Below are positions 1-64,000 of a DNA stretch of 64,000 bases, in pieces (position 1 is the first letter of the stretch; each line of letters opens with the position of its first letter). This stretch comes from Betaproteobacteria bacterium HGW-Betaproteobacteria-14 (GTDB lineage Bacteria > Pseudomonadota > Gammaproteobacteria > Burkholderiales > Rhodocyclaceae), in NCBI GenBank assembly GCA_002840845.1, contig PHCS01000006.1, positions 1 to 64,000 of the forward strand, read 5' to 3'. The notes below the pieces were generated by a model. That model was not told the DNA's origin. It saw only the letters and a list, made by a program, of their open reading frames with translations, and made no database searches. Both the position numbers and the translations under genes were made by a program.

Positions 1-589
1 GCTCGTCGACCCAGCGCCCGGCGTCCGCGCCGCCCGAGCGCAGCACCAGCATGCGCGCCCGGTCGGTGTAGGCATTGGGCTGCCAGGTGCCGAGCGGATG
101 GCGGTTGTCCCAGATGTAGTTGATGGCGGCATCCGGCACCTGGTCGCCGCGCAGCGCGCGCGCCAGGCCCAGGCCCATGCGCGTGCCGAAGCTCAGCGTC
201 TCCGCCGGCACCTCGAAGCTCAGGTAGACGCGGGCGGCATAGTCGTCGCCGGCTTTCTGCGTCATGTCGGCCGACTTGAGCGGGGCATCGATGCGCCAGC
301 GCCAGCACAGTACCGGTGTATTGCCGAGATCGACCTGCAGCGTTCGCGCCAACAGCGCCATGCTTTTGACGGCATGGGCTTCCACGGCATGCACGCCGTC
401 CCATTCGCGCAGGCGGTAGCGCGTCGGCGGCACCTTGGCGTCGAGTTGCTCCACCCGCCACGGCGCCGGCATGGCGCCGCCCGCGTCGGGCAGGAAGCGG
501 CCGACCCAGACCGGTGCGGCCAGCAGGGGCAGCGGCAGCAGCAGCGCGCAGGCGGCCACGGTCCGGCGCATCGTTGCGGATGCCGTCAT
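1..589 (-). CDS. DUF3047 family protein (3' end truncated by window edge)
   Basis: Reverse-strand reading from ATG at 589: signal peptide then VWVGRFLPDAGG...NTPVLCWRWRIDAPL...YIWDNRHPLGTWQPNAYTDRARMLVLRSG, typical of DUF3047; start overlaps the EAL gene stop (ATGA). Confidence 0.75.
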   Translation of the reverse strand, partial: MTASATMRRTVAACALLLPLPLLAAPVWVGRFLPDAGGAMPAPWRVEQLDAKVPPTRYRLREWDGVHAVEAHAVKSMALLARTLQVDLGNTPVLCWRWRIDAPLKSADMTQKAGDDYAARVYLSFEVPAETLSFGTRMGLGLARALRGDQVPDAAINYIWDNRHPLGTWQPNAYTDRARMLVLRSGGADAGRWVDE

Positions 590-2862
590 GCGCTTTTCGC
601 CTGCCCGAGGGCGGAGCGCGCCGCCAGCAGCGGCGGCACGTCCTGCGCCGGCAGCGGCTTGCTGAAAAGATAGCCCTGCATTTCCTCGCAGTCGTAATTC
701 TTCAGCAGGGCGGCCTGCGCCTCGGTCTCGACGCCTTCCGCGATCACCCGCAGGCCGAGCGAGTGGCCCAGGGCGATGACGGCCTGGACGATGGCGACAT
801 CGTTGCCGTCGTCCGTCATGTTGCGCACGAAGGACTGATCCACCTTGAGCTTGTCCAGCGGAAAACGCTTCAGGTAGGCGAGGGACGAATAGCCGGTGCC
901 GAAATCGTCGATGGAAAGCTGCACGCCGATGGCTTTCAGTTCGCGCATCATGGCAATCGAGGTGTCGACATCCTGCATCGCTGCGCTTTCCGTCACTTCG
1001 AGTTCGATTCGATCTGGCGCCAGCCCGGTTTCCGCGATGACGCTGCGGATCAGGTCGGGGAGGTCCTTGTCGCGGAACTGGCGCGGCGAGATGTTGATCG
1101 CCATCGTCATGTCCGGCCAGCCGTCCGCCTGCCATTGCCTGGCCTGGGCGCAGGCAGTGCGGATCACCCACTCGCCGATCGGCACGATCAGCCCGGTTTC
1201 CTCGGCAAGCGGAATGAAATTGGCCGGTGACACCGGGCCGCGTTGTTGATTGTGCCAGCGTGACAGCGCCTCGACGCCGATGGCACGCCCTTCCGCGTCG
1301 ACCTGGAGCTGGTAGTGCAACTCCAGTTCGTTGCGTGCGAGCGCCTGGCGCAGTTCATGTTCCAGTTCAAGCCTGTCCAGCGCCCGCGCGTTCAGTTCCT
1401 GCGAGTAATACTGGATGCCGTTGCTGCCCTCGCGCAAAGCCTTCTGCAGTGCGCTCTCGGCGTTGCGCACCAGGGTGTCGGCTTCCGTGCCGTCCTGTGG
1501 AAAGCACGCCACGCCGATGCTGAAGGTGACGAACAGATCGCGCCCCTCCACCTGCAAGGGTGCTTCGGTGGCGGCGATGACGCGCTCGACCAGGCGGGAG
1601 ACCGTGCTGAGCGCCGCCTCGCCGCGTACCAGCATGGCGAACAGGTCGCCCTCGAAACTGAACAGTTCGCAGCGTTCGGCGCTGCCGTCACCTGGCACCT
1701 GCAGTTCGCCAAGGCGCTGTGCGGCGGCGACCAGCACCTGCTCCCCGAGGGCCGGCCCCAGGCTTTCGGTGATGCGTCGGAAGCGGTCCAGGCTGAGCAG
1801 CACGACGGCGCCTGCCTCAGCGCTGCCTGCAGAGGCGGCGAGATCATCGAAGAAGCGGCGGCGATTCGGCAGCCCGGTCAAATCGTCGTGATAGGCCAGA
1901 AAGAACAGCCGCTCCTCGGCGCGCTTGCGTTCCGTGATGTCGGACAGGTAGGCGTGGAAGACATCGTAGTCGTCGAGATAATGCACGCGGCAATCGAGCG
2001 TGCGGCCGTGCGCCTCGTACTGCCGGTTTTCCTGTCCGGCGCCGGAGGCCTTCAAGGCCGTCAGGCGCTGTGGCAGGTCCGCCGGGAAAAGGGCCTGCGG
2101 CCCCTCCGCTTCGATGCCCAGGCGCCGCAGCATGTCGAGGGCGCCGGGATTGGCGTAGTGCACCGATCCGTCCGCATCCAGACGGAAGACCGGACTCGGA
2201 TTGCGCTCCGGAAACATGGCCAGGCGACGGCGTTCCGCGCCCTCGGCAAGATAGGCGCGGGCGAAGTAGCCGCCGACCAGCGCCACGCCCAGCAGCGCGG
2301 CGCTGAAGGCGATGACCCAGGCGTAGATGCGGGCGATGGCGTCTTCGGCCCGGATGCCGCGTTCGACGACCCCTGCGCGGACCGCACTCGCAAGCTGTTC
2401 CGCGTTGCCGTTGATCTGGATGCACAGCTTGGTGATGTCGCGCAACAGGCTGAGCGCCCGCCCGGGGTCGGGCCGAGCGTGCAACGCTTCATCCAGCTGG
2501 CCGACCAGTGACTTGATCGGCGGGTACTGCAGTTCGATCTGCGCCAGCTTGTCGTCGCCGGGAAAGGCTTCGCGCAGGGCCTGCAGCCCATGGGCGATGG
2601 CGTCCTCGTTATGCCGCTTCCGCTCAAGGGAGAATTCGCGGTCGCGGAAGACGTAGTTCTCGTAGGCGATCGGCTCGATGGCGGCCACTTCCGCCTTGAA
2701 GGTCTCGAGCGTCCTGAGGAGGCGGACGTCGCGCTCCACCAGCCCCCGCGTGGCGCTGACGGCGATGCTGCCCTGGTGGATGACCAGCGCGGACAAGGCG
2801 ACGCCGCCGGCGAATATCGCCGCGTAGAGCGCGATCACCGTCTGCCGCAGGCTGAGTTTCAT
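586..2862 (-). CDS. membrane PAS-GGDEF-EAL domain protein (GGDEF motif degenerate, EAL motif intact)
   Basis: 758 aa; N-terminal TM segments, PAS-like region, GGDEF domain reading FEGDLFAML in place of GGDEF, EAL domain with GVEALSRW and DDFGTGYSSLAYLKRFPLDKLKVDQSF. Confidence 0.93.
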   Translation of the reverse strand: MKLSLRQTVIALYAAIFAGGVALSALVIHQGSIAVSATRGLVERDVRLLRTLETFKAEVAAIEPIAYENYVFRDREFSLERKRHNEDAIAHGLQALREAFPGDDKLAQIELQYPPIKSLVGQLDEALHARPDPGRALSLLRDITKLCIQINGNAEQLASAVRAGVVERGIRAEDAIARIYAWVIAFSAALLGVALVGGYFARAYLAEGAERRRLAMFPERNPSPVFRLDADGSVHYANPGALDMLRRLGIEAEGPQALFPADLPQRLTALKASGAGQENRQYEAHGRTLDCRVHYLDDYDVFHAYLSDITERKRAEERLFFLAYHDDLTGLPNRRRFFDDLAASAGSAEAGAVVLLSLDRFRRITESLGPALGEQVLVAAAQRLGELQVPGDGSAERCELFSFEGDLFAMLVRGEAALSTVSRLVERVIAATEAPLQVEGRDLFVTFSIGVACFPQDGTEADTLVRNAESALQKALREGSNGIQYYSQELNARALDRLELEHELRQALARNELELHYQLQVDAEGRAIGVEALSRWHNQQRGPVSPANFIPLAEETGLIVPIGEWVIRTACAQARQWQADGWPDMTMAINISPRQFRDKDLPDLIRSVIAETGLAPDRIELEVTESAAMQDVDTSIAMMRELKAIGVQLSIDDFGTGYSSLAYLKRFPLDKLKVDQSFVRNMTDDGNDVAIVQAVIALGHSLGLRVIAEGVETEAQAALLKNYDCEEMQGYLFSKPLPAQDVPPLLAARSALGQAKSA

Positions 2863-2874
2863 GCGTCAACCCGT

Positions 2875-3402
2875 TCAGGCCTCGCCGCGTGCCGGGTAGT
2901 CCACCTTGATGACGAAATCGAGCCCGCCGAGGATTTCCTTGAAATGCGGCCGCGCGAAGGGCATGGTGCTGATCGAGCCCCAGTAGAGCGTGCCGTCCGG
3001 GCGCACGAGGAACAGGCCCGGCTCGCTGAACAACGCCGGCTCCTCGATGCCGGCCGAGGTCTTGCCGCGGCTGGTCGACACGTAGAGATCCCAGCTGCGC
3101 GCCATTTCGATCGACAGGCCATAACCGAGGTTCAGGTTGGCCAGCCCCCAGTTGTCGCGCGCCGCCTCGGCGCGCTCGCGCGTGTCGCTGCTCAGCACCT
3201 GGATGCCGACGCCGCGCGTGGCGAACTCGGCGACGAGCTTGTCCAGTTCGCTGACGTAGGTCTTGCAGATCGGGCAGTGCAGGCCGCGGTAGAAGACGAC
3301 CAGGGTGAAGCGCTCGGGTTTCTGCGCGGCGAGGTCCCAGTCGCCGGCCAGGGTCGGCACGCGCAGGGCGGGTACGGGTTGGCGGGGCATGAGTCTGCTC
3401 AT
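2875..3402 (-). CDS. peroxiredoxin-like/AhpC-TSA redoxin family protein
   Basis: MSRLMPRQPVPALRVPTLAGDWDL...FTLVVFYRGLHCPICKTYVSELDKL; GGAGG about 7 nt before this ATG. The longer ORF start at 3594 covers non-coding sequence. Confidence 0.8.
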   Translation of the reverse strand: MSRLMPRQPVPALRVPTLAGDWDLAAQKPERFTLVVFYRGLHCPICKTYVSELDKLVAEFATRGVGIQVLSSDTRERAEAARDNWGLANLNLGYGLSIEMARSWDLYVSTSRGKTSAGIEEPALFSEPGLFLVRPDGTLYWGSISTMPFARPHFKEILGGLDFVIKVDYPARGEA

Positions 3403-3511
3403 GATCATGCCTCCTGCTGGGCCGTCCCGAAGGGGGCATGCGCCCCCCCGGGGGGCAGCGAACGAATGTGAGCGTGGGGGTACATATGATGTCTCCTCTC
3501 TATGGTGATGG

Positions 3512-4282
3512 TCATGTCTTGCAACCGGCGACGGCGACGGCCTGCAGCACCTCGCCGCTGTCGGCATCCTGGATGAAGGCGGCCACGCCGGCACGGTTGA
3601 AGTCTACCCCGTTGCCATGCGCGAACGTGTGGCTGACGGCGATGCGCCCGTCGGCGCCGACCGGCAGCGGGCCCTGCCATTGGCGCACGACGTAATCGTG
3701 GCGCAGCTGTGCGCCGCGGTTCTCGCCCGCCTCGACGGCGCTGCTCAGGCCGTTCTCGTACAGCGCGAGATAGGCCTCGGCGCGGCCCTTGCGCGGCAGC
3801 ACCTCGCCGGTCAGCCGGGCAGTCCAGCCGCCGGCCGCCTTGTTTTCCACGGCCAGCACGAGTTTCGCCTGAAGCGGCTGGCCGGCGCGCTTGCGCACGG
3901 CCTCGTCGAAAGCGGCGGCGCTGTGCCAAGGGCGGAAATCCCGTCCGTTCAACATGACCTGCGGCGTATACACGACCCGCCCGCCGCCGCGATTGACCAT
4001 GTCGCGCTGGCGCTGGCCGAAGCGCGCCTGGGCGAAACGGTCGCGCCAGCCGATGTAGTCCCAGTAGTCGACATGAAGGGCCAGCGGCACGAACCTGCCG
4101 GGGACCTGCTGCGACAGCCAGCGGTCGGCCGGCGGGCAGCTGCTGCAGCCTTCCGAGGTGTACAACTCAATCAGCGGCACGGATACGGTTTCGGCGCGGG
4201 CGACGCATTCGGCCGCGTTCACGCTGACAGAGAGCAGTGCTGTAGCGAAAGTCAGCCCCTGCAATACGGCGGAAGTTTTCAC
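3512..4282 (-). CDS. DUF1223 domain-containing secreted protein
   Basis: PLIELYTSEGCSSCPPADRWLSQQ...LALHVDYWDYIGWRDRFAQARFGQRQRDM...VYTPQVMLNGRDFR; probable GTG start giving signal peptide VKTSAVLQGLTFATALLSVSVNA. Confidence 0.85.
   Translation of the reverse strand: MKTSAVLQGLTFATALLSVSVNAAECVARAETVSVPLIELYTSEGCSSCPPADRWLSQQVPGRFVPLALHVDYWDYIGWRDRFAQARFGQRQRDMVNRGGGRVVYTPQVMLNGRDFRPWHSAAAFDEAVRKRAGQPLQAKLVLAVENKAAGGWTARLTGEVLPRKGRAEAYLALYENGLSSAVEAGENRGAQLRHDYVVRQWQGPLPVGADGRIAVSHTFAHGNGVDFNRAGVAAFIQDADSGEVLQAVAVAGCKT
4247..4268 (-). repeat. dispersed motif copy 1: CCGTATTGCAGGGGCTGACTTT
   Basis: Within the signal-peptide coding region of the DUF1223 gene. Confidence 0.75.
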
Positions 4283-4362
4283 AAGAAACACGCCGGGCCG
4301 TCCCAAGTGTTTCTTGGCCCCTTGAGGGGAGAGCGCTGCGAAGCGGCGCTTTCGGGGTGGGC

Positions 4363-6534
4363 TCACTGTAGCCTCCAGGCATGGTAGCGCGCCACCCATT
4401 CGAGCAGTTTCTGCGGCGCGTGCGCTTTCTTCCAGTTGCCTGCGGCGGCCTTGTTGGCTTCGGCCAGCGTCGGGTAGATGTGGATGGTGCCGAGGATCTT
4501 GTTCAGGCCGAGGCCGTGGCGCATGGCGGCGACGTACTCGGCGATGAGGTCGCCGGCGTGCTCGCCGACGATGGTGACGCCGAGGATGCGGTCCTTGCCC
4601 GGCGGCGTGATCACCTTGACGAAGCCGTGCGCCTCCGAGTCCGCGATGGCGCGGTCGAGGTCGTCGAGGCCGTACAGCGTGACCTCGTGCGGGATGCCCT
4701 TCTCCTTCGCTTCCTGCTCGTTCAAGCCGACGCGCGCCACTTCCGGATCGGTGAAGGTCGCCCAGGGGATCACCGAGTAGTCGGCCTTGAACATCCTGAA
4801 GCTGCCGAAGAGCGCATTCACCGCCGCGTACCAGGCCTGGTGCGAGGCGGTGTGCGTGAACTGGTAGGGGCCGGCGACGTCGCCGCAGGCGTAGATGTTG
4901 GGATACAGCGTCTGCAGGTATTCGTTGGTCTCGACGGTGCGCGTCTTCGCCAGCGGAATGCCGAGTTCCTCCAGGCCGTAGCCCGTCGTATTCGCGATGC
5001 GCCCGACCGCCACCAGCACTTCGTCGAAGGGAATGCGAACCTCCCCGTTGACCGTTGCGCCGCCCGGCGCGCCGACGTATTCGCAGATCAGGGTCTTCTC
5101 GCCGTTGTCGACGACGAACTGCTTGGCCTTGTGGCCGACGCGCACGTCCACGCCTTCCTTGCGGAAGCGCGCCGTCACCATCTCGGAGACTTCCGGGTCT
5201 TCGCGGATCATGATCCGCGGCAGCATCTCGACCTGGGTCACCTGAGAGCCGAAGCGGGCAAAGCACTGCGTCAGTTCGCAGCCGATCGGCCCGCCGCCCA
5301 GCACCAGCAGGCGGCGTGGCAGCTTGCGCAGTTCCCACAGGTTGTCGGACGTGAGGCAGCCGATGTCTGCCAGTCCGGGAATCGGCGGCACGAAGGGGCG
5401 CGCCCCGGCAGCAATCACGATGGCGCGGGTGGTCAGGGTCTGCGTCCCTGCCGCGGTCTTCACCTCCACCGCCCAGGGCGAGACGATCCTCGCTTCGCCC
5501 TGCAGACAGTCGACGCCGAGCGCCGTGTAGCGCTCGACCGAGTCGTGCGGCTCGACCGCCTGGACGACGCTCCGCACCCGCTCCATGACCTCGGCGAAAT
5601 CGAAGTCCACCTGGGCGCGCTGCATGCCGAACTCGCGCGCGCGGTCGGCGTGGGAGAGGAATTTGGCGGAGCGGATCAGCGCCTTGGAGGGCACGCAGCC
5701 GGTGTTGAGGCAGTCGCCGCCCATGCGGTGCTTCTCGATCAGCGTCACTTTCGCCTTCACTGCGGCGGCGATGTAGGCGGTCACCAGTCCCGCACTGCCG
5801 GCGCCGATCACCACCAGGTTGCGGTCGAAGCGCGCCGGTCGCGGCCAGTTGGCCAGCGCCTTCTTCGCCTTGATGGTCGCCACGATCTTCTTCGCGATCA
5901 GCGGGAAGATGCCGAGCAGGACGAAGGAGGCGATCAGGCCGGGCGAGAGGATGCCGGCGAGCGAGTCGATCTTGGCGATCTCTCCGCCGGCATTCACATA
6001 CACCAGGGTGCCGGCGAGCATGCCGACCTGGCTGACCCAGTAGAAGGTCCACGTACGGATCGGCGTCAGCGCCATCGCCAGGTTGATGACGAAGAAGGGG
6101 AACAACGGCACCAGGCGCAGCGTGAAGAGGTAGAAGGCGCCGTCGCGCCGCACGCCGTCGTTGAGCGCCTTGAGGCGGTCGCCGAAGCGCGCCTGCACCC
6201 AGTCGTGCAGCAGGAAGCGGGCGATGACGAAGGCCAGCGTGGCGCCGATGCTGGAGGCGAAGCTGACGATGACAATGCCCCAGAGCAGGCCGAAGATGGC
6301 GCCCGCCGCCAGCGTCATGACGGCGGCGCCGGGCAGCGAGAAGCCGGTCACGGCGACATACACGGCGAAGAAGATCAGCGCCGCCTGCAGCGGGTTGGCC
6401 GCGCGCCAGGATTCGATCGCCGCCTGTTGCGACTTGAAGAAGTCGAGCTTCAGGTACTGGCCGAGATCGAAAATGAAAAAAGCGGCGATGGCCGCCGCGA
6501 CGAGCGCGACGACAAGCGCCTTGCGCGCGTTCAT
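4363..6534 (-). CDS. TVP38/TMEM64-family membrane domain fused to FAD-dependent disulfide oxidoreductase (mercuric-reductase-like), copy 1
   Basis: 723 aa from [10 protein letters not shown]-terminal VTT/TVP38 region, then DRNLVVIGAGSAGLVTAYIAAAVKAKVTLIEKHRMGGDCLNTGCVPSKALIR and C-terminal dimerisation domain; no C-terminal vicinal Cys pair. Confidence 0.92.
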   Translation of the reverse strand: MNARKALVVALVAAAIAAFFIFDLGQYLKLDFFKSQQAAIESWRAANPLQAALIFFAVYVAVTGFSLPGAAVMTLAAGAIFGLLWGIVIVSFASSIGATLAFVIARFLLHDWVQARFGDRLKALNDGVRRDGAFYLFTLRLVPLFPFFVINLAMALTPIRTWTFYWVSQVGMLAGTLVYVNAGGEIAKIDSLAGILSPGLIASFVLLGIFPLIAKKIVATIKAKKALANWPRPARFDRNLVVIGAGSAGLVTAYIAAAVKAKVTLIEKHRMGGDCLNTGCVPSKALIRSAKFLSHADRAREFGMQRAQVDFDFAEVMERVRSVVQAVEPHDSVERYTALGVDCLQGEARIVSPWAVEVKTAAGTQTLTTRAIVIAAGARPFVPPIPGLADIGCLTSDNLWELRKLPRRLLVLGGGPIGCELTQCFARFGSQVTQVEMLPRIMIREDPEVSEMVTARFRKEGVDVRVGHKAKQFVVDNGEKTLICEYVGAPGGATVNGEVRIPFDEVLVAVGRIANTTGYGLEELGIPLAKTRTVETNEYLQTLYPNIYACGDVAGPYQFTHTASHQAWYAAVNALFGSFRMFKADYSVIPWATFTDPEVARVGLNEQEAKEKGIPHEVTLYGLDDLDRAIADSEAHGFVKVITPPGKDRILGVTIVGEHAGDLIAEYVAAMRHGLGLNKILGTIHIYPTLAEANKAAAGNWKKAHAPQKLLEWVARYHAWRLQ

Positions 6535-7754
6535 GAGGCTTCCCCCGCATCGAGGCGGGTCGGCACCGTCACCTCGCCGTGCAGCGTGCGATGCACCGGG
6601 CACTTGTTGGCGATTTCCAGCAGCTTCTGCTGTTGCGCCTCGTCGAGATCGCCGTCGAGGCGGATGACGCGCTCGATGCGGTCGACCTTGCCCTCCTTGG
6701 TTTCGCAGTCGGCGCAGTCCTGCGCATGGATCTTCTCGTGGCGGAGTTCGACCTGGACCCGCTCCAGCGGCAGTTTCTTCATGTCGGCGTACATGCGCAG
6801 CGTCATCGCCGTGCACGCGCCGAGGCCGGCCAGCAGCAGGTCGTAGGGCGACGGACCGCTGCCGAGGCCGCCGGCCGAGACCGGCTCGTCGGCGAACAGC
6901 AGGTGCCCGCCGGCGACGATGCGCTGGGTGAACTTGCCTTCGCGCGTTTCCTCCACGCGCACCGTCGTGTCATCGGCTTCTGCGGCGGCCGGCGCGACAT
7001 AGCGGCCGGCCCAGGCGGCGAGCACCTCGGCGACATAGGCGGCGTCCTCGCGCCGCGTCAGCAGATGGTCGGCGCCGTCGAGGGAGACGAAGCTCTTCGG
7101 CTGCGCAGCTTCCCCGAACAGGCGGATGCCGTTGTCGAAGGCGACGATCTCGTCATCCGGCGCATGCATCACCAGCAGGGCCTTGTTCATGCTGCCCAGC
7201 GCGTCGGCGAGGCGCTGCCCCTCAACGTCCTCGACGAACTGGCGGCGGATGCGGAAGCTGCGGCCGCCGAGCTTGACTTCGGCTTCGCCCTCGCTGCGGA
7301 TGGTTTCCTCCGCGCCGGCGAAATGCTTCAGCACGTGCGCCGGGTCGGCCGGCGCGTTGAGCGTGACCACCGCGCGCACCTCGGCCAGGTCCGGCGCCGC
7401 CGCGACGACCGCCGCGCCGCCCAGGCTGTGGCCGATGAGCAGTTGCGGCGCCTGGTATTCGCGGCGCAGGTAATCGGCCGCCGCGGCGAGGTCGGCGACG
7501 TTCGAGGAAAAATTGGTGTCGGCAAATTCGCCCTCGCTGGCGCCGAGGCCGGTGAAATCGAAGCGCAGCACCGCGATGCCGCGTGCCGCCAGCGCGGCGC
7601 TGATGAAGGCCGCCGCCTTGCTCTGCTTCGAGCAGGTGAAGCAGTGGGCGAACAGCGCCCAGGCGCGCGGCGTGCCGCCCGGCAATTCAAGCCGGCCGGA
7701 CAGCGTGGCGCCGGAGGGGCTGGCGAAGGTGACCGCAATGCGCTGATTCTTCAT
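6531..7754 (-). CDS. bifunctional alpha/beta hydrolase / OsmC family protein
   Basis: 407 aa; N-terminal hydrolase ([21 protein letters not shown]), C-terminal OsmC ([52 protein letters not shown]...NKCPVHRTL). Confidence 0.92.
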
Positions 7755-7873
7755 GCTGTTCTTCCTCTTCTCACAGACAGCTGCCGACCGCGCGGGAAAT
7801 GTTGTAGTCCGGGCCGCCGGCGACGCGCCGCCAGCAGGATTCGTGCTCCAGCGGGACAGCCGGCGCCGCGGCC

Positions 7874-8839
7874 TCAGTCGCCGAGCGCACCGCCACAACT
7901 GCTTCCCTGTCCGGCCGTGCAGCCGTAGCAGTGGTCGGCCACGGCGATGGCGCCGCCTTCCAGCCCGGCCGCGGCCAGTTCCGCGATGTGCGTCCGCGCT
8001 CCGCCGTTTGCGCCGAGGGGCAGTTCCAGCATCTGGTTGAAGTCGCAGTCGTAGGCGTAGCCCTGCCAGTCGATGCTGAGCAGGCTGCGGCACATGACGT
8101 GATCGAGGTTCTCGTCGCGATGGGCCGCGTGCAGCAAGGCCATGTACTCGTTGAACTGGCCTTTCGAGATGAGCATGCTGCCGAAGCGCTGGATCGGCAT
8201 GTTGGCCAGGGTCAGCAGGCGGCTGAAGACGATGCCGTGGCGGCTGCCGAGCTGTTCGCGGTAATCCGCCTCGAGCTTCTCCTGCGGCGGCGGCAGTGAC
8301 GGCCCCTGCGGGTTGTAGACCAGGCTCAGCAATAGACCGCCATCTTCGGCGCCATAACCCAGTGCATTCAGGCGGCGCAACGCGGCGAGGCTCGTCTCGA
8401 AGACGCCCTTGCCGCGCTGGCGGTCGACATTGTCTTCCAGGTAGCAGGGCAGCGAGGCGACGACCTCGACGCGGTGCGCGGCGAGGAATTCCGCCAGATC
8501 CTCCTGGCCGGGCTCCTCGAGGATGGTGAGGTTGCAGCGGTCGATGACGTGCGCACCCGATTTGGCGGCCTCACCCACCATGTAACGGAAATGCGGATTG
8601 AGTTCCGGCGCGCCGCCGGTGAGGTCGAGCGTGGTCGCGCCGGAGCGACGCAGGAAGGTCAGCACCGCCTCGATCGTCTCGCGCCCCATTTCCTCCTTGC
8701 GGTTTGGCCCGGCGTTGACGTGGCAGTGCAGGCAGCTCTGGTTGCAGCGGTAGCCGAGGTTGACCTGCAGCGTTTCCAGCCCCTTGCGGCGGATGGCGGG
8801 GAAGCGCGTGTCTTGCAGTCGGATCAGGGTGGCATGCAT
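7874..8839 (-). CDS. arsS: arsenosugar biosynthesis radical SAM protein ArsS-like
   Basis: Radical [33 protein letters not shown]-terminal [16 protein letters not shown]. Confidence 0.9.
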
Positions 8840-8875
8840 CGTTGTGTTGTCCTTGTTGTCGAGGAAATTCCGTTT

Positions 8876-10012
8876 TTAGCGGCCAGCCTGCGCTGGATCA
8901 TAAATCTCCGAATCGGGGCGGAAAGCCAGCCAGGCGAAGGCGAAATGCACGCCGCCCGGCACGGCCTCGAGGCGGCGGCCTTGCAGCGGGCCGGCGAACG
9001 CTTCGCCGAAAGCGTTCCAGAGCGAACCGGTCTGCGCGTCCACCGCACCGTCCTCACTGGGGGCGAAATCCAGCATGCGGCCACCAAGGTCCCGCCGGAA
9101 GGCGCTTGCTGCGGGAATGACGCGCCCCTCGGCGATGCGCTCGGCGTCGAGCGCGGAACGCACGCGCGACCGGGCAAAGACCACATAGGGCGTGCCGGCG
9201 AGGGATTCATTGATGACCGGCCGTCCTTCCAGTTGGGCGAAGGGATGAAGCCGCGTCCTGCCGCCGAGCGTGATCGCCAGCACGCGCTCCATGGCGGGCA
9301 AGCGCTTGTCCACCGGGTCGTCGAAGAGGAAAGGGTTTTGTCCGACGCGGTCGTAACCCCGGTAGGGATTGCGGCCGTACGGCCTTGAGTGGCCGGTGCG
9401 CTGCGACAGTACTTCATCCACCGGATAGGCGGCGGCGAACTCCGCGAAGGAGGCAACTTCCGAAGGCAGCATGCGCAGCTGCCGACCGGTATGGACGCCG
9501 ACGATGCCCTCGCCAGTGAATTGCTGCCACCAGGATTCGGTCTGGCGGTCGTACATGACGAGGTCGCTCTTGCGCAGGCGCCCGGTTGTGCCGAAATCCA
9601 GGGTGCGCCCATCCAGACGGCGGTCGAAGACGATCGAGGCATTGCAAAGCGGGCAGAACGTCACCGCGACGGGCGAGCCGGCGAAGGTGTCGTTCACGAT
9701 CTCGTGGTACATGAGGATCTGCAACGGATAGGCGCGCGCCCTGCCGCCCAAGCGCAGCACGATGACCGGTTCCTGCGGCGCCAGCCAGGCGCGCGCGGCG
9801 CTGGCCGTCACGAAGTGCGGGCGGTCGATGGCCGGAATGCCGTCCTTCGGCGGGCCGCCGTGCCGAATCTCCGCAAGATCGATGCTGCGTTTGGAGAAAT
9901 CCGTCCTCGGCCAGGCCTTCAAGTCTTCCGCGGCGATCTGCGCCTGCGCCGCGGCCGCCGCGAGCAGGGCGCCTGCCAGCAGGAACGCGGCAGCGAGCGG
10001 TCGGGGCATCAT
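8876..10012 (-). CDS. DUF3179 domain-containing protein
   Basis: Signal peptide plus ARAYPLQILMYHEIVNDTFAGSPVAVTFCPLCNASIVFDR...LDFGTTGRLRKSDLVMYDRQTESWWQQ. Confidence 0.93.
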   Translation of the reverse strand: MMPRPLAAAFLLAGALLAAAAAQAQIAAEDLKAWPRTDFSKRSIDLAEIRHGGPPKDGIPAIDRPHFVTASAARAWLAPQEPVIVLRLGGRARAYPLQILMYHEIVNDTFAGSPVAVTFCPLCNASIVFDRRLDGRTLDFGTTGRLRKSDLVMYDRQTESWWQQFTGEGIVGVHTGRQLRMLPSEVASFAEFAAAYPVDEVLSQRTGHSRPYGRNPYRGYDRVGQNPFLFDDPVDKRLPAMERVLAITLGGRTRLHPFAQLEGRPVINESLAGTPYVVFARSRVRSALDAERIAEGRVIPAASAFRRDLGGRMLDFAPSEDGAVDAQTGSLWNAFGEAFAGPLQGRRLEAVPGGVHFAFAWLAFRPDSEIYDPAQAGR

Positions 10013-10013
10013 G

Positions 10014-10718
10014 TCAGCTGCGCCAGCGAACGCGCTGGCGCAGCAGCTCGTCGACCTTGTCCAGCGTATCCGGAGAACTGGCGATCACCGCGTAGTAGCC
10101 CTGGCCGCCGGGGCGCGCCAGTGCGGTCCAGCCGCCGACGGTGGCCTGCTCGCTTTGCGACGTCATGCGCTTGGCGGGAATCAGGATCAGTGTGGCGAGT
10201 TCGCCCTGTTCGGTCTCGAAGACGATGTGCCAGCCGGTGCCTTCCGGTACCGGGCAGAGTTTCATGTAGCGCACCTTGCCGAGAGAGGCCTGCATCTCGC
10301 CGCCGAAGTTCTGCATGACGGTGCGGAACAGCTGCGGGTCGGCCAGGCGCGCCGTGGTGAAGGATTCCGGCTCGTGCATGACGTGCTGGATGGCCAATTT
10401 GGCGTACTCCTGCGAGCCGGCGTTCTTCCATTGCTGAAAGCCGAAGGCGAAGGTGAGCACCACGGTGGCGGCCATCGCCCACAGGCGCGGCGATGCTTTT
10501 GCAAACACTCGGGCGCCGGCCTTGCGGCGCAGGATGATGCGCTCGGCCAGCCCTTCCGGCACTGGGACAGCGAGGGTGGCGGCGAGCCGTTCCTCGTTTT
10601 CGTTGATGTCGGCGGCGAAGCCGCGGCAGGTGGCGCATTCGCTCATGTGCGCCAGCGCCTCGTGCGGGAGTCGGCGCGGCTCGGCCAGCTTGATGCGGCG
10701 GAATTCTAGGCAGTTCAT
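10014..10718 (-). CDS. anti-sigma factor-like DUF3379-type membrane protein with N-terminal zinc-finger Cys/His motif
   Basis: MNCLEFRRIKLAEPRRL...HMSECATCRGFAADI then a single TM segment; start overlaps the ECF sigma stop. Confidence 0.8.
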   Translation of the reverse strand: MNCLEFRRIKLAEPRRLPHEALAHMSECATCRGFAADINENEERLAATLAVPVPEGLAERIILRRKAGARVFAKASPRLWAMAATVVLTFAFGFQQWKNAGSQEYAKLAIQHVMHEPESFTTARLADPQLFRTVMQNFGGEMQASLGKVRYMKLCPVPEGTGWHIVFETEQGELATLILIPAKRMTSQSEQATVGGWTALARPGGQGYYAVIASSPDTLDKVDELLRQRVRWRS

Positions 10719-11230
10719 AGTGCACCTCGTGTTGCTTCATTGGCTTCGAGATCGGCACGCATGGCCTGACGCGCCCGCGTCAGGCGCGTCATGACGGCGC
10801 CTTCCGTGGTGTCCAGCATCTGCGCGATCTCGCTGCAGGAGTAGCCTCCCAGCACCTGCAGCAGCAGGGGCTCCCTGTAGGTCGGCGGCAGCGCCTCGAC
10901 GAATTGCTCCAGTTCGAGATGCGCGCCGGCCTGGGCGGCGGACGGCAGGTCGAGATCCTGCGGATCCTCGTCCGTGTAGTCGAGCTGCTTGCGCTCGTAG
11001 AGGCGCGCATGCTCGTTGCGCAGGATGGTGATGAGCCAGCTTTTCACCGCGCCGAGATCCTCCAGGCTGTCCCAGTTCTTCCAGGCGCGGGCAAAGGTCT
11101 CCTGCACAAGATCCTCGGCGACGAAGCGGTCGCGGCACAGCCAGTAGGCGTAGCGGTACAGGTCCGCGCTGTAGGCGCGGGCGGTCTGGTCGAACTGGCG
11201 GGAGCTGAGCTTGAAGAGCATTTCGACCAT
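10715..11230 (-). CDS. ECF-type RNA polymerase sigma factor
   Basis: Sigma region 2 DLYRYAYWLCRDRFVAEDLVQETFARAWKNWDSL and region 4 YREPLLLQVLGGYSCSEIAQMLDTTEGAVMTRLTRARQAMR. Confidence 0.93.
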   Translation of the reverse strand: MVEMLFKLSSRQFDQTARAYSADLYRYAYWLCRDRFVAEDLVQETFARAWKNWDSLEDLGAVKSWLITILRNEHARLYERKQLDYTDEDPQDLDLPSAAQAGAHLELEQFVEALPPTYREPLLLQVLGGYSCSEIAQMLDTTEGAVMTRLTRARQAMRADLEANEATRGAL

Positions 11231-11235
11231 AGTAG

Positions 11236-11952
11236 TCAGAACCGTGTGGTGAGGTCTACCAGCCAGTCCGGCATGAGGGCGGTCAGCCGGGCTTCGAGCA
11301 GCTTGTCGAGGCCGAACGCCACCATCGCGCCGACCAGCACCATCACGCCGCCCAGCAGCGGCTTGCCGAAGCGGCCCGCCTTGGCGAGGCCGGCCTTGCG
11401 CGATGCCAGCGCCTGGCGCGAGCCGTAGGCCAGCGCCATCAGCGGCATCGTCGCGCCGAGACTGAACAGCGCCATGATGCCGGCGGCGCGCGCCGCCGAC
11501 TCGCTCGCCGTGGCCAGGCCGATGGCGGCACCCAGGGTCGGACCCGAGCAGGGCGTCCATACCGCGCCGAGCAGCATGCCGAGCAGGAACTGGCCGCCGA
11601 GTCCCGTCGGCACGAAGCGGGCCGTCAGGGCATTCAGCCGGTCGGTGAGCGGCGTGCCGGCGCGCGCGAAAGCGCCTTGCAGCGTGCCCGACAGCAGGAT
11701 GGCGCCGAAGGCGATCATCATGACCGCGGCGGTGAGGCGCACCGCCTGGCTGCCGATGTCGAGGCTGAAGCCGATGGTCGCGATGCCGATGCCCAGCGCC
11801 GTAAAAGCCAGGCTCATGCCGCCGGCGAGGGCCAGCGGCCCGAAGCGGTGCTGCTGCAGGGCGGCAAGCAGCACCACCGGCAGCAGCGGCAGCACGCAGG
11901 GCGACAGCGTCGTCAGGACGCCCGCCAGCATTGCGACCAGGAGCGTGCTCAC
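11236..11952 (-). CDS. cytochrome c biogenesis/CcdA-like (DsbD membrane domain) protein
   Basis: MSTLLVAMLAGVLTTLSPCVLPLLPVVL...GMLLGAVWTPCSGPTLGAAIGLA, CcdA-type paired-Cys TM motifs. Confidence 0.9.
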   Translation of the reverse strand: MSTLLVAMLAGVLTTLSPCVLPLLPVVLLAALQQHRFGPLALAGGMSLAFTALGIGIATIGFSLDIGSQAVRLTAAVMMIAFGAILLSGTLQGAFARAGTPLTDRLNALTARFVPTGLGGQFLLGMLLGAVWTPCSGPTLGAAIGLATASESAARAAGIMALFSLGATMPLMALAYGSRQALASRKAGLAKAGRFGKPLLGGVMVLVGAMVAFGLDKLLEARLTALMPDWLVDLTTRF

Positions 11953-11964
11953 GCCACCACCTGT

Positions 11965-12372
11965 TCAGATGCCCTTGGCCAGCATCGCGCGGATGCTGTC
12001 CGGGTTGGTGTCGAAGGTCGAGCGGGCGATTTCCCGATCGCCCTTGAAGACCAGCAGGGTGGCTTGTGACGCGACGCGGAATTGCTTGAGCGCGTTGCCC
12101 GGCTTGTCGAAGTCGACACTGAAGCGCACGACTTTTTCGAAGGCCTTGTCCTTGCCCAGGCTTTCGAGGATCGGCTTCTGCCTGGTGCAGGCCGAGCACC
12201 AGTCGGCATGCACTTCGACCAGGATGGTCCGGCCTTCCTGCTGCGCCTTGCGGAAGGCCGCCTCGTCGAAAGGCTGGGCGGGCGCGGCCAGCGCCGGCAG
12301 CATGAAGGCCGCGGCGAGCAGGGCGAACAGGGTCTGGATGATCAGGTGATAAGGGGTGAGCGAGCGGGTCAT
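11965..12372 (-). CDS. thioredoxin family protein
   Basis: Signal peptide; GRTILVEVHADWCSACTRQKPILESL thioredoxin-like active site. Confidence 0.88.
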   Translation of the reverse strand: MTRSLTPYHLIIQTLFALLAAAFMLPALAAPAQPFDEAAFRKAQQEGRTILVEVHADWCSACTRQKPILESLGKDKAFEKVVRFSVDFDKPGNALKQFRVASQATLLVFKGDREIARSTFDTNPDSIRAMLAKGI

Positions 12373-12420
12373 TCGGGGTCTCCTGTCGATATGGGCGGGG
12401 CCGGATCCTGGCTCCTGTCC

Positions 12421-12452
12421 GATTAGACCGGTCGAGGAAGCGCTTTCTTACA
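12421..12452 (-). promoter_or_regulatory. putative ECF promoter TGTAAG-N18-GTCTAAT (P1)
   Basis: Reverse strand TGTAAGAAAGCGCTTCCTCGACCGGTCTAAT upstream of thioredoxin-CcdA-ECF operon. Confidence 0.65.
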
Positions 12453-12466
12453 AATTGTTTTAGGCC

Positions 12467-12497
12467 TGTAAGGTTTGCGCCGCCTCGACGGTCTAAT
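12467..12497 (+). promoter_or_regulatory. putative ECF promoter TGTAAG-N18-GTCTAAT (P2)
   Basis: TGTAAGGTTTGCGCCGCCTCGACGGTCTAAT upstream of the NPCAAK cytochrome. Confidence 0.65.
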
Positions 12498-12548
12498 CGG
12501 ACAGGGAGCCATTGCGACGCTTCCCGCCCCACTTTCAAAGGAGGAGAC

Positions 12549-13280
12549 ATGAACATGAACGCCCAAGCCCGAGCGAAACCCCTGCAACTGGCCATGGCGG
12601 CCGCCCTGGCCTTCGGCCTCGGCATGGCGCCGGCCCAAGCCGCCAATCCGTGCAATCCCTGCGCGGCCAAGGCCAAGAATCCCTGCGGTGCCAAGAAGAA
12701 CCCCTGTGCGGCCAAGAACCCTTGTGCCGCCAAAAATCCCTGCGCCGCCAAGAACCCCTGCGGCGCCGGCGCCGCGATCGACCCGAAGTCCATCACCCGG
12801 CCGGCCGGCTACAAGCCCTACAAGGGAAACAAGTCCGCCCTGCTCAAGGAAGGCGAGAAGCTGTGGAACGACACCAAGCTGTCGACCAACGGCATGTCCT
12901 GCAACACCTGCCACCAGGGGCACGCCGCCTTCGAAGCCGGTTTTGCCAAGCCCTACCCGCATTTCGTGCAGATGGCCAAGGACCAGGCCGGGCTGAAGAA
13001 GGTGCACCTCGACGAGATGGTGCAGGCCTGCATGGTCATGCCGATGGCCGCCAAGCCGCTCGGCTGGGAGTCGCGCGAGCTGGCTGCGCTGACCGCCTAC
13101 ACCGGCCAGATGCAGAAGACCTTCAAGCCGGGCAAGGCCAAGACGGCGAATCCGTGCGCGGCAAAAAATCCCTGCGCCGCGAAGAATCCGTGTGCGGCGA
13201 AGAACCCGTGTGCGGCGAAGAACCCGTGTGCGGCGAAGAACCCGTGTGCGGCGAAGAACCCTTGCGCCGCCAAGAAGTAG
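12549..13280 (+). CDS. c-type cytochrome with NPC(A/G)AK hexapeptide repeats at both ends
   Basis: Signal peptide; single heme motif CNTCH; 7 tandem NPCAAK units at the C-terminus and several at the N-terminus. Confidence 0.9.
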   Translation: MNMNAQARAKPLQLAMAAALAFGLGMAPAQAANPCNPCAAKAKNPCGAKKNPCAAKNPCAAKNPCAAKNPCGAGAAIDPKSITRPAGYKPYKGNKSALLKEGEKLWNDTKLSTNGMSCNTCHQGHAAFEAGFAKPYPHFVQMAKDQAGLKKVHLDEMVQACMVMPMAAKPLGWESRELAALTAYTGQMQKTFKPGKAKTANPCAAKNPCAAKNPCAAKNPCAAKNPCAAKNPCAAKNPCAAKK

Positions 13281-13284
13281 TAGC

Positions 13285-13316
13285 CGGCGCCGTCGATGGG
13301 CGGCGCCATTTTTTTT
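13285..13316 (+). terminator. rho-independent terminator
   Basis: GGCGCC..GGCGCC stem followed by TTTTTTTT. Confidence 0.75.
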
Positions 13317-13339
13317 GTTACCCTGACGAAGGAGACACC

Positions 13340-13588
13340 ATGAAAGCAATCCGTACCCTGTTGGGCGCCGCAGCACTCGCCCTGGCCGTTCCCGTAGCCT
13401 ATGCCAACCCCTGCGCGGCCAAGAACCCGTGCGGCGCGAAGAATCCCTGCGCGGCCAAGACCATGAAGAAGGCCAACCCCTGCGCGGCGAAGAATCCGTG
13501 CGCGGCGAAGAACCCCTGTGCCGCAAAGAACCCCTGCGCGGCGAAGAACCCCTGCGCGGCGAAGAACCCCTGCGCGGCGAAGAAGTGA
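13340..13588 (+). CDS. secreted Cys-rich NPCAAK-repeat peptide
   Basis: 82 aa: MKAIRTLLGAAALALAVPVAYA then 9 NPC(A/G)AK repeats; GGAGA upstream of ATG. Confidence 0.85.
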   Translation: MKAIRTLLGAAALALAVPVAYANPCAAKNPCGAKNPCAAKTMKKANPCAAKNPCAAKNPCAAKNPCAAKNPCAAKNPCAAKK

Positions 13589-13592
13589 GGCC

Positions 13593-14837
13593 GTGCCGGG
13601 CGCATTGCTGACGGCCCGGCAAGCGGGGAGGCGACTCATCGTCCTCCCCTTTTTCCTGTTCGCCGCCTGTTCCGAACCGCCCCCGCCGATGTCTGTTTCC
13701 GCACCCGGCGAAGACGTCTCCGGATTCCTGGCGCGTCACTGGCAGCGGCCGCTGGCCGCGCAGGGCGAAGCGCCCGCGCATTTCTCCCCGCAGGAGGCTG
13801 CGCTCGGCGCGGCTGCCTGCGGCGGCTGCCACCCCGACCAGCATCGCGACTGGTCGGCCAGCTTGCACGCCAGGGCGATGGGGCCGGGCGTGCTCGGCCA
13901 GCTCGTCGACATGGCGCCCGACGCCCGCGAGGAACACCAGGCCTGCATCCGCTGCCATGCGCCGCTGGCCGAACAGGCGGCCGACTTGTCGGCGGCCCTC
14001 GCCGGCCAGGCCAGCACCGATTTGCACCTGCAGGGCAACACCTGCGCCGCCTGCCACGTGCGCGAGCACCGGCGCTTCGGTCCCGCCCGCCGCGGCGGCT
14101 CCGTGCCGAAACCGGAAGACAAGCTGCCGCACGACGGCTGGCAGGCAGCCGCCGCCTTCGCCGATGCGCGCTTCTGCGCCAGCTGCCACCAGTTCGAGCA
14201 GGACGACTTCGCCCTGAACGGCAAGCTGCTCGAGAACACCTACGAAGAATGGCGGGCCAGTCCCGCCGCGCGTGAAGGCAAGACTTGCCAGTCCTGCCAC
14301 ATGCCCGGGCGGCGCCATCTCTGGCGCGGCGTGCATGACCCCGAGATGGTGAAAAGCGGCGTGACCGTCACCGCCTTGCCGCCGCGCATCGAGGACAACG
14401 CCGTGCTGGCGGGACTGACTTTGGCGAACACCGGCACCGGGCACCATTTCCCGACCTACGTCACGCCGCGCGTCGTCATGGAGATGTTCCAGGCCGGCGC
14501 CGACGGCCGGCCGCTCGCTGGCACGCGGCAGGCGTTCATCGTCGCGCGCCAGGTGGCACCAGACCTCTCGCGCGAGATCGCCGACACGCGCATCGCCCCC
14601 GGCGCCGAAGCCCGGCTGGACTACCGCCGGCCGCTGCACGCGCGCGCCGTGCGGCTCGACAGCCGCGTGCGCGTCGAGCCGGATGCCTTCTACACGGATT
14701 TCTACCGCTCCCTGCTGGCGGGCGGCGCCGGCAAGGGCGACAAGATGATCCGCCGCGCGCTGGCCGATTCGCTCGCCTCGCATTTCCTCATCTTCGAGGA
14801 AAGTCAGTCCCTGCGGGACGGCGGGGCAAGGCCGTGA
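13593..14837 (+). CDS. multiheme c-type cytochrome lipoprotein (5 CxxCH motifs)
   Basis: Probable GTG start; lipobox-like FAAC; CGGCH, CIRCH, CAACH, CASCH, CQSCH motifs. Confidence 0.87.
   Translation: MPGALLTARQAGRRLIVLPFFLFAACSEPPPPMSVSAPGEDVSGFLARHWQRPLAAQGEAPAHFSPQEAALGAAACGGCHPDQHRDWSASLHARAMGPGVLGQLVDMAPDAREEHQACIRCHAPLAEQAADLSAALAGQASTDLHLQGNTCAACHVREHRRFGPARRGGSVPKPEDKLPHDGWQAAAAFADARFCASCHQFEQDDFALNGKLLENTYEEWRASPAAREGKTCQSCHMPGRRHLWRGVHDPEMVKSGVTVTALPPRIEDNAVLAGLTLANTGTGHHFPTYVTPRVVMEMFQAGADGRPLAGTRQAFIVARQVAPDLSREIADTRIAPGAEARLDYRRPLHARAVRLDSRVRVEPDAFYTDFYRSLLAGGAGKGDKMIRRALADSLASHFLIFEESQSLRDGGARP
14401..14422 (+). repeat. dispersed motif copy 2: CCGTGCTGGCGGGACTGACTTT
   Basis: Within multiheme cytochrome gene. 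Confidence 0.8.
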
Positions 14838-15556
14838 AGCCCGCCTTCCGCCTGCCTGCCGGTCTTTCCCGCGCGCGGCTGGAGAACATGCGCCGCGCCG
14901 GCGAGGAAATCCGCGAGTGCTACCGCGTGCTGGAAATGGGCGGCCTCAACGTCGTCGGCGAAATCCTGCGCGGCCAGGGCGCCTTCGTCGAATTCGACCA
15001 CTATCCCGCGGACGACGTCTTCGATGCCGACAGCCACGCCCAGTACTACTACCACGCCCATCGCGGCGCCGCGGGCGAGCACGGCCACTTCCACACCTTC
15101 CTGCGCGCGCCCGGCATGCCCGCCGGCGTCGCGCCGGTGCCGTACGCCGGCGCCGAGCCTTGGCCCGCGGGCGAGGCGGCGCTGTCGCACCTCGTCGCTA
15201 TTGCCATGGACGACTACGGCTATCCGAGCGGACTGTTTACCGTTAACCGCTGGGTGACGGGCGATGCCTGGTACGCCGCAGGGGACGTCATCCGCATGCT
15301 GGATTTTTTCGCCATCGACCATGCCAATCCGTCCTGGCCGGCGAACCGCTGGATCACGGCCATGCTGCGCCTGTTCCGGCCGCAGATCGAAGCGCTGATC
15401 CTGGCGCGCGATGCGGCGCTGGCCGAGTGGGTGCGCGCCCACCCCGGCGTAGACGTTTTCGAGGATCGCGCGCTGGAGATCGCAAGCCAGGCCGCGATTT
15501 CAGTGGAGGAACAGATCGCCGCCGTCGAGGCGGCATTGAAAGGAGATACGTCATGA
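14834..15556 (+). CDS. DUF6969-type conserved protein
   Basis: 240 aa; RLENMRRAGEEIRECYRVLEMGGLNVVGEILRGQGAFVEFDHYPADDVFD...SQYYYHAHR-like; translationally coupled to the upstream cytochrome. Confidence 0.6.
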   Translation: MKPAFRLPAGLSRARLENMRRAGEEIRECYRVLEMGGLNVVGEILRGQGAFVEFDHYPADDVFDADSHAQYYYHAHRGAAGEHGHFHTFLRAPGMPAGVAPVPYAGAEPWPAGEAALSHLVAIAMDDYGYPSGLFTVNRWVTGDAWYAAGDVIRMLDFFAIDHANPSWPANRWITAMLRLFRPQIEALILARDAALAEWVRAHPGVDVFEDRALEIASQAAISVEEQIAAVEAALKGDTS

Positions 15557-15996
15557 ACAAGACCTGCATTGCAACCGTCCTCGCACTGTGCGCTGCGCCC
15601 GCCCTGGCCGCGCCCCAGGTGGTCGAGCTCAGCCAGGTGCCCTGCCAGTTCCTCGAGAGCGAGCACGGCGCGAACCACGGCTACAAGAGCGCGAAGATAC
15701 AGGATTGCGAAGCCATCAACGCCAAAACCGGCAAGGATCGGCTGGCCCGCTCGAAGACGATCGAGCTCAAGCCGGGCAAGACCATCTTCCGCGTCGCCAA
15801 CAAGGACGTACCCTACGAACTCGGCTTCTGGCTGCGCGGCGCCACGCTCGTCAGTCGCGCCACGCTGCCCAGCGTCTCCGGCGGCGGCCTCACCACCGGC
15901 AAGACCCAGGACTACGTCATCGACCTGAAGCCGGGCGAGTACGTCTACTCCTGCCCGCTCAACCCGACGCCGGATTACCGGCTCGTCGTCAAATAG
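15553..15996 (+). CDS. small secreted cupredoxin-like protein
   Basis: 147 aa; signal peptide; beta-rich IELKPGKTIFRVANKDVPYELGFWLRG...DLKPGEYVYSCPLNPTPDYRLVVK. Confidence 0.6.
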   Translation: MNKTCIATVLALCAAPALAAPQVVELSQVPCQFLESEHGANHGYKSAKIQDCEAINAKTGKDRLARSKTIELKPGKTIFRVANKDVPYELGFWLRGATLVSRATLPSVSGGGLTTGKTQDYVIDLKPGEYVYSCPLNPTPDYRLVVK

Positions 15997-16019
15997 GCTT
16001 CATCCACAAGGAGAACGAA

Positions 16020-16490
16020 ATGAATGCATCGCATGGGCTGAAAATCATCCTCGTGCTGTGCCTGGCTGCAGCGGCGTTCGCAACGAAGGCGCAGGCGCTG
16101 CCCGGCATGGTGACGGTGAAGGCGGCGGGCGGTTTTGCGGCGACGGAGCAGCGCCTGGAGAAGGCCATTGCAGCCAACGGCATGGGCCTGGTGGCGCGCG
16201 CCAGCGCCAGCGGCGGCGCCGCCGCGCGAGGCGTGAAGATTCCCGGCAACGCCGTGCTGATGGTCTTCCGCAACGACTACGCGGTGCGCATGCTCGCCGC
16301 CAGCGTGCCGGCCGGCATCGAGGCGCCGCTGCGCATTTACCTGACGGAAAATCCGGACGGCAGCGCGACCGTCTCCTACCGCCGGCCGAGCGCCGTATTT
16401 GCGCCCTACGCCAGCGCCGCCCTCGATGCGATGGCGAAGGAGCTCGATCCGGTGTTCGACAAGATCGTGCATGACGCCGCCGGCAGGTAA
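16020..16490 (+). CDS. DUF302 domain-containing secreted protein
   Basis: 156 aa; KAAGGFAATEQRLEKAIAANGMGLVARASASGG...IPGNAVLMVFRNDYAVRMLAASVPAGIEAPLRIYL. Confidence 0.8.
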   Translation: MNASHGLKIILVLCLAAAAFATKAQALPGMVTVKAAGGFAATEQRLEKAIAANGMGLVARASASGGAAARGVKIPGNAVLMVFRNDYAVRMLAASVPAGIEAPLRIYLTENPDGSATVSYRRPSAVFAPYASAALDAMAKELDPVFDKIVHDAAGR

Positions 16491-17601
16491 TGCGGTTCGA
16501 GCGCAGCGCGTCGTCATCGCAATCGTGCTGCTACTGGCCGCGGCGGCGGCACTGCGCGCGGCGGCGGGCGGCTGGCGCTTGGTGGCATTGTTCGTCGTCG
16601 GCCTGCTGCTCGGCGCCACCCTCTACCGCTTCTCCTTCGGCTTCGCCTACGCCTACCGCCGCCTGATCGTGCAGGGCGACACGCGCGGCCTGCGCGCGCA
16701 GCTGCCCATGCTGGCGCTGGCGACGCTGCTGTTCGCGCCGGCGCTCGCGGCCGGCGAGATTTTCGGCCAGCCGGTCGGCGGCGCCGTGGCGCCGCTCGGC
16801 GTGCAGGTGGCGTCCGGCGCCTTCCTCTTCGGCATCGGCATGCAGCTTGCCGGCGGCTGCGGCTCGGGCACCCTGTACACCGCCGGCGGCGGCAGTCCGC
16901 GCATGCTGGCCGTGCTGGCGGCGTTTTGCGCCGGCTCGTTCTGGGCCAGCCTGCACATGGGCTGGTGGCAGGCCACGCCCGCCTGGGGCGCGTTTTCCCT
17001 CGGCGAAGCATTGGGCTGGGGAAACGCCGCCGTACTGCAGGGACTGACTTTGGCGGTGGCCTGGTTCGCGCTGCGGCGCAGGGATTCGGGCCGCGGCGCA
17101 ACGCGCATCGATCCGCTGCTCCTCGGCGGCCTGCTGCTCGCCGTGCTGAATTTCGCCACGCTCATCCTCGCCGGCCATCCGTGGACTATCACCTGGGCGT
17201 TCACGCTGTGGGGGGCAAAGGCGGCCACGCTGATCGGCTGGCAGCCGGCGGGCGACGGTTTCTGGTCCGCGCCGTTCCAGAGTGCGGCACTGGCGGGCGA
17301 CATCCTGCAGGACGTGACTTCGCTGATGGACATTGGCATCCTGCTCGGTGCCGCCGCTGCCGCCGCGCTGACAAGCCGCTTCGTGCCGCAGTGGCGCTTT
17401 CCGTTGCGCTCGCTGGCGGCGGCCGTGCTGGGCGGCCTGCTCATGGGCTACGGCGCACGCATCGCCTTCGGCTGCAACATCGGCGCCTTCTTCTCCGGCG
17501 TGGCTTCGACCAGCCTGCACGGCTGGCTGTGGTTCGCCGCCGCCCTGGCGGGCAGCGCGCTCGGCGTGCGCCTGCGGCCGCGGTTCGGCCTCGCCAACTG
17601 A
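16471..17601 (+). CDS. YeeE/YedE family (sulfur-transport-type) membrane protein
   Basis: Multi-TM; GIGMQLAGGCGSGTLYTAGGGS and LLMGYGARIAFGCNIGAFFSG signatures. Confidence 0.9.
   Translation: MTPPAGNAVRAQRVVIAIVLLLAAAAALRAAAGGWRLVALFVVGLLLGATLYRFSFGFAYAYRRLIVQGDTRGLRAQLPMLALATLLFAPALAAGEIFGQPVGGAVAPLGVQVASGAFLFGIGMQLAGGCGSGTLYTAGGGSPRMLAVLAAFCAGSFWASLHMGWWQATPAWGAFSLGEALGWGNAAVLQGLTLAVAWFALRRRDSGRGATRIDPLLLGGLLLAVLNFATLILAGHPWTITWAFTLWGAKAATLIGWQPAGDGFWSAPFQSAALAGDILQDVTSLMDIGILLGAAAAAALTSRFVPQWRFPLRSLAAAVLGGLLMGYGARIAFGCNIGAFFSGVASTSLHGWLWFAAALAGSALGVRLRPRFGLAN
17030..17051 (+). repeat. dispersed motif copy 3: CCGTACTGCAGGGACTGACTTT
   Basis: Within YedE gene. Confidence 0.8.
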
Positions 17602-17606
17602 ACGGT

Positions 17607-18380
17607 TCAGGCGGAGACTGCGCCGCCCTCCCTGTCGCCCCAGGTGAGGCGCCGGTAATCGAAACCGTTCTCCAGCGCCGGCTTGACGATGGCGAAGTAG
17701 GGCGAGATGTCGAAGTCGCGCGGCACGAACAGGCTGTGATGGCGGATGTGCAGGATATCGTCGTGGCAGTCGTTGCAGTCCTCGCGCGGCGCCGGCCGGC
17801 GCGTCACGTCGGGCAGGATGGGGTAACGCACCGACTGGAAGGCCTGGGCGATCAGGGTCGAGCAGATGGCGCGCGTGGGGTCCCCGCTGCCCAGCGCCAG
17901 CATGCGGCGGCGCCAGCGCGTCGGCACCGGCGGCTGCGGCAGCAGGTAGCGCACCAGGTCGATGATGTTCTTCAGGTCGTAGCGATGGCCGAGGCGGGCC
18001 AGGGCATAGCCGATGACCTTGTTGCGTTCCTCTTCGCCGAGGCCGACCGGCCGGCAGATGCGGGTGTGCATTTCGGCATATCTCTCCAGCGGCACGGCAA
18101 CGACGCCCTCCACCACATCGGCCTCCACCAGCCATTGCCCGGGTTCGCCGTCCGGCAGCGCCGTGCCGATGTAGAGCGCGGCATGCGACCAGGTCGACTG
18201 GCTGAGATACTTGATGGCCTTGCTGAAGCGGGTGTTGCCCTCCACCAGCAGCACGTCGCCCGGCGCGATGATCGCCGCGACGCCACGCGGATCGCAGGTC
18301 GCCAGCGGCTGGTAGCGCGGATCGGGCCGGCTCAGGTAGCGGGCCAGGCGGTCTCCCAGCCGGCTCATGATCGGGTTCAT
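17607..18380 (-). CDS. YiiX/YebB-like permuted NlpC/P60 (papain-fold) hydrolase
   Basis: GDVLLVEGNTRFSKAIKYLSQSTWSHAALYIG...GHRYDLKNIIDL...ICSTLIAQAFQSVRYPILP. Confidence 0.8.
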   Translation of the reverse strand: MNPIMSRLGDRLARYLSRPDPRYQPLATCDPRGVAAIIAPGDVLLVEGNTRFSKAIKYLSQSTWSHAALYIGTALPDGEPGQWLVEADVVEGVVAVPLERYAEMHTRICRPVGLGEEERNKVIGYALARLGHRYDLKNIIDLVRYLLPQPPVPTRWRRRMLALGSGDPTRAICSTLIAQAFQSVRYPILPDVTRRPAPREDCNDCHDDILHIRHHSLFVPRDFDISPYFAIVKPALENGFDYRRLTWGDREGGAVSA

Positions 18381-18437
18381 GCGTCTTCCTCTTTTCTTTC
18401 TGCCCGGGCGGAGGCGCCGGCGCACGGTGTCTCAAAG

Positions 18438-18468
18438 ATTAGTCCGGCGGACAAGCGCCCGTCTTACA
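18438..18468 (-). promoter_or_regulatory. putative ECF promoter TGTAAG-N18-GACTAAT (P5)
   Basis: Reverse strand TGTAAGACGGGCGCTTGTCCGCCGGACTAAT upstream of the YiiX-like gene. Confidence 0.6.
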
Positions 18469-18511
18469 GATCACGGCATCGCAATCGGGCAAAGAAATTT
18501 TCTGCGCGAGG

Positions 18512-18540
18512 CGTAATTAAACCTTACCTGCCGCGACAAA
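18512..18540 (+). promoter_or_regulatory. putative ECF promoter CGTAAT-N17-GACAAA (P9)
   Basis: Upstream of micropeptide 1; -10-like GACAAA shared with P10. Confidence 0.5.
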
Positions 18541-18608
18541 GGGGCGCTGGCCGGATGGATCGGCCGGAAAGAAGCAACCCAACCCCAACTTTGCACAAGG
18601 AGACTGAC

Positions 18609-18752
18609 ATGAAAACCCTCTCGACCCTGCTCGCTGTACTGGCTACTGCTACCGCCCTGTTTGCCGCCCCGGCCGTTCAGGCTGCCGACAATCAGGAACG
18701 TGTGAATCCGCACGCCGTGCTGCCATTTCCCGGGGTGGAATTCGCGCGCTGA
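18609..18752 (+). CDS. secreted micropeptide 1 (paralog of 24128..24271)
   Basis: 47 aa MKTLSTLLAVLATATALFAAPAVQAADNQERVNPHAVLPFPGVEFAR; GGAGA SD; conserved 5' leader. Confidence 0.8.
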   Translation: MKTLSTLLAVLATATALFAAPAVQAADNQERVNPHAVLPFPGVEFAR

Positions 18753-18759
18753 GCCGGCG

Positions 18760-18798
18760 GGCGATGCGGCTCTTCCGTGAAGGGGGAGCCGCATCGCC
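18760..18798 (+). terminator. 13-bp perfect hairpin downstream of micropeptide 1
   Basis: GGCGATGCGGCTC / GAGCCGCATCGCC; no clear T-tract. Confidence 0.5.
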
Positions 18799-19030
18799 GC
18801 GCGCATGGCGAAGACGGGCTCGACCACGTTGTTCCGTCTTCGTGGTCCGTGCGATAGGGCACGGTTTTGCAATTCGGTAATGGCCGCAACGCATGTCAGT
18901 GGCAATACGAATTGCCCTTCCGGCCGGCCAAGCCTATTTTCTACATTCCGTATCCACGCGGCGAAGAACGCCAACAAGAACGCGCCATGAACGGAACTGA
19001 GCACATTTTCCTCTGCCCGATTGATTACCC

Positions 19031-21037
19031 GTGAGCGGGCCATCGCATCTGCCTGAACGCCGCCCTGGCGAAAGTTCCAGGCGGCTGCTTGCCTACCTGA
19101 TCGTGACGGCCGCCTATTTTGCCGTCGGCGCAGTCTCGCTCGTCGTCTACCCGGCGGGCAGCGGCCTCGCCGGCATCTGGCCGGCGTCCGGCATAGCCGT
19201 CGCCGCCGTGCTGCTGCTGGGGCCGCAGGCGTCGCTGGCCGTGCTGGCGGGTGACCTCCTGGTCGGACTGTATGCCGGGCTGGCGCTTGCGCCGGCCCTC
19301 GTTTCCGCCCTGGCCGGCGCCGGAGAATCGCTGCTTGCCTGGTACCTGCTGACGCGCGTGCATCCGATCGACATGCGCCTGGAACGCGTGCGCGATGTCG
19401 CCGCCTTCATCGGCCTGGGCGTGGTGCTGAACGCCGTTCTCTGTTTCGTCGTCAGATATCTGCTCGCGGCGAATGGCCAGACGACGGAATTCATTGCCGC
19501 CGCCGCGCTCGGCCACGGGCTGGGCGTGCTGATCGTCACGCCCGTCGTCCTGAGCTGGCGCGTCCAGCCTGTTCCTGCCCCGTTTTCCGTCGAGCTGCTG
19601 CTGCTGCTGCTGGCCACGGTACTGATCAACGTCGCTACCTTCTCGACCTCGCTACTGACGCCCGGTTCGCCGCTGCTGTATGCCGTCTACCTCGTTGTGC
19701 TGTGGGCCGCGCTGCGCTTCGGTCCGCGCGAGACGTCTGCCGTGCTGCTGGTGACGGCGCTCTTCGCCATGTGGGCCGCCGGCCGCCGCAGCGGCCCCTT
19801 CCTGCTGGCCAGCCCCAGCGAAGCTCTGTCCTCGTTGGGGGTGTTCCTGCTGGTGTCGGCAGCGACGGCCCTGCTGCTGGCGGCGGCCGTGCGGGAAAAG
19901 CGCGCCTCCGACCTGCGCGTCGCCGAGAGCGAGAGCGTGCACCGCACGCTCATCGAGCAGATGGGCGAGGGCGTTGTAATGATTGACGCCGACGGGCGAC
20001 TAACCTACATCAGCGACCGCTTCTGCGAAATCTGCGCACGGCAGCGTGAGGGGCTGATGGGCGTGCGCCTGGCGGACATCGTGCGCGAGGCCGACCGGGA
20101 GGCGATCGAGGCGGCGCTGCAGCATTCCGTCATCGACAGCGACACGCGCATCGAGACCGTGCTCAGGCAGCCCTCGGGACAAGCGCTGGCAGTCTCTCTG
20201 GCGCTGCGCCGGCTGGACGATGCACAGGACGGCAAGGCAGTTACGCTGGCGATGCTGTCCGACGTGACGGAGCGCCGGCGAGCCGAGGAACTGGCCAGGC
20301 TGCATCTGCAGCAGTTGGCGCACATGGGAAGGCTTAAATCGATGGATGAAATGGCGATTGCGATGGCGCACGAAATCACCCAGCCCCTGACGGCGATCAT
20401 GAGCTATACCCAGGCCGGGCGGCGGCTCCTGAGCGACGGACACGCCGACGACCCGGCCCTCGCCGAGGCCCTGGCGGGCGCCAACGGGGAGGCGCGGCGG
20501 GCCCGCGCCATCGTGCATCGCATCCGCGATTTCGTGCAGAACCGTCCGGCACGGCCGGTCACCATCGAGGCGGCGTTCCTCGTCCGGGAGGCGATCCGTT
20601 TCGCCGAGCCGGAAGCGCGCCAGCATGGCGTCGAGCTGCGCCTGGCGCCAGGGGCCCCCTCCTGCAGCGTGCATGCCGACCCGATCCAGATCCAGCAGGT
20701 GCTGCTCAATCTGGTGCGCAACGCCGTCGAGGCCATTGCGGCGGCGGCTTGCCCGCGCCGCAGCGTCACGCTGCGCGTGCGCCTGCTCGAAGTGGAAAAC
20801 GAGGTCGAGTTTTCCGTCGAGGACAGCGGCCCGGGCCTGCCGGCGTCGCATGTCGAGCGGGTGTTCGAGCCCTTCTTCACCACCAAGGAGGACGGCGTCG
20901 GCATCGGGCTGGCGCTCTGCCATTCGATCGTCGATGCCCACGGCGGCAGCATCCGCGCCGAACCGCATCCGGACGGCGGCGCCGTCTTCCTCTTCAGCCT
21001 GCCTGTCATCGCTCATGCAACCCGAGCGCACGCCTGA
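19031..21037 (+). CDS. MASE1-PAS sensor histidine kinase
   Basis: N-terminal MASE1 (YLIVTAAYFAVGAVSLVVYPAGSGLAGIWPASGIAVAAVLLLG), PAS, HisKA AMAHEITQPLTAIMSYTQAGRR, HATPase motifs GVGIGLALCHSIVDAHGG. Confidence 0.92.
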   Translation: MSGPSHLPERRPGESSRRLLAYLIVTAAYFAVGAVSLVVYPAGSGLAGIWPASGIAVAAVLLLGPQASLAVLAGDLLVGLYAGLALAPALVSALAGAGESLLAWYLLTRVHPIDMRLERVRDVAAFIGLGVVLNAVLCFVVRYLLAANGQTTEFIAAAALGHGLGVLIVTPVVLSWRVQPVPAPFSVELLLLLLATVLINVATFSTSLLTPGSPLLYAVYLVVLWAALRFGPRETSAVLLVTALFAMWAAGRRSGPFLLASPSEALSSLGVFLLVSAATALLLAAAVREKRASDLRVAESESVHRTLIEQMGEGVVMIDADGRLTYISDRFCEICARQREGLMGVRLADIVREADREAIEAALQHSVIDSDTRIETVLRQPSGQALAVSLALRRLDDAQDGKAVTLAMLSDVTERRRAEELARLHLQQLAHMGRLKSMDEMAIAMAHEITQPLTAIMSYTQAGRRLLSDGHADDPALAEALAGANGEARRARAIVHRIRDFVQNRPARPVTIEAAFLVREAIRFAEPEARQHGVELRLAPGAPSCSVHADPIQIQQVLLNLVRNAVEAIAAAACPRRSVTLRVRLLEVENEVEFSVEDSGPGLPASHVERVFEPFFTTKEDGVGIGLALCHSIVDAHGGSIRAEPHPDGGAVFLFSLPVIAHATRAHA

Positions 21038-21665
21038 AGCCGGCACGGTGTACATCGTGGACGACGAGCCTGCCGTGCGCGACGCCCTGCGGCTGCTCTT
21101 CCATTCCGTCGGACTGAAGGCGGTCTGCTTTGCCGAGGCTTCGGCGTTCCTCGATCATCGGCTCGAGGTTGGATGCGGCTGCCTCGTCACGGACCTGCGC
21201 ATGCCAGGCCTGAGCGGCATCGAGCTGATCGAGGCGCTGCGCAGCCGAGGTTGCAACCTGCCGGCGGTGGTGGTCACCGGCCACGGCGACGTCCGGCTGG
21301 CCGTGCGCGCACTCAAGTGCGGCGCGGCGAATTTCCTCGAGAAGCCCTTCCACGACCAGGATCTCCTGGACATCGTGAATGGCGCGCTGCTGGCCTGCCG
21401 CCACGACAACTGCGCCTGCACGCAACCCGACGGCCCTTCGCTGGAACTGGAAAGGCTCACCGTGCGCGAACGGGAGGTGCTGCGGCTGGTGGCGCTGGGC
21501 CGCCCGAACAAGCTGATCGCGCGCACGCTCGATCTGAGCACCCGCACCGTCGAGTCGCACCGCGCCAGCCTCATGCGCAAACTGCAGGTCGACTCGGTTG
21601 CCGGGCTGGTCGCCCTGGCGCTGCGCTGCGGCCTGCTCGGCGACGGCGCCGGCAGAGGTCAGTAA
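21015..21665 (+). CDS. FixJ/LuxR-type response regulator
   Basis: Receiver VYIVDDEPAVRDALRLLFHSVGLKAVCF...VTDLRMPGLSGIEL and LuxR HTH LTVREREVLRLVALGRPNKLIARTLDLSTRTVESHRASLMRKL. Confidence 0.92.
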   Translation: MQPERTPEAGTVYIVDDEPAVRDALRLLFHSVGLKAVCFAEASAFLDHRLEVGCGCLVTDLRMPGLSGIELIEALRSRGCNLPAVVVTGHGDVRLAVRALKCGAANFLEKPFHDQDLLDIVNGALLACRHDNCACTQPDGPSLELERLTVREREVLRLVALGRPNKLIARTLDLSTRTVESHRASLMRKLQVDSVAGLVALALRCGLLGDGAGRGQ

Positions 21666-21842
21666 TCTCCGTAGTCCACCTCCGTAGCGGCACGAATATC
21701 CAGACCGCATTCATCGGACTATCTTCATATCACGGGACAGGAGGTCGGATCCACCGGCAACCCCGAACAACGTCGGATTGCCCGCATCCCGCAAACAGGG
21801 CGCAGCGACCGGCGAATCGACAATCAACTCAAGGAGAATCAA

Positions 21843-22094
21843 ATGAAACTGATCAAAATCGCATCCGCACTCGCACTCGGTGTCGCCCTTGTCGGGGGCG
21901 GCGTTGGTTCCGCCCTGGCCGACATTCCGGCCAATTCGCCGGTCTGGGCGATGGACGTTAACAAGGACAAGAAAATCAGCAAGGAGGAGTTCCTCGCCTA
22001 TCAGGCCAAGATGTTCGACAAGACCGCCGGCAGTAAAGGCTATTGCACATACGAGGAAATCCAACCCTTCTTCGAGTTCAAGAACCCGGCCTGA
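21843..22094 (+). CDS. small secreted EF-hand-like protein
   Basis: 83 aa; signal peptide; MDVNKDKKISKEEFLAY EF-hand loop. Confidence 0.75.
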   Translation: MKLIKIASALALGVALVGGGVGSALADIPANSPVWAMDVNKDKKISKEEFLAYQAKMFDKTAGSKGYCTYEEIQPFFEFKNPA

Positions 22095-22253
22095 TCGGTC
22101 GTCTGCATGGGGTGCCCGGATTGGTTGCCTGATCTGGGCCCGTCCAGCCTGACAACCTGACCCGCTGCATCCGTGACGGGTACGGCGGCGTTGTTTTATA
22201 GCCAGCTCCGACCAAGGAAGAAAGCTGCGTCTGATCCGAACGGGGACACATCA

Positions 22254-22739
22254 ATGAATCCGATCCGTAATGCGTTCATCGTGCTGTTGCTCGGCATGCT
22301 GGCACTCACCGCCCGGGCCGACCTCGGCCAGGGGGATAGGGCGCCGTGGCTGGATATCGACCTCATCGGCGGCAAGACGCTGGCCGCCAGCCAGCTGGAT
22401 GGCAAGGTGGTCGTTTACATGATCTGGGCCACCTGGTGCCCCATCTGCCTACACGAATTGCCCGAATTCCAGAAGGTGCACGACCGGTACAAATCCCGCG
22501 GCCTGGAAATCGTCGCCCTGTCGCTCGACGACAGTGCCGGCAAGGTAGCGGATTTCTGGCGACACCACGGCTATACCTTCCCGGTCGCCATGCGCTCCGA
22601 TGAGGCCCGTCAGGGTTTTGGCAATATCAAGGGCACGCCTACCATTTTCATCGTCGATCGCAAGGGCAAAGTGGCCTACAAGCATCTCGGCGGCATGCCG
22701 GACGGCGAGCTGGAAAAACGGATCGAGGCGTTGCTTTAG
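22254..22739 (+). CDS. TlpA/ResA-like periplasmic thiol-disulfide oxidoreductase
   Basis: Signal peptide; MIWATWCPICLHELPEFQKVHDRYKSRGLEIVALSLD; GTPTIFIVDRKG. Confidence 0.9.
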   Translation: MNPIRNAFIVLLLGMLALTARADLGQGDRAPWLDIDLIGGKTLAASQLDGKVVVYMIWATWCPICLHELPEFQKVHDRYKSRGLEIVALSLDDSAGKVADFWRHHGYTFPVAMRSDEARQGFGNIKGTPTIFIVDRKGKVAYKHLGGMPDGELEKRIEALL

Positions 22740-22783
22740 CCGTGACGCCAGGCGTTATTCATAACGAACCCAGGAGAGACGCA

Positions 22784-23983
22784 ATGAAGAGAAAATATTT
22801 CGTAGTTACGGCAGCCGCCTTGCTGGCCGTGCCGGCAGCCATGGCGCAGACCAGCGTCAGCATTTCCGGCCGCTTCAATGTCGGTTGGGAGAACTACAAG
22901 GTGGGTAGTTGCCCGGGCTGCGACACCGAATCGCGCGTCAGCGAAAGTTCCTCGCGCATCGACTTCAGCATTCGCGAGGACCTGGGCGGCGGCCTGAGCG
23001 CATGGGGCTACCACAGCCTGCGCTTTTCGCCGGATCTGGGCACGATCAACACCAGCGGCAATACGGCCGTGGGCCTGCAGCACGACCGCTGGGGCAAGCT
23101 GACCATCGGCCGCTGGGACGTGCATTACCTCGAAGCCGACATTCCTCTCGGCGCCCTGCATCGCGGTTCCAACCAGGCCCTGATCGGCGGTGGCGGTCTG
23201 CTGGGACAAATCCAATCCGGACCGGGCGGCGCCGTCGTGATCATGGGAAACGGCACGCGTACGCCCAACCTGCTCATGTGGGACAGCCCTGCCTGGAACG
23301 GCTTCAGCGCTCGCCTGGCCTATGCCGCCAGCGGCGGCGCAGCACCCGTGGCTGTCGCCGGCGTGGTCACCGTTATTCCAGGCGCGAGCACCTTGGGCGA
23401 GGGCGCGACCAACCGGGGGCCGGGCGATCCCGGCAGCGGCCGCAGCTGGAGCGGCGCCCTGCGCTACAGCAACGGTCCCTGGGCCGCGGGTCTCAGCTAC
23501 TGGAATGCAAACGCCGAATCCGACGTGACCAACGGCGTCAATCGGGACAACGATCAGCGCAGCACGCGCGCCTGGCTTGGCTACAAGTTTGCCATGGGCC
23601 TGAACGCCGGCCTGAGCGTCGATCGCAGCAGCCTGGATACCGGCATCAACGGCGGCGCTTCCAGCAAGTCCCGCCGCACTTCTTGGTTCATTCCCGTCAA
23701 TTATCGTTTCGGTCCGCACAACTTGATCGCCCAGTACTCACGCGCCGGCAAGCTGACCGGGTCTGCAATCGCCGCGGGCACGAGCGGCAATTACAAGGCG
23801 CATGCCTGGATGCTCGGATACGAATATGCCTTTTCCAAGCGCACTTCCATCAACCTGAATTATACGAAACTCGTCAATGGCTCCCTGGCTAGCTACGATA
23901 TGTATGCCTTGAACGGAGCGACCAATACCGTGGCAGGCGAAGACCCGAGGCAGGTCTACGTCGGTATGCGCCACGACTTTTGA
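22784..23983 (+). CDS. Gram-negative porin
   Basis: Signal peptide; SVSISGRFNVGWENYK, RIDFSIREDLGGGLSAWGY, terminal F (VYVGMRHDF). Confidence 0.9.
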   Translation: MKRKYFVVTAAALLAVPAAMAQTSVSISGRFNVGWENYKVGSCPGCDTESRVSESSSRIDFSIREDLGGGLSAWGYHSLRFSPDLGTINTSGNTAVGLQHDRWGKLTIGRWDVHYLEADIPLGALHRGSNQALIGGGGLLGQIQSGPGGAVVIMGNGTRTPNLLMWDSPAWNGFSARLAYAASGGAAPVAVAGVVTVIPGASTLGEGATNRGPGDPGSGRSWSGALRYSNGPWAAGLSYWNANAESDVTNGVNRDNDQRSTRAWLGYKFAMGLNAGLSVDRSSLDTGINGGASSKSRRTSWFIPVNYRFGPHNLIAQYSRAGKLTGSAIAAGTSGNYKAHAWMLGYEYAFSKRTSINLNYTKLVNGSLASYDMYALNGATNTVAGEDPRQVYVGMRHDF

Positions 23984-24030
23984 GACCTGGCGGCAGCGAG
24001 TGGAGCGGATAGGCGGAAATTCGAAAGAAA

Positions 24031-24059
24031 TGTAATAAATCGTCTCCTGCGGCGACAAA
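24031..24059 (+). promoter_or_regulatory. putative ECF promoter TGTAAT-N17-GACAAA (P10)
   Basis: Upstream of micropeptide 2, same arrangement as P9. Confidence 0.5.
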
Positions 24060-24127
24060 GGGGCGCTGGCCGGATGGATCGGCCGGAGGGAAGCAACCCA
24101 ACCCCAACTTTGCACAAGGAGACTGAC

Positions 24128-24271
24128 ATGAAGACCATTTCCACCCTGCTGGCCGCACTGGCCACTGCTGCCGCGCTGTTTGCCGCCCCGGCCGTCCAGG
24201 CTGCCGACAATCAGGAACGTGTGAATCCGCACGCCGTGTTGCCTTACCTGGGATCGGAATTCGCACGCTAG
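24128..24271 (+). CDS. secreted micropeptide 2 (paralog of 18609..18752)
   Basis: 47 aa MKTISTLLAALATAAALFAAPAVQAADNQERVNPHAVLPYLGSEFAR. Confidence 0.8.
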   Translation: MKTISTLLAALATAAALFAAPAVQAADNQERVNPHAVLPYLGSEFAR

Positions 24272-24285
24272 GCGTTGTCTGAAAA

Positions 24286-24330
24286 AGCCCTGTCCGCAGC
24301 CCCGCTGCGGACAGGGCTTTTCTTCTTTTT
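24286..24330 (+). terminator. rho-independent terminator
   Basis: AGCCCTGTCCGCAGC-CCC-GCTGCGGACAGGGCT followed by T-rich TTTCTTCTTTTT. Confidence 0.9.
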
Positions 24331-24359
24331 GGCGCACCGGCGTGTAAGCATTGCCGATC

Positions 24360-24503
24360 ATGAGCCGACCACCAATAGATCGGCCCGATCAGATCGGCCC
24401 GATCCGCGTCGCTCTTCGTTGCTGCGGCTGCACGGCCGGCCAGGGCAGCAGCTGCGGCGGGGCGCTCGAAACGCATTCGACGACGACAAGGGAGACCGCA
24501 TGA
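24360..24503 (+). other. mini-ORF or remnant carrying the ArsS C-terminal motif
   Basis: Frame gives [47 protein letters not shown]; nearly the same motif as the ArsS C-terminus at 7874; ATGA overlap with the PhnD-like gene. Confidence 0.55.
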
Positions 24504-25369
24504 ACCGCATGCTGCGCACCGTCCTCGGCCTGCTGGCCGCCGCCCTCATTCTGCCGGCCGCGGCGGCCGAGCCGCCGCTCAAGTTCGGCGTCGGCCTGTT
24601 CCAGCCCGACAAGGACAGGAACGACGCCACCTATCGCCCGCTCGCGGCCTATCTGGAAAGGACGTTCGGGCGCAAGGTCGAGTTGCGCACCGTGGATACC
24701 TGGGAAGGCTTGGCCAAGTCGCTCGCCAATGGCGAGACCGATCTGGCGCTGATGGGGCCGTGGGGCTACGTGCTCGCCAACAACGAGGCCGGCGCCCAGG
24801 CCGTCGCCACCATCCTATACGACGGCAAGCCCGAGTATTACGCGATCATGGTGACCCACCCCGATTCCGGCATCAAGTCCGTGGCCGATCTCAAGGGACG
24901 CAGCTTCGCCTTCGGCGACAAGGGATCGACCTCGGGCTACCTGATCCCGCTGCATTACTTCATGAAGCAGGGCATCAATCCGGACACCTACTTTGCCAAA
25001 GTGATGCACGCCAAGCATCAGGCCATCGAGACCCAGGTCGCGCAGGGCGTGCTCGATGCCGGGGCCGACTACAACCGCAACCGCAACGCGATGATCGAAC
25101 AGGGCCTGATCAAGGCCGAGCGCTCGGTGGTCTTCTGGCAGTCGGATCCCTTGCCCAATGACGCCTTTGCCGTCAGCGCCGGCCTGGCCCGGGACGCGGC
25201 CTTCGTGGCGAAGCTGCGCGCCGCCCTGGAAGGGGTGTCCGGAGAACTGAAGGCGCAGCCCGACCTGCTGCCTGCCCACTACGGCGGCTTCGTCGCCCGC
25301 GACAACGGCTTCTACAAGCCGATTCGCGATGCCGGGCTCGCCACCGGCAAGCTGCAGCCGAGGCGATGA
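24500..25369 (+). CDS. phosphate/phosphonate-type ABC transporter substrate-binding protein (PhnD-like)
   Basis: Signal peptide; FGVGLFQPDKDRNDATYRPLAAYLERTFGRKVELRTVDTWEGLAKSLANGETDLALMGPWGYV. Confidence 0.88.
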   Translation: MNRMLRTVLGLLAAALILPAAAAEPPLKFGVGLFQPDKDRNDATYRPLAAYLERTFGRKVELRTVDTWEGLAKSLANGETDLALMGPWGYVLANNEAGAQAVATILYDGKPEYYAIMVTHPDSGIKSVADLKGRSFAFGDKGSTSGYLIPLHYFMKQGINPDTYFAKVMHAKHQAIETQVAQGVLDAGADYNRNRNAMIEQGLIKAERSVVFWQSDPLPNDAFAVSAGLARDAAFVAKLRAALEGVSGELKAQPDLLPAHYGGFVARDNGFYKPIRDAGLATGKLQPRR

Positions 25370-26262
25370 GCGGCGCGGGCGCCATGGCCTTGATCGGCGC
25401 GCGGCGCCATGCCGGCCGGCTCGGCTTTCTCGGTCTGGTGCTGGCGTATGCCGTGCTGGTCGCCGTCGCGCTCGCCACCCTGGCGGTCGACGGCGACCTG
25501 TCGCTCGGCCGCAATCCGCTGGCGAACCTGGCGAAGACCGCCGGCGAGTTCGCCCGCCCGAGCTTTCTCGACGTCTGGTTCGGCGACCCGCAACGCGAAT
25601 ACCGCAGCGAGGACGGCACGCTGCTGCGCGTCGAGGATCGCCGTGCCGTGGAGGCCGGCTTTCTGCGCCAGCTCGGCGCCGCCGCCTGGACCACCTTCGT
25701 CATCGGCACGCTGGGCTCGCTGCTCGGCGCCGTGCTGGCGCTGCCGCTCGGTGTGGCTACCGCACGCAATCTCGGCGCATCGCGATTCTTCAGCTTGCCG
25801 GCCAAGGCGATCCTCGATGCGACGCGGTCGATCCACACCCTCGTGTTCGGCCTGGTGCTGGTGGGCATCGTCGGCCTCGGCCCCACGGCGGGCATCCTGG
25901 CCATCGCCCTGCATTCGATGGGCACCTACGGCAAGCTCTATGCGGAGGCCATCGAAACGTTGGACATGAGCGCCGTCGAAGCCGTGCGCGCGGTCGGCGC
26001 CGGTCCGGCGCAGGTGTTCTTCAACGGCGTCTGGCCGGCCGTCCTGCCGCAGTTCGTCTCCGCCCATCTCTACATCTGGGAGTTCAACATCCGCGACTCC
26101 ACCGTCCTCGGCCTCATCGGCGCCGGCGGGCTGGGGCTGCTGATCACCGAGGCGACCGCGCTGTTTCAGTGGGGGCGCCTGGCGACCATCCTCCTCGTCG
26201 TGGTCGCGCTGGTGTCGGCGTTCGATGCCGTCAGCCGGCGCATCCGCAAAGCGCTGCTGTGA
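25366..26262 (+). CDS. phosphonate-type ABC transporter permease (PhnE-like)
   Basis: TM segments; permease loop EAIETLDMSAVEAVRAVGAGPAQVFFNGVWPAVLPQF. Confidence 0.88.
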   Translation: MSGAGAMALIGARRHAGRLGFLGLVLAYAVLVAVALATLAVDGDLSLGRNPLANLAKTAGEFARPSFLDVWFGDPQREYRSEDGTLLRVEDRRAVEAGFLRQLGAAAWTTFVIGTLGSLLGAVLALPLGVATARNLGASRFFSLPAKAILDATRSIHTLVFGLVLVGIVGLGPTAGILAIALHSMGTYGKLYAEAIETLDMSAVEAVRAVGAGPAQVFFNGVWPAVLPQFVSAHLYIWEFNIRDSTVLGLIGAGGLGLLITEATALFQWGRLATILLVVVALVSAFDAVSRRIRKALL

Positions 26263-27089
26263 GCGCGGCGGCGAAAGTCAGTCCCGGCGGGACGGCGGCC
26301 AGGCTGGAGGGCGTCGTCTGCGAGGTGGCCGGCAAGGCGGCGATCGACATCGAGGCCCTGCGCATTGCGCAGGGCGAGCGCATCGCACTCGTCGGCCCCA
26401 ATGGCGCGGGCAAGTCCACCCTGCTGCGGCTGCTGTCCGGCTTCGCGCGACCCGGGCGCGGCGAAGCCGTCGTGCTGGGGCGCCGCCTGCCGCTTGCCGG
26501 CCGCGAACTGAGGGCGCTGCGCGGCGAAATCGGCCAGGTGCTCCAGGGCCTGCACCTGGTGCAGCGCCTGAGTGCGCTCGACAACGTGCTCATCGGCGCG
26601 CTGGGCCGGCTGGCCGGCTGGCGCACCCTGGCACGCTGCCATCGTGCACAGGACATCGCCGAGGCCGAGGCCGCGCTGCGCGCCGTCGGCCTGCTGGCGA
26701 AAGCCGACTGCCGCGTCGACCGCCTCTCCGGCGGCGAGCGGCAGAAGGTGGCCGTCGCCCGCATGCTGATGCAGCGCCCGCGCCTCATCCTGGCCGACGA
26801 GCCGACGGCCGCGCTCGATCCGCGCGCCGCGGCCGAGGTGTGCGCGCTGCTCGCCGGGGCGGCCGGCGGCGCCACGCTGGTGTCGGTCGTGCACAACCCC
26901 TCGCTGCTGCCGCTGCTCGCCGAGCGGGTCGTCGGGCTCCGGCAGGGCCGCATTGCCTTCGATCTGCCGCTCGCACAGGCGGACGACCAGCGGCTGCTGG
27001 GCCTCTACCGCAGAGACGAAGTCGGCCCGGCGGACGGCCTGGCGCACGCGCCCGCCCGGCCGCGCCGGATTGCCGCGGAGATGCCATGA
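26259..27089 (+). CDS. ABC transporter ATPase (PhnC-like)
   Basis: Walker A GPNGAGKST, signature LSGGERQKVAVARML, Walker B RLILADEPTAALD; GTG start overlapping permease stop. Confidence 0.9.
   Translation: MSAAAKVSPGGTAARLEGVVCEVAGKAAIDIEALRIAQGERIALVGPNGAGKSTLLRLLSGFARPGRGEAVVLGRRLPLAGRELRALRGEIGQVLQGLHLVQRLSALDNVLIGALGRLAGWRTLARCHRAQDIAEAEAALRAVGLLAKADCRVDRLSGGERQKVAVARMLMQRPRLILADEPTAALDPRAAAEVCALLAGAAGGATLVSVVHNPSLLPLLAERVVGLRQGRIAFDLPLAQADDQRLLGLYRRDEVGPADGLAHAPARPRRIAAEMP
26274..26295 (-). repeat. dispersed motif copy 4: CCGTCCCGCCGGGACTGACTTT
   Basis: At the start of the PhnC-like ATPase gene. Confidence 0.8.
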
Positions 27090-28144
27090 GCGTTCCGCAC
27101 TGCCGCCCGAAGGGGCGCCAGCCAAAACCCGGAGCCGCGCATCGGCGAACCATCGTCACCCCCTTCCTCGGGAAGGGGGCCGGGGGGATGGAGGCCTCAG
27201 CTGAGGCCACGGGCCGCGCCTGCCCCCTCGGCTATCGCTACGGCGCGGCTGCGTTGCGCGCCTGTCCGGAGCATCACGCCGCCACGCTCTACGTCATCGG
27301 CGGCCTCTACGGCAACCTGCCGGCGCTCGAAGCGATCCTCGCCCTGGCGGCGCGCGAGCCCACGCCCGTCACGCTGTGCTTCAACGGCGACTTCAACTGG
27401 TTCGATGTCGACGACGCCGGCTTCGCCGCGATCAATCGCGCGGTGCTCGAGCACGACGCCCTGCTCGGCAATGTCGAGGCGGAGCTGCTCGCGCCGGGCG
27501 ACGATGCCGGCTGCGGCTGCGCCTATCCGGCGCAGGTGGACGACGGCACGGTCGAGCGTTCGAACCGGATCCACGCGCGCCTGAAGGCGACCGCGCGGCG
27601 GCACCCGCACATCGTCGCGCGCCTCGGCCGGCTGCCGATGCTGCGCCGCTACCGCGTCGGCGGCCTCGCCGTCGGCGTGGTGCATGGCGACGCCGAATCC
27701 CTGGCCGGCTGGCGCTTCGACGTCGCGGCGCTGGACGACCCCGGCAACCGGCCCTGGCTGGAGGCCGCCTTCGCCGAGGCCGGCGTCGACGCCTTCGCCA
27801 GCACCCACACCTGCCTGCCGGCGCTGCGCACCTTCGATATAGGCGGCCGCCGCCGCGCCGTCGTCAACAACGGCGCGGCCGGCATGCCGAATTTCCGCGG
27901 CGAACGGACCGGCCTGATCACGCGCATCGGCACCGCGCCGGGTCCGCACCCGGTGCTCTACGGCGCGCGTCTGCGGGGCGTGCACCTCGACGCGCTGCCG
28001 GTGCCCTACGACGCGGCAAGATGGGAGCTGGCCTTCCTTGCCAATTGGCCGCCGGGCTCGGATGCGCACGTCTCGTATTTCCGCCGCATCCGCGACGGCG
28101 CGGATTTCACGCCGGCACGCGCCCGCGGCGCGGATGGGTTATGA
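27086..28144 (+). CDS. metallophosphoesterase-like protein (true start possibly near 27188)
   Basis: LYVIGGLYGNLPALEAILALA...CFNGDFNWFD...LLGNVEAEL...GVVHGDAESLAGW; predicted N-terminus spans a dispersed hairpin repeat. Confidence 0.7.
   Translation: MSVPHCRPKGRQPKPGAAHRRTIVTPFLGKGAGGMEASAEATGRACPLGYRYGAAALRACPEHHAATLYVIGGLYGNLPALEAILALAAREPTPVTLCFNGDFNWFDVDDAGFAAINRAVLEHDALLGNVEAELLAPGDDAGCGCAYPAQVDDGTVERSNRIHARLKATARRHPHIVARLGRLPMLRRYRVGGLAVGVVHGDAESLAGWRFDVAALDDPGNRPWLEAAFAEAGVDAFASTHTCLPALRTFDIGGRRRAVVNNGAAGMPNFRGERTGLITRIGTAPGPHPVLYGARLRGVHLDALPVPYDAARWELAFLANWPPGSDAHVSYFRRIRDGADFTPARARGADGL
27154..27190. repeat. dispersed CCCCTTCC-hairpin repeat, copy 1
   Basis: CGTCACCCCCTTCCTCGGGAAGGGGGCCGGGGGGATGG. 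Confidence 0.65.
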
Positions 28145-28268
28145 GGCGGGTCGTTTCGGTTATCCGTCCCGCCGGCTGCCGTGGCCAAATGGAAGCGCAA
28201 GCGAATAAGCACAGCGGGCGTCCGATACGTCCGCGCATCGAAAACCCCAAATACCGAGGAGAAGCAAG

Positions 28269-28805
28269 ATGAGACAAGCATTTTCGAAACGGCCCTTGAT
28301 CGCCGCCGTGCTGGCCTGCGCGGTCCTCCTGCCCATGCAGGGCGCACTGGCCGAAACATTTTCCCCCTACGGCACGGCCAAGGTTGACATGCATGCCATG
28401 CCCGTGACCGACGTCGTGTTCGACGTGAACTACGAAGACCCGAAACAGCTGAACACTCTGTACAACTTCATCAGAAACACGGCGCGGGAAACGAAGGGCA
28501 ATGTCGTGGTGGTGACCCACGGGCCGGAGCTGCGCGCCTTCGCCAAGGAGAACTACGAGAAGTACCAGGGCATCGTCGACCGGATGGCCGAGCTGGCGAA
28601 GGACGGCGTGCAGTTCAAGATGTGCAACAACGCCATGAAGGCGGCCGGTTTCAGGAGCGAGGACATGCACGGCTTCATCACGGTGGTGCCGGCCGGCTTT
28701 CCGGAGCTCGCCTACTGGCAGGGCAAGGGCTACAAGTACATCAACCCGCTGCCCCTGCCGGTCAAGGACGTGCGCTACATCGATCAGCCCGGGCTGAAGA
28801 AATAG
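28269..28805 (+). CDS. DsrE-family secreted protein
   Basis: Signal peptide; VVFDVNYEDPKQLNTLYNFIRNTARETKGNVVVVTHGPELRAFAK...GVQFKMCNNAMK. Confidence 0.85.
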   Translation: MRQAFSKRPLIAAVLACAVLLPMQGALAETFSPYGTAKVDMHAMPVTDVVFDVNYEDPKQLNTLYNFIRNTARETKGNVVVVTHGPELRAFAKENYEKYQGIVDRMAELAKDGVQFKMCNNAMKAAGFRSEDMHGFITVVPAGFPELAYWQGKGYKYINPLPLPVKDVRYIDQPGLKK

Positions 28806-28825
28806 GCCGCCGTGCCGGATCGGCA

Positions 28826-29521
28826 ATGACGCGCCGGGAATCTCCCGCAAGAATCGAGGGCGTGCGCGCCTGCGTCTTCGACGCCTACGGCACCCTGTTC
28901 GACGTTTCGAGCGTCGCCCGCGGCGCGCAGGACGCGCTCGGCGAGCGCTGGCAGGCGCTGTCCGACCTGTGGCGCCTCAAGCAGCTGCAATACACCTGGC
29001 TGCGCGGGCTCGCCGGCCAGCATGCCGATTTCTGGCAGGTGACAGGGGATGCCCTCGATTACGCGATGGCCACCCTCGGCATCGCGGACGAAGGGCTGCG
29101 CGGGCGGCTCATGAACCTGTATCTCTCCATCTCCGCCTATCCCGAGGTGCCGGCGATGCTCGCCGCGCTCAAGGCGCGCGGCCTGAAGCTCGCCATCCTT
29201 TCCAACGGCTCGCCGGCGATGCTTGCCGCCGCCGCCGGGAATGCGGGCATCGCCGGCCATTTCGACGCCGTGCTCTCGGTCGAGGAGGTCGGTGTCTACA
29301 AGCCGCATCCGCAGGTCTACGGCCTCGCGCCGCGCAGGCTGGGCGTGGCGAAGGAGCAGGTCTGCTTCCTTTCCTCCAACGGCTGGGACGCGCATGCCGC
29401 CAAGGCCTTCGGCTTCCGGGTGCTCTGGTGCAACCGCTTCGCCCAGGCGCCCGAGCGCATCCCGGCGACGCCGGACGGGGAAATAGTCGATCTCTCCTCA
29501 CTGCCCGAACGGGTGGGCTGA
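28826..29521 (+). CDS. haloacid dehalogenase type II (HAD superfamily)
   Basis: CVFDAYGTLFDVSSVARGAQDALGERW...KLAILSNGSPAML...VYKPHPQVYGLA...FLSSNGWDAHAAKAFGFRVLWCNR. Confidence 0.93.
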   Translation: MTRRESPARIEGVRACVFDAYGTLFDVSSVARGAQDALGERWQALSDLWRLKQLQYTWLRGLAGQHADFWQVTGDALDYAMATLGIADEGLRGRLMNLYLSISAYPEVPAMLAALKARGLKLAILSNGSPAMLAAAAGNAGIAGHFDAVLSVEEVGVYKPHPQVYGLAPRRLGVAKEQVCFLSSNGWDAHAAKAFGFRVLWCNRFAQAPERIPATPDGEIVDLSSLPERVG

Positions 29522-29526
29522 GACCG

Positions 29527-29841
29527 GTGTTCCGGCAGGACCTGTCGGAACCCTTCGGGCGCACCATGGGCTGCACCGCGCGCGAGCTGCGCGGCTGGCT
29601 GGTGCGTGCCCTGCCCGGCGCACGACTTGCCATCGAGGGAGACGACGATGAAGGCCTTTGCCGGGCGCGCTTCGAAGACGGCGAACTGCACATCGCCTGG
29701 CGGACGCTCGCGCCGCGCAGGATCGCGTTGCTGAGCATTCCGCAACTGCAGGTCCGCTTTCACTACACCGGCCTTTCGCCGCAGCGTCGCCGCGATGTCC
29801 AGGATTACTTCGACAGGGCCACCCAGCGCGGCGGAGGATAG
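29527..29841 (+). CDS. conserved hypothetical protein
   Basis: GTG-started ORF co-oriented with and 5 bp after the HAD gene; GCTARELRGWLVRALPGA...LSIPQLQVRFHYTGLSPQRRRDVQDYFD. Confidence 0.6.
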   Translation: MFRQDLSEPFGRTMGCTARELRGWLVRALPGARLAIEGDDDEGLCRARFEDGELHIAWRTLAPRRIALLSIPQLQVRFHYTGLSPQRRRDVQDYFDRATQRGGG

Positions 29842-29910
29842 GGCGCCACCACCATCGTCATCAAGCTGTACCCGGCAAGAACCGCGCTAACCGCAGGTGC
29901 ATCCATACTA

Positions 29911-30092
29911 GGGTCTGTTCTCATTCATTCTGTCGGTGCGCCCGGAAATATCCGTTCCCTTCGGGTTGCGGCGCAAAAGCGCCGGCTGCGTCGTTGCGCT
30001 CCTTGTCAAGGGGGCGGCCATTGACTGCATCGCGTCTGGCAGTCGACGCTTCTGGCTACAACGCATCCGACAGAATGAATGAGAACAGACCC
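29911..30092. mobile_element. MITE-like non-autonomous element with 26-27 bp perfect TIRs and TA flanks
   Basis: GGGTCTGTTCTCATTCATTCTGTCGG (29911-29936) and its exact reverse complement at 30067-30092; TA dinucleotide on both sides; no ORF inside. Confidence 0.85.
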
Positions 30093-31108
30093 TAAGCGCA
30101 GCGATCATCAGAGCAGACAATCGGGGCCATCCTGCCGCCCAAGGCGCGCATCGCCAGCAAGGCAACCGCAACGCCGGCGAGCAGGGCAAGATAGGCTGCC
30201 AGCGCCCACGCCGACAACGTCGGGATCGCCCTGAGGATGAGCGTGTCGTTGCCGCCCGGAATCAACGCGACGCCCATTCCCATGAGGAGCCCTCCGGCAA
30301 ATCGCCGTCCCACGGTTGCGGGCCGCCCGAGCCGCAAGGCGAAAGAGCGGCGCTGCCATGAGGAGAGCAGCATCCCGGCGACGAGCGCAAGAACCAGCAC
30401 ACCCTGCATTGCCGAGGGCGGGGGGACTTGCGCAACCCAGGAATCGACCTGTGCATGCAGGAAGCGGGTATAGGTCCACGTGCCCTGCAGCGAATAAAGC
30501 AGTCCGCCGGAAACGCCCATGATTGCCGCAGCGGTGGATAGCCGATAGGCGGGACTGAACAGCCGCTGAAACAGCGGCGCCGGCGAACGGTGCACGCGCC
30601 AGAGGCGCAGGGCCTCCCAAGCGACCCAGAGCCACAGCGCCGAGAGCATGAATACAACCCATGTGTCGTGAGAGGACCAAGGATCGGCCAGAGACTGAGA
30701 GGCAGTCAGATGGAAGCGATGCGCCGATGCGCTCCAGGCTGTGATCCCCGCGGCCAACCCGGCGGTGGTACCCAGCATGGAAATATCGCCATCGGCCAAG
30801 CGCTGCAGGGTGGATAGTGAACAGGCGCCGTTGACGGCGGCGCCGACGCCAAAAAGGAAGCCGCCTGCCAGGGTGTAAATGTGCGGCGTGCGGTCGATCA
30901 GGGACATGCCCGATGGCGAGGCGACGAGCAGAACGGCTCCGGCCACGGCGGTTGCCCATGCTGCCGCCTTGGCGAAACTGGACAGCATGTGCGCTGTGCC
31001 CGACGTCATGATTTCGCCGACGGCCCGAACGGTACACAAACTGGCCCGGTGCGAGGCGAAGCCGAGCCAGATTACGAGGCCGACGGAAATCAGGGCAACG
31101 ATGCTCAC
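30092..31108 (-). CDS. YeeE/YedE family membrane protein; stop codon lies at the MITE boundary
   Basis: LGFASHRASLCTVRAVGEIMTSG...FGVGAAVNGACSLSTLQRLADGD...LLMGMGVALIPGGNDTLIL; stop codon at 30092-30094. Confidence 0.85.
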   Translation of the reverse strand: MSIVALISVGLVIWLGFASHRASLCTVRAVGEIMTSGTAHMLSSFAKAAAWATAVAGAVLLVASPSGMSLIDRTPHIYTLAGGFLFGVGAAVNGACSLSTLQRLADGDISMLGTTAGLAAGITAWSASAHRFHLTASQSLADPWSSHDTWVVFMLSALWLWVAWEALRLWRVHRSPAPLFQRLFSPAYRLSTAAAIMGVSGGLLYSLQGTWTYTRFLHAQVDSWVAQVPPPSAMQGVLVLALVAGMLLSSWQRRSFALRLGRPATVGRRFAGGLLMGMGVALIPGGNDTLILRAIPTLSAWALAAYLALLAGVAVALLAMRALGGRMAPIVCSDDRCA

Positions 31109-31166
31109 GGGGACGCTCTGGCCTCAGACGAAAATGCCGCAACGCGCAAGCCGTTTCTACCAGCGT

Positions 31167-32240
31167 TCAGCCGTCCTTGGCCTCGAGCGTGAAACGGAAG
31201 CTGTTGCCGTCGATCAGCTCGAAGATCGGGCGGTAAAGCCCCGGCTTGTCGCCGGCGCGGAACTCGATCGGCAGCAGGCCGGGGTTCGGCTTGCCGCCGC
31301 CGCCGGCGGGTGGGTAGGCCGCATCGCGCAGCACTTCGCCCGACAGCACCGGCTTGCCGTCCGCGCCGCGCGGGCTGGAGGCCGACTGGCCCCTGGCGCC
31401 TTCCGGCGCGGCGCCGATGATGCCGCCCACGACCTTGTCGGTGGCCGCATCGAGCACCTTGTCGTCGTTCGTGTCCTGCACCAGCAGTCCGCCGGTATAG
31501 CGCGGGAAGCGCTTGAGATCGCGCGGCGCGACGCCGACCCGGTTCAGCGCGCTGCCCGTCTCGCCCCACAGCAGCAGCCCGAGGCGGTGCGGCATGACCT
31601 GGCCCGGCGCGGCCTTCTGGTAATCCGCATTCGTGCCCGGCGGCAGATGGAAGTTCGTCGGCGCGAGGCGGGCCTTCGGCGCATCCTCCAGCACCTTGAT
31701 GCTGCCCGACCATGCGGCGATGACTTTGCCGTCGGCACCGAGATGCTCCGCCGCGACCGGGTAGTCGCCGGGGAAGGGATTCAGGAAGGTGCGCCCGCGC
31801 AGGTGGATGACCTTGATGCCCGGCGCGTTGGCGCCCGACGCGGCGATATCCGCGGTGGCCGTGACGGTCATCGCATGGGCCTTGCCGTCATAGCCGATGC
31901 GGTACTGCCCGGCCAGTTTCACGGCCCCCTGCGGCCAGCCCTTGGTGAAAACGAGGTTGGCGTCCGTGTCCGGCTTCACCGCCGCCTGATCGTTGCGCTT
32001 GAAGGCCTCAGGCATCCTGAGCCGGATCGATTCGCCGGCTTTCATCGCCAGGCCCGGCGTGGCGGGATTCGCATCCGGCACCAGCACGAAGACATAGTCG
32101 GTGGCCTGGCCGGAAACGTGGCCGTCGTAGGTGATCGGCGCTGGCGCCACGGCGAGCGGGTGCGGGTTCGAGGCGGGCAGGGTGCTGCAGGCGCCGAGCG
32201 CGGCGGCCAGCGCGGCGACGAGTACGGGGTTTCTCGACAT
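31167..32240 (-). CDS. hypothetical lipoprotein
   Basis: MSRNPVLVAALAAALGACSTLPAS (lipobox LGAC); 357 aa, no recognised domain. Confidence 0.7.
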   Translation of the reverse strand: MSRNPVLVAALAAALGACSTLPASNPHPLAVAPAPITYDGHVSGQATDYVFVLVPDANPATPGLAMKAGESIRLRMPEAFKRNDQAAVKPDTDANLVFTKGWPQGAVKLAGQYRIGYDGKAHAMTVTATADIAASGANAPGIKVIHLRGRTFLNPFPGDYPVAAEHLGADGKVIAAWSGSIKVLEDAPKARLAPTNFHLPPGTNADYQKAAPGQVMPHRLGLLLWGETGSALNRVGVAPRDLKRFPRYTGGLLVQDTNDDKVLDAATDKVVGGIIGAAPEGARGQSASSPRGADGKPVLSGEVLRDAAYPPAGGGGKPNPGLLPIEFRAGDKPGLYRPIFELIDGNSFRFTLEAKDG

Positions 32241-32285
32241 GGACGGTCTCCTTGGGGTTGGGGTATTGTGGTGCGTTGCACCTCC

Positions 32286-32315
32286 TTCGTCTGGCGGAGC
32301 GGTCGATTTCTTACA
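32286..32315 (-). promoter_or_regulatory. putative ECF promoter TGTAAG-N18-GACGAA (P6)
   Basis: Reverse strand TGTAAGAAATCGACCGCTCCGCCAGACGAA upstream of the lipoprotein gene. Confidence 0.5.
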
Positions 32316-32343
32316 GCGTCCGCACTAGCTTTCCCGCCTGCCG

Positions 32344-32365
32344 CCGTCCTGCCGGGACTGACTTT
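32344..32365 (+). repeat. dispersed motif copy 5: CCGTCCTGCCGGGACTGACTTT
   Basis: Intergenic, between lipoprotein and CcdA-like genes. Confidence 0.8.
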
Positions 32366-32473
32366 GGAGCGGCCATGTCTGGCGATGCGTGCCTGCGGTT
32401 CTACGCGTGACGAGTGCACGGGCTGCCACGCCCGCCGACTGAAAGTCGTCGCAAGGAGCGGGGTCGGCCCGAG

Positions 32474-33169
32474 TCAGGCCGCAAAACCGGGCACAACGAA
32501 AAAGTAGGCGCTGAGCACGTAAAGACCGGACAACATCAGCAGAATCCCGCCGATGACTTCAAGGTATTTGTGGAATCGGCGCAGCCCAGAGAGGCCTTCC
32601 AGCCATCCTGCGGCTGCCGCGCCCAACAGGATGGGCATCGCCCGCCCCAGGGCAAATGCAAGCAGCAGCGCCATGCCAAAGCCGGGAGAGCCAATACCGG
32701 CGGCAACGCCGAGCAGAACCACAAGGGCGGGCGTGCAAAACGGGCAGATTGCCATCGAGAACGGAACGCCCAGCGAAAATGCGCCCCATGCCCCGGCCAC
32801 GGGCCTCGCACGAAATTTCAAGGCCGGGAGAGGCAGGCGCAGCCATCCCGGCCACATAAGGCCCAGCACGATCAGCAGCGGGCCGAGCACCAAACCCCAT
32901 GCACGCCCAAGCAGATGTTGAACCCAGCTGCCGCCGAGGCCGGCTGCCAGTCCCAAGGCGACATGGGTCACGACCATGCCCAGTATGAAAAAACCGCCAT
33001 AGAGCGTTGCCTGACGCGGGGAACGCGCTGCCGTCACGTAGGCGAGGGAAACGGGGATCGCCGCCAGCGCAACCGGGTTGAAGCTGAAAGCAAAGCCCGT
33101 CAGAAAGCCAATCCACAGGGCGCCAAGCCCCGCTTGCGACACCGCCAGGCGTAATGCTTCGGCGTCCAT
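32474..33169 (-). CDS. CcdA/sulfite-exporter-like cytochrome c biogenesis membrane protein
   Basis: FLTGFAFSFNPVALAAIPVSLAYVTAARS...GVPFSMAICPFCTPALVVLLGVAAGIGSPGFGMALLLAFALGRAMPILL. Confidence 0.85.
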   Translation of the reverse strand: MDAEALRLAVSQAGLGALWIGFLTGFAFSFNPVALAAIPVSLAYVTAARSPRQATLYGGFFILGMVVTHVALGLAAGLGGSWVQHLLGRAWGLVLGPLLIVLGLMWPGWLRLPLPALKFRARPVAGAWGAFSLGVPFSMAICPFCTPALVVLLGVAAGIGSPGFGMALLLAFALGRAMPILLGAAAAGWLEGLSGLRRFHKYLEVIGGILLMLSGLYVLSAYFFVVPGFAA

Positions 33170-33435
33170 CAGTGCGGCGCCAGGCGGATCAACGCCGCCC
33201 TGAACTGATCGGGGGGCGGTAGTGCCGAAAACGTCAGCTCGCCGTTGATGGCGATGGCCGGCATGCTCAGCACCCCGAGAGACACCGCGTAGTCGAGCTC
33301 CTCCATGACATCGATCTCGCGCCAGAAGACATTGTCCTCGCCGAGCAGGCTGATTGCGACGGCGCGGAGTTCGCCCTGTGCGGCTGCGCACTTGCCGCAT
33401 CCCGGCGCGGCGATGACCTCGATCCTGACGCTCAT
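33169..33435 (-). CDS. small thioredoxin/glutaredoxin-like protein
   Basis: [23 protein letters not shown]...[25 protein letters not shown]. Confidence 0.8.
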
Positions 33436-33848
33436 CGGGCCGCCTCGGCGAGACTGTTCTCCAGCGCTGCGAGGATGGGGCAGTCGGCGGTCACGGCCTT
33501 GCCGCCCGAACAGCTTTTGATCAGATCGTCCAGGGCGTGCGACATGGCTTGCAGCGCCAGGAGCTTGTGCGTTATGCGCAGCTTCTTCTCGATGGCCAGG
33601 CTGCGCACGTCTTCGCAACAGGCGCCGTCGGCCTGCTTGAGCGTCAGCAGTTCGCGAATGTCCGACAGCGTGAATCCGCACTGCTGGGCGTGCTTGATGA
33701 AACGGATCCGGCGCATGGCCTCATCGTTGTACAGTCGATAACCCGCGGCGGTTTTCGACGCAGGTCGGATCAAATGCTCCTTCTCGTAGTAGCGCAGCGT
33801 ATCCGTGCTGACGCCGGCGAGCATGGCGACTTTTCCGATGGTGTACAT
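33432..33848 (-). CDS. MerR-family heavy-metal-responsive regulator
   Basis: [68 protein letters not shown]. Confidence 0.88.
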
Positions 33849-33871
33849 GATGCCCTCCAAGCCGAAGCCAC

Positions 33872-33903
33872 AATATAAACCTTGGAGTCAACACTACGGT
33901 CAA
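33872..33903 (-). promoter_or_regulatory. putative MerR-type promoter with long (20 bp) spacer
   Basis: Reverse strand TTGACC-N20-TATATT directly upstream of the MerR-family gene. Confidence 0.5.
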
Positions 33904-33973
33904 GCGTTCATCCAAATAGTTTTGCAGGAGCGAAATCTGGAGAGAGGCCGCGGTCCCTCGCCGGACCCGCCGT

Positions 33974-34237
33974 CTAGGCCTGGCCGAGGCCGGCGGCGCC
34001 CAGCGCCTGTTCCTCGACGCCAGCACCCGAGCAGCATGAAGCCAGCTGGCCATCGATCGCGACTGCGGGTACCGAGCGAACACCCAGGTCCCGTGCGCGT
34101 TTTGCCACATCGATGTCATTCATGTCGAGGACAGAAACCTCGCAAGCACGGCATGAGAGGCGATTGACGAGTTCGATCGCGGTTCGGCAGGCGGGGCATC
34201 CCGCACTAAACACTTCGACTTTGCGTTGGGTGGTCAT
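33974..34237 (-). CDS. glutaredoxin/thioredoxin-like small protein with extra Cys pairs
   Basis: MTTQRKVEVFSAGCPACRTAIELVNRLSCRACEVSVLDMND...VRSVPAVAIDGQLASCC. Confidence 0.75.
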   Translation of the reverse strand: MTTQRKVEVFSAGCPACRTAIELVNRLSCRACEVSVLDMNDIDVAKRARDLGVRSVPAVAIDGQLASCCSGAGVEEQALGAAGLGQA

Positions 34238-34343
34238 GGCGTTTCTCCAAAAGTGGGTGAGGTCGCGGCGCGCGAGAATTGCCCGCTTCGGCAGCGAGGC
34301 GCCCGGCGCACCATTACGCTAGCCCCTGGTTCAGGCTCCAAAG

Positions 34344-34856
34344 TCAAGCGCTGCCCCGATTCCCGTACGGCGCACCGGATGCGTGGTGGCGCCGCGCCCA
34401 GATCAGCGCGGCGGCGGGCACTACCAGCCATTGCAGCAGCGGCGAAACACCGAGCGGAACAAAGGGCGTCAGCGGCATCCATTCGGAATAGGCCCAGTTT
34501 GCCCACACCGCAGTGTTGAGCCACTCGCTGAACGCCGTATAGGCGAATCCGAAGGCGATGGCGACGGCTCCCGTTCGACGCCAGCACCATTGGCGAAGCC
34601 TGCCGGCCCGCGTCGCGACGAGCGCGGCGAGCAAGGCCAGGACGCCGATGAGCACATCCCCCAGGGTGCAATGGATGACGGCATAAGCGATGAACGCGGG
34701 CGGAGCTTCCCGCCACAGCGTGTACAGCGGCAGTTGCGCGATTTCCCACAGCAGGTTCAACAGGGCGAATACGGTGAGGTAGCGCCCGAGAACGAAGCGC
34801 CAGACGGCCGGGTCGTCATGCCATGTGTGGGCGGCGCCCGTGCCGCTCGTCAACAT
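34344..34856 (-). CDS. hypothetical membrane protein
   Basis: 170 aa; several TM segments; lies between merA and the thioredoxin-like gene, same strand. Confidence 0.65.
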   Translation of the reverse strand: MLTSGTGAAHTWHDDPAVWRFVLGRYLTVFALLNLLWEIAQLPLYTLWREAPPAFIAYAVIHCTLGDVLIGVLALLAALVATRAGRLRQWCWRRTGAVAIAFGFAYTAFSEWLNTAVWANWAYSEWMPLTPFVPLGVSPLLQWLVVPAAALIWARRHHASGAPYGNRGSA

Positions 34857-34916
34857 CCGGCCCCCATTCGCGTCGCGCTCGCCAGCGACAGATTCATGAC
34901 AGTGCGCCGCCGGGCG

Positions 34917-36335
<1,419 letters not shown>

Positions 36336-36611
36336 CTACTGCTTCAGTGTGGCGGGATAGCCTGCGTTTTCGCTGGCCAGCGTCAGGGCTTCGACACTGG
36401 TTGCGGCGTCGTCGAAGGTCACGACGGCTTCCCGTCTCTCGTAGCTGACCTCGGCTTTCTTCACGCCGGCGACCCTGGTCAGCGCCATCTTCACCGTGAT
36501 CGGGCACGCGGCGCAGGTCATGCCGGGCACGGACAGGGTGACGGTTTGGGCGGCCGCCCAAACGGGAGCCACGACAGTAACGAGGGCAAAAGCGGCAAAC
36601 AGCTTCATCAT
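36336..36611 (-). CDS. merP: periplasmic mercury-binding protein
   Basis: MKLFAAFALVTVVAPVWAAAQTVTLSVPGMTCAACPITVKMALTRVAGVKKAEVSYERREAVVTFDD. Confidence 0.95.
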   Translation of the reverse strand: MMKLFAAFALVTVVAPVWAAAQTVTLSVPGMTCAACPITVKMALTRVAGVKKAEVSYERREAVVTFDDAATSVEALTLASENAGYPATLKQ

Positions 36612-36624
36612 GGTGGACTCCTGA

Positions 36625-36975
36625 TCAGTATAAGAAAGGCAACATGTAGGGAAAACCGAGCGCGACCAGCACCAGCGCGGCCACGATCCAGAAAATGAGC
36701 TTGTAGGTGCTGCGCACCTGCGGAAGCGCGCAGACCTCGCCCGGCTTGCAGGCCTGTGCCGGGCGGTAGATGCGCCGCCAGGCGAAGAACAGGGCGATGA
36801 GCGCCGCGCCGATGAAGAGGGGGCGGTACGGCTCCAGCGCCGTCAGGTTGCCGATCCAGGCGCCGCTGAATCCCAGGGCGACCAAGACCAGCGGCCCCAG
36901 GCAGCAAGTCGAGGCGAGGAGGGCGGACAGCCCGCCGGCAAAGAGCGCGCCGCGCCCGCTTTGCGGTTCCGGCAT
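36625..36975 (-). CDS. merT: mercuric transport protein
   Basis: FAGGLSALLASTCCLGPLVLVALGFSGAWIGNLTALEPYRPLF; CKPGEVCALPQ. Confidence 0.95.
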   Translation of the reverse strand: MPEPQSGRGALFAGGLSALLASTCCLGPLVLVALGFSGAWIGNLTALEPYRPLFIGAALIALFFAWRRIYRPAQACKPGEVCALPQVRSTYKLIFWIVAALVLVALGFPYMLPFLY

Positions 36976-37004
36976 AAGGTATTCCTTTTGAGGTTTCGCT
37001 CGAT

Positions 37005-37042
37005 GCGGTAACCTTACTTCCGTAGTCAAGTACGGAGTCAAG
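37005..37042. promoter_or_regulatory. mer divergent promoter/operator
   Basis: Reverse strand TTGACTCCGTACTTGACTACGGAAGTAAGGTTAC: classic MerR operator dyad between merT and merR. Confidence 0.9.
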
Positions 37043-37046
37043 CGGC

Positions 37047-37490
37047 ATGGAGAACGAGCTTGAGAATCTGACCATCGGCGCCCTTGCCAGGACCGCCGGT
37101 GTCAATGTGGAGACCATCCGCTTCTATCAGCGCAAGGGGCTGCTGCCGGAGCCGGATCGGCCTTACGGCAGCATCCGGCGCTACGGCATGACGGAGGTGG
37201 CTCGCGTTCGGTTCGTCAAGACGGCTCAGCGGCTGGGTTTCAGTCTGGACGAAATCGCCGAACTGCTCCTGCTGGAGGACGGCACGCATTGCGCCGAGGC
37301 CCGCGCGCTGGCCGAGCGCAAGCTGGCCGATGTGCGCGACAAGCTGAGGGACCTGACGCGCATGGAAACCGCGCTGGCCGGGCTGGTGCGCGCCTGCCGG
37401 GCGCGCAAGGCGCAGGTCGCCTGTCCGCTGATCGCGTCGCTGCAAGACGCGGCGCGCCCCGACCTCCCGGCAAGCGGCAAGAGGAAGTAA
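37047..37490 (+). CDS. merR: mercury resistance transcriptional regulator
   Basis: [40 protein letters not shown]...[55 protein letters not shown]. Confidence 0.95.
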
Positions 37491-37531
37491 GCAGTTCCTC
37501 GTTTTTGCGCCGTCCCGCGAGGACTAATGGG

Positions 37532-38918
37532 ATGGTCGCCCCCTTCTGAGACGGCATCGATGTGCCAAAGTGGAGTTGTGACACAACCACTTGAACGAAA
37601 GGGGCGACCGAGATGAAGCTTACGACGATTGGGATTGATCTGGCAAAGAACGTGTTTCAGGTGCATGGGACGGATGACAAGGGGCGGGCGGTGCTGAGGA
37701 AACAGCTCAAGCGAGCGCAGATGCTGCCGTTCTTTGCCAACCTGCCGCCGTGCAGGATCGGCCTGGAAGCCTGCGGCAGCACCCACTACTGGGCGAAGAA
37801 ACTGCAGGCGCTCGGCCACACGGTGCAATTGATCGCACCGCAGTATGTGAAGCCCTTCGTCAGGCGGAACAAGAACGACGCGGCGGATGCGGCGGCGATC
37901 TGCGAGGCCGTGACGCGGCCGGACATGCCGACGGTGCCGATCAAGAGCGCCGAGCAGCAGGCGATCCTGAGTGCGCATCGTGCCCGGCAAGGCTTCGTCA
38001 AGGCACGCACGGCACAGGCCAACCAGATTCGCGGGTTGCTGGCCGAGTACGGAATCGTCCTGCCGCAGGGGATAGGCCATATTGCCCAACGGGTGCCCGC
38101 GATCATCGAGGACGGCCAGAACGACCTGCCTGGCAGTTTCCGGCTGCTCATTCAACGCCTGCTTGATCACATGAAGGAACTTGGCCGCCAGATCGGCGAA
38201 TTGGCCGCCGAAATCCAATTGTGGCATCGGCAGAATGCCGCCAGCCAGAAGTTGGCGGCGATTCCGGGGCTGGGCCCGCTCACCGCCACGGCGATCGTGG
38301 CCTCCATCGGGGATGCCCGCAACTTCAAGAATGGCCGGCAACTGGCGGCTTGGCTGGGCATCGTGCCCAGGCAGCACTCGACCGGCGGCAAGCCGACGCT
38401 TCTTGGCATCAGCAAGCGGGGCGATGCGTACCTGCGCACGCTGCTCATCCACGGCGCCCGGGCGGTCATCCGAACAGCTGAACGCAAACCGGATGCCGGT
38501 CCGTGGCTTACCCAACTGCTGGCGCGCCGGAACAAGAACGTGGCGGCAGTAGCGTTGGCGAGCAAGAATGCACGAACAATCTGGGCGCTCCTGGCGCATG
38601 ATCGTGAGTACGAGCCGGATTACGGCATGACGGCATGATTAACACCGCGGCGTAATGCTGCGACGAGAACGGCTTCGAAAGGAGAACCTCCACCGATTGC
38701 ACAGGCAATCACGACATGATGGCAAGACAGGTCAGACCGTGGCTCCGCCAACCTGCGAAAAGTCGGGCGCTTCGAGCGCGTGAGACTGATAAGGACGGGG
38801 CCAGCGCATTCCATCAGGGACAGAGGCTTGTGGCCTCGATTACAGTCCGGATCTATGGCCGCAATCTCTACCTACTTACCATCATCGAGTGAAGGCTTGG
38901 CAAACCGGGGGCGACCAT
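37532..38918 (+). mobile_element. IS110-family (IS1111-like) insertion sequence
   Basis: Transposase ORF flanked by inverted repeats ATGGTCGCCCCC (37532-37543) and GGGGGCGACCAT (38907-38918). Confidence 0.8.
37613..38638 (+). CDS. IS110-family transposase
   Basis: TTIGIDLAKNVFQVHGTDDKGRAVLRKQLKRAQMLPFFANLPPCRIGLEACGSTHYWAKKL; IPGLGPLTATAIVASIGDARNFKNGRQLAAWLGIVPRQHSTGGK. Confidence 0.97.
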   Translation: MKLTTIGIDLAKNVFQVHGTDDKGRAVLRKQLKRAQMLPFFANLPPCRIGLEACGSTHYWAKKLQALGHTVQLIAPQYVKPFVRRNKNDAADAAAICEAVTRPDMPTVPIKSAEQQAILSAHRARQGFVKARTAQANQIRGLLAEYGIVLPQGIGHIAQRVPAIIEDGQNDLPGSFRLLIQRLLDHMKELGRQIGELAAEIQLWHRQNAASQKLAAIPGLGPLTATAIVASIGDARNFKNGRQLAAWLGIVPRQHSTGGKPTLLGISKRGDAYLRTLLIHGARAVIRTAERKPDAGPWLTQLLARRNKNVAAVALASKNARTIWALLAHDREYEPDYGMTA

Positions 38919-38936
38919 CTATGACTTTTCCTTGGC

Positions 38937-39773
38937 TCACCCCCCGGTCTGCCGCCGCAGCCACACTGACGGCGAGATGCCGGTTTCGCGGATGAACGCC
39001 CGCGAGAGCGCCGGCTGGCTGCCGTAACCCACTTCCCCGGCCACCCATCCCAATGGACGTCCCTTGCGCAGCAGGCGCTGTGCGAAGCCGATGCGCACCT
39101 GGGCCAGGAAGGCGGCCGGGGCGACGCCGACGACTTGCCTGAACTGCCGGGCGAAGGCGGTGCGCGAGAGGTGGGCGACGCCGGCCATCGTGTCGAGCGT
39201 CCAGTCCCTGCCCGGCGCATCGAGCAGCGCGACCAGCAGCGGGCCCAGGCGTGGTTGCGCCAGTCCGGCGAGGATGCCGCTGGCGACGAGGCCGTGCGCC
39301 ATGGCGTGGCGCACGATCTGGATCAGCAGCACGTCGCAGAGGCGGTCCAGCATCACCTGCCGGCCGGCGCGCGCGGCGGCGGCCTCGTCGAACAGCAGGG
39401 ACAGCGTCGGCTCCAGGCCGGGCATCTCGCGGAAAGGGATCGCCACGACGTCGGGGAAGGACTGGGTGATGGCGTTGTCCATGCCGGCGTCGTAGCTTAC
39501 GCTGGCGCACAGCACGTCGGCGGTGACGCGGCCGGCGACGTCGAGGCGATGGTCGAGCGGGCGCGGATAGAACAGCAGTGCGGGTTCGGCGACGGCGATG
39601 GGCGGGCGCCCCTTCTGCCCGGCGCGAAGGGCACCTGCGCGCACGACGTGCAGGTGGCCGACGCCTTCCGCGGCGTCGAAGTCGTGCAGGCCGCACAGCG
39701 GGCCGGCGTAGAAGGTGCTGGCGCGCAGGCCGACATGGTCGAGGAGGCGCGAGATGCCGTCGGGAGATTCCAT
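38937..39773 (-). CDS. AraC-family transcriptional regulator (cupin_6 sensor type)
   Basis: C-terminal HTH DTMAGVAHLSRTAFARQFRQVVGVAPAAFLAQVRIGFAQRLLRKGRPLGWVAGEVGYGSQPALSRAFIRETGISPS. Confidence 0.9.
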   Translation of the reverse strand: MESPDGISRLLDHVGLRASTFYAGPLCGLHDFDAAEGVGHLHVVRAGALRAGQKGRPPIAVAEPALLFYPRPLDHRLDVAGRVTADVLCASVSYDAGMDNAITQSFPDVVAIPFREMPGLEPTLSLLFDEAAAARAGRQVMLDRLCDVLLIQIVRHAMAHGLVASGILAGLAQPRLGPLLVALLDAPGRDWTLDTMAGVAHLSRTAFARQFRQVVGVAPAAFLAQVRIGFAQRLLRKGRPLGWVAGEVGYGSQPALSRAFIRETGISPSVWLRRQTGG

Positions 39774-39891
39774 CGTTGCGGTACGAAAGGTTATGAAGCC
39801 GGTACGCATGATAGCCGCAAATCCAGGCCGGCGGGCTACCCTGCATTCCGGATCGCGCATCCCGCGCGCCATTGCATTCACGGAGGACACC

Positions 39892-40461
39892 ATGAACCGG
39901 CATTTCGTCGCCAGGACCCTGAACGCCGTCACCCTCGGCAGCGCCAACCCCGAACAGAAAGAGGTGCTCGAAGCCGCCCAGAAGCAGATCGGCTTCATCC
40001 CCAACATGTACGCCAACATGGCGAACGTGCCGGGCGTGCTGACCACCTACCTGCATGGCTACGCCGCCTTCCGGCAGAAGTCGGGCTTCACCCCGGCCGA
40101 GCAGGAAGTGGTTTTCCTCGCCGTCAGCCAGCAGAACGGCTGCACCTATTGCACGGCCGCGCACAGCATGATCGCCGACAAGATGTCCGGCGTGCCGGCG
40201 CCGGTGCTGGCGGCGATCCGCGCGCACCAGCCGATCCCGGATCCGAAGCTGAAAGCCTTGTACGAATTCACGCAGGCGCTGGTGAGCACCGCCGGCAAGC
40301 CCGGCCAGGCGGCGGCCGATGCCTTCCTCGCCGCCGGCTACACGGAGGCCCACGCGCTGCAGATCATCCTGGCGGCGGCGGTGAAGACCCTCTCCAACTA
40401 CACCAACCACCTCTTCCAGACGGAAGTGGACGACAAGTTCGCCGCCTACAAGGTGGCCTGA
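39892..40461 (+). CDS. AhpD/carboxymuconolactone decarboxylase-family protein
   Basis: EQEVVFLAVSQQNGCTYCTAAHSMIADKM. Confidence 0.9.
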   Translation: MNRHFVARTLNAVTLGSANPEQKEVLEAAQKQIGFIPNMYANMANVPGVLTTYLHGYAAFRQKSGFTPAEQEVVFLAVSQQNGCTYCTAAHSMIADKMSGVPAPVLAAIRAHQPIPDPKLKALYEFTQALVSTAGKPGQAAADAFLAAGYTEAHALQIILAAAVKTLSNYTNHLFQTEVDDKFAAYKVA

Positions 40462-40492
40462 AAAATACAACGATACGAAAGGGAGCAAAGAA

Positions 40493-40882
40493 ATGAGCAC
40501 AGTCGACATTCCTTCCGAGGCGCAGGCCACCGACGAGGTTGAGGCGGTCTTCGCGGAGATTCGCCGAGCTTTCGGAATGCCCTTCGTGCCCAACCTGTTC
40601 AAGGTGATGGCCCACAACCCGGCCTATCTGAAGGCCAGCTGGGAGCGGGTCAAGGTCGTCATGGGGCCGGGGCTGCTCGACCGCAAGACGAAGGAAATGA
40701 TCGCCGTCGCCGTCTCCGCGGTGAATGGCTGCGACTATTGCGTCCTGGCGCACACCGCGGCCCTGAAGTCGATGGGCGTCGGCGACGGCGAACTCGTTGA
40801 ACTCATGGCGGTGGTGGACCTGTTCAGCGGGTTCAACAAGCTGTTGGAGGGGTTGCAGGTGCCGCCCGACATCGGCGCCTGA
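40493..40882 (+). CDS. AhpD/carboxymuconolactone decarboxylase-family protein
   Basis: KEMIAVAVSAVNGCDYCVLAHTAALKSMG. Confidence 0.9.
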   Translation: MSTVDIPSEAQATDEVEAVFAEIRRAFGMPFVPNLFKVMAHNPAYLKASWERVKVVMGPGLLDRKTKEMIAVAVSAVNGCDYCVLAHTAALKSMGVGDGELVELMAVVDLFSGFNKLLEGLQVPPDIGA

Positions 40883-40931
40883 TCCGCAGGTGCGGGTTTC
40901 GGCATCGCCGCCGCTTCCGGTGGCGATGCCC

Positions 40932-40961
40932 TGTAAGGAACGGCACGCTTCCCGAGACAAA
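40932..40961 (+). promoter_or_regulatory. putative ECF promoter TGTAAG-N18-GACAAA (P11)
   Basis: About 60 bp upstream of the 3-hydroxybutyrate dehydrogenase gene. Confidence 0.45.
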
Positions 40962-41017
40962 TCAAAAGGAGCCGAATCGGCGCATCCGCGCAAACGCGCT
41001 CCGTCAAGGGAGGCCTC

Positions 41018-41800
41018 GTGCCTGAAAGAAAAACCGCACTGATCACCGGCTCGACCAGCGGCATCGGCCTGGGCATCGCCGAATACTTCGCCCGCCAGGG
41101 CGCCAACGTCATCCTCAACGGCATGGGGGATGCCGCCGAAATCGAGGCGACGCGCGCCCGGCTGGCGCAGTCCTGCCAGGTCGAGGTGCGCTACCAGGGC
41201 GCCGACATGAGCAAGCCCGAAGCTATCGAGACGATGTTCGCCGCGGTGGCCGGGGAGTTCGGCGGCGTAGACATCCTGGTCAACAACGCCGGCATCCAGC
41301 ATGTCGCGCCGATCGACGAGTTTCCCGTCGCCAAGTGGGATGCCGTGATCGCCATCAACCTGACGGCGGCCTTCCACACCATCCGCCTCGCGTTACCTCA
41401 CATGAAACAGAAGCAGTGGGGGCGCATCGTGCAGATCGCCTCGGCGCATGCGCTGGTCGCCTCGCCCTACAAGTCGGCCTATGTCGCCGCCAAGCATGGC
41501 ATCGCCGGCCTGACCAAGACCGTGGCGCTGGAGGTGGCCGAGCAGGGCATCACAGTGAATGCCATCTGTCCCGGCTATGTGTGGACGCCGCTGGTGGAAA
41601 AGCAGATTCCGGAAACCGCCAGGGCGCGCGGCATCAGCGAGGCCGAGGTGATCCAGAACGTGCTGCTGGCGGCACAGTCGACCAAGCAGTTCGTCACTGT
41701 TGAACAGGTCGCGGCCCTGGCCGGCTTCCTCGCTGGCGGCGATGCGGCGTCGATCACCGGCGCCGTGATTCCGCTCGACGGCGGCTGGACGGCGCACTGA
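41018..41800 (+). CDS. bdhA: 3-hydroxybutyrate dehydrogenase (SDR)
   Basis: ALITGSTSGIGLGIAEYFARQGANVILNG...NNAGIQHVAPIDEFPVAKWDAVIAINLTAAFHTIRLALPHMK...YVAAKHGIAGLTKTVALEVAE. Confidence 0.92.
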   Translation: MPERKTALITGSTSGIGLGIAEYFARQGANVILNGMGDAAEIEATRARLAQSCQVEVRYQGADMSKPEAIETMFAAVAGEFGGVDILVNNAGIQHVAPIDEFPVAKWDAVIAINLTAAFHTIRLALPHMKQKQWGRIVQIASAHALVASPYKSAYVAAKHGIAGLTKTVALEVAEQGITVNAICPGYVWTPLVEKQIPETARARGISEAEVIQNVLLAAQSTKQFVTVEQVAALAGFLAGGDAASITGAVIPLDGGWTAH

Positions 41801-41809
41801 GGCCAGCCG

Positions 41810-42595
41810 ATGAATGCACAGGACATCCTGCAACTGCCGTCGATGCCGGCGGCATCGCCTTCCTATCCGCGCGGTCCCTACCGCTTCATCGACCGCGAAT
41901 ACCTGATCATCACTTACCAGTCCGACCCCGAGGCGATCCGCGCCGCGCTGCCGGAACCGCTGGAACCCGACGGCAGCGACACGGTGCTTTACGAATTCAT
42001 CCGCATGCCGGATTCGGCGGGCTTCGGCAGCTACACCGAATCCGGCGTGGTGATCCCGGCGCTGCATCGCGGCGAACACGTCAATTTCACCGCCCAGATG
42101 TATCTCGACGACGAGCCGCCAATCGCCGGCGGCAGAGAGATCTGGGGCTTTCCAAAGAAGCATGGCCAGCCCCGGCTCAGTGTCAATCACGACACGCTGA
42201 CCGGCACGCTCGACTACGCCGGGGTGCAGGTTGCCGTCGGCACCATGGGCTACAAGCACCAGCACCTGCTCTACGACGTGGCCGGCAAGAAGCAGTGTTC
42301 GTCGGCGTCGATCATCGAGAAGATGAGCAAGACCCAGGTCAATCTCAAGCTGATCCCCGGCGTCGATGGCGAACTGGCGATTGCCCAGCTGGTTGCCTAC
42401 AACCTGACCGACATCGCGGTGCAAGGTGCCTGGTCCGGCCCGGCGCGACTGCATCTGGTGCCGCACGCCAACGCGCCGGTGGCCGACCTGCCGGTGCGCA
42501 AGGCGCTCGGCGGGCTGCATTTCATTGCCGATCTGACTCTGCCTTATGGCCACGTCCTGCACGACTATCTCGCCGGTGATCCGGCCGCTTCCTAA
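41810..42595 (+). CDS. adc: acetoacetate decarboxylase
   Basis: AIRAALPEPLEPDGSDTVLYEFIRMPDS...EIWGFPKKHGQPRLSVNHDTLTGTLDYAGVQVAVGTMGYKH. Confidence 0.92.
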   Translation: MNAQDILQLPSMPAASPSYPRGPYRFIDREYLIITYQSDPEAIRAALPEPLEPDGSDTVLYEFIRMPDSAGFGSYTESGVVIPALHRGEHVNFTAQMYLDDEPPIAGGREIWGFPKKHGQPRLSVNHDTLTGTLDYAGVQVAVGTMGYKHQHLLYDVAGKKQCSSASIIEKMSKTQVNLKLIPGVDGELAIAQLVAYNLTDIAVQGAWSGPARLHLVPHANAPVADLPVRKALGGLHFIADLTLPYGHVLHDYLAGDPAAS

Positions 42596-42600
42596 GGAGC

Positions 42601-43749
42601 ATGCGCATGGCCAAATCACGTACCAAATCAGCGTCACATACTCCTTCGCCCGTAGCCGCCGGCAATTTGCAGCTACCCGGCCAGGTGGTGCTGGTCATGC
42701 AAGGCGGCGGCGCGCTCGGCGCCTTCCAGGCCGGCGTCTATGAAGCCATGCACGAAGCCGGCATCGAGCCGGACTGGGTGGTGGGCACCTCGATCGGCGC
42801 CATCAACGGCGCGATCATCGCGGGGAATTCGTCGCAAAACCGCCTGTCGCGACTGCGCCAGTTCTGGGAAATGGTTGCTAGTGGTGCCGCTTCGGCGCCA
42901 CACTGGAAGGCGTTCGGGATGGGCAACCTGATGCACAACCTGAACACGGTGGCCCGCGGAATTCCGGGCTTCTTTGCGCCGAACCCGGCGTCATGGGTCG
43001 GTGCGCACACGCCGTTGGGGATAAGCGATGCCTCGTATTACAGTACGGCGCCATTGCGCCGCACACTCGCCGAACTGGTGGATTTCGGCCGCATTACCAA
43101 GGGCGGAACCCGCCTGACATTGGGTGCCGTCAATGTGAATTTGGGCCGCATGCGCTATTTTGACAGTCGCGACGAGGTGGTAGGGATCGATCACGTCATG
43201 GCCTCCGGAGCCTTGCCGCCGGCGTTTCCGGCAGCGGTAATCGACGGCGAACCGTTCTGGGACGGCGGCATTTATTCCAATACGCCGATCGAAGTCGTGA
43301 TGGATGACCATCCGCGCCGCGATTCGGTGATCTTTGCCGCCCAGCTTTGGCAGCAGGAAGACGCGGAGCCGCAGACGATTCAGCACGTTATGGCACGTCT
43401 CAAGGACATCCAGTATTCAAGTCGGGCGGCAAGCCATATTGCGCGACAGCAGCAGATTCACCACCTGCGCCACGTCGTGCGCGAGCTTGGCCGCCTGATG
43501 CCGGCAAGTGCGCGCGCCAAGCCCGAGATCAAGGAACTGCTCGGCTGGGGCTGCGGCACGGTGATGCATGTCCTGCCCTTGCAGGCGCCCCTGCTGGACG
43601 GCGACGATCACACCAAGGACATCGATTTCACGCCGGGCGGCATCCGTGCCCGCTGGGCGGCGGGGCGGGAACTGACGCGCCGCCGGCTCGCCGAGGCGCC
43701 CTGGCGCGGCGCGGCCGACCCCAGGGCCGGCATCCTGGTGCACGATTGA
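42601..43749 (+). CDS. patatin-like phospholipase
   Basis: LVMQGGGALGAFQAGVYEAM; GTSIGAINGAIIAGN; WDGGIYSNTPIE. Confidence 0.93.
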   Translation: MRMAKSRTKSASHTPSPVAAGNLQLPGQVVLVMQGGGALGAFQAGVYEAMHEAGIEPDWVVGTSIGAINGAIIAGNSSQNRLSRLRQFWEMVASGAASAPHWKAFGMGNLMHNLNTVARGIPGFFAPNPASWVGAHTPLGISDASYYSTAPLRRTLAELVDFGRITKGGTRLTLGAVNVNLGRMRYFDSRDEVVGIDHVMASGALPPAFPAAVIDGEPFWDGGIYSNTPIEVVMDDHPRRDSVIFAAQLWQQEDAEPQTIQHVMARLKDIQYSSRAASHIARQQQIHHLRHVVRELGRLMPASARAKPEIKELLGWGCGTVMHVLPLQAPLLDGDDHTKDIDFTPGGIRARWAAGRELTRRRLAEAPWRGAADPRAGILVHD

Positions 43750-43783
43750 CGACCGGGGCGCTCGTGCGGAGAACATCCTTCCG

Positions 43784-45160
<1,377 letters not shown>

Positions 45161-45215
45161 CGCCGATCCGGCCGCAGGCCGGCATATCCCAAAGTATTTG
45201 TTGCGCGCGGCGCGC

Positions 45216-45596
45216 CTACAGGCTGAAGCTGCCGCGCCAGGCGCCCCCCGCGAAGTCGAGGCTGACCTTTCTGGGCGCGATTTTCCCGACCGCCGCGGTA
45301 TGCAGCTCCATTTCCGGCTGGCGGCCCAGGCGCTCGGCGACCTCGAAGCTGCAGGCGGTCGAAGTCACCGGGCGGAAATACAGCAGCAGATTGTCGCCGG
45401 CCGCGACGGCCGTGCGGTCTCGGGCGTCGTCGCGGAAGTGCACGAACTTCTTTACCAGGCAGGAGAAATACAGCTCCAGCTCGACGAACAGCGGCGTCGT
45501 CCGCCTGGACAGCTCGCGGGCGGCGGCCGGGGTCCATTCGACCAGGACGTTCCTGCCGTTGATGACGACGGTCGATTCGAGGCATTTTGCGGTCAT
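45216..45596 (-). CDS. conserved hypothetical protein
   Basis: 126 aa MTAKCLESTVVINGRNVLVEWTPAAARELSRRTTPLFVELELYFSCLVKKFVHF; SD-like GGAGG upstream; promoter-like P7. Confidence 0.65.
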   Translation of the reverse strand: MTAKCLESTVVINGRNVLVEWTPAAARELSRRTTPLFVELELYFSCLVKKFVHFRDDARDRTAVAAGDNLLLYFRPVTSTACSFEVAERLGRQPEMELHTAAVGKIAPRKVSLDFAGGAWRGSFSL

Positions 45597-45630
45597 GGGT
45601 GATCCTCCATCGTTTCGCTGTATACAGCAC

Positions 45631-45660
45631 AGGGTCGGTTCGGCATGGCGTTTTCTTACA
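45631..45660 (-). promoter_or_regulatory. putative ECF promoter TGTAAG-N18-GACCCT (P7)
   Basis: Reverse strand TGTAAGAAAACGCCATGCCGAACCGACCCT upstream of 45596. Confidence 0.4.
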
Positions 45661-45713
45661 CGAACATGTTCTATCCTGCCATGGTTGCGTGAGTCGGGAA
45701 GAGGAGATGCCGC

Positions 45714-46283
45714 ATGAAGGTCAGGCTGATCGAGGAGCAGGTGGGCTATTCCGGGTTTTTCAGGCTGCGCCGGGTGACGCTCGAGCATGAGCGCTACGAT
45801 GGCACCATGTCGGCGCCGCGGGCGCACGAAGTTCTGGAGCGCAGCGACGTCGCGGCGGCGGTGCTGTTCGACCCGGCAGCGGACAGCATCGTCATGGTCG
45901 AGCAGTTCCGCCCGGGCGCCTTTGCCGCGGGGCTGCATCCCTGGCTGCTCGACATCGTTGCCGGCCGCATCGAGCCGGGCCAGTCGCCGGAGGAGGCGAT
46001 CGTGCGCGAGATCGCCGAGGAATCGGGCCTGACGCCGCATGCCGTCGAGTTTATCGGCAGCTATCTGACGGCCCCCCATCTTTCCAGCGAGCGCGTGCAC
46101 CTGTTCTGCGCCCATGTCGATGCTTCGCGGATCGCCGGCACGCGCGGGCTGCCGGAGGAGGGCGAGGATATCCGCCCCGTCGTCATGGAACGCGCCGCGG
46201 CGCTCGGCTTGCTGCAAAGTGGCGTCCTGCCGCTCTGGGCCGGATTGGCCCTGGCCTGGATTTCGCTACGCCGCCGCGAATAG
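45714..46283 (+). CDS. NUDIX hydrolase, ADP-ribose pyrophosphatase-like
   Basis: LLDIVAGRIEPGQSPEEAIVREIAEESGL Nudix box. Confidence 0.93.
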   Translation: MKVRLIEEQVGYSGFFRLRRVTLEHERYDGTMSAPRAHEVLERSDVAAAVLFDPAADSIVMVEQFRPGAFAAGLHPWLLDIVAGRIEPGQSPEEAIVREIAEESGLTPHAVEFIGSYLTAPHLSSERVHLFCAHVDASRIAGTRGLPEEGEDIRPVVMERAAALGLLQSGVLPLWAGLALAWISLRRRE

Positions 46284-46299
46284 GGCGGACACCCCGTTC

Positions 46300-46328
46300 T
46301 GTAAGGTTTACGGCGTCCCGGCGACTAA
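46300..46328 (+). promoter_or_regulatory. putative ECF promoter TGTAAG-N17-GACTAA (P3)
   Basis: TGTAAGGTTTACGGCGTCCCGGCGACTAA upstream of TVP38/FAD reductase copy 2. Confidence 0.6.
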
Positions 46329-46375
46329 AAAAGCATACGGTGCATGGCTGGCCAGCCGCATAACAACAAAGGGAG

Positions 46376-48526
46376 ATGACGATGCTGCGCAAACTGCTGG
46401 TGGCGGCGGCGATCGGCCTGACGATCGGTCTGTATTTCATTTTCGACCTCGGGCAGTACCTCAGCCTCGACGCGCTCAAGGCGCAACAGGCGGCCATCGA
46501 GGGCTACCGGACGGCGCACCCCTGGCTTGCCGCCGCGATCTTTTTCGCCCTGTATGTCCTGATGGCCGCCCTGTCGCTGCCGGGCGCGGCGCTGATGACG
46601 CTCGCCGGCGGGGCGGTGTTCGGCCTGTGGTGGGGCACGCTGATCGTCTCCTTCGCCTCCAGCGCCGGCGCGCTGGTGGCCTTTCTCGTGGCGCGCTTCC
46701 TGCTGCGCGGCTGGGTGACGCAGCGCTTCGGCCAGCGCCTGGCGGCCATCGACGAGGGCATACGGCGCGAGGGGGCGTTCTACCTCTTCGCCCTGCGCCT
46801 GGTGCCGGTCTTCCCCTTCTTTCTCATCAACCTGCTGTTCGGGCTGACGGCGATGAAGGCGCGCACCTACTACTGGGTGAGCCAGCTCGGCATGCTGGCC
46901 GGCACAGCGGTCTACGTGAACGCCGGCACCCAGCTCGCCCGCCTCGAGTCGCTCTCCGGCATCGTCTCGCCGGCCCTGCTCGGCTCCTTCGCCCTGCTCG
47001 GCGTGTTCCCGCTCGTCGCGCGCAAGCTCGTCGGGTCGCTGCGCGCGAAAAAGGTGTATGCACCCTGGAAGAAGCCCGCCCGCTTCGACCGCAACCTCGT
47101 CGTCATCGGCGCCGGCAGCGCCGGCCTGGTGACGGCCTACATCGCCGCCGCCGTGAAGGCGAAGGTGACCCTGGTCGAGAAGCACAAGATGGGCGGCGAC
47201 TGCCTCAACACCGGCTGCGTGCCCTCGAAGGCGCTGATCCGCTCGGCGAAATTCCTCTCGCACCTGCAGCGGGCGGAGGAATTCGGCCTGCGCCGTCCCA
47301 CAGGGACCGACTTTTCCTTCGCGGAGGTGATGGAACGGGTGCACAAGGTGGTGCGGACGGTCGAGCCGCACGATTCCGTCGCGCGCTACACCGAGTTGGG
47401 GGTCGATGTCGTCGAGGGTTCGGCGAGGATCGTTTCGCCCTGGGAGCTGGAGATCACCCGGAACAACGGCGCCACCGAGAAGCTGACCACGCGCAGCATC
47501 GTCGTTGCCGCCGGGGCGCGGCCCTTCGTGCCGCCGATCTCAGGTATTGAAGAAGTAGGCTATCTTACTTCGGACACGGTCTGGAACCTGCGCGAACTGC
47601 CGAAGCGCCTGGTGGTGCTGGGCGGCGGCCCCATCGGCTCGGAACTTACGCAGGCCTTCGCCCGCTTCGGCGCCAAGGTGACGCAGGTCGAGATGGCGCC
47701 TCGCATCATGATCCGCGAAGACCCGGAAGTGTCGGAACTCGTGACAAAGCGCTTCCGCTCCGAGGGCATCGACGTGCTGGTCAATCACAAGGCCAAGCGG
47801 TTTGCGGTCGAGAACGGCGAGAAGATTCTCATTGCCGAGCATGCGGGCGGCGATGTGCGCATCCCGTTCGACGCCGTGCTGGTGGCCGTCGGCCGGGTGG
47901 CCAATCTCAAGGGCTATGGCCTGGAAGACATCGGCGTCGCCACCTCGCGCACGGTCGAGGTCAATGAATTCCTGCAAACCAATGTCCCGAACATCTACGC
48001 GGCCGGCGACGTCGCCGGGCCCTACCAATTCACGCATGCCGCCGCCCATCAGGCCTGGTACGCCGCCGTCAATGCCCTGTTCGATCCGCTGAAGAAGTTC
48101 AAGGCCGACTATTCGGTGATTCCCTGGGCGACCTTCGTCGAACCGGAGGTGGCGCGTGTCGGCCTGAACGAGCAGGAAGCGAAGGAGAAGGGCATTCCCT
48201 ACGAGGTGAGCCGTTACGGCATTGACGACCTCGACCGCGCCATCGCCGACGGCGAAGCGCATGGTTTCATCAAGGTACTCACTGTACCGGGCAAGGATCG
48301 CATCCTCGGCGTGACCCTCGTCGGCGAACACGCCGGCGACCTGCTTGCCGAATACGTGCTGGCGATGAAGCATGGCATCGGCCTCAACAAGATCCTCGGC
48401 ACGATCCATATCTACCCGACGCTGGCGGAAGCCAACAAGTATGTTGCCGGCGTATGGAAGAAGGCGCACGCGCCGCAAGGATTGCTGGCCTGGGTGGAAC
48501 GCTTCCATGCCTGGAGGCGCGGATGA
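46376..48526 (+). CDS. TVP38/TMEM64-family membrane domain fused to FAD-dependent disulfide oxidoreductase, copy 2
   Basis: 716 aa, colinear with 4363..6534 (GGDCLNTGCVPSKALIRSAKFLSH, GPYQFTHAAAHQAWYAAVNALF). Confidence 0.93.
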   Translation: MTMLRKLLVAAAIGLTIGLYFIFDLGQYLSLDALKAQQAAIEGYRTAHPWLAAAIFFALYVLMAALSLPGAALMTLAGGAVFGLWWGTLIVSFASSAGALVAFLVARFLLRGWVTQRFGQRLAAIDEGIRREGAFYLFALRLVPVFPFFLINLLFGLTAMKARTYYWVSQLGMLAGTAVYVNAGTQLARLESLSGIVSPALLGSFALLGVFPLVARKLVGSLRAKKVYAPWKKPARFDRNLVVIGAGSAGLVTAYIAAAVKAKVTLVEKHKMGGDCLNTGCVPSKALIRSAKFLSHLQRAEEFGLRRPTGTDFSFAEVMERVHKVVRTVEPHDSVARYTELGVDVVEGSARIVSPWELEITRNNGATEKLTTRSIVVAAGARPFVPPISGIEEVGYLTSDTVWNLRELPKRLVVLGGGPIGSELTQAFARFGAKVTQVEMAPRIMIREDPEVSELVTKRFRSEGIDVLVNHKAKRFAVENGEKILIAEHAGGDVRIPFDAVLVAVGRVANLKGYGLEDIGVATSRTVEVNEFLQTNVPNIYAAGDVAGPYQFTHAAAHQAWYAAVNALFDPLKKFKADYSVIPWATFVEPEVARVGLNEQEAKEKGIPYEVSRYGIDDLDRAIADGEAHGFIKVLTVPGKDRILGVTLVGEHAGDLLAEYVLAMKHGIGLNKILGTIHIYPTLAEANKYVAGVWKKAHAPQGLLAWVERFHAWRRG

Positions 48527-49344
48527 GGGGCGCGCGCGCCGTGGCGTGGGGACTGACTTTCTCCTGCGCCCTCTTCGCCGCGCCCGCGCGGGCCTTCGAT
48601 CACGGCCACGCCGCCTGGAGCGCGCTGCTGGCGCGGCACGTGGCGGTTGCAACCGACGGCAACGCCAGCGCCGTGCGCTACGCCGCGCTGCAGGCGGAGC
48701 GGCCCGCGCTGCAGGCCTATCTGGACAGCCTCTCCGCCGTCGCTGAGAGCGAGTACGCCGGCTGGACGAAGCCGCAGCGGCTGGCCTTCCTGATCAACGC
48801 CTACAACGCCTTCACCGTCGAGCTGGTGCTGACGAAATACCCGGCGCTGGAATCGATCAGGGAACTCGGCGGGCTCTTCCAGTCGCCCTGGAAGAAGCGC
48901 TTTTTCACGCTGCTGGGACGGCCGCGCAGCCTCGACGACGTCGAGCACGGCATGATCCGGGCGCCGGATGCCTTCGACGAGCCGCGCATCCACGTTGCCC
49001 TGGTCTGCGCCTCCGTCGGCTGCCCGATGCTGCGGCCCGAAGCCTATGTCGCCGCGCGGCTCGAGGCGCAGCTCGAGGACGGCATGCGCCGCTTTCTGTC
49101 GGACGCCTCGCGCAACCGCTTCGAGGCTGCGGACGGGCGGCTGCGGGTCTCGAAGCTGTTCGACTGGTACGGCAAGGATTTCGAACGAGGCCATGCCGGC
49201 TTCGATTCGCTCGGGGCGGTCTTCGCCCGCTACGCCGACCGGCTCGCGCCGGACGCGGCGGGCCGCGCCCGCATCCGCGCGGGCGACTATGCGCTGTCGT
49301 ATCTCGAATACGACTGGCGGCTGAACGATGCCGGCCGCCCATGA
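48523..49344 (+). CDS. DUF547 domain-containing secreted protein
   Basis: RLAFLINAYNAFTVELVLTKYP...FFTLLGRPRSLDDVEHGMIR...DEPRIHVALVCASVGCPMLRPEAY. Confidence 0.92.
   Translation: MRGARAVAWGLTFSCALFAAPARAFDHGHAAWSALLARHVAVATDGNASAVRYAALQAERPALQAYLDSLSAVAESEYAGWTKPQRLAFLINAYNAFTVELVLTKYPALESIRELGGLFQSPWKKRFFTLLGRPRSLDDVEHGMIRAPDAFDEPRIHVALVCASVGCPMLRPEAYVAARLEAQLEDGMRRFLSDASRNRFEAADGRLRVSKLFDWYGKDFERGHAGFDSLGAVFARYADRLAPDAAGRARIRAGDYALSYLEYDWRLNDAGRP
48539..48560 (+). repeat. dispersed motif copy 7: CCGTGGCGTGGGGACTGACTTT
   Basis: At the start of the DUF547 gene. Confidence 0.75.
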
Positions 49345-49477
49345 TCGCCGCGCCCTGGCGCGTCGATTCCCCGGTCGCCTCGGCAGACATGACCCGCAAG
49401 TCGGGCGATGACTGCGCAGCGTCGGTATACCTGAACTTTGGCGTGCCGCCGGAGCGTCCTGCGTCGTGAGGACGCCC

Positions 49478-49508
49478 TGTAAGAAAGCCCGCCCCCGGGA
49501 AGACTAAT
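49478..49508 (+). promoter_or_regulatory. putative ECF promoter TGTAAG-N18-GACTAAT (P4)
   Basis: TGTAAGAAAGCCCGCCCCCGGGAAGACTAAT upstream of 49540. Confidence 0.6.
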
Positions 49509-49539
49509 TTTCCACGGACAGGTGATAAGGAGACCCTGC

Positions 49540-50001
49540 ATGCCCCCACCCAGGAAAATTCTTCTGGCACGCCCCCATGCATTCATCGTGTCGGAAATAC
49601 GCACCTTTCTGGAGCACGCCGGCTATGCGCCGGAAAAGGCCGACAGCGTGGCGGACATTGAGTCCAGCCGGCACGGCGCGCTGGCCGGCGCCATCGTGTC
49701 GACCGCCGTCGTCTCGTCGATCGGCGCGAGTGCCGAGGAGGTGTTCGCCGCATTGCGCCGTAAATACCCCCGCCTGCCCGTCCTGTTCGCCGGCCTGGTC
49801 GATTTCGCGAAGATGCAGGATCTGGTCCGGCGCATCGTCGCTCCCCTGCACGCGGACGCGCAGATCCTGCCCATGGCGCCCGCCACCGAAAGCCACGCTG
49901 GACTGGGGCGCGAGAACGTGTTCCCGGTCCTGCGCAAGGAGGATCTGGCCCCGGGCGACGCCGCTGCGCTCGCCGCACGGATCGTGCGCAGGCATTTTTG
50001 A
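49540..50001 (+). CDS. receiver-like hypothetical protein
   Basis: MPPPRKILLARPHAFIVSEIRTFLEHAGYAPEKADSVADIE...; SD AAGGAG upstream. Confidence 0.65.
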   Translation: MPPPRKILLARPHAFIVSEIRTFLEHAGYAPEKADSVADIESSRHGALAGAIVSTAVVSSIGASAEEVFAALRRKYPRLPVLFAGLVDFAKMQDLVRRIVAPLHADAQILPMAPATESHAGLGRENVFPVLRKEDLAPGDAAALAARIVRRHF

Positions 50002-50025
50002 TCCACGAAAAGGAAGAACGGAACG

Positions 50026-51123
50026 ATGAAACCGAACCAGGCCGCCACGCTTTGGCTATCGACGCGGGATCAGCCCTTGCGCGCATTGTTGCGGGCGGCG
50101 TTCGCCTCGCAGGACATCACGCCGCTGGAGTTTCCGCCGGAGGATCTGCTGGCGGGCGCGGCCCGCAACGGCCGCGCCGATCCGCCTGCAGGCAGCCTCC
50201 TGCTCGTCGACCTGGCCTGGGCAGCGGCCGATGCGCGCGGCGCGGCCGAGATCGTCCGCCGCGCCCGGTGCCTCCCCTGGCGGCCCGCCGTGCTGGCGAT
50301 CGCGCCGCTCGCCCGGACGGTCTGGCAAAACGAAAACGAATGGGCCAGGCGGCTGACCGGGCACGATCTGCTCGCCCGGCCGGAGGATTCGCAGCGCGAA
50401 ACCGTCTCGGCCTTCCTGTCGGCGGCGATGCCCTTCGCCGGCTCCGGCGAGCCGGAACTGGGCCGCCTTTATACCCACCTGCGCGTGCTGGTCGGGCCCG
50501 CTCGTGGCGACTCGGCGGAAGCGACGATCCGGCGCGGCACCGGCGCTTCCCCGGCCGAACTGGCGGCGGCGCTCGCTGCGGGCGTGAAAGTGGCCGACCG
50601 CAGGTACCGGCTGAAGAAATATCCCGAGTGCTTCGTCGGCGGCGAGGCCGTGGACTGGCTGATCGGGCGCTACCGCGTCGGCCGCGACGATGCGGTGGCG
50701 CTGGGCGAGGCCCTCAGGCGCGCCGGGCTGCTCCACCATGCCGTCAACGAACAGCCCTTCCGCGACGGCGAATTCTTCTATCGCGTGGCTGTGCCCGGCC
50801 GCTTCGATGCGGTGCCGCTCGATGCGGCGCTCGCCTTCCTGCGCCAGGCACCGGGCCTGGTGGCGGACCGCAGCTGGCGCGGCGCCGACTTCCCGCAATG
50901 TCTGGTGGGCGGCGAAGCCGTCGCTGCGCTGGCCGCGCAGTTCCGTCTCACGCGCGCGGAAGCCACCCTGCTCGGACAGAGCCTGGCCGATCTCGGCCTG
51001 CTGCGCCACGTCGCCGACGAGCATCCGTTCGCGGACGACTATCTGTTCTATCGCATCGCCGCGCCGCGCACCCCCCGGCCGGCCGCGGCGGCCGCCGCGG
51101 ACAGGCCTTCGCTGGCAGTATAA
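50026..51123 (+). CDS. protein with two tandem DEP-like domains and an N-terminal receiver-like region
   Basis: KVADRRYRLKKYPECFVGGEAVDWLIGRYRVGRDDAVALGEALRRAGLLHHAVNEQPFRDGEFFYRVA and a second copy DRSWRGADFPQCLVGGEAVAALAAQFRLTRAEATLLGQSLADLGLLRHVADEHPFADDYLFYRIA. Confidence 0.8.
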   Translation: MKPNQAATLWLSTRDQPLRALLRAAFASQDITPLEFPPEDLLAGAARNGRADPPAGSLLLVDLAWAAADARGAAEIVRRARCLPWRPAVLAIAPLARTVWQNENEWARRLTGHDLLARPEDSQRETVSAFLSAAMPFAGSGEPELGRLYTHLRVLVGPARGDSAEATIRRGTGASPAELAAALAAGVKVADRRYRLKKYPECFVGGEAVDWLIGRYRVGRDDAVALGEALRRAGLLHHAVNEQPFRDGEFFYRVAVPGRFDAVPLDAALAFLRQAPGLVADRSWRGADFPQCLVGGEAVAALAAQFRLTRAEATLLGQSLADLGLLRHVADEHPFADDYLFYRIAAPRTPRPAAAAAADRPSLAV

Positions 51124-51219
51124 GTATAGTGAGCATGCGCCGCCTGTCCGTCATCCTGATGTGGCCCCTGCGGCTGCGCTGCTTCTTCGGCGCGCCGCCA
51201 GACAAACTGGCCCGGCTGT

Positions 51220-51885
51220 ATGGCTGCCGTCAGCGCGAGCGATGACGCCTCCGGGCGGGTGCGCATCGCCATCCTGGCCAAGGCGCCGCTGCCGGGGCTG
51301 GCCAAGACGCGGCTGGCGCCGCGGCTGGGCGAGGCCGGCGCCGCCTGCCTGCAGCGCTGGCTGCTGCAGCGCGCGGTGGCGACTGCCGTGGTGGCGGACA
51401 CCGGTCCGGTGGCGCTGTGGTGCGCGCCGGATACGCAGCACCCGGAGTTTCATCTGTGCCGCGCCTTCGGCCCGGTGAGCCTGCATCGGCAGCCCGAGGC
51501 GGACCTCGGCGCGCGCATGCTGGCGGCGCTGTCGCAGCCGCCCGTGCAGCCGACGCTGGTGATCGGCACCGATAGCCCGGCGCTCACGCCCGAGCTGCTG
51601 CGCCAGGCCGCCGGCGCCCTGCTGGGCGGAGACGACGCGGTCGTGCTGCCGGCCGAGGACGGCGGCTATGTACTGATCGGCCTGCGCCAAGCTTCCGCCG
51701 CGCCCTTCGACGGCGTGGCCTGGGGCGGCCCCCGTGTCATGGCGCAGACGCGCGAGCGCTTCGCCGCGGCGGGCTGGCGCTGGCGCGAACCGGCGACGCT
51801 GTGGGACGTGGACCGGCCGGAAGATTTCGACCGCCTCGCCGCCCTGTACCCCGACGTGCTGGACTGGCTGCGGGAGGCGGCGTGA
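51220..51885 (+). CDS. TIGR04282-type (arsenosugar biosynthesis) glycosyltransferase
   Basis: IAILAKAPLPGLAKTRLAPRLGEAGAA...VIGTDSPALTPELLRQA...AEDGGYVLIGLRQ. Confidence 0.88.
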   Translation: MAAVSASDDASGRVRIAILAKAPLPGLAKTRLAPRLGEAGAACLQRWLLQRAVATAVVADTGPVALWCAPDTQHPEFHLCRAFGPVSLHRQPEADLGARMLAALSQPPVQPTLVIGTDSPALTPELLRQAAGALLGGDDAVVLPAEDGGYVLIGLRQASAAPFDGVAWGGPRVMAQTRERFAAAGWRWREPATLWDVDRPEDFDRLAALYPDVLDWLREAA

Positions 51886-53048
51886 AACGCCTGCTGCTGG
51901 CCGGCGCCGGCCACGCCCATCTGCATGTGCTCAAGGCGCTCGCCGCCGGGCGTCCGCGCGGCGTGGAGACGATCCTCGTCACGCCGCACCTGCGGCAGAT
52001 GTATTCCGGCATGCTGCCGGGCTGGATCGCCGGGCACTATGCGCTCGACGAATGCGCCGTCCGGCTCGAACCGCTGGCGCGCGCGGCCGGCGTGCGCCTG
52101 CTGCAGGATAGCGTGGCGGGCCTGCATGCAGAGCGCCGCACCGTCCGCTGCGCCGAGGCCGGCGAGCTCGGCTACGACGTGCTGTCGATCGACACCGGCG
52201 CCCGCCTGGACGCCTCCAGCCTGGCGGCGACCGGTGCGGCCCTGCTGCCGATCCGCCCGCTGGAAGCCTTCGTCGTCGCTTGGGAGCGGCAGGTCGAGCG
52301 TTTCGCGCGCGCGGGCCGCGCAGCGCTGGCCGTCGTCGGCGGCGGCGCCGCCGGCGTGGAACTGGCCCTGGCCATCCGTCATCGCCTGGCGCGCCTGATC
52401 GGAGAGGACAGGACAAGCGTTACCCTGGTGGCCGGCGGCGGCCTGCTCGCCGGCCATGGCGCTACCGTGGTCGAACGCGCCGAACGCGCCCTGCGCGCAG
52501 CGGGCGTTGGCATCGTGAAATGCCATGCCGCCGGCGCGCCGACGGGATTGCAGTTGGCCGACGGCAGGGAATGGGCAGTGGACTGCGTCGTGGCCGCGAC
52601 CGGGGCCTCGCCCCCCGGCTGGCTGGCCGATAGCGGCCTGGCGCTGGACGGGCGCGGCTTCATCGCCGTCGGCGACGGCCAGCGCAGCCTCTCCCACGCG
52701 GAAGTGTTCGCCGCCGGCGACGTCGCCACGCGGCAGGATGCGCCGCACGCCAAATCCGGCGTGTATGCCGTGCGCGCGGGGCCGGTGCTGAGCGTCAATC
52801 TGGCGCGGGCGCTCGAGGGGCGGCCGATCGTTTCCTACCGGCCGCAGCGGCGCAGCCTCTATCTGCTGGCGACCGGGCCGAAGGCGGCGATCGTCTCCTG
52901 GCGCGGCCTGACCGCCGCCGGGAAATGGGCCTGGCGGTGGAAGGACCGGATCGACCGCCGCTTCCTGATGCAGTACGATGTTGCGGAAAAGGAGAACCAT
53001 GAGCTTGCTGAAGGGGATCGCCCGGCTGTTCGGGCCGGGCGGCACTGA
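51882..53048 (+). CDS. pyridine nucleotide-disulfide oxidoreductase family protein
   Basis: RLLLAGAGHAHLHVLKALAAGRPRGVETILVTPHLRQMYSGMLPGWIAGHY...AVVGGGAAGVELALAIRHRL. Confidence 0.9.
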   Translation: MKRLLLAGAGHAHLHVLKALAAGRPRGVETILVTPHLRQMYSGMLPGWIAGHYALDECAVRLEPLARAAGVRLLQDSVAGLHAERRTVRCAEAGELGYDVLSIDTGARLDASSLAATGAALLPIRPLEAFVVAWERQVERFARAGRAALAVVGGGAAGVELALAIRHRLARLIGEDRTSVTLVAGGGLLAGHGATVVERAERALRAAGVGIVKCHAAGAPTGLQLADGREWAVDCVVAATGASPPGWLADSGLALDGRGFIAVGDGQRSLSHAEVFAAGDVATRQDAPHAKSGVYAVRAGPVLSVNLARALEGRPIVSYRPQRRSLYLLATGPKAAIVSWRGLTAAGKWAWRWKDRIDRRFLMQYDVAEKENHELAEGDRPAVRAGRH

Positions 53049-53904
53049 GGCCACCCTCGCGCGGCCGCACGAGGACCTGCTCGCCAGCCTGCTGGTGATG
53101 GCCTGGATGGTGGAGGCGCGCGACCCCTACACCAGCGGCCACCTCTGGCGCGTCTCGCGTTTCTCGCGGCTGCTCGCCCAGGACGCCGGCCTGGCCGAGA
53201 GCGATGTATCGCGCATCGCCATCGGCGGCTTCCTGCACGACCTCGGCAAGGTCGGCGTGCCCGACCAGATTCTCAACAAGAAGGATCGATTGACCGAGGA
53301 AGAGTACGAGATCGTCAAGACGCACCCGGACGTCGGCTGGCGCATGCTGGCCGGCCATCCGCTGGCGCGGCTGGCCGAGGCGGCCGTGCGGGCCCACCAC
53401 GAGACTCCCGACGGCGGCGGCTATCCGCGCGGCCTGGCCGGGGCGGCGGTGCCGCTCGATGCGCGCCTCGTCGGCATCTGCGACGCCTTCGACGCCATGA
53501 CCAGTTCGCGCCCCTACCGCAAGGGCATGCCCATCGTACGGGCGCTGAGCATCATCGAGGAAAACCTCGGCCGCCAGTTCGACCGCGACTTCGGCGGGCG
53601 CTTCCTCGCCCTCGGCCGCGCCGGCGCCCTCGACCACATCGCCGGCCACAGTGACGAGGGCATCCCGCTGCACGAGTGCATGATGTGCGGGCCGACCCTG
53701 GTGGTGCGCCGCGAGCAGAAAGCCGGCGAGCACGTCTATTGCCGCAATTGCGGCGGGGAGTACGCTACCGAGATGCGGGACGGACGGCTCGAGACGGTCT
53801 CCACCGGCCGCCAGGGGGCGCCGAAGGAACTGGAGGCCGAGGCCGATACGGCGCTGATCGCGCGGCTGGTGCGCGAATCGGCGCGTGCGCTGCTGGCCGG
53901 ATAG
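52999..53904 (+). CDS. HD-GYP domain protein with C-terminal Cys-rich (CMMC/CRNC) segment
   Basis: DPYTSGHLWRVSRFSRLLAQDAGL...GGFLHDLGKVGVPDQIL...AHHETPDGGGYPRGLAG; HECMMCGPTL and YCRNCGGEY. Confidence 0.93.
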   Translation: MSLLKGIARLFGPGGTEATLARPHEDLLASLLVMAWMVEARDPYTSGHLWRVSRFSRLLAQDAGLAESDVSRIAIGGFLHDLGKVGVPDQILNKKDRLTEEEYEIVKTHPDVGWRMLAGHPLARLAEAAVRAHHETPDGGGYPRGLAGAAVPLDARLVGICDAFDAMTSSRPYRKGMPIVRALSIIEENLGRQFDRDFGGRFLALGRAGALDHIAGHSDEGIPLHECMMCGPTLVVRREQKAGEHVYCRNCGGEYATEMRDGRLETVSTGRQGAPKELEAEADTALIARLVRESARALLAG

Positions 53905-53922
53905 CACAGGGAGAAGATTCGC

Positions 53923-54162
53923 ATGGCCTTTCACGCAAACCTTTTGAGCATCGCCTGCAGGCGCCCCATCGTACTGGCCGCGCTGCGCGTGGCGCTGGTG
54001 GTGGGGACGGTGCTGAACCTGATCAACCAGGGCGAGCGGCTGCTCGCCGGATGGCCGCCCTCATGGTTCCACGTTGCGCTCAACTATCTGGTGCCGTTCT
54101 GCGTCTCCGGCTACAGCGCGGCGTGCAACGAACTGCGCCGCAACGAGGAGGGCGCCCCGTGA
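53923..54162 (+). CDS. NrtS-like small membrane protein
   Basis: 79 aa; ALRVALVVGTVLNLINQGERLLAGWPPSWFHVALNYLVPFCVSGYSAA. Confidence 0.75.
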   Translation: MAFHANLLSIACRRPIVLAALRVALVVGTVLNLINQGERLLAGWPPSWFHVALNYLVPFCVSGYSAACNELRRNEEGAP

Positions 54163-54761
54163 CGGAAATGCACGACGGACCGATCATGGACGATGCGTAT
54201 ATCAGGGCGCTGCGGCCCGGCATGATCCGCTTCGCCCGGATGCAGCTGCGCGATGACGAACTGGCGGAGGACGTCGTCCAGGATGCGCTGATCGCGGCGA
54301 TGCACGGCGCGAAGGGCTTCGCCGGCCGCTCGGCGTTCGACACCTGGGTGCTGGCCATCCTGCGCAACAAGATCGCGGACGCGATCCGGCTGCGGAGCCG
54401 CTCGATCAACGTTTCGGCGCTGGCACCGGAGGAGGAGGGCCTCGACCAGGCGTTCGAGGCCCTGTTCAAGCCGAACGCGTACTGGTCGCCCCAGTCGCGT
54501 CCGCGCGACTGGGGCGATCCGGAGGATTCGTTGCAACGCGACCAGTTCTGGATCGTCTTCGAAGCCTGCCTGAAGCACCTGCCCGAGAACACCGCGCGCA
54601 TTTTCATGATGCGCGAGTTCCTCGAGTTCGACACCTCCGAAATCTGCAAGGAACTCGCCATCAGCAGCGGCAACTGCCACGTCATCCTGCACCGGGCGCG
54701 CAACGCCCTGCGCGGCTGCCTCGAAGAGAACTGGTTCGACAAGGGAGAGCAAGCATGCTGA
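54159..54761 (+). CDS. ECF-type sigma factor (tandem pair, copy A)
   Basis: Region 2 LRDDELAEDVVQDALIAAMHGAKGFAGRSAFDTWVLAILRNKIADAIR; region 4 ARIFMMREFLEFDTSEICKELAISSGNCHVILHRARNALRGCLE. True start may be ATG 54186. Confidence 0.92.
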   Translation: MTEMHDGPIMDDAYIRALRPGMIRFARMQLRDDELAEDVVQDALIAAMHGAKGFAGRSAFDTWVLAILRNKIADAIRLRSRSINVSALAPEEEGLDQAFEALFKPNAYWSPQSRPRDWGDPEDSLQRDQFWIVFEACLKHLPENTARIFMMREFLEFDTSEICKELAISSGNCHVILHRARNALRGCLEENWFDKGEQAC

Positions 54762-54961
54762 GCTGCAAGGAGGTGACCCGGCTCCTTTCCGAGTCGCAGG
54801 ATCGGGAACTGACTCTGTTCGAGGGCTTGCAGCTCAGGATGCATCTGGTGATGTGCAAGGGCTGCGCCAACTTCGACAGGCAGATGAAGTTCCTGCGCCG
54901 GGTGAGCCGGCAGTATGCGGACAAGACGGTACGGGCCGACAGACCCGACCGCGGAGATTGA
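54755..54961 (+). CDS. zf-HC2-type small anti-sigma factor
   Basis: MLSCKEVTRLLSESQDRELTLFEGLQLRMHLVMCKGCANFDRQMKFL. Confidence 0.85.
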   Translation: MLSCKEVTRLLSESQDRELTLFEGLQLRMHLVMCKGCANFDRQMKFLRRVSRQYADKTVRADRPDRGD

Positions 54962-55015
54962 GGAGGCGCGACGCGATCGGGCTTCGCCCGGCTTCCGCCG
55001 TTTATTGCCCTGCCC

Positions 55016-55044
55016 TGTAATAAACCGCTTCGTGAGACGACCAA
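55016..55044 (+). promoter_or_regulatory. putative ECF promoter TGTAAT-N17-GACCAA (P8)
   Basis: Upstream of small peptide 55092. Confidence 0.45.
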
Positions 55045-55091
55045 GGGACGTGAATCGATCCCCGCGATATCCCGCGGGAAGGAGCGTCGCC

Positions 55092-55277
55092 ATGAAGAAG
55101 ACCATATTGATCCTGATGTTTGCCATGGGTGCCTTGCCCGCCGCTGCCTCGCCGGGAAGCCGTTGCGCCTTGTCGGATGCCGGCGATGGCAGTCGTACCG
55201 TTATCGCCAGAATCAGCCCGACCAACCCGAACGACCCGCTGTTTCCGCCGGGCCAATGGCCCAGATGCATGGGGTAG
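55092..55277 (+). CDS. small secreted peptide, possible relative of the micropeptides
   Basis: 61 aa MKKTILILMFAMGALPAAASPGSRCALSDAGDGSRTVIARISPTNPNDPLFPPGQWPRCMG; SD GGAAGGAG upstream. Confidence 0.7.
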   Translation: MKKTILILMFAMGALPAAASPGSRCALSDAGDGSRTVIARISPTNPNDPLFPPGQWPRCMG

Positions 55278-55359
55278 GGCTCGTTGATGGCCGCTGTAAT
55301 GTTTTTGGCGCTGATCCGGTCTCATGGGATAATCCGAACGTCCCGAAGGAGACCGAACC

Positions 55360-55932
55360 ATGGCACCGATAGCCAAAGAGGACCTGGCGGAGCTGCGCCG
55401 CTACCTGATGCGTTTCGCCCTGCTGCACCTGCGCGACCGGAACCGTGCGGAGGACGCGGTGCAGGAGACCCTGACGGCGGCGCTGGAGCGCGAGAACGGG
55501 TTTTCCGGCGGCTCCGCCGTGCGTACCTGGCTGACCGGGATACTCAAGCACAAGATCATCGATGTCTTCCGCAGGCAGCGGCGCGAGCTGGCGACGAGCG
55601 AACTGGCCGACGACGATGCTGAAGGACGCGATCCGGACGCCCTCTTCGACGCGGCCGGCGCCTGGCAGACGCCGCCGGCAAGCTGGGGAGACCCGGCCAA
55701 GATGCTCGAACAGAAGCGCTTCATGGAAGCGCTGGAGAAATGCAACGGCGCGCTGCCGGAGAGGCTCGCCCAGGTGTTCACCCTGCGGGAGGTGACGGGG
55801 CTGACGACGGAAGAGATCTGCGCCGAGCTCGGCATCACGCCGAACAACTGCAATGTCATGCTGTACCGCGCACGCATGGGGCTGCGCGAATGCCTGGAAA
55901 AGAACTGGATGAGCGAAGGGAGGCCGTCATGA
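55360..55932 (+). CDS. ECF-type sigma factor (tandem pair, copy B)
   Basis: RDRNRAEDAVQETLTAALERENGFSGGSAVRTWLTGILKHKIIDVFRR; AQVFTLREVTGLTTEEICAELGITPNNCNVMLYRARMGLRECLE. Confidence 0.92.
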   Translation: MAPIAKEDLAELRRYLMRFALLHLRDRNRAEDAVQETLTAALERENGFSGGSAVRTWLTGILKHKIIDVFRRQRRELATSELADDDAEGRDPDALFDAAGAWQTPPASWGDPAKMLEQKRFMEALEKCNGALPERLAQVFTLREVTGLTTEEICAELGITPNNCNVMLYRARMGLRECLEKNWMSEGRPS

Positions 55933-56123
55933 TCAGCTGCAAGGAGGTGTCGCGACTTGTCTCGGTGTCCCTCGACCGGCCTCTCGCGCTGCGCGAACGT
56001 TTCTGGTTGCGGCTGCATCTGTGGCGTTGCCGGAGCTGCGGCAATTTTGCCGAACAGATGACCGCGATGCGTGCCGCGATGCGCCGGCTGGCGAGCGGTC
56101 CGGACGATCCGCCCGGCCGGTGA
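55929..56123 (+). CDS. zf-HC2-type small anti-sigma factor
   Basis: MISCKEVSRLVSVSLDRPLALRERFWLRLHLWRCRSCGNFAEQM. Confidence 0.85.
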   Translation: MISCKEVSRLVSVSLDRPLALRERFWLRLHLWRCRSCGNFAEQMTAMRAAMRRLASGPDDPPGR

Positions 56124-56211
56124 GAGCTGTCTCCCGCCTCCGCCCGTAGGCGGCCGCGCAGGCACCTGCGTTACAATCCGGCTACCGAGGGAAACCGGAA
56201 CATCCGCAGGC

Positions 56212-56607
56212 ATGACAGGAGCAATCAGTATCGGAGGCCTGGCCGCCGTCGGCGGAGGCGCCGCGCTTGGCGCCTGGACGCGTTGGGGCCTCGGCGTGGC
56301 CCTCAACCCGCTGTTTCCGACCGTGCCGCTCGGCACTTTGGCGGCGAACCTCATCGGCGGCTACCTGGTGGGCTTTGCCGTCGCCCTGTTCCATCAGCAC
56401 GCCGGCCTGTCGCCGGAACTCAAGCTCTTCCTCATCACCGGATTCCTCGGCGGCCTGACGACCTTCTCGACCTTTTCCGCCGAAGTGGTGGCGCTGATCG
56501 AGCGCGCCCAGTACGGCTGGGCGCTGGCGGCGGCGGGCGGGCACCTCGTCGGCTCGCTGGCGATGACGGCGCTTGGCATCGCCACTTTTGTCCTCCTGGT
56601 TAAATGA
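56212..56607 (+). CDS. crcB: fluoride channel CrcB/FluC
   Basis: GALGAWTRWGL-type start; LGTLAANLIGGYLVGFAVALF; GFLGGLTTFSTFSAEVVALIE. Confidence 0.94.
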   Translation: MTGAISIGGLAAVGGGAALGAWTRWGLGVALNPLFPTVPLGTLAANLIGGYLVGFAVALFHQHAGLSPELKLFLITGFLGGLTTFSTFSAEVVALIERAQYGWALAAAGGHLVGSLAMTALGIATFVLLVK

Positions 56608-59600
56608 AGTTTGATGCTGCCGCGCGCCTGGCCGCGCGGCCGGCGATCGCCTACGATGACGAACTGCCGGTCAGCGCCCGCCGCGGCGAGATCGCCGAGG
56701 CCATCCGGAAGCACCAGGTGGTGATCGTCTGCGGCGAGACCGGCTCGGGCAAGACGACGCAGTTGCCGAAGATCTGCCTCGAACTGGGCCGCGGCGCGCA
56801 CGGCCTGATCGGCCACACCCAGCCGCGCCGCATCGCCGCCCGCGCCACCGCCGCGCGCATCGCGCAGGAGCTGAAGAGCGAGCTCGGCCGCGCCGTCGGC
56901 TACAAGATCCGCTTCACCGATCGCGTCAGCCCGGACAGCTACATCAAGCTGATGACCGACGGCATCCTTCTCGCCGAGACGCAGGGCGATCCGCAGCTGC
57001 GCCAGTACGACACGCTCATCATCGACGAGGCGCACGAGCGCAGCCTCAATATCGACTTCCTGCTCGGCTACCTGAAGCATCTGCTGCGAGGGGGGAAAAA
57101 TGCGCGCCCCGACCTGAAGGTCATCGTCACCTCGGCGACGCTGGATGCGGAGCGCTTCAGCAAGCACTTCGACGGCGCCCCGGTGATCGAGGTGTCCGGC
57201 CGGCTCTATCCCATCGAGATGCGCTGGCGGCCGCCGGAGGACAATGCCGACCTGGCGGAAGCCATCGTCGACGCGGTGGACGAGTGCCACCGCAACGGCC
57301 CGGGCGACGTGCTGGTGTTCCTGCCCGGCGAACGCGAGATCCGCGAGGCGGCGGAGGCATTGAGGAAACATCACCCCGCAGTTGCCAACACCCGAACGGA
57401 AATCCTGCCGCTTTATGCGCGACAGTCGGCGCAGGAGCAGCAGCGCGTCTTCGCGCCGGCGAAGGGGCGCCGCGTGGTGCTCGCCACCAATGTGGCGGAG
57501 ACCTCCCTCACCGTGCCGGGCATCCGTTACGTCGTCGACTCGGGCCTGGCGCGCGTCAAGCGCTATTCCCATCGCAACAAGGTCGAACTGCTGCAGGTGG
57601 AGGACATCGCCCGCTCGGCCGCCAACCAGCGCGCCGGACGCTGCGGCCGCGTCATGAGCGGCGTCTGCATCCGCCTGTTTGCCGAGGACGATTTCCAGAA
57701 GCGCCTGGCGCACACCGAGCCCGAGCTGCTGCGCTCGTCCCTGGCCGGCGTCATCCTGCGCATGAAGTCGCTGCACCTGGGCGAGGTGGAGGACTTCCCC
57801 TTCCTCGACAAGCCGCTGCCGCGCATGATCACGGATGGTTACCAGTTGCTGGACGAACTGGGTGCAGTGGATGACGCGCGCGAACTGACGCAATCGGGGC
57901 GCGAACTGGCGAAGCTGCCGCTCGATCCGCGCATCGGCCGCATGATCCTCGCTGCGCGCGACGGCCACTGCCTGCGCGAGATGCTCGTCATCGCCGCCGC
58001 GCTCTCGGTGCAGGACCCGCGCGAGCGGCCGCAGGAACAGGCCGGCACGGCGGACCAGGCGCATGCGCAGTGGCGCGGCAACGAGCAGCAGCAACGCTCG
58101 GAATTCCTCGCCTGGCTGAACCTGTGGCAGGCGTTTGGCGAGGTCTGGACGCACGAATCGCAGCGCAAGCAGCGCGACTGGTGCCGCAAGCACTTCCTCA
58201 ACACCCTGCGCATGCGCGAGTGGCGCGAAGTGCATGCGCAACTCCATACCCTTTGCGGCGAGCACAGCTGGCGCGAGAACGAAAAGCCGGCGACCTACGA
58301 GCAGATCCACAAGGCGCTGCTCGCCGGCCTGCTCGGCAACGTCGGCCTGAAGAGCGAGGAGGAGGGGCATTACCTCGGCGCACGCGGCATCCGCTTCTGG
58401 CCCCATCCCGGCTCGGCGCTGGCGAAGAAGGCCGGTCGCTGGATCGTCGCGGCCGAATTGGTGGAAACGACGCGCCTCTACGCGCGTTGCCTGGCGAAGA
58501 TCGAGCCGGAATGGCTGGAAGAAGTCGGTGCGCACCTGGTGCGACGCCACGTCTTCGATCCGCACTGGGAAAAGAAGAGCGGGCAGGTGCGCGCCTGGGA
58601 GCGCGGCACGCTGCACGGCCTGGTGCTCTACGCCAGGCGACCGGTGACCTACAGCCGCATCGATCCGCAGCTTGCCCGCGAATTGTTCATCCGCGAGGGG
58701 CTGGTGCAGGGCGAGCTGCCGGAGGAGACGGCGCGCCACGCGCGCTTCTTCCAGCACAACCGCAAGCTGCTGCGCGACATCGAACAGCTCGAGCACAAGA
58801 CGCGCAGGCAGGACGTGCTGGTAGACGAGGAGTTGATCTTCGCCTTCTACGATGCCCACATTCCCGTCGAGGTGGTCGACGTGGCCAGCTTCGAGCGCTG
58901 GCGCAAGGACGCAGAGCGGGCCGAGCCGAAGCGGCTGTTCCTGACGCGCGAGCAGCTCATGAGACACGATGCCGCCGGCGTGACCTCGGAGCGCTTTCCG
59001 CCGCAGATGGAAATCCACGGACAGTGCTATCCGCTCAGCTATCATTTCGAGCCCGGCGCCGAGGATGACGGCGTCACCCTCACAGTGCCGGTGGCGGCGC
59101 TCAACCAAGTGCCGGCGGCGCGCTGCGAATGGCTGGTGCCCGGGCTGCTGGAACAGAAGGCGGCGCAGTTCGTGAAGACGCTGCCGCAGAAGTACCGCCA
59201 TCGCCTGCAGCCGGTCGACGCCTTCGTCGCCGCCTTCGCGGAAGGGGCGCAAGGGGTGCATGGGGCCGACGAGCCCTTCCTGCGCGCGCTGACGCGCGCC
59301 GCCGAGGAGAAGATGCAGCTCAAGCTGCCGCTGGACGCCTTCCGCAGCGAGATGGTGCCGGCGCACTTCTTCATGAACTTCCGCGCGGTGGGAGGGCACG
59401 GCCGCATCCTGGGCCAGTCGCGCAACCTGCAGGAATTGCGCAGCCGCTACGCCCGCGAGATCGAGCAGAGCTTCGCCGCGGCCGCACCAGCCGAAGCGGC
59501 CGAGACCGCAGGGGACGCGCCCGCCGACGGCGTGCTCCAGGGGCTGACTTCCTGGAGCTTCGGCGAATTGCCGGAAATCATGGAAGTGAAGGCGGGCAAG

Positions 59601-60386
59601 CACACCGTGATCGGCTTTCCCGCCCTGGTGGACGAGGGCGACTCGGTGGCGCTGCGCGTGCAGGACACGCCGGAGAAGGCGGCGCAGGTGCACCGCAGGG
59701 GGTTGCGTCGGCTGTTTGCGCTGGCGCTGCGCGAGCAGGTGAAGTTCGTCGAGAGGTCCCTGCCGCGGGAGCTGGGCCTGCTGTTCATGCCCTGGGGCAC
59801 GGAGTCCGAGCTGAAGGCGCAGATCGTCGCGGCAACTTTGGAGCGCACCTGCATGATGGATCCCCTGCCGGCGGATGCCGCGGCTTTCGACCGGCGCAAG
59901 GAGGAGGCCCGCGCCCGCATCAGCCTGGTGGCGCAGGAGATCGCGCGCCTGATCAGTGCGATACTGGCGGAACATGCGGCGCTGCAGAAGAAGTTGGCCC
60001 AGCTGAAGGCGCAGCCTGCGGTGGCCGAGGCTATCCGCAAGCAGTGCGCGGAACTGCTGCCGAAGGATTTCGTCGTTGCCACGCCCTTCGAGCGGCTGGT
60101 GCATTATCCGCGCTACCTGAAAGCCGCGGCGTTGCGCATCGACAAGCTGCGCGCCGACCCGGCGCGCGATGCGCGCCTGGCGCAGGACTTTGCCGCACTG
60201 GAGAAGCCGTGGGAGCGCGAGCGGCAGGCGCGGCGCAAGGGCGGCGCGCCGGACCCCTGGCTGGAGGATTTTCGCTGGATGCTGGAAGAGCTGCGCGTCG
60301 CGCTCTTCGCGCAGGAACTGAGGACGCCGGCGCCGGTTTCCGTGAAGCGCCTGCAGAAAGCCTGGGACAGCCGGGCGCGGCACTGA
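56604..60386 (+). CDS. hrpA: ATP-dependent RNA helicase HrpA
   Basis: 1260 aa DEAH helicase: VVIVCGETGSGKTTQLPKICLELG, LIIDEAHERSLNIDFLLGYLK, QRAGRCGRV. Confidence 0.96.
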   Translation: MKFDAAARLAARPAIAYDDELPVSARRGEIAEAIRKHQVVIVCGETGSGKTTQLPKICLELGRGAHGLIGHTQPRRIAARATAARIAQELKSELGRAVGYKIRFTDRVSPDSYIKLMTDGILLAETQGDPQLRQYDTLIIDEAHERSLNIDFLLGYLKHLLRGGKNARPDLKVIVTSATLDAERFSKHFDGAPVIEVSGRLYPIEMRWRPPEDNADLAEAIVDAVDECHRNGPGDVLVFLPGEREIREAAEALRKHHPAVANTRTEILPLYARQSAQEQQRVFAPAKGRRVVLATNVAETSLTVPGIRYVVDSGLARVKRYSHRNKVELLQVEDIARSAANQRAGRCGRVMSGVCIRLFAEDDFQKRLAHTEPELLRSSLAGVILRMKSLHLGEVEDFPFLDKPLPRMITDGYQLLDELGAVDDARELTQSGRELAKLPLDPRIGRMILAARDGHCLREMLVIAAALSVQDPRERPQEQAGTADQAHAQWRGNEQQQRSEFLAWLNLWQAFGEVWTHESQRKQRDWCRKHFLNTLRMREWREVHAQLHTLCGEHSWRENEKPATYEQIHKALLAGLLGNVGLKSEEEGHYLGARGIRFWPHPGSALAKKAGRWIVAAELVETTRLYARCLAKIEPEWLEEVGAHLVRRHVFDPHWEKKSGQVRAWERGTLHGLVLYARRPVTYSRIDPQLARELFIREGLVQGELPEETARHARFFQHNRKLLRDIEQLEHKTRRQDVLVDEELIFAFYDAHIPVEVVDVASFERWRKDAERAEPKRLFLTREQLMRHDAAGVTSERFPPQMEIHGQCYPLSYHFEPGAEDDGVTLTVPVAALNQVPAARCEWLVPGLLEQKAAQFVKTLPQKYRHRLQPVDAFVAAFAEGAQGVHGADEPFLRALTRAAEEKMQLKLPLDAFRSEMVPAHFFMNFRAVGGHGRILGQSRNLQELRSRYAREIEQSFAAAAPAEAAETAGDAPADGVLQGLTSWSFGELPEIMEVKAGKHTVIGFPALVDEGDSVALRVQDTPEKAAQVHRRGLRRLFALALREQVKFVERSLPRELGLLFMPWGTESELKAQIVAATLERTCMMDPLPADAAAFDRRKEEARARISLVAQEIARLISAILAEHAALQKKLAQLKAQPAVAEAIRKQCAELLPKDFVVATPFERLVHYPRYLKAAALRIDKLRADPARDARLAQDFAALEKPWERERQARRKGGAPDPWLEDFRWMLEELRVALFAQELRTPAPVSVKRLQKAWDSRARH
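59530..59551 (+). repeat. dispersed motif copy 8 (divergent): GCGTGCTCCAGGGGCTGACTTC
   Basis: Within hrpA. Confidence 0.55.
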
Positions 60387-60401
60387 CTGCGGAGCCGGAT
60401 C

Positions 60402-60457
60402 GTAGGTCGGGCTTCAGCCCGACACTACCGCCGAAGTCGGCCTGAAGGCCGACCTAC
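60402..60457. repeat. REP/BIME-like paired palindromes
   Basis: GTAGGTCGGGCTTCAGCCCGAC and GTCGGCCTGAAGGCCGACCTAC in the hrpA-EI24 intergenic gap. Confidence 0.8.
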
Positions 60458-60480
60458 AAGACTTGGGTGAAGGGAATTGA

Positions 60481-61212
60481 ATGAACGAAGTTATGACCGC
60501 CTACGGGCGCGCCCTGAGGAGCCTGCTGCAGCCGGCCATTTTCTGGCACTTGCTGTGGCCGACGGCGTTGTCGATCATCATCTGGATCGTCGTTGCCTGG
60601 CTGAGCTGGGACACGGTCGGCATCGGTATCGAGCGCCTCTTCAACGAAGTCGCCTGGCTCAACTGGATCCTGCTGCGCTGGGAGGCCTCGTCGCTGGCGG
60701 CGACGATCTTCGCCAAGGTCGTGCTCGGGCTGCTGCTGATTCCGCTCATCTACAGCACGGCCATGTTCATCGTCGCCGTGTTCGCCCTGCCGCTGATGCT
60801 GGAACGGGTGGCGGCAAAGGACTACCCCGAACTGGAGCAGCGCCGCGGCGGTACGCTGGCCGACAGCATCGGCAATGCGCTGCTGGCGACGGCAGTGTTC
60901 CTGGTGGGCTGGGTGGTCACCCTGCCGCTCTGGCTGATCCCCGGCATGGCCATTATCCTGCCCGTGCTGCTCTCGGCCTACCTCAACTATCGCGGCTACA
61001 GCTACGATGCGCTGTCTTTGCACGGCGATGCCGACGAGATCCGCAGGACGCTGGTGCGCGAGCGCGGGCAGCTCTATCTGACAGGCATCGTGGCCGGCCT
61101 GCTGGTCTATGTGCCGGTGATCAACCTGGTCACGCCGGCCTACGCCGGCCTGGCCTTTATCCATTACGGGCTTGAAACCCTGCGGCGGGAGCGGCATGCA
61201 GCGAAACAGTGA
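60481..61212 (+). CDS. EI24/CysZ-like membrane protein
   Basis: TM-rich; YGRALRSLLQPAIFWHLLWPTALSIIIWIVV...AYLNYRGYSYDALSLHGDADEIRR...HYGLETLRRER. Confidence 0.85.
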   Translation: MNEVMTAYGRALRSLLQPAIFWHLLWPTALSIIIWIVVAWLSWDTVGIGIERLFNEVAWLNWILLRWEASSLAATIFAKVVLGLLLIPLIYSTAMFIVAVFALPLMLERVAAKDYPELEQRRGGTLADSIGNALLATAVFLVGWVVTLPLWLIPGMAIILPVLLSAYLNYRGYSYDALSLHGDADEIRRTLVRERGQLYLTGIVAGLLVYVPVINLVTPAYAGLAFIHYGLETLRRERHAAKQ

Positions 61213-61966
61213 GGCAGGCGGGAAAGTCGGCGCCCTCATCATCGGCGACGAGATTCTTTCGGGCAGGCGGGCGGACAAGCACTTTTCCAAGGTCGTCGAA
61301 CTGCTCGGCGCGCGCGGCATGGCGCTCGACTGGGCGTACTACCTCGGCGACGACCGTGCGCGCCTGGCCGAGGCGTTCAAGCGCAGCTTCGCCAACGGCG
61401 ATATCGTGTTCAGTTTCGGCGGCATCGGCATCACGCCGGATGACCATACGCGGCAGGCCGTCGCCGCTGCCTTGGGCGTGGGCATTGCCTTGCTCCCGGA
61501 CGCCGAACGCGAAATTCGTGACCGCTTCGGCGACGAAACGACGCCGCAGCGCCTGATGCTGGGCGAGTTTCCGCTCGGCAGCGAGATCATTCCCAACCCC
61601 TACAATCGCATTCCGGGGTTCTGTCTGCGCAATCACTTCTTCTTCCCCGGCTTTCCGGTGATGGCCTGGCCGATGCTGGAGTGGGTGCTGGATACCCATC
61701 TGGCCCACCTGCACCACGCCGTGGCGCGCGACGAGCAGGCGATCATCGTGTACGAGGCGGCGGAATCGACCTTGCTGGCCCTGATGCATCGCATCACTGC
61801 GGAATACCCGGCGGCATCCCTGTTCAGCCTGCCCTCTTTCGGCGGCGAGGGCGTGCGCCGTCATATCGAACTGGGCGTGCGCGGCGAGCCGGAGGCCGTG
61901 GCGAAGGCGATGGAGGAGATCCGCGCCGAAGTGTCGCGGCTAGGCTACGAGTGGACAGGAAGATAA
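61196..61966 (+). CDS. CinA-like molybdopterin-binding domain protein
   Basis: VGALIIGDEILSGRRADKHFSKVVELLGARGMALDWAYYLGDD...DIVFSFGGIGITPDDHTRQAVAAALG. Confidence 0.9.
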   Translation: MQRNSEAGGKVGALIIGDEILSGRRADKHFSKVVELLGARGMALDWAYYLGDDRARLAEAFKRSFANGDIVFSFGGIGITPDDHTRQAVAAALGVGIALLPDAEREIRDRFGDETTPQRLMLGEFPLGSEIIPNPYNRIPGFCLRNHFFFPGFPVMAWPMLEWVLDTHLAHLHHAVARDEQAIIVYEAAESTLLALMHRITAEYPAASLFSLPSFGGEGVRRHIELGVRGEPEAVAKAMEEIRAEVSRLGYEWTGR

Positions 61967-61993
61967 AAAAAAGCCCCGGCCAGGCCGGGGCTT
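61965..61993 (-). terminator. terminator between convergent cinA-like and phasin genes
   Basis: AAGCCCCGGC-CA-GGCCGGGGCTT hairpin with a run of A on the plus strand (T-tract on minus). Confidence 0.85.
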
Positions 61994-62105
61994 GAATCCG
62001 CCCCTAGGAAGGGGCTGGAGGAGGATAGTACAGCCGGGCTCCGTCGCCGGGCCGCCCCAAAGACGGAGCGGCGTATTCACGGAGCAGGCTTTGCCTGCGA
62101 ACCAC

Positions 62106-62144
62106 CGTCACCCCCCTTCCACGGGAAGGGGGTGGGGGGGAAGG
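62106..62144. repeat. dispersed CCCCTTCC-hairpin repeat, copy 2
   Basis: CGTCACCCCCCTTCCACGGGAAGGGGGTGGGGGGGAAGG. Confidence 0.65.
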
Positions 62145-62150
62145 TTCTCC

Positions 62151-62711
62151 TTAGGCGGCCTTCTTGGCCTTCTGCGTCGCGGCGGCGCCAACGGCCTTGA
62201 CCGTGGCGTTGGTCGCGGCGGCCACGTTGGCTTCGGTGATCTCGGCGACCTGCTTGGCGGCCTTGTTCATGGTGTCGTAGGCCGAGTTGGCGGCGGCGAT
62301 CGCCGACTTGACTGCGGCCACGGCGACATCGGAACCGGCCGGGGCCGACTTGGCGGCCTTGTCCAGCGTGGAGGCGACGTTCTTGTTCACTTCGGCGAAC
62401 TGCGCCTCGACCAGCTTGGAGAACTCTTCCTGGGTCTGGGCGGAGATCTCGTAAACGCTGCGCGAGTAGGCAACGGCCTTCTCGACGGAGGGCTGGGCCA
62501 GGGTGGCTTGCAGGGAAACGACTTCCTGCAGGTCCTTGGCGCCGAGCAGGGCCTTGGCGTTGTTCACGCTGTCTTCCAGCACGGCACGCGCGGTGTTCAG
62601 ATTCAGGGCGGCAAAACGCTCGGCGCTCGCGAAGGCAGTGTTGGCCAGGGTGAGCATGGTTTCGACGTTGGCTTTGTTGGCGCCAGCCAGTTGTTCAGGG
62701 GTTGCAAACAT
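62151..62711 (-). CDS. phasin family protein
   Basis: MFATPEQLAGANKANVETMLTLANTAFASAERFAALNLNTARAVLEDSVNNAKALLGAKDLQEV; Ala/Lys-rich C-terminus. Confidence 0.93.
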   Translation of the reverse strand: MFATPEQLAGANKANVETMLTLANTAFASAERFAALNLNTARAVLEDSVNNAKALLGAKDLQEVVSLQATLAQPSVEKAVAYSRSVYEISAQTQEEFSKLVEAQFAEVNKNVASTLDKAAKSAPAGSDVAVAAVKSAIAAANSAYDTMNKAAKQVAEITEANVAAATNATVKAVGAAATQKAKKAA

Positions 62712-62953
62712 TTCTCTCTCCTTAATATGACGACGATGAGTTAGGCTCGAATTCCTGCTGCTTGTTGCACTGCAGCACAATTCAATTATAAGGGCAAATA
62801 ACGCCAAGTCAAGAAAAAAATGGTGCTATGCACAAAAAGACGGTTTAAAAATATTTATCATATGAATACAATGGACTATAAGTTAGTAAGCACTTAACTT
62901 TGTTGTCCTGATAAGCTTGCGATGTGGCAATGCAACCTGGTTCCGGAACAGAA

Positions 62954-63835
62954 ATGACCCAACAAACCGATTCGCGGGCTTACCTGCTGGCGCTGACACC
63001 AGGCCTGTTTGTCCTGCTCTGGAGCACCGGCTTCATCGGCGCCAAGCTTGGCCTGCCCTATGCCGAACCGCTGACGTTTCTGTTGATCCGCTTTGCCTGC
63101 GTGATCGGCTTGCTGGGCACCCTGGCTTTGGCATTGCGACGCCCGTGGCCGCACAAGCCGACACAATGGTTCCACATTGCTGTTGCAGGCGCGTTACTGC
63201 ATGGGGGCTATCTATCCGGGGTTTTCCTGGCCATCCATGGCGGCATGGCGGCGGGCGTGGTGGCACTGATTGTCGGCATCCAGCCCCTGCTGACGGCCTT
63301 TCTCAGCAACACCATGGTGGGCGAGCGCGTGAGCGGGCGGCAATGGATGGGATTGTTGCTCGGCTTCGGGGGCGTCGCGCTGGTGGTGTCGGACAAACTG
63401 GGATGGGTCGGGCTGAGCGGCGCAGGCCTGGCCTTCTCGGTCATGTCGCTGCTCAGCATCACCTTTGGCACGCTTTACCAGAAGCGCTTCTGCGCCGAAC
63501 TGGACCTGTGGAGCGGGTCGGTGATCCAGTTCGTTGCCGCCGCACTGGTGCTGCTGCCTTTCGCACTCGTCTTCGAGACCATGCGCGTCGAGTGGAGCGG
63601 CCGGTTCATTTTTGCGCTGGTCTGGCTGATCGTGGTGCTGTCGCTCGGGGCGATTTCCCTGCTGCACCTGTTGATCCGGCGCGGCGCGGCAACGCGCGTC
63701 TCGGCGCTGTTCTATCTGGTGCCGCCGACCACTGCTCTGCTGGCTTTCTTCATATTCGGCGAGAAACTCGGTCTGGCGGCCATGGCGGGAATGGCGATCG
63801 CCGCGGCGGGCGTCGCCATTGCAGTCAGGAAATGA
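62954..63835 (+). CDS. EamA/DMT-family transporter
   Basis: LFVLLWSTGFIGAKLGLPYAEPLTFLLIRF... multi-TM EamA repeats. Confidence 0.92.
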   Translation: MTQQTDSRAYLLALTPGLFVLLWSTGFIGAKLGLPYAEPLTFLLIRFACVIGLLGTLALALRRPWPHKPTQWFHIAVAGALLHGGYLSGVFLAIHGGMAAGVVALIVGIQPLLTAFLSNTMVGERVSGRQWMGLLLGFGGVALVVSDKLGWVGLSGAGLAFSVMSLLSITFGTLYQKRFCAELDLWSGSVIQFVAAALVLLPFALVFETMRVEWSGRFIFALVWLIVVLSLGAISLLHLLIRRGAATRVSALFYLVPPTTALLAFFIFGEKLGLAAMAGMAIAAAGVAIAVRK

Positions 63836-63836
63836 A

Positions 63837-63868
63837 CCTTCCCCCTTCCCGAGGAAGGGGGTGGCAGG
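63837..63868. repeat. dispersed CCCCTTCC-hairpin repeat, copy 3
   Basis: ACCTTCCCCCTTCCCGAGGAAGGGGGTGGCAG, inverted relative to copy 1. Confidence 0.65.
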
Positions 63869-63929
63869 TGTTCGCTTCGCTCCGAGTGGTACGTGGCAGC
63901 CAGTTTGGGGCGGCCCGGCGCTGGCTGCG

Positions 63930-64000
63930 TTACCGGTTCTTGAAGTCCGGCTTGCGCTTTTCGAGGAAGGCCGACATGCCCTCCTGCTTGTCGGCCAGCG
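63930..64000 (-). CDS. enoyl-CoA hydratase-like C-terminus (partial)
   Basis: Reverse strand ...LADKQEGMSAFLEKRKPDFKNR*, typical crotonase C-terminus. Confidence 0.6.
   Translation of the reverse strand, partial: LADKQEGMSAFLEKRKPDFKNR

Follow-up and report, generated by a model that had tools for sequence, protein, structure and literature searches.

Two exported micropeptide genes in a Rhodocyclaceae genome as probable members of a small ECF sigma factor/zinc anti-sigma stress regulon

Two paralogous genes for short exported peptides (type A, peptides 1 and 2) in the genome of Betaproteobacteria bacterium HGW-Betaproteobacteria-14 are probably effector genes of a small MseR/RsrA-like stress regulon, the ECF sigma factors and zinc anti-sigma proteins (ZAS) of which are encoded by genes some 30 kb distant within the window, i.e., the 64,000-nucleotide stretch of DNA analyzed here (Table 1). 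A first-pass annotation of peptide 1 had read its 5' leader as more constrained than its coding region, and hence as a possible regulatory or dual-function RNA next to a MASE1 histidine kinase.

Table 1. Features of the window discussed in the text
Feature	Position	Strand	Basis or remarks
C92 permuted papain-like amidase, divergent to peptide 1	17607..18380	-	Pfam PF05708
ECF-type promoter, peptide 1	18513..18541	+	-35 GTAAT 18513-18517, N16, -10 CGACAAAG 18534-18541
Predicted 5' UTR of peptide 1	18547..18608	+	Putative start ~6 nt after -10 box, by analogy with neisserial sigmaE (PMC2893595)
Leader hairpin, peptide 1, predicted mRNA 5' end	18547..18567	+	Fold; C-G replaced by U-A in G008, one compensatory pair
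Peptide 1 (type A), 47 aa	18609..18752	+	MKTLSTLLAVLATATALFAAPAVQA/ADNQERVNPHAVLPFPGVEFAR; SD AAGGAG 18597-18602
17-bp hairpin after peptide 1 stop, probable mRNA 3' end, without T tract	18760..18798	+	-40.5 kcal/mol, z = -6.65
MASE1-PAS histidine kinase, neighbour only	19031..21037	+	Pfam; separated from peptide 1 by 3' hairpin
ECF-type promoter, peptide 2	24032..24060	+	GTAAT-N16-CGACAAAG
Leader hairpin, peptide 2	24066..24086	+	Fold
Peptide 2 (type A), 47 aa	24128..24271	+	MKTISTLLAALATAAALFAAPAVQA/ADNQERVNPHAVLPYLGSEFAR
Predicted intrinsic terminator downstream of peptide 2, with T tract and a stem of 18 bp	24283..24321	+	z = -6.66
NrtS-family small membrane protein, cluster start	53923..54162	+	NCBIfam NF038050
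ECF sigma factor 1 (ECF1)	54159..54761	+	Pfam Sigma70_r2, r4_2; TIGR02943 above cut-off
Zinc anti-sigma 1 (ZAS1), C4...H-x3-C-x2-C	54755..54961	+	zf-HC2; NF052368 antisigmaE above cut-off
Third ECF-type promoter, before peptide 3	55017..55045	+	GTAAT-N16-CGACCAAG
Peptide 3 (type B), 61 aa	55092..55277	+	Signal peptide then ...RISPTNPNDPLFPPGQWPRCMG; homologues in G007, G008, G011 with same promoter
ECF sigma factor 2 (ECF2)	55360..55932	+	TIGR02943 above cut-off
Zinc anti-sigma 2 (ZAS2)	55929..56123	+	NF052368 above cut-off

The conserved block upstream of the type A genes is real, and its 5' part, where the first-pass annotation noted just a -10-like element, most clearly holds an ECF promoter. 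The exact pattern GTAAT-N16-CGAC[A/C]AAGG occurs three times in the 3.23 Mb genome, always within the window and always upstream of a small exported peptide, while the reversed pattern used as a control gave 0 matches in the same genome. Allowing one mismatch added matches at background level only, and relaxing the spacing yielded mostly background. Across five type A upstream regions (two in the window, one in G008, and two in G011) the invariant elements were GTAAT, the 16-nt spacer length, CGAC, and [AC]AAGGGGCGC. The form looked for before targets of an ECF/ZAS regulon, GTAA..N16-17..CG[AT]C, is thus present. A scan for sigma-70 promoters retrieved none before the type A and type B peptides, and no copy of the ECF-type promoter was found upstream of ECF1. 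Judged by its sequence, the window promoter shares its form with those of Caulobacter sigmaF (GTAACC-N16-CGAA; PMC3511200), Brucella BcrS (TGTAAC-N17-CGAA; PMC8315932), and neisserial sigmaE (consensus GTMAGBWTT/CGTCTAAH; PMC2893595). A CGACCAAGG box at 22209, before a redoxin gene, was discarded as a further candidate; it lacks a GTAA -35 element, and the G011 region has no equivalent box.

Searches with Pfam and NCBIfam profiles identified ECF genes adjoining a small C...H-x3-C-x2-C protein at 54159-54961 and 55360-56123, and the type B gene sits between these two pairs, 30 kb from the type A genes. The region 53923-56123 thereby comprises an NrtS-like gene followed by two tandem ECF/ZAS pairs, and the order ECF-peptide-ECF was also observed in G011 and G008. 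A survey of 16 genomes of the genus located GTAAN-N16-CGAC[AC]AAGG promoters in four of them (G000, G007, G008, and G011), in every case ahead of a type A or type B gene. ECF1 was detected in six of the 16; the peptides occurred in four of these six and in none of the ten genomes without it (hypergeometric p about 0.008, not corrected for kinship). A scan of the genome contigs with the type B pattern retrieved three loci only, on contigs of G007, G008, and G011. In G008, a divergent C92 amidase, type A, NrtS, ECF1, ZAS1, type B, and ECF2 follow one another in a single cluster. This order indicates that the conserved partners of the peptides are the ECF pairs instead of the MASE1 kinase.

The proposed link to the kinase holds as adjacency, and it is positional only. 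Both type A copies flank a block of kinase, regulator, redoxin, and porin genes, here as well as in G011, and the peptide could on this basis be a ligand or target of a MASE1 histidine kinase/response regulator system. We regard this as quite improbable: the type A gene of G008 adjoins NrtS-ECF-ZAS genes instead, a strong hairpin follows each transcript and lies between peptide 1 and the kinase, and the promoter is of the ECF type and common to the peptide of the ECF cluster. Between the kinase and the porin we also noted genes for a small exported EF-hand-like protein (21844-22095) and a ResA/TlpA-like redoxin (22173-22739). In all three genomes that have type A (the one containing the window, G008, and G011) a C92 amidase gene is divergent to it, and this amidase is a possible functional partner.

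Type A itself was claimed to be a short exported peptide, and this is borne out for a real, selected product. Estimates of dN/dS were about 0.14 between the two window copies and about 0.12 and 0.10 between G008 and copies 1 and 2, respectively, which supports purifying selection on a peptide with a predicted export signal. The search of relatives recovered type A in its own genome, G008, and G011. Among 399 family-level genomes these were accompanied by five weak matches, which we judged to be mere signal-peptide matches inside long open frames; among 399 order-level genomes only its own genome had type A, and neither type A nor type B was found in plasmids or phages. No Pfam or NCBIfam family matched either type, and the DUF2282 signature and Cys core of bufferins were not found. 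The mature part of type A has 0 Cys and 0 Met, so that it is not a Met-rich peptide of the MrpX/BcrX kind. Homology between types A and B was rejected; their common R-[IV]..NP....P look is no sign of common descent because a profile comparison aligned the signal peptide only (probability 4.5%).

The two type A genes lie in a 238-nt repeat unit (18513-18750 and 24032-24269, 88% identical) that is present twice in the 3.23 Mb genome, and beyond which the flanks are unrelated (35% identity). The earlier observation of near-identical leaders and many differing codons was confirmed: from CGACAAAG to the ATG, 2 of 71 positions differ (AA versus GG), as opposed to 11 of 72 in signal-peptide codons 2-25. 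The hairpin GGCCG-GATGGAT-CGGCC and the SD (AAGGAG, 18597-18602) are likewise both present. The mature part ADNQERVNPHAVLP was said to be identical in both copies, which is true of the protein but not of the DNA (40/42 nt). Codons 26-37 (mature core) show 0/36 differences and codons 38-47 (tail) 10/30. Within this genome the contrast between leader and signal codons exceeds sampling noise (p = 0.017), as does that between leader plus mature core and signal plus tail (p = 9e-6), both with regions picked post hoc. The coding region is patchy rather than uniformly less conserved, and its mature core matches better than the leader.

Comparison with G011 and G008 indicates, at least in part, how this pattern arose. 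In the upstream orthologous flanks, 35 informative sites group the four copies by locus (window copy 1 with G011a, window copy 2 with G011b) and 2 by genome, whereas 4 sites of the leader group by genome and none by locus, as do 2 and none, respectively, in codons 1-21. Since flanks group by locus and leaders by genome, the copies have been homogenised within each genome, a signature of gene conversion that at least partly explains the identity of the leaders. Against G008, the claim that the leader is more constrained than the ORF does not stand: differences amount to 15-17/71 in the leader and 36-39/138 in the ORF (p = 0.3-0.9). With about 0.21-0.24 differences per site versus G008, compared with a pS of about 0.61, the leader does change more slowly than synonymous positions and is hence constrained, to a degree similar to that of amino-acid-changing sites. 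Much of this constraint is due to the -10 box, hairpin, and SD. Sequence exchange between the paralogues, added to the usual constraint on a promoter, a hairpin, and an SD, thus explains the unusual similarity of the leaders.

In G011 the two copies match exactly between the -10 box and codon 21, after which they diverge abruptly. Together with the arrangement of the copies as direct repeats flanking a gene block, this would fit a small mobile or conversion-prone cassette of promoter, leader, and signal peptide, conserved through copying and not through function. Such a reading is very unlikely given just two copies per genome, selection on the coding sequence, and orthologous positions common to the genomes. 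Both G011 copies (L010, 8749-8880 and 14134-14300) keep the promoter, leader, and signal codons and are altered after codon 21; one enters a perfect palindrome, and the other apparently contains a frameshift ahead of a still recognisable ...RINPFAALPYYG... end. These alterations may represent decay or assembly error in this MAG.

The leader was further analyzed as RNA. All four distinct leaders fold an 8-bp-class stem, which in G008 has one compensatory pair and has lost two basal pairs. The covariation analysis that had been suggested thus returned one compensatory pair, a level matched by 119 of 500 shuffles in an alignment of only 4 distinct sequences. Predicted folds of the window leaders were no more stable than those of shuffled sequences (z 0.08 and -0.85), and an Rfam scan of the window gave 0 matches. 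With transcription starting ~6 nt downstream of the -10 box, the stem would form the 5' end of the mRNA, as expected of a stabilising stem-loop. Very strong hairpins follow the peptide genes, with T tracts in two of three, and would bound short monocistronic mRNAs, the transcription of which we infer. A dual-function small RNA, with the 5' hairpin and a C-rich stretch (CAACCCAACCCCAAC) acting on target mRNAs and with the peptide as a second product, could draw on this short predicted transcript with its strong 3' hairpin, the compensatory pair, a leader slower than synonymous sites, and the report that the neisserial sigmaE regulon includes a small RNA (PMC7907618). We nevertheless consider it unlikely: besides the Rfam and folding results, gene conversion at least partly explains the identity within the genome, leader constraint does not exceed that of the ORF against G008, and promoter, hairpin, and SD already span many invariant positions. 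Far less credible still is that the ATG in the hairpin loop (18555) is the true start and the leader is conserved as coding sequence. The window copies and G011 do have this ATG in the reading frame of the peptide, but in G008, where the leader is 2 nt longer, that frame runs into a TGA upstream of the peptide; moreover, the ATG has no good SD and would make the signal peptide begin 18 residues in. The regulatory RNA proposed by the first-pass annotation is therefore unsupported, and the conserved leader is best read as mainly a stress promoter plus an mRNA start.

Outside the genus, the exact pattern TGTAA-N17-CGACCAAGG was found in eight genomes versus five matches of the reversed control (399 family genomes, about 383 of them outside the genus). 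This is barely above the control, so not all such matches are real; the one in G297 lies inside a gene. Naming the downstream genes by eye from their sequences gave DUF2282-like (G088 and G413), ArsS-like radical SAM (G327 and G372), DUF1223-like (G231), MsrA (G072), and cytochrome b561-like (G135) genes. Specifically, the order in G088 is ECF-ZAS-promoter-DUF2282-MNIO-DUF2063-DoxX-like, G413 has a related promoter site before an MsrB-like gene near a ZAS, and in G231 a ZAS is followed by the DUF2282-like gene. The NF052368 anti-sigma scored above cut-off in 12 of 12 promoter-bearing genomes and 4 of 20 others (p = 1.6e-5, for a hand-picked set not corrected for kinship). The occurrence of this promoter form before DUF2282-like, ArsS-like radical SAM, MsrA, and DUF1223-like genes in other genomes of the family points to a possible family-wide ECF/ZAS regulon.

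Related switches are known. For Haemophilus RpoE2/HrsE and Neisseria sigmaE, the controlled genes are MsrAB and a DoxX/DUF2063 cluster (PMC7907618), Caulobacter sigmaF has a short exported DUF2282 peptide as a target (PMC3511200), and in Brucella BcrS drives a short periplasmic peptide (PMC8315932); these or related regulons include bufferin genes, MsrAB, or a Met-rich peptide (PMC3511200, PMC8315932, PMC7907618). The Haemophilus and Neisseria targets, together with the promoter context in the family, suggest a switch of known kind with the peptides probably as local targets. Like Neisseria sigmaE/MseR and Haemophilus RpoE2/HrsE, the window system combines an ECF with a soluble ZAS of 60-70 aa bearing Cys4 and H-x3-C-x2-C motifs, its promoter is similar in form and spacing, and relatives in the family use that promoter before MsrA, MsrB-like, and bufferin-like genes. 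Unlike them, it has two ECF-ZAS pairs in tandem and a predicted regulon of small exported peptides only, from two undescribed families. It shares with the bufferin regulon of Caulobacter sigmaF/NrsF (ECF16) the GTAACC-N16-CGAA promoter form and a short exported peptide target; on the other hand, its anti-sigma is a soluble ZAS rather than the membrane protein NrsF (DUF1109), type A lacks Cys, and its own genome yielded no MNIO gene. As in Brucella BcrS/AbcS-BcrXQP and the Met-rich system of Azospira (HOCl resistance), a short periplasmic peptide is ECF-driven (here by prediction), whereas the mature type A peptide lacks Met and no Msr gene was noted beside the peptide genes.

According to the mechanism that we propose, a cytoplasmic ZAS would, as expected from its family, hold the ECF sigma factor until a redox, thiol, or metal signal frees it. 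Polymerase with the ECF1 or ECF2 sigma would start at the GTAAT-N16-CGAC[A/C]AAG promoter seen in the sequence, and the resulting short monocistronic mRNAs would extend from near the leader hairpin to the 3' hairpin. The 5' hairpin would most likely stabilise the mRNA start ahead of the SD. Sec export and cleavage after VQA would then release a 22-aa proline-containing envelope peptide. In what is the weakest step, this peptide might be a metal or oxidant sink or shield, by analogy with bufferin and MrpX/BcrX, or a binder of an envelope component; with neither Cys nor Met in the mature part of type A, the sink analogy has no residue-level support.

A search for the MNIO partner (DUF692, PF05114) gave no match in G000, G007, and G011 and one on another contig in G008; three of the four genomes of the genus that encode the peptides thus lack it, while eight of the 12 others have it, a difference that is not significant. 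The peptides may replace bufferins in this genus. More tentatively, and with somewhat less than even confidence, we suggest that type A (...NPHAVxP[FY]xGxEFAR) and type B (...SPT[ND]PNDPLFPPxQWP[RK]C), both previously undescribed, together account for all direct targets of a duplicated ECF/ZAS stress switch, in the regulatory slot held by bufferins in relatives, and form a new class of envelope stress peptides. More generally, gene conversion between paralogues can mimic a leader that is more constrained than its ORF. These results tie orphan micropeptides to a defined stress switch with a testable promoter, and suggest that ECF/ZAS systems can be devoted to small exported peptides that are neither bufferins nor Met-rich peptides.
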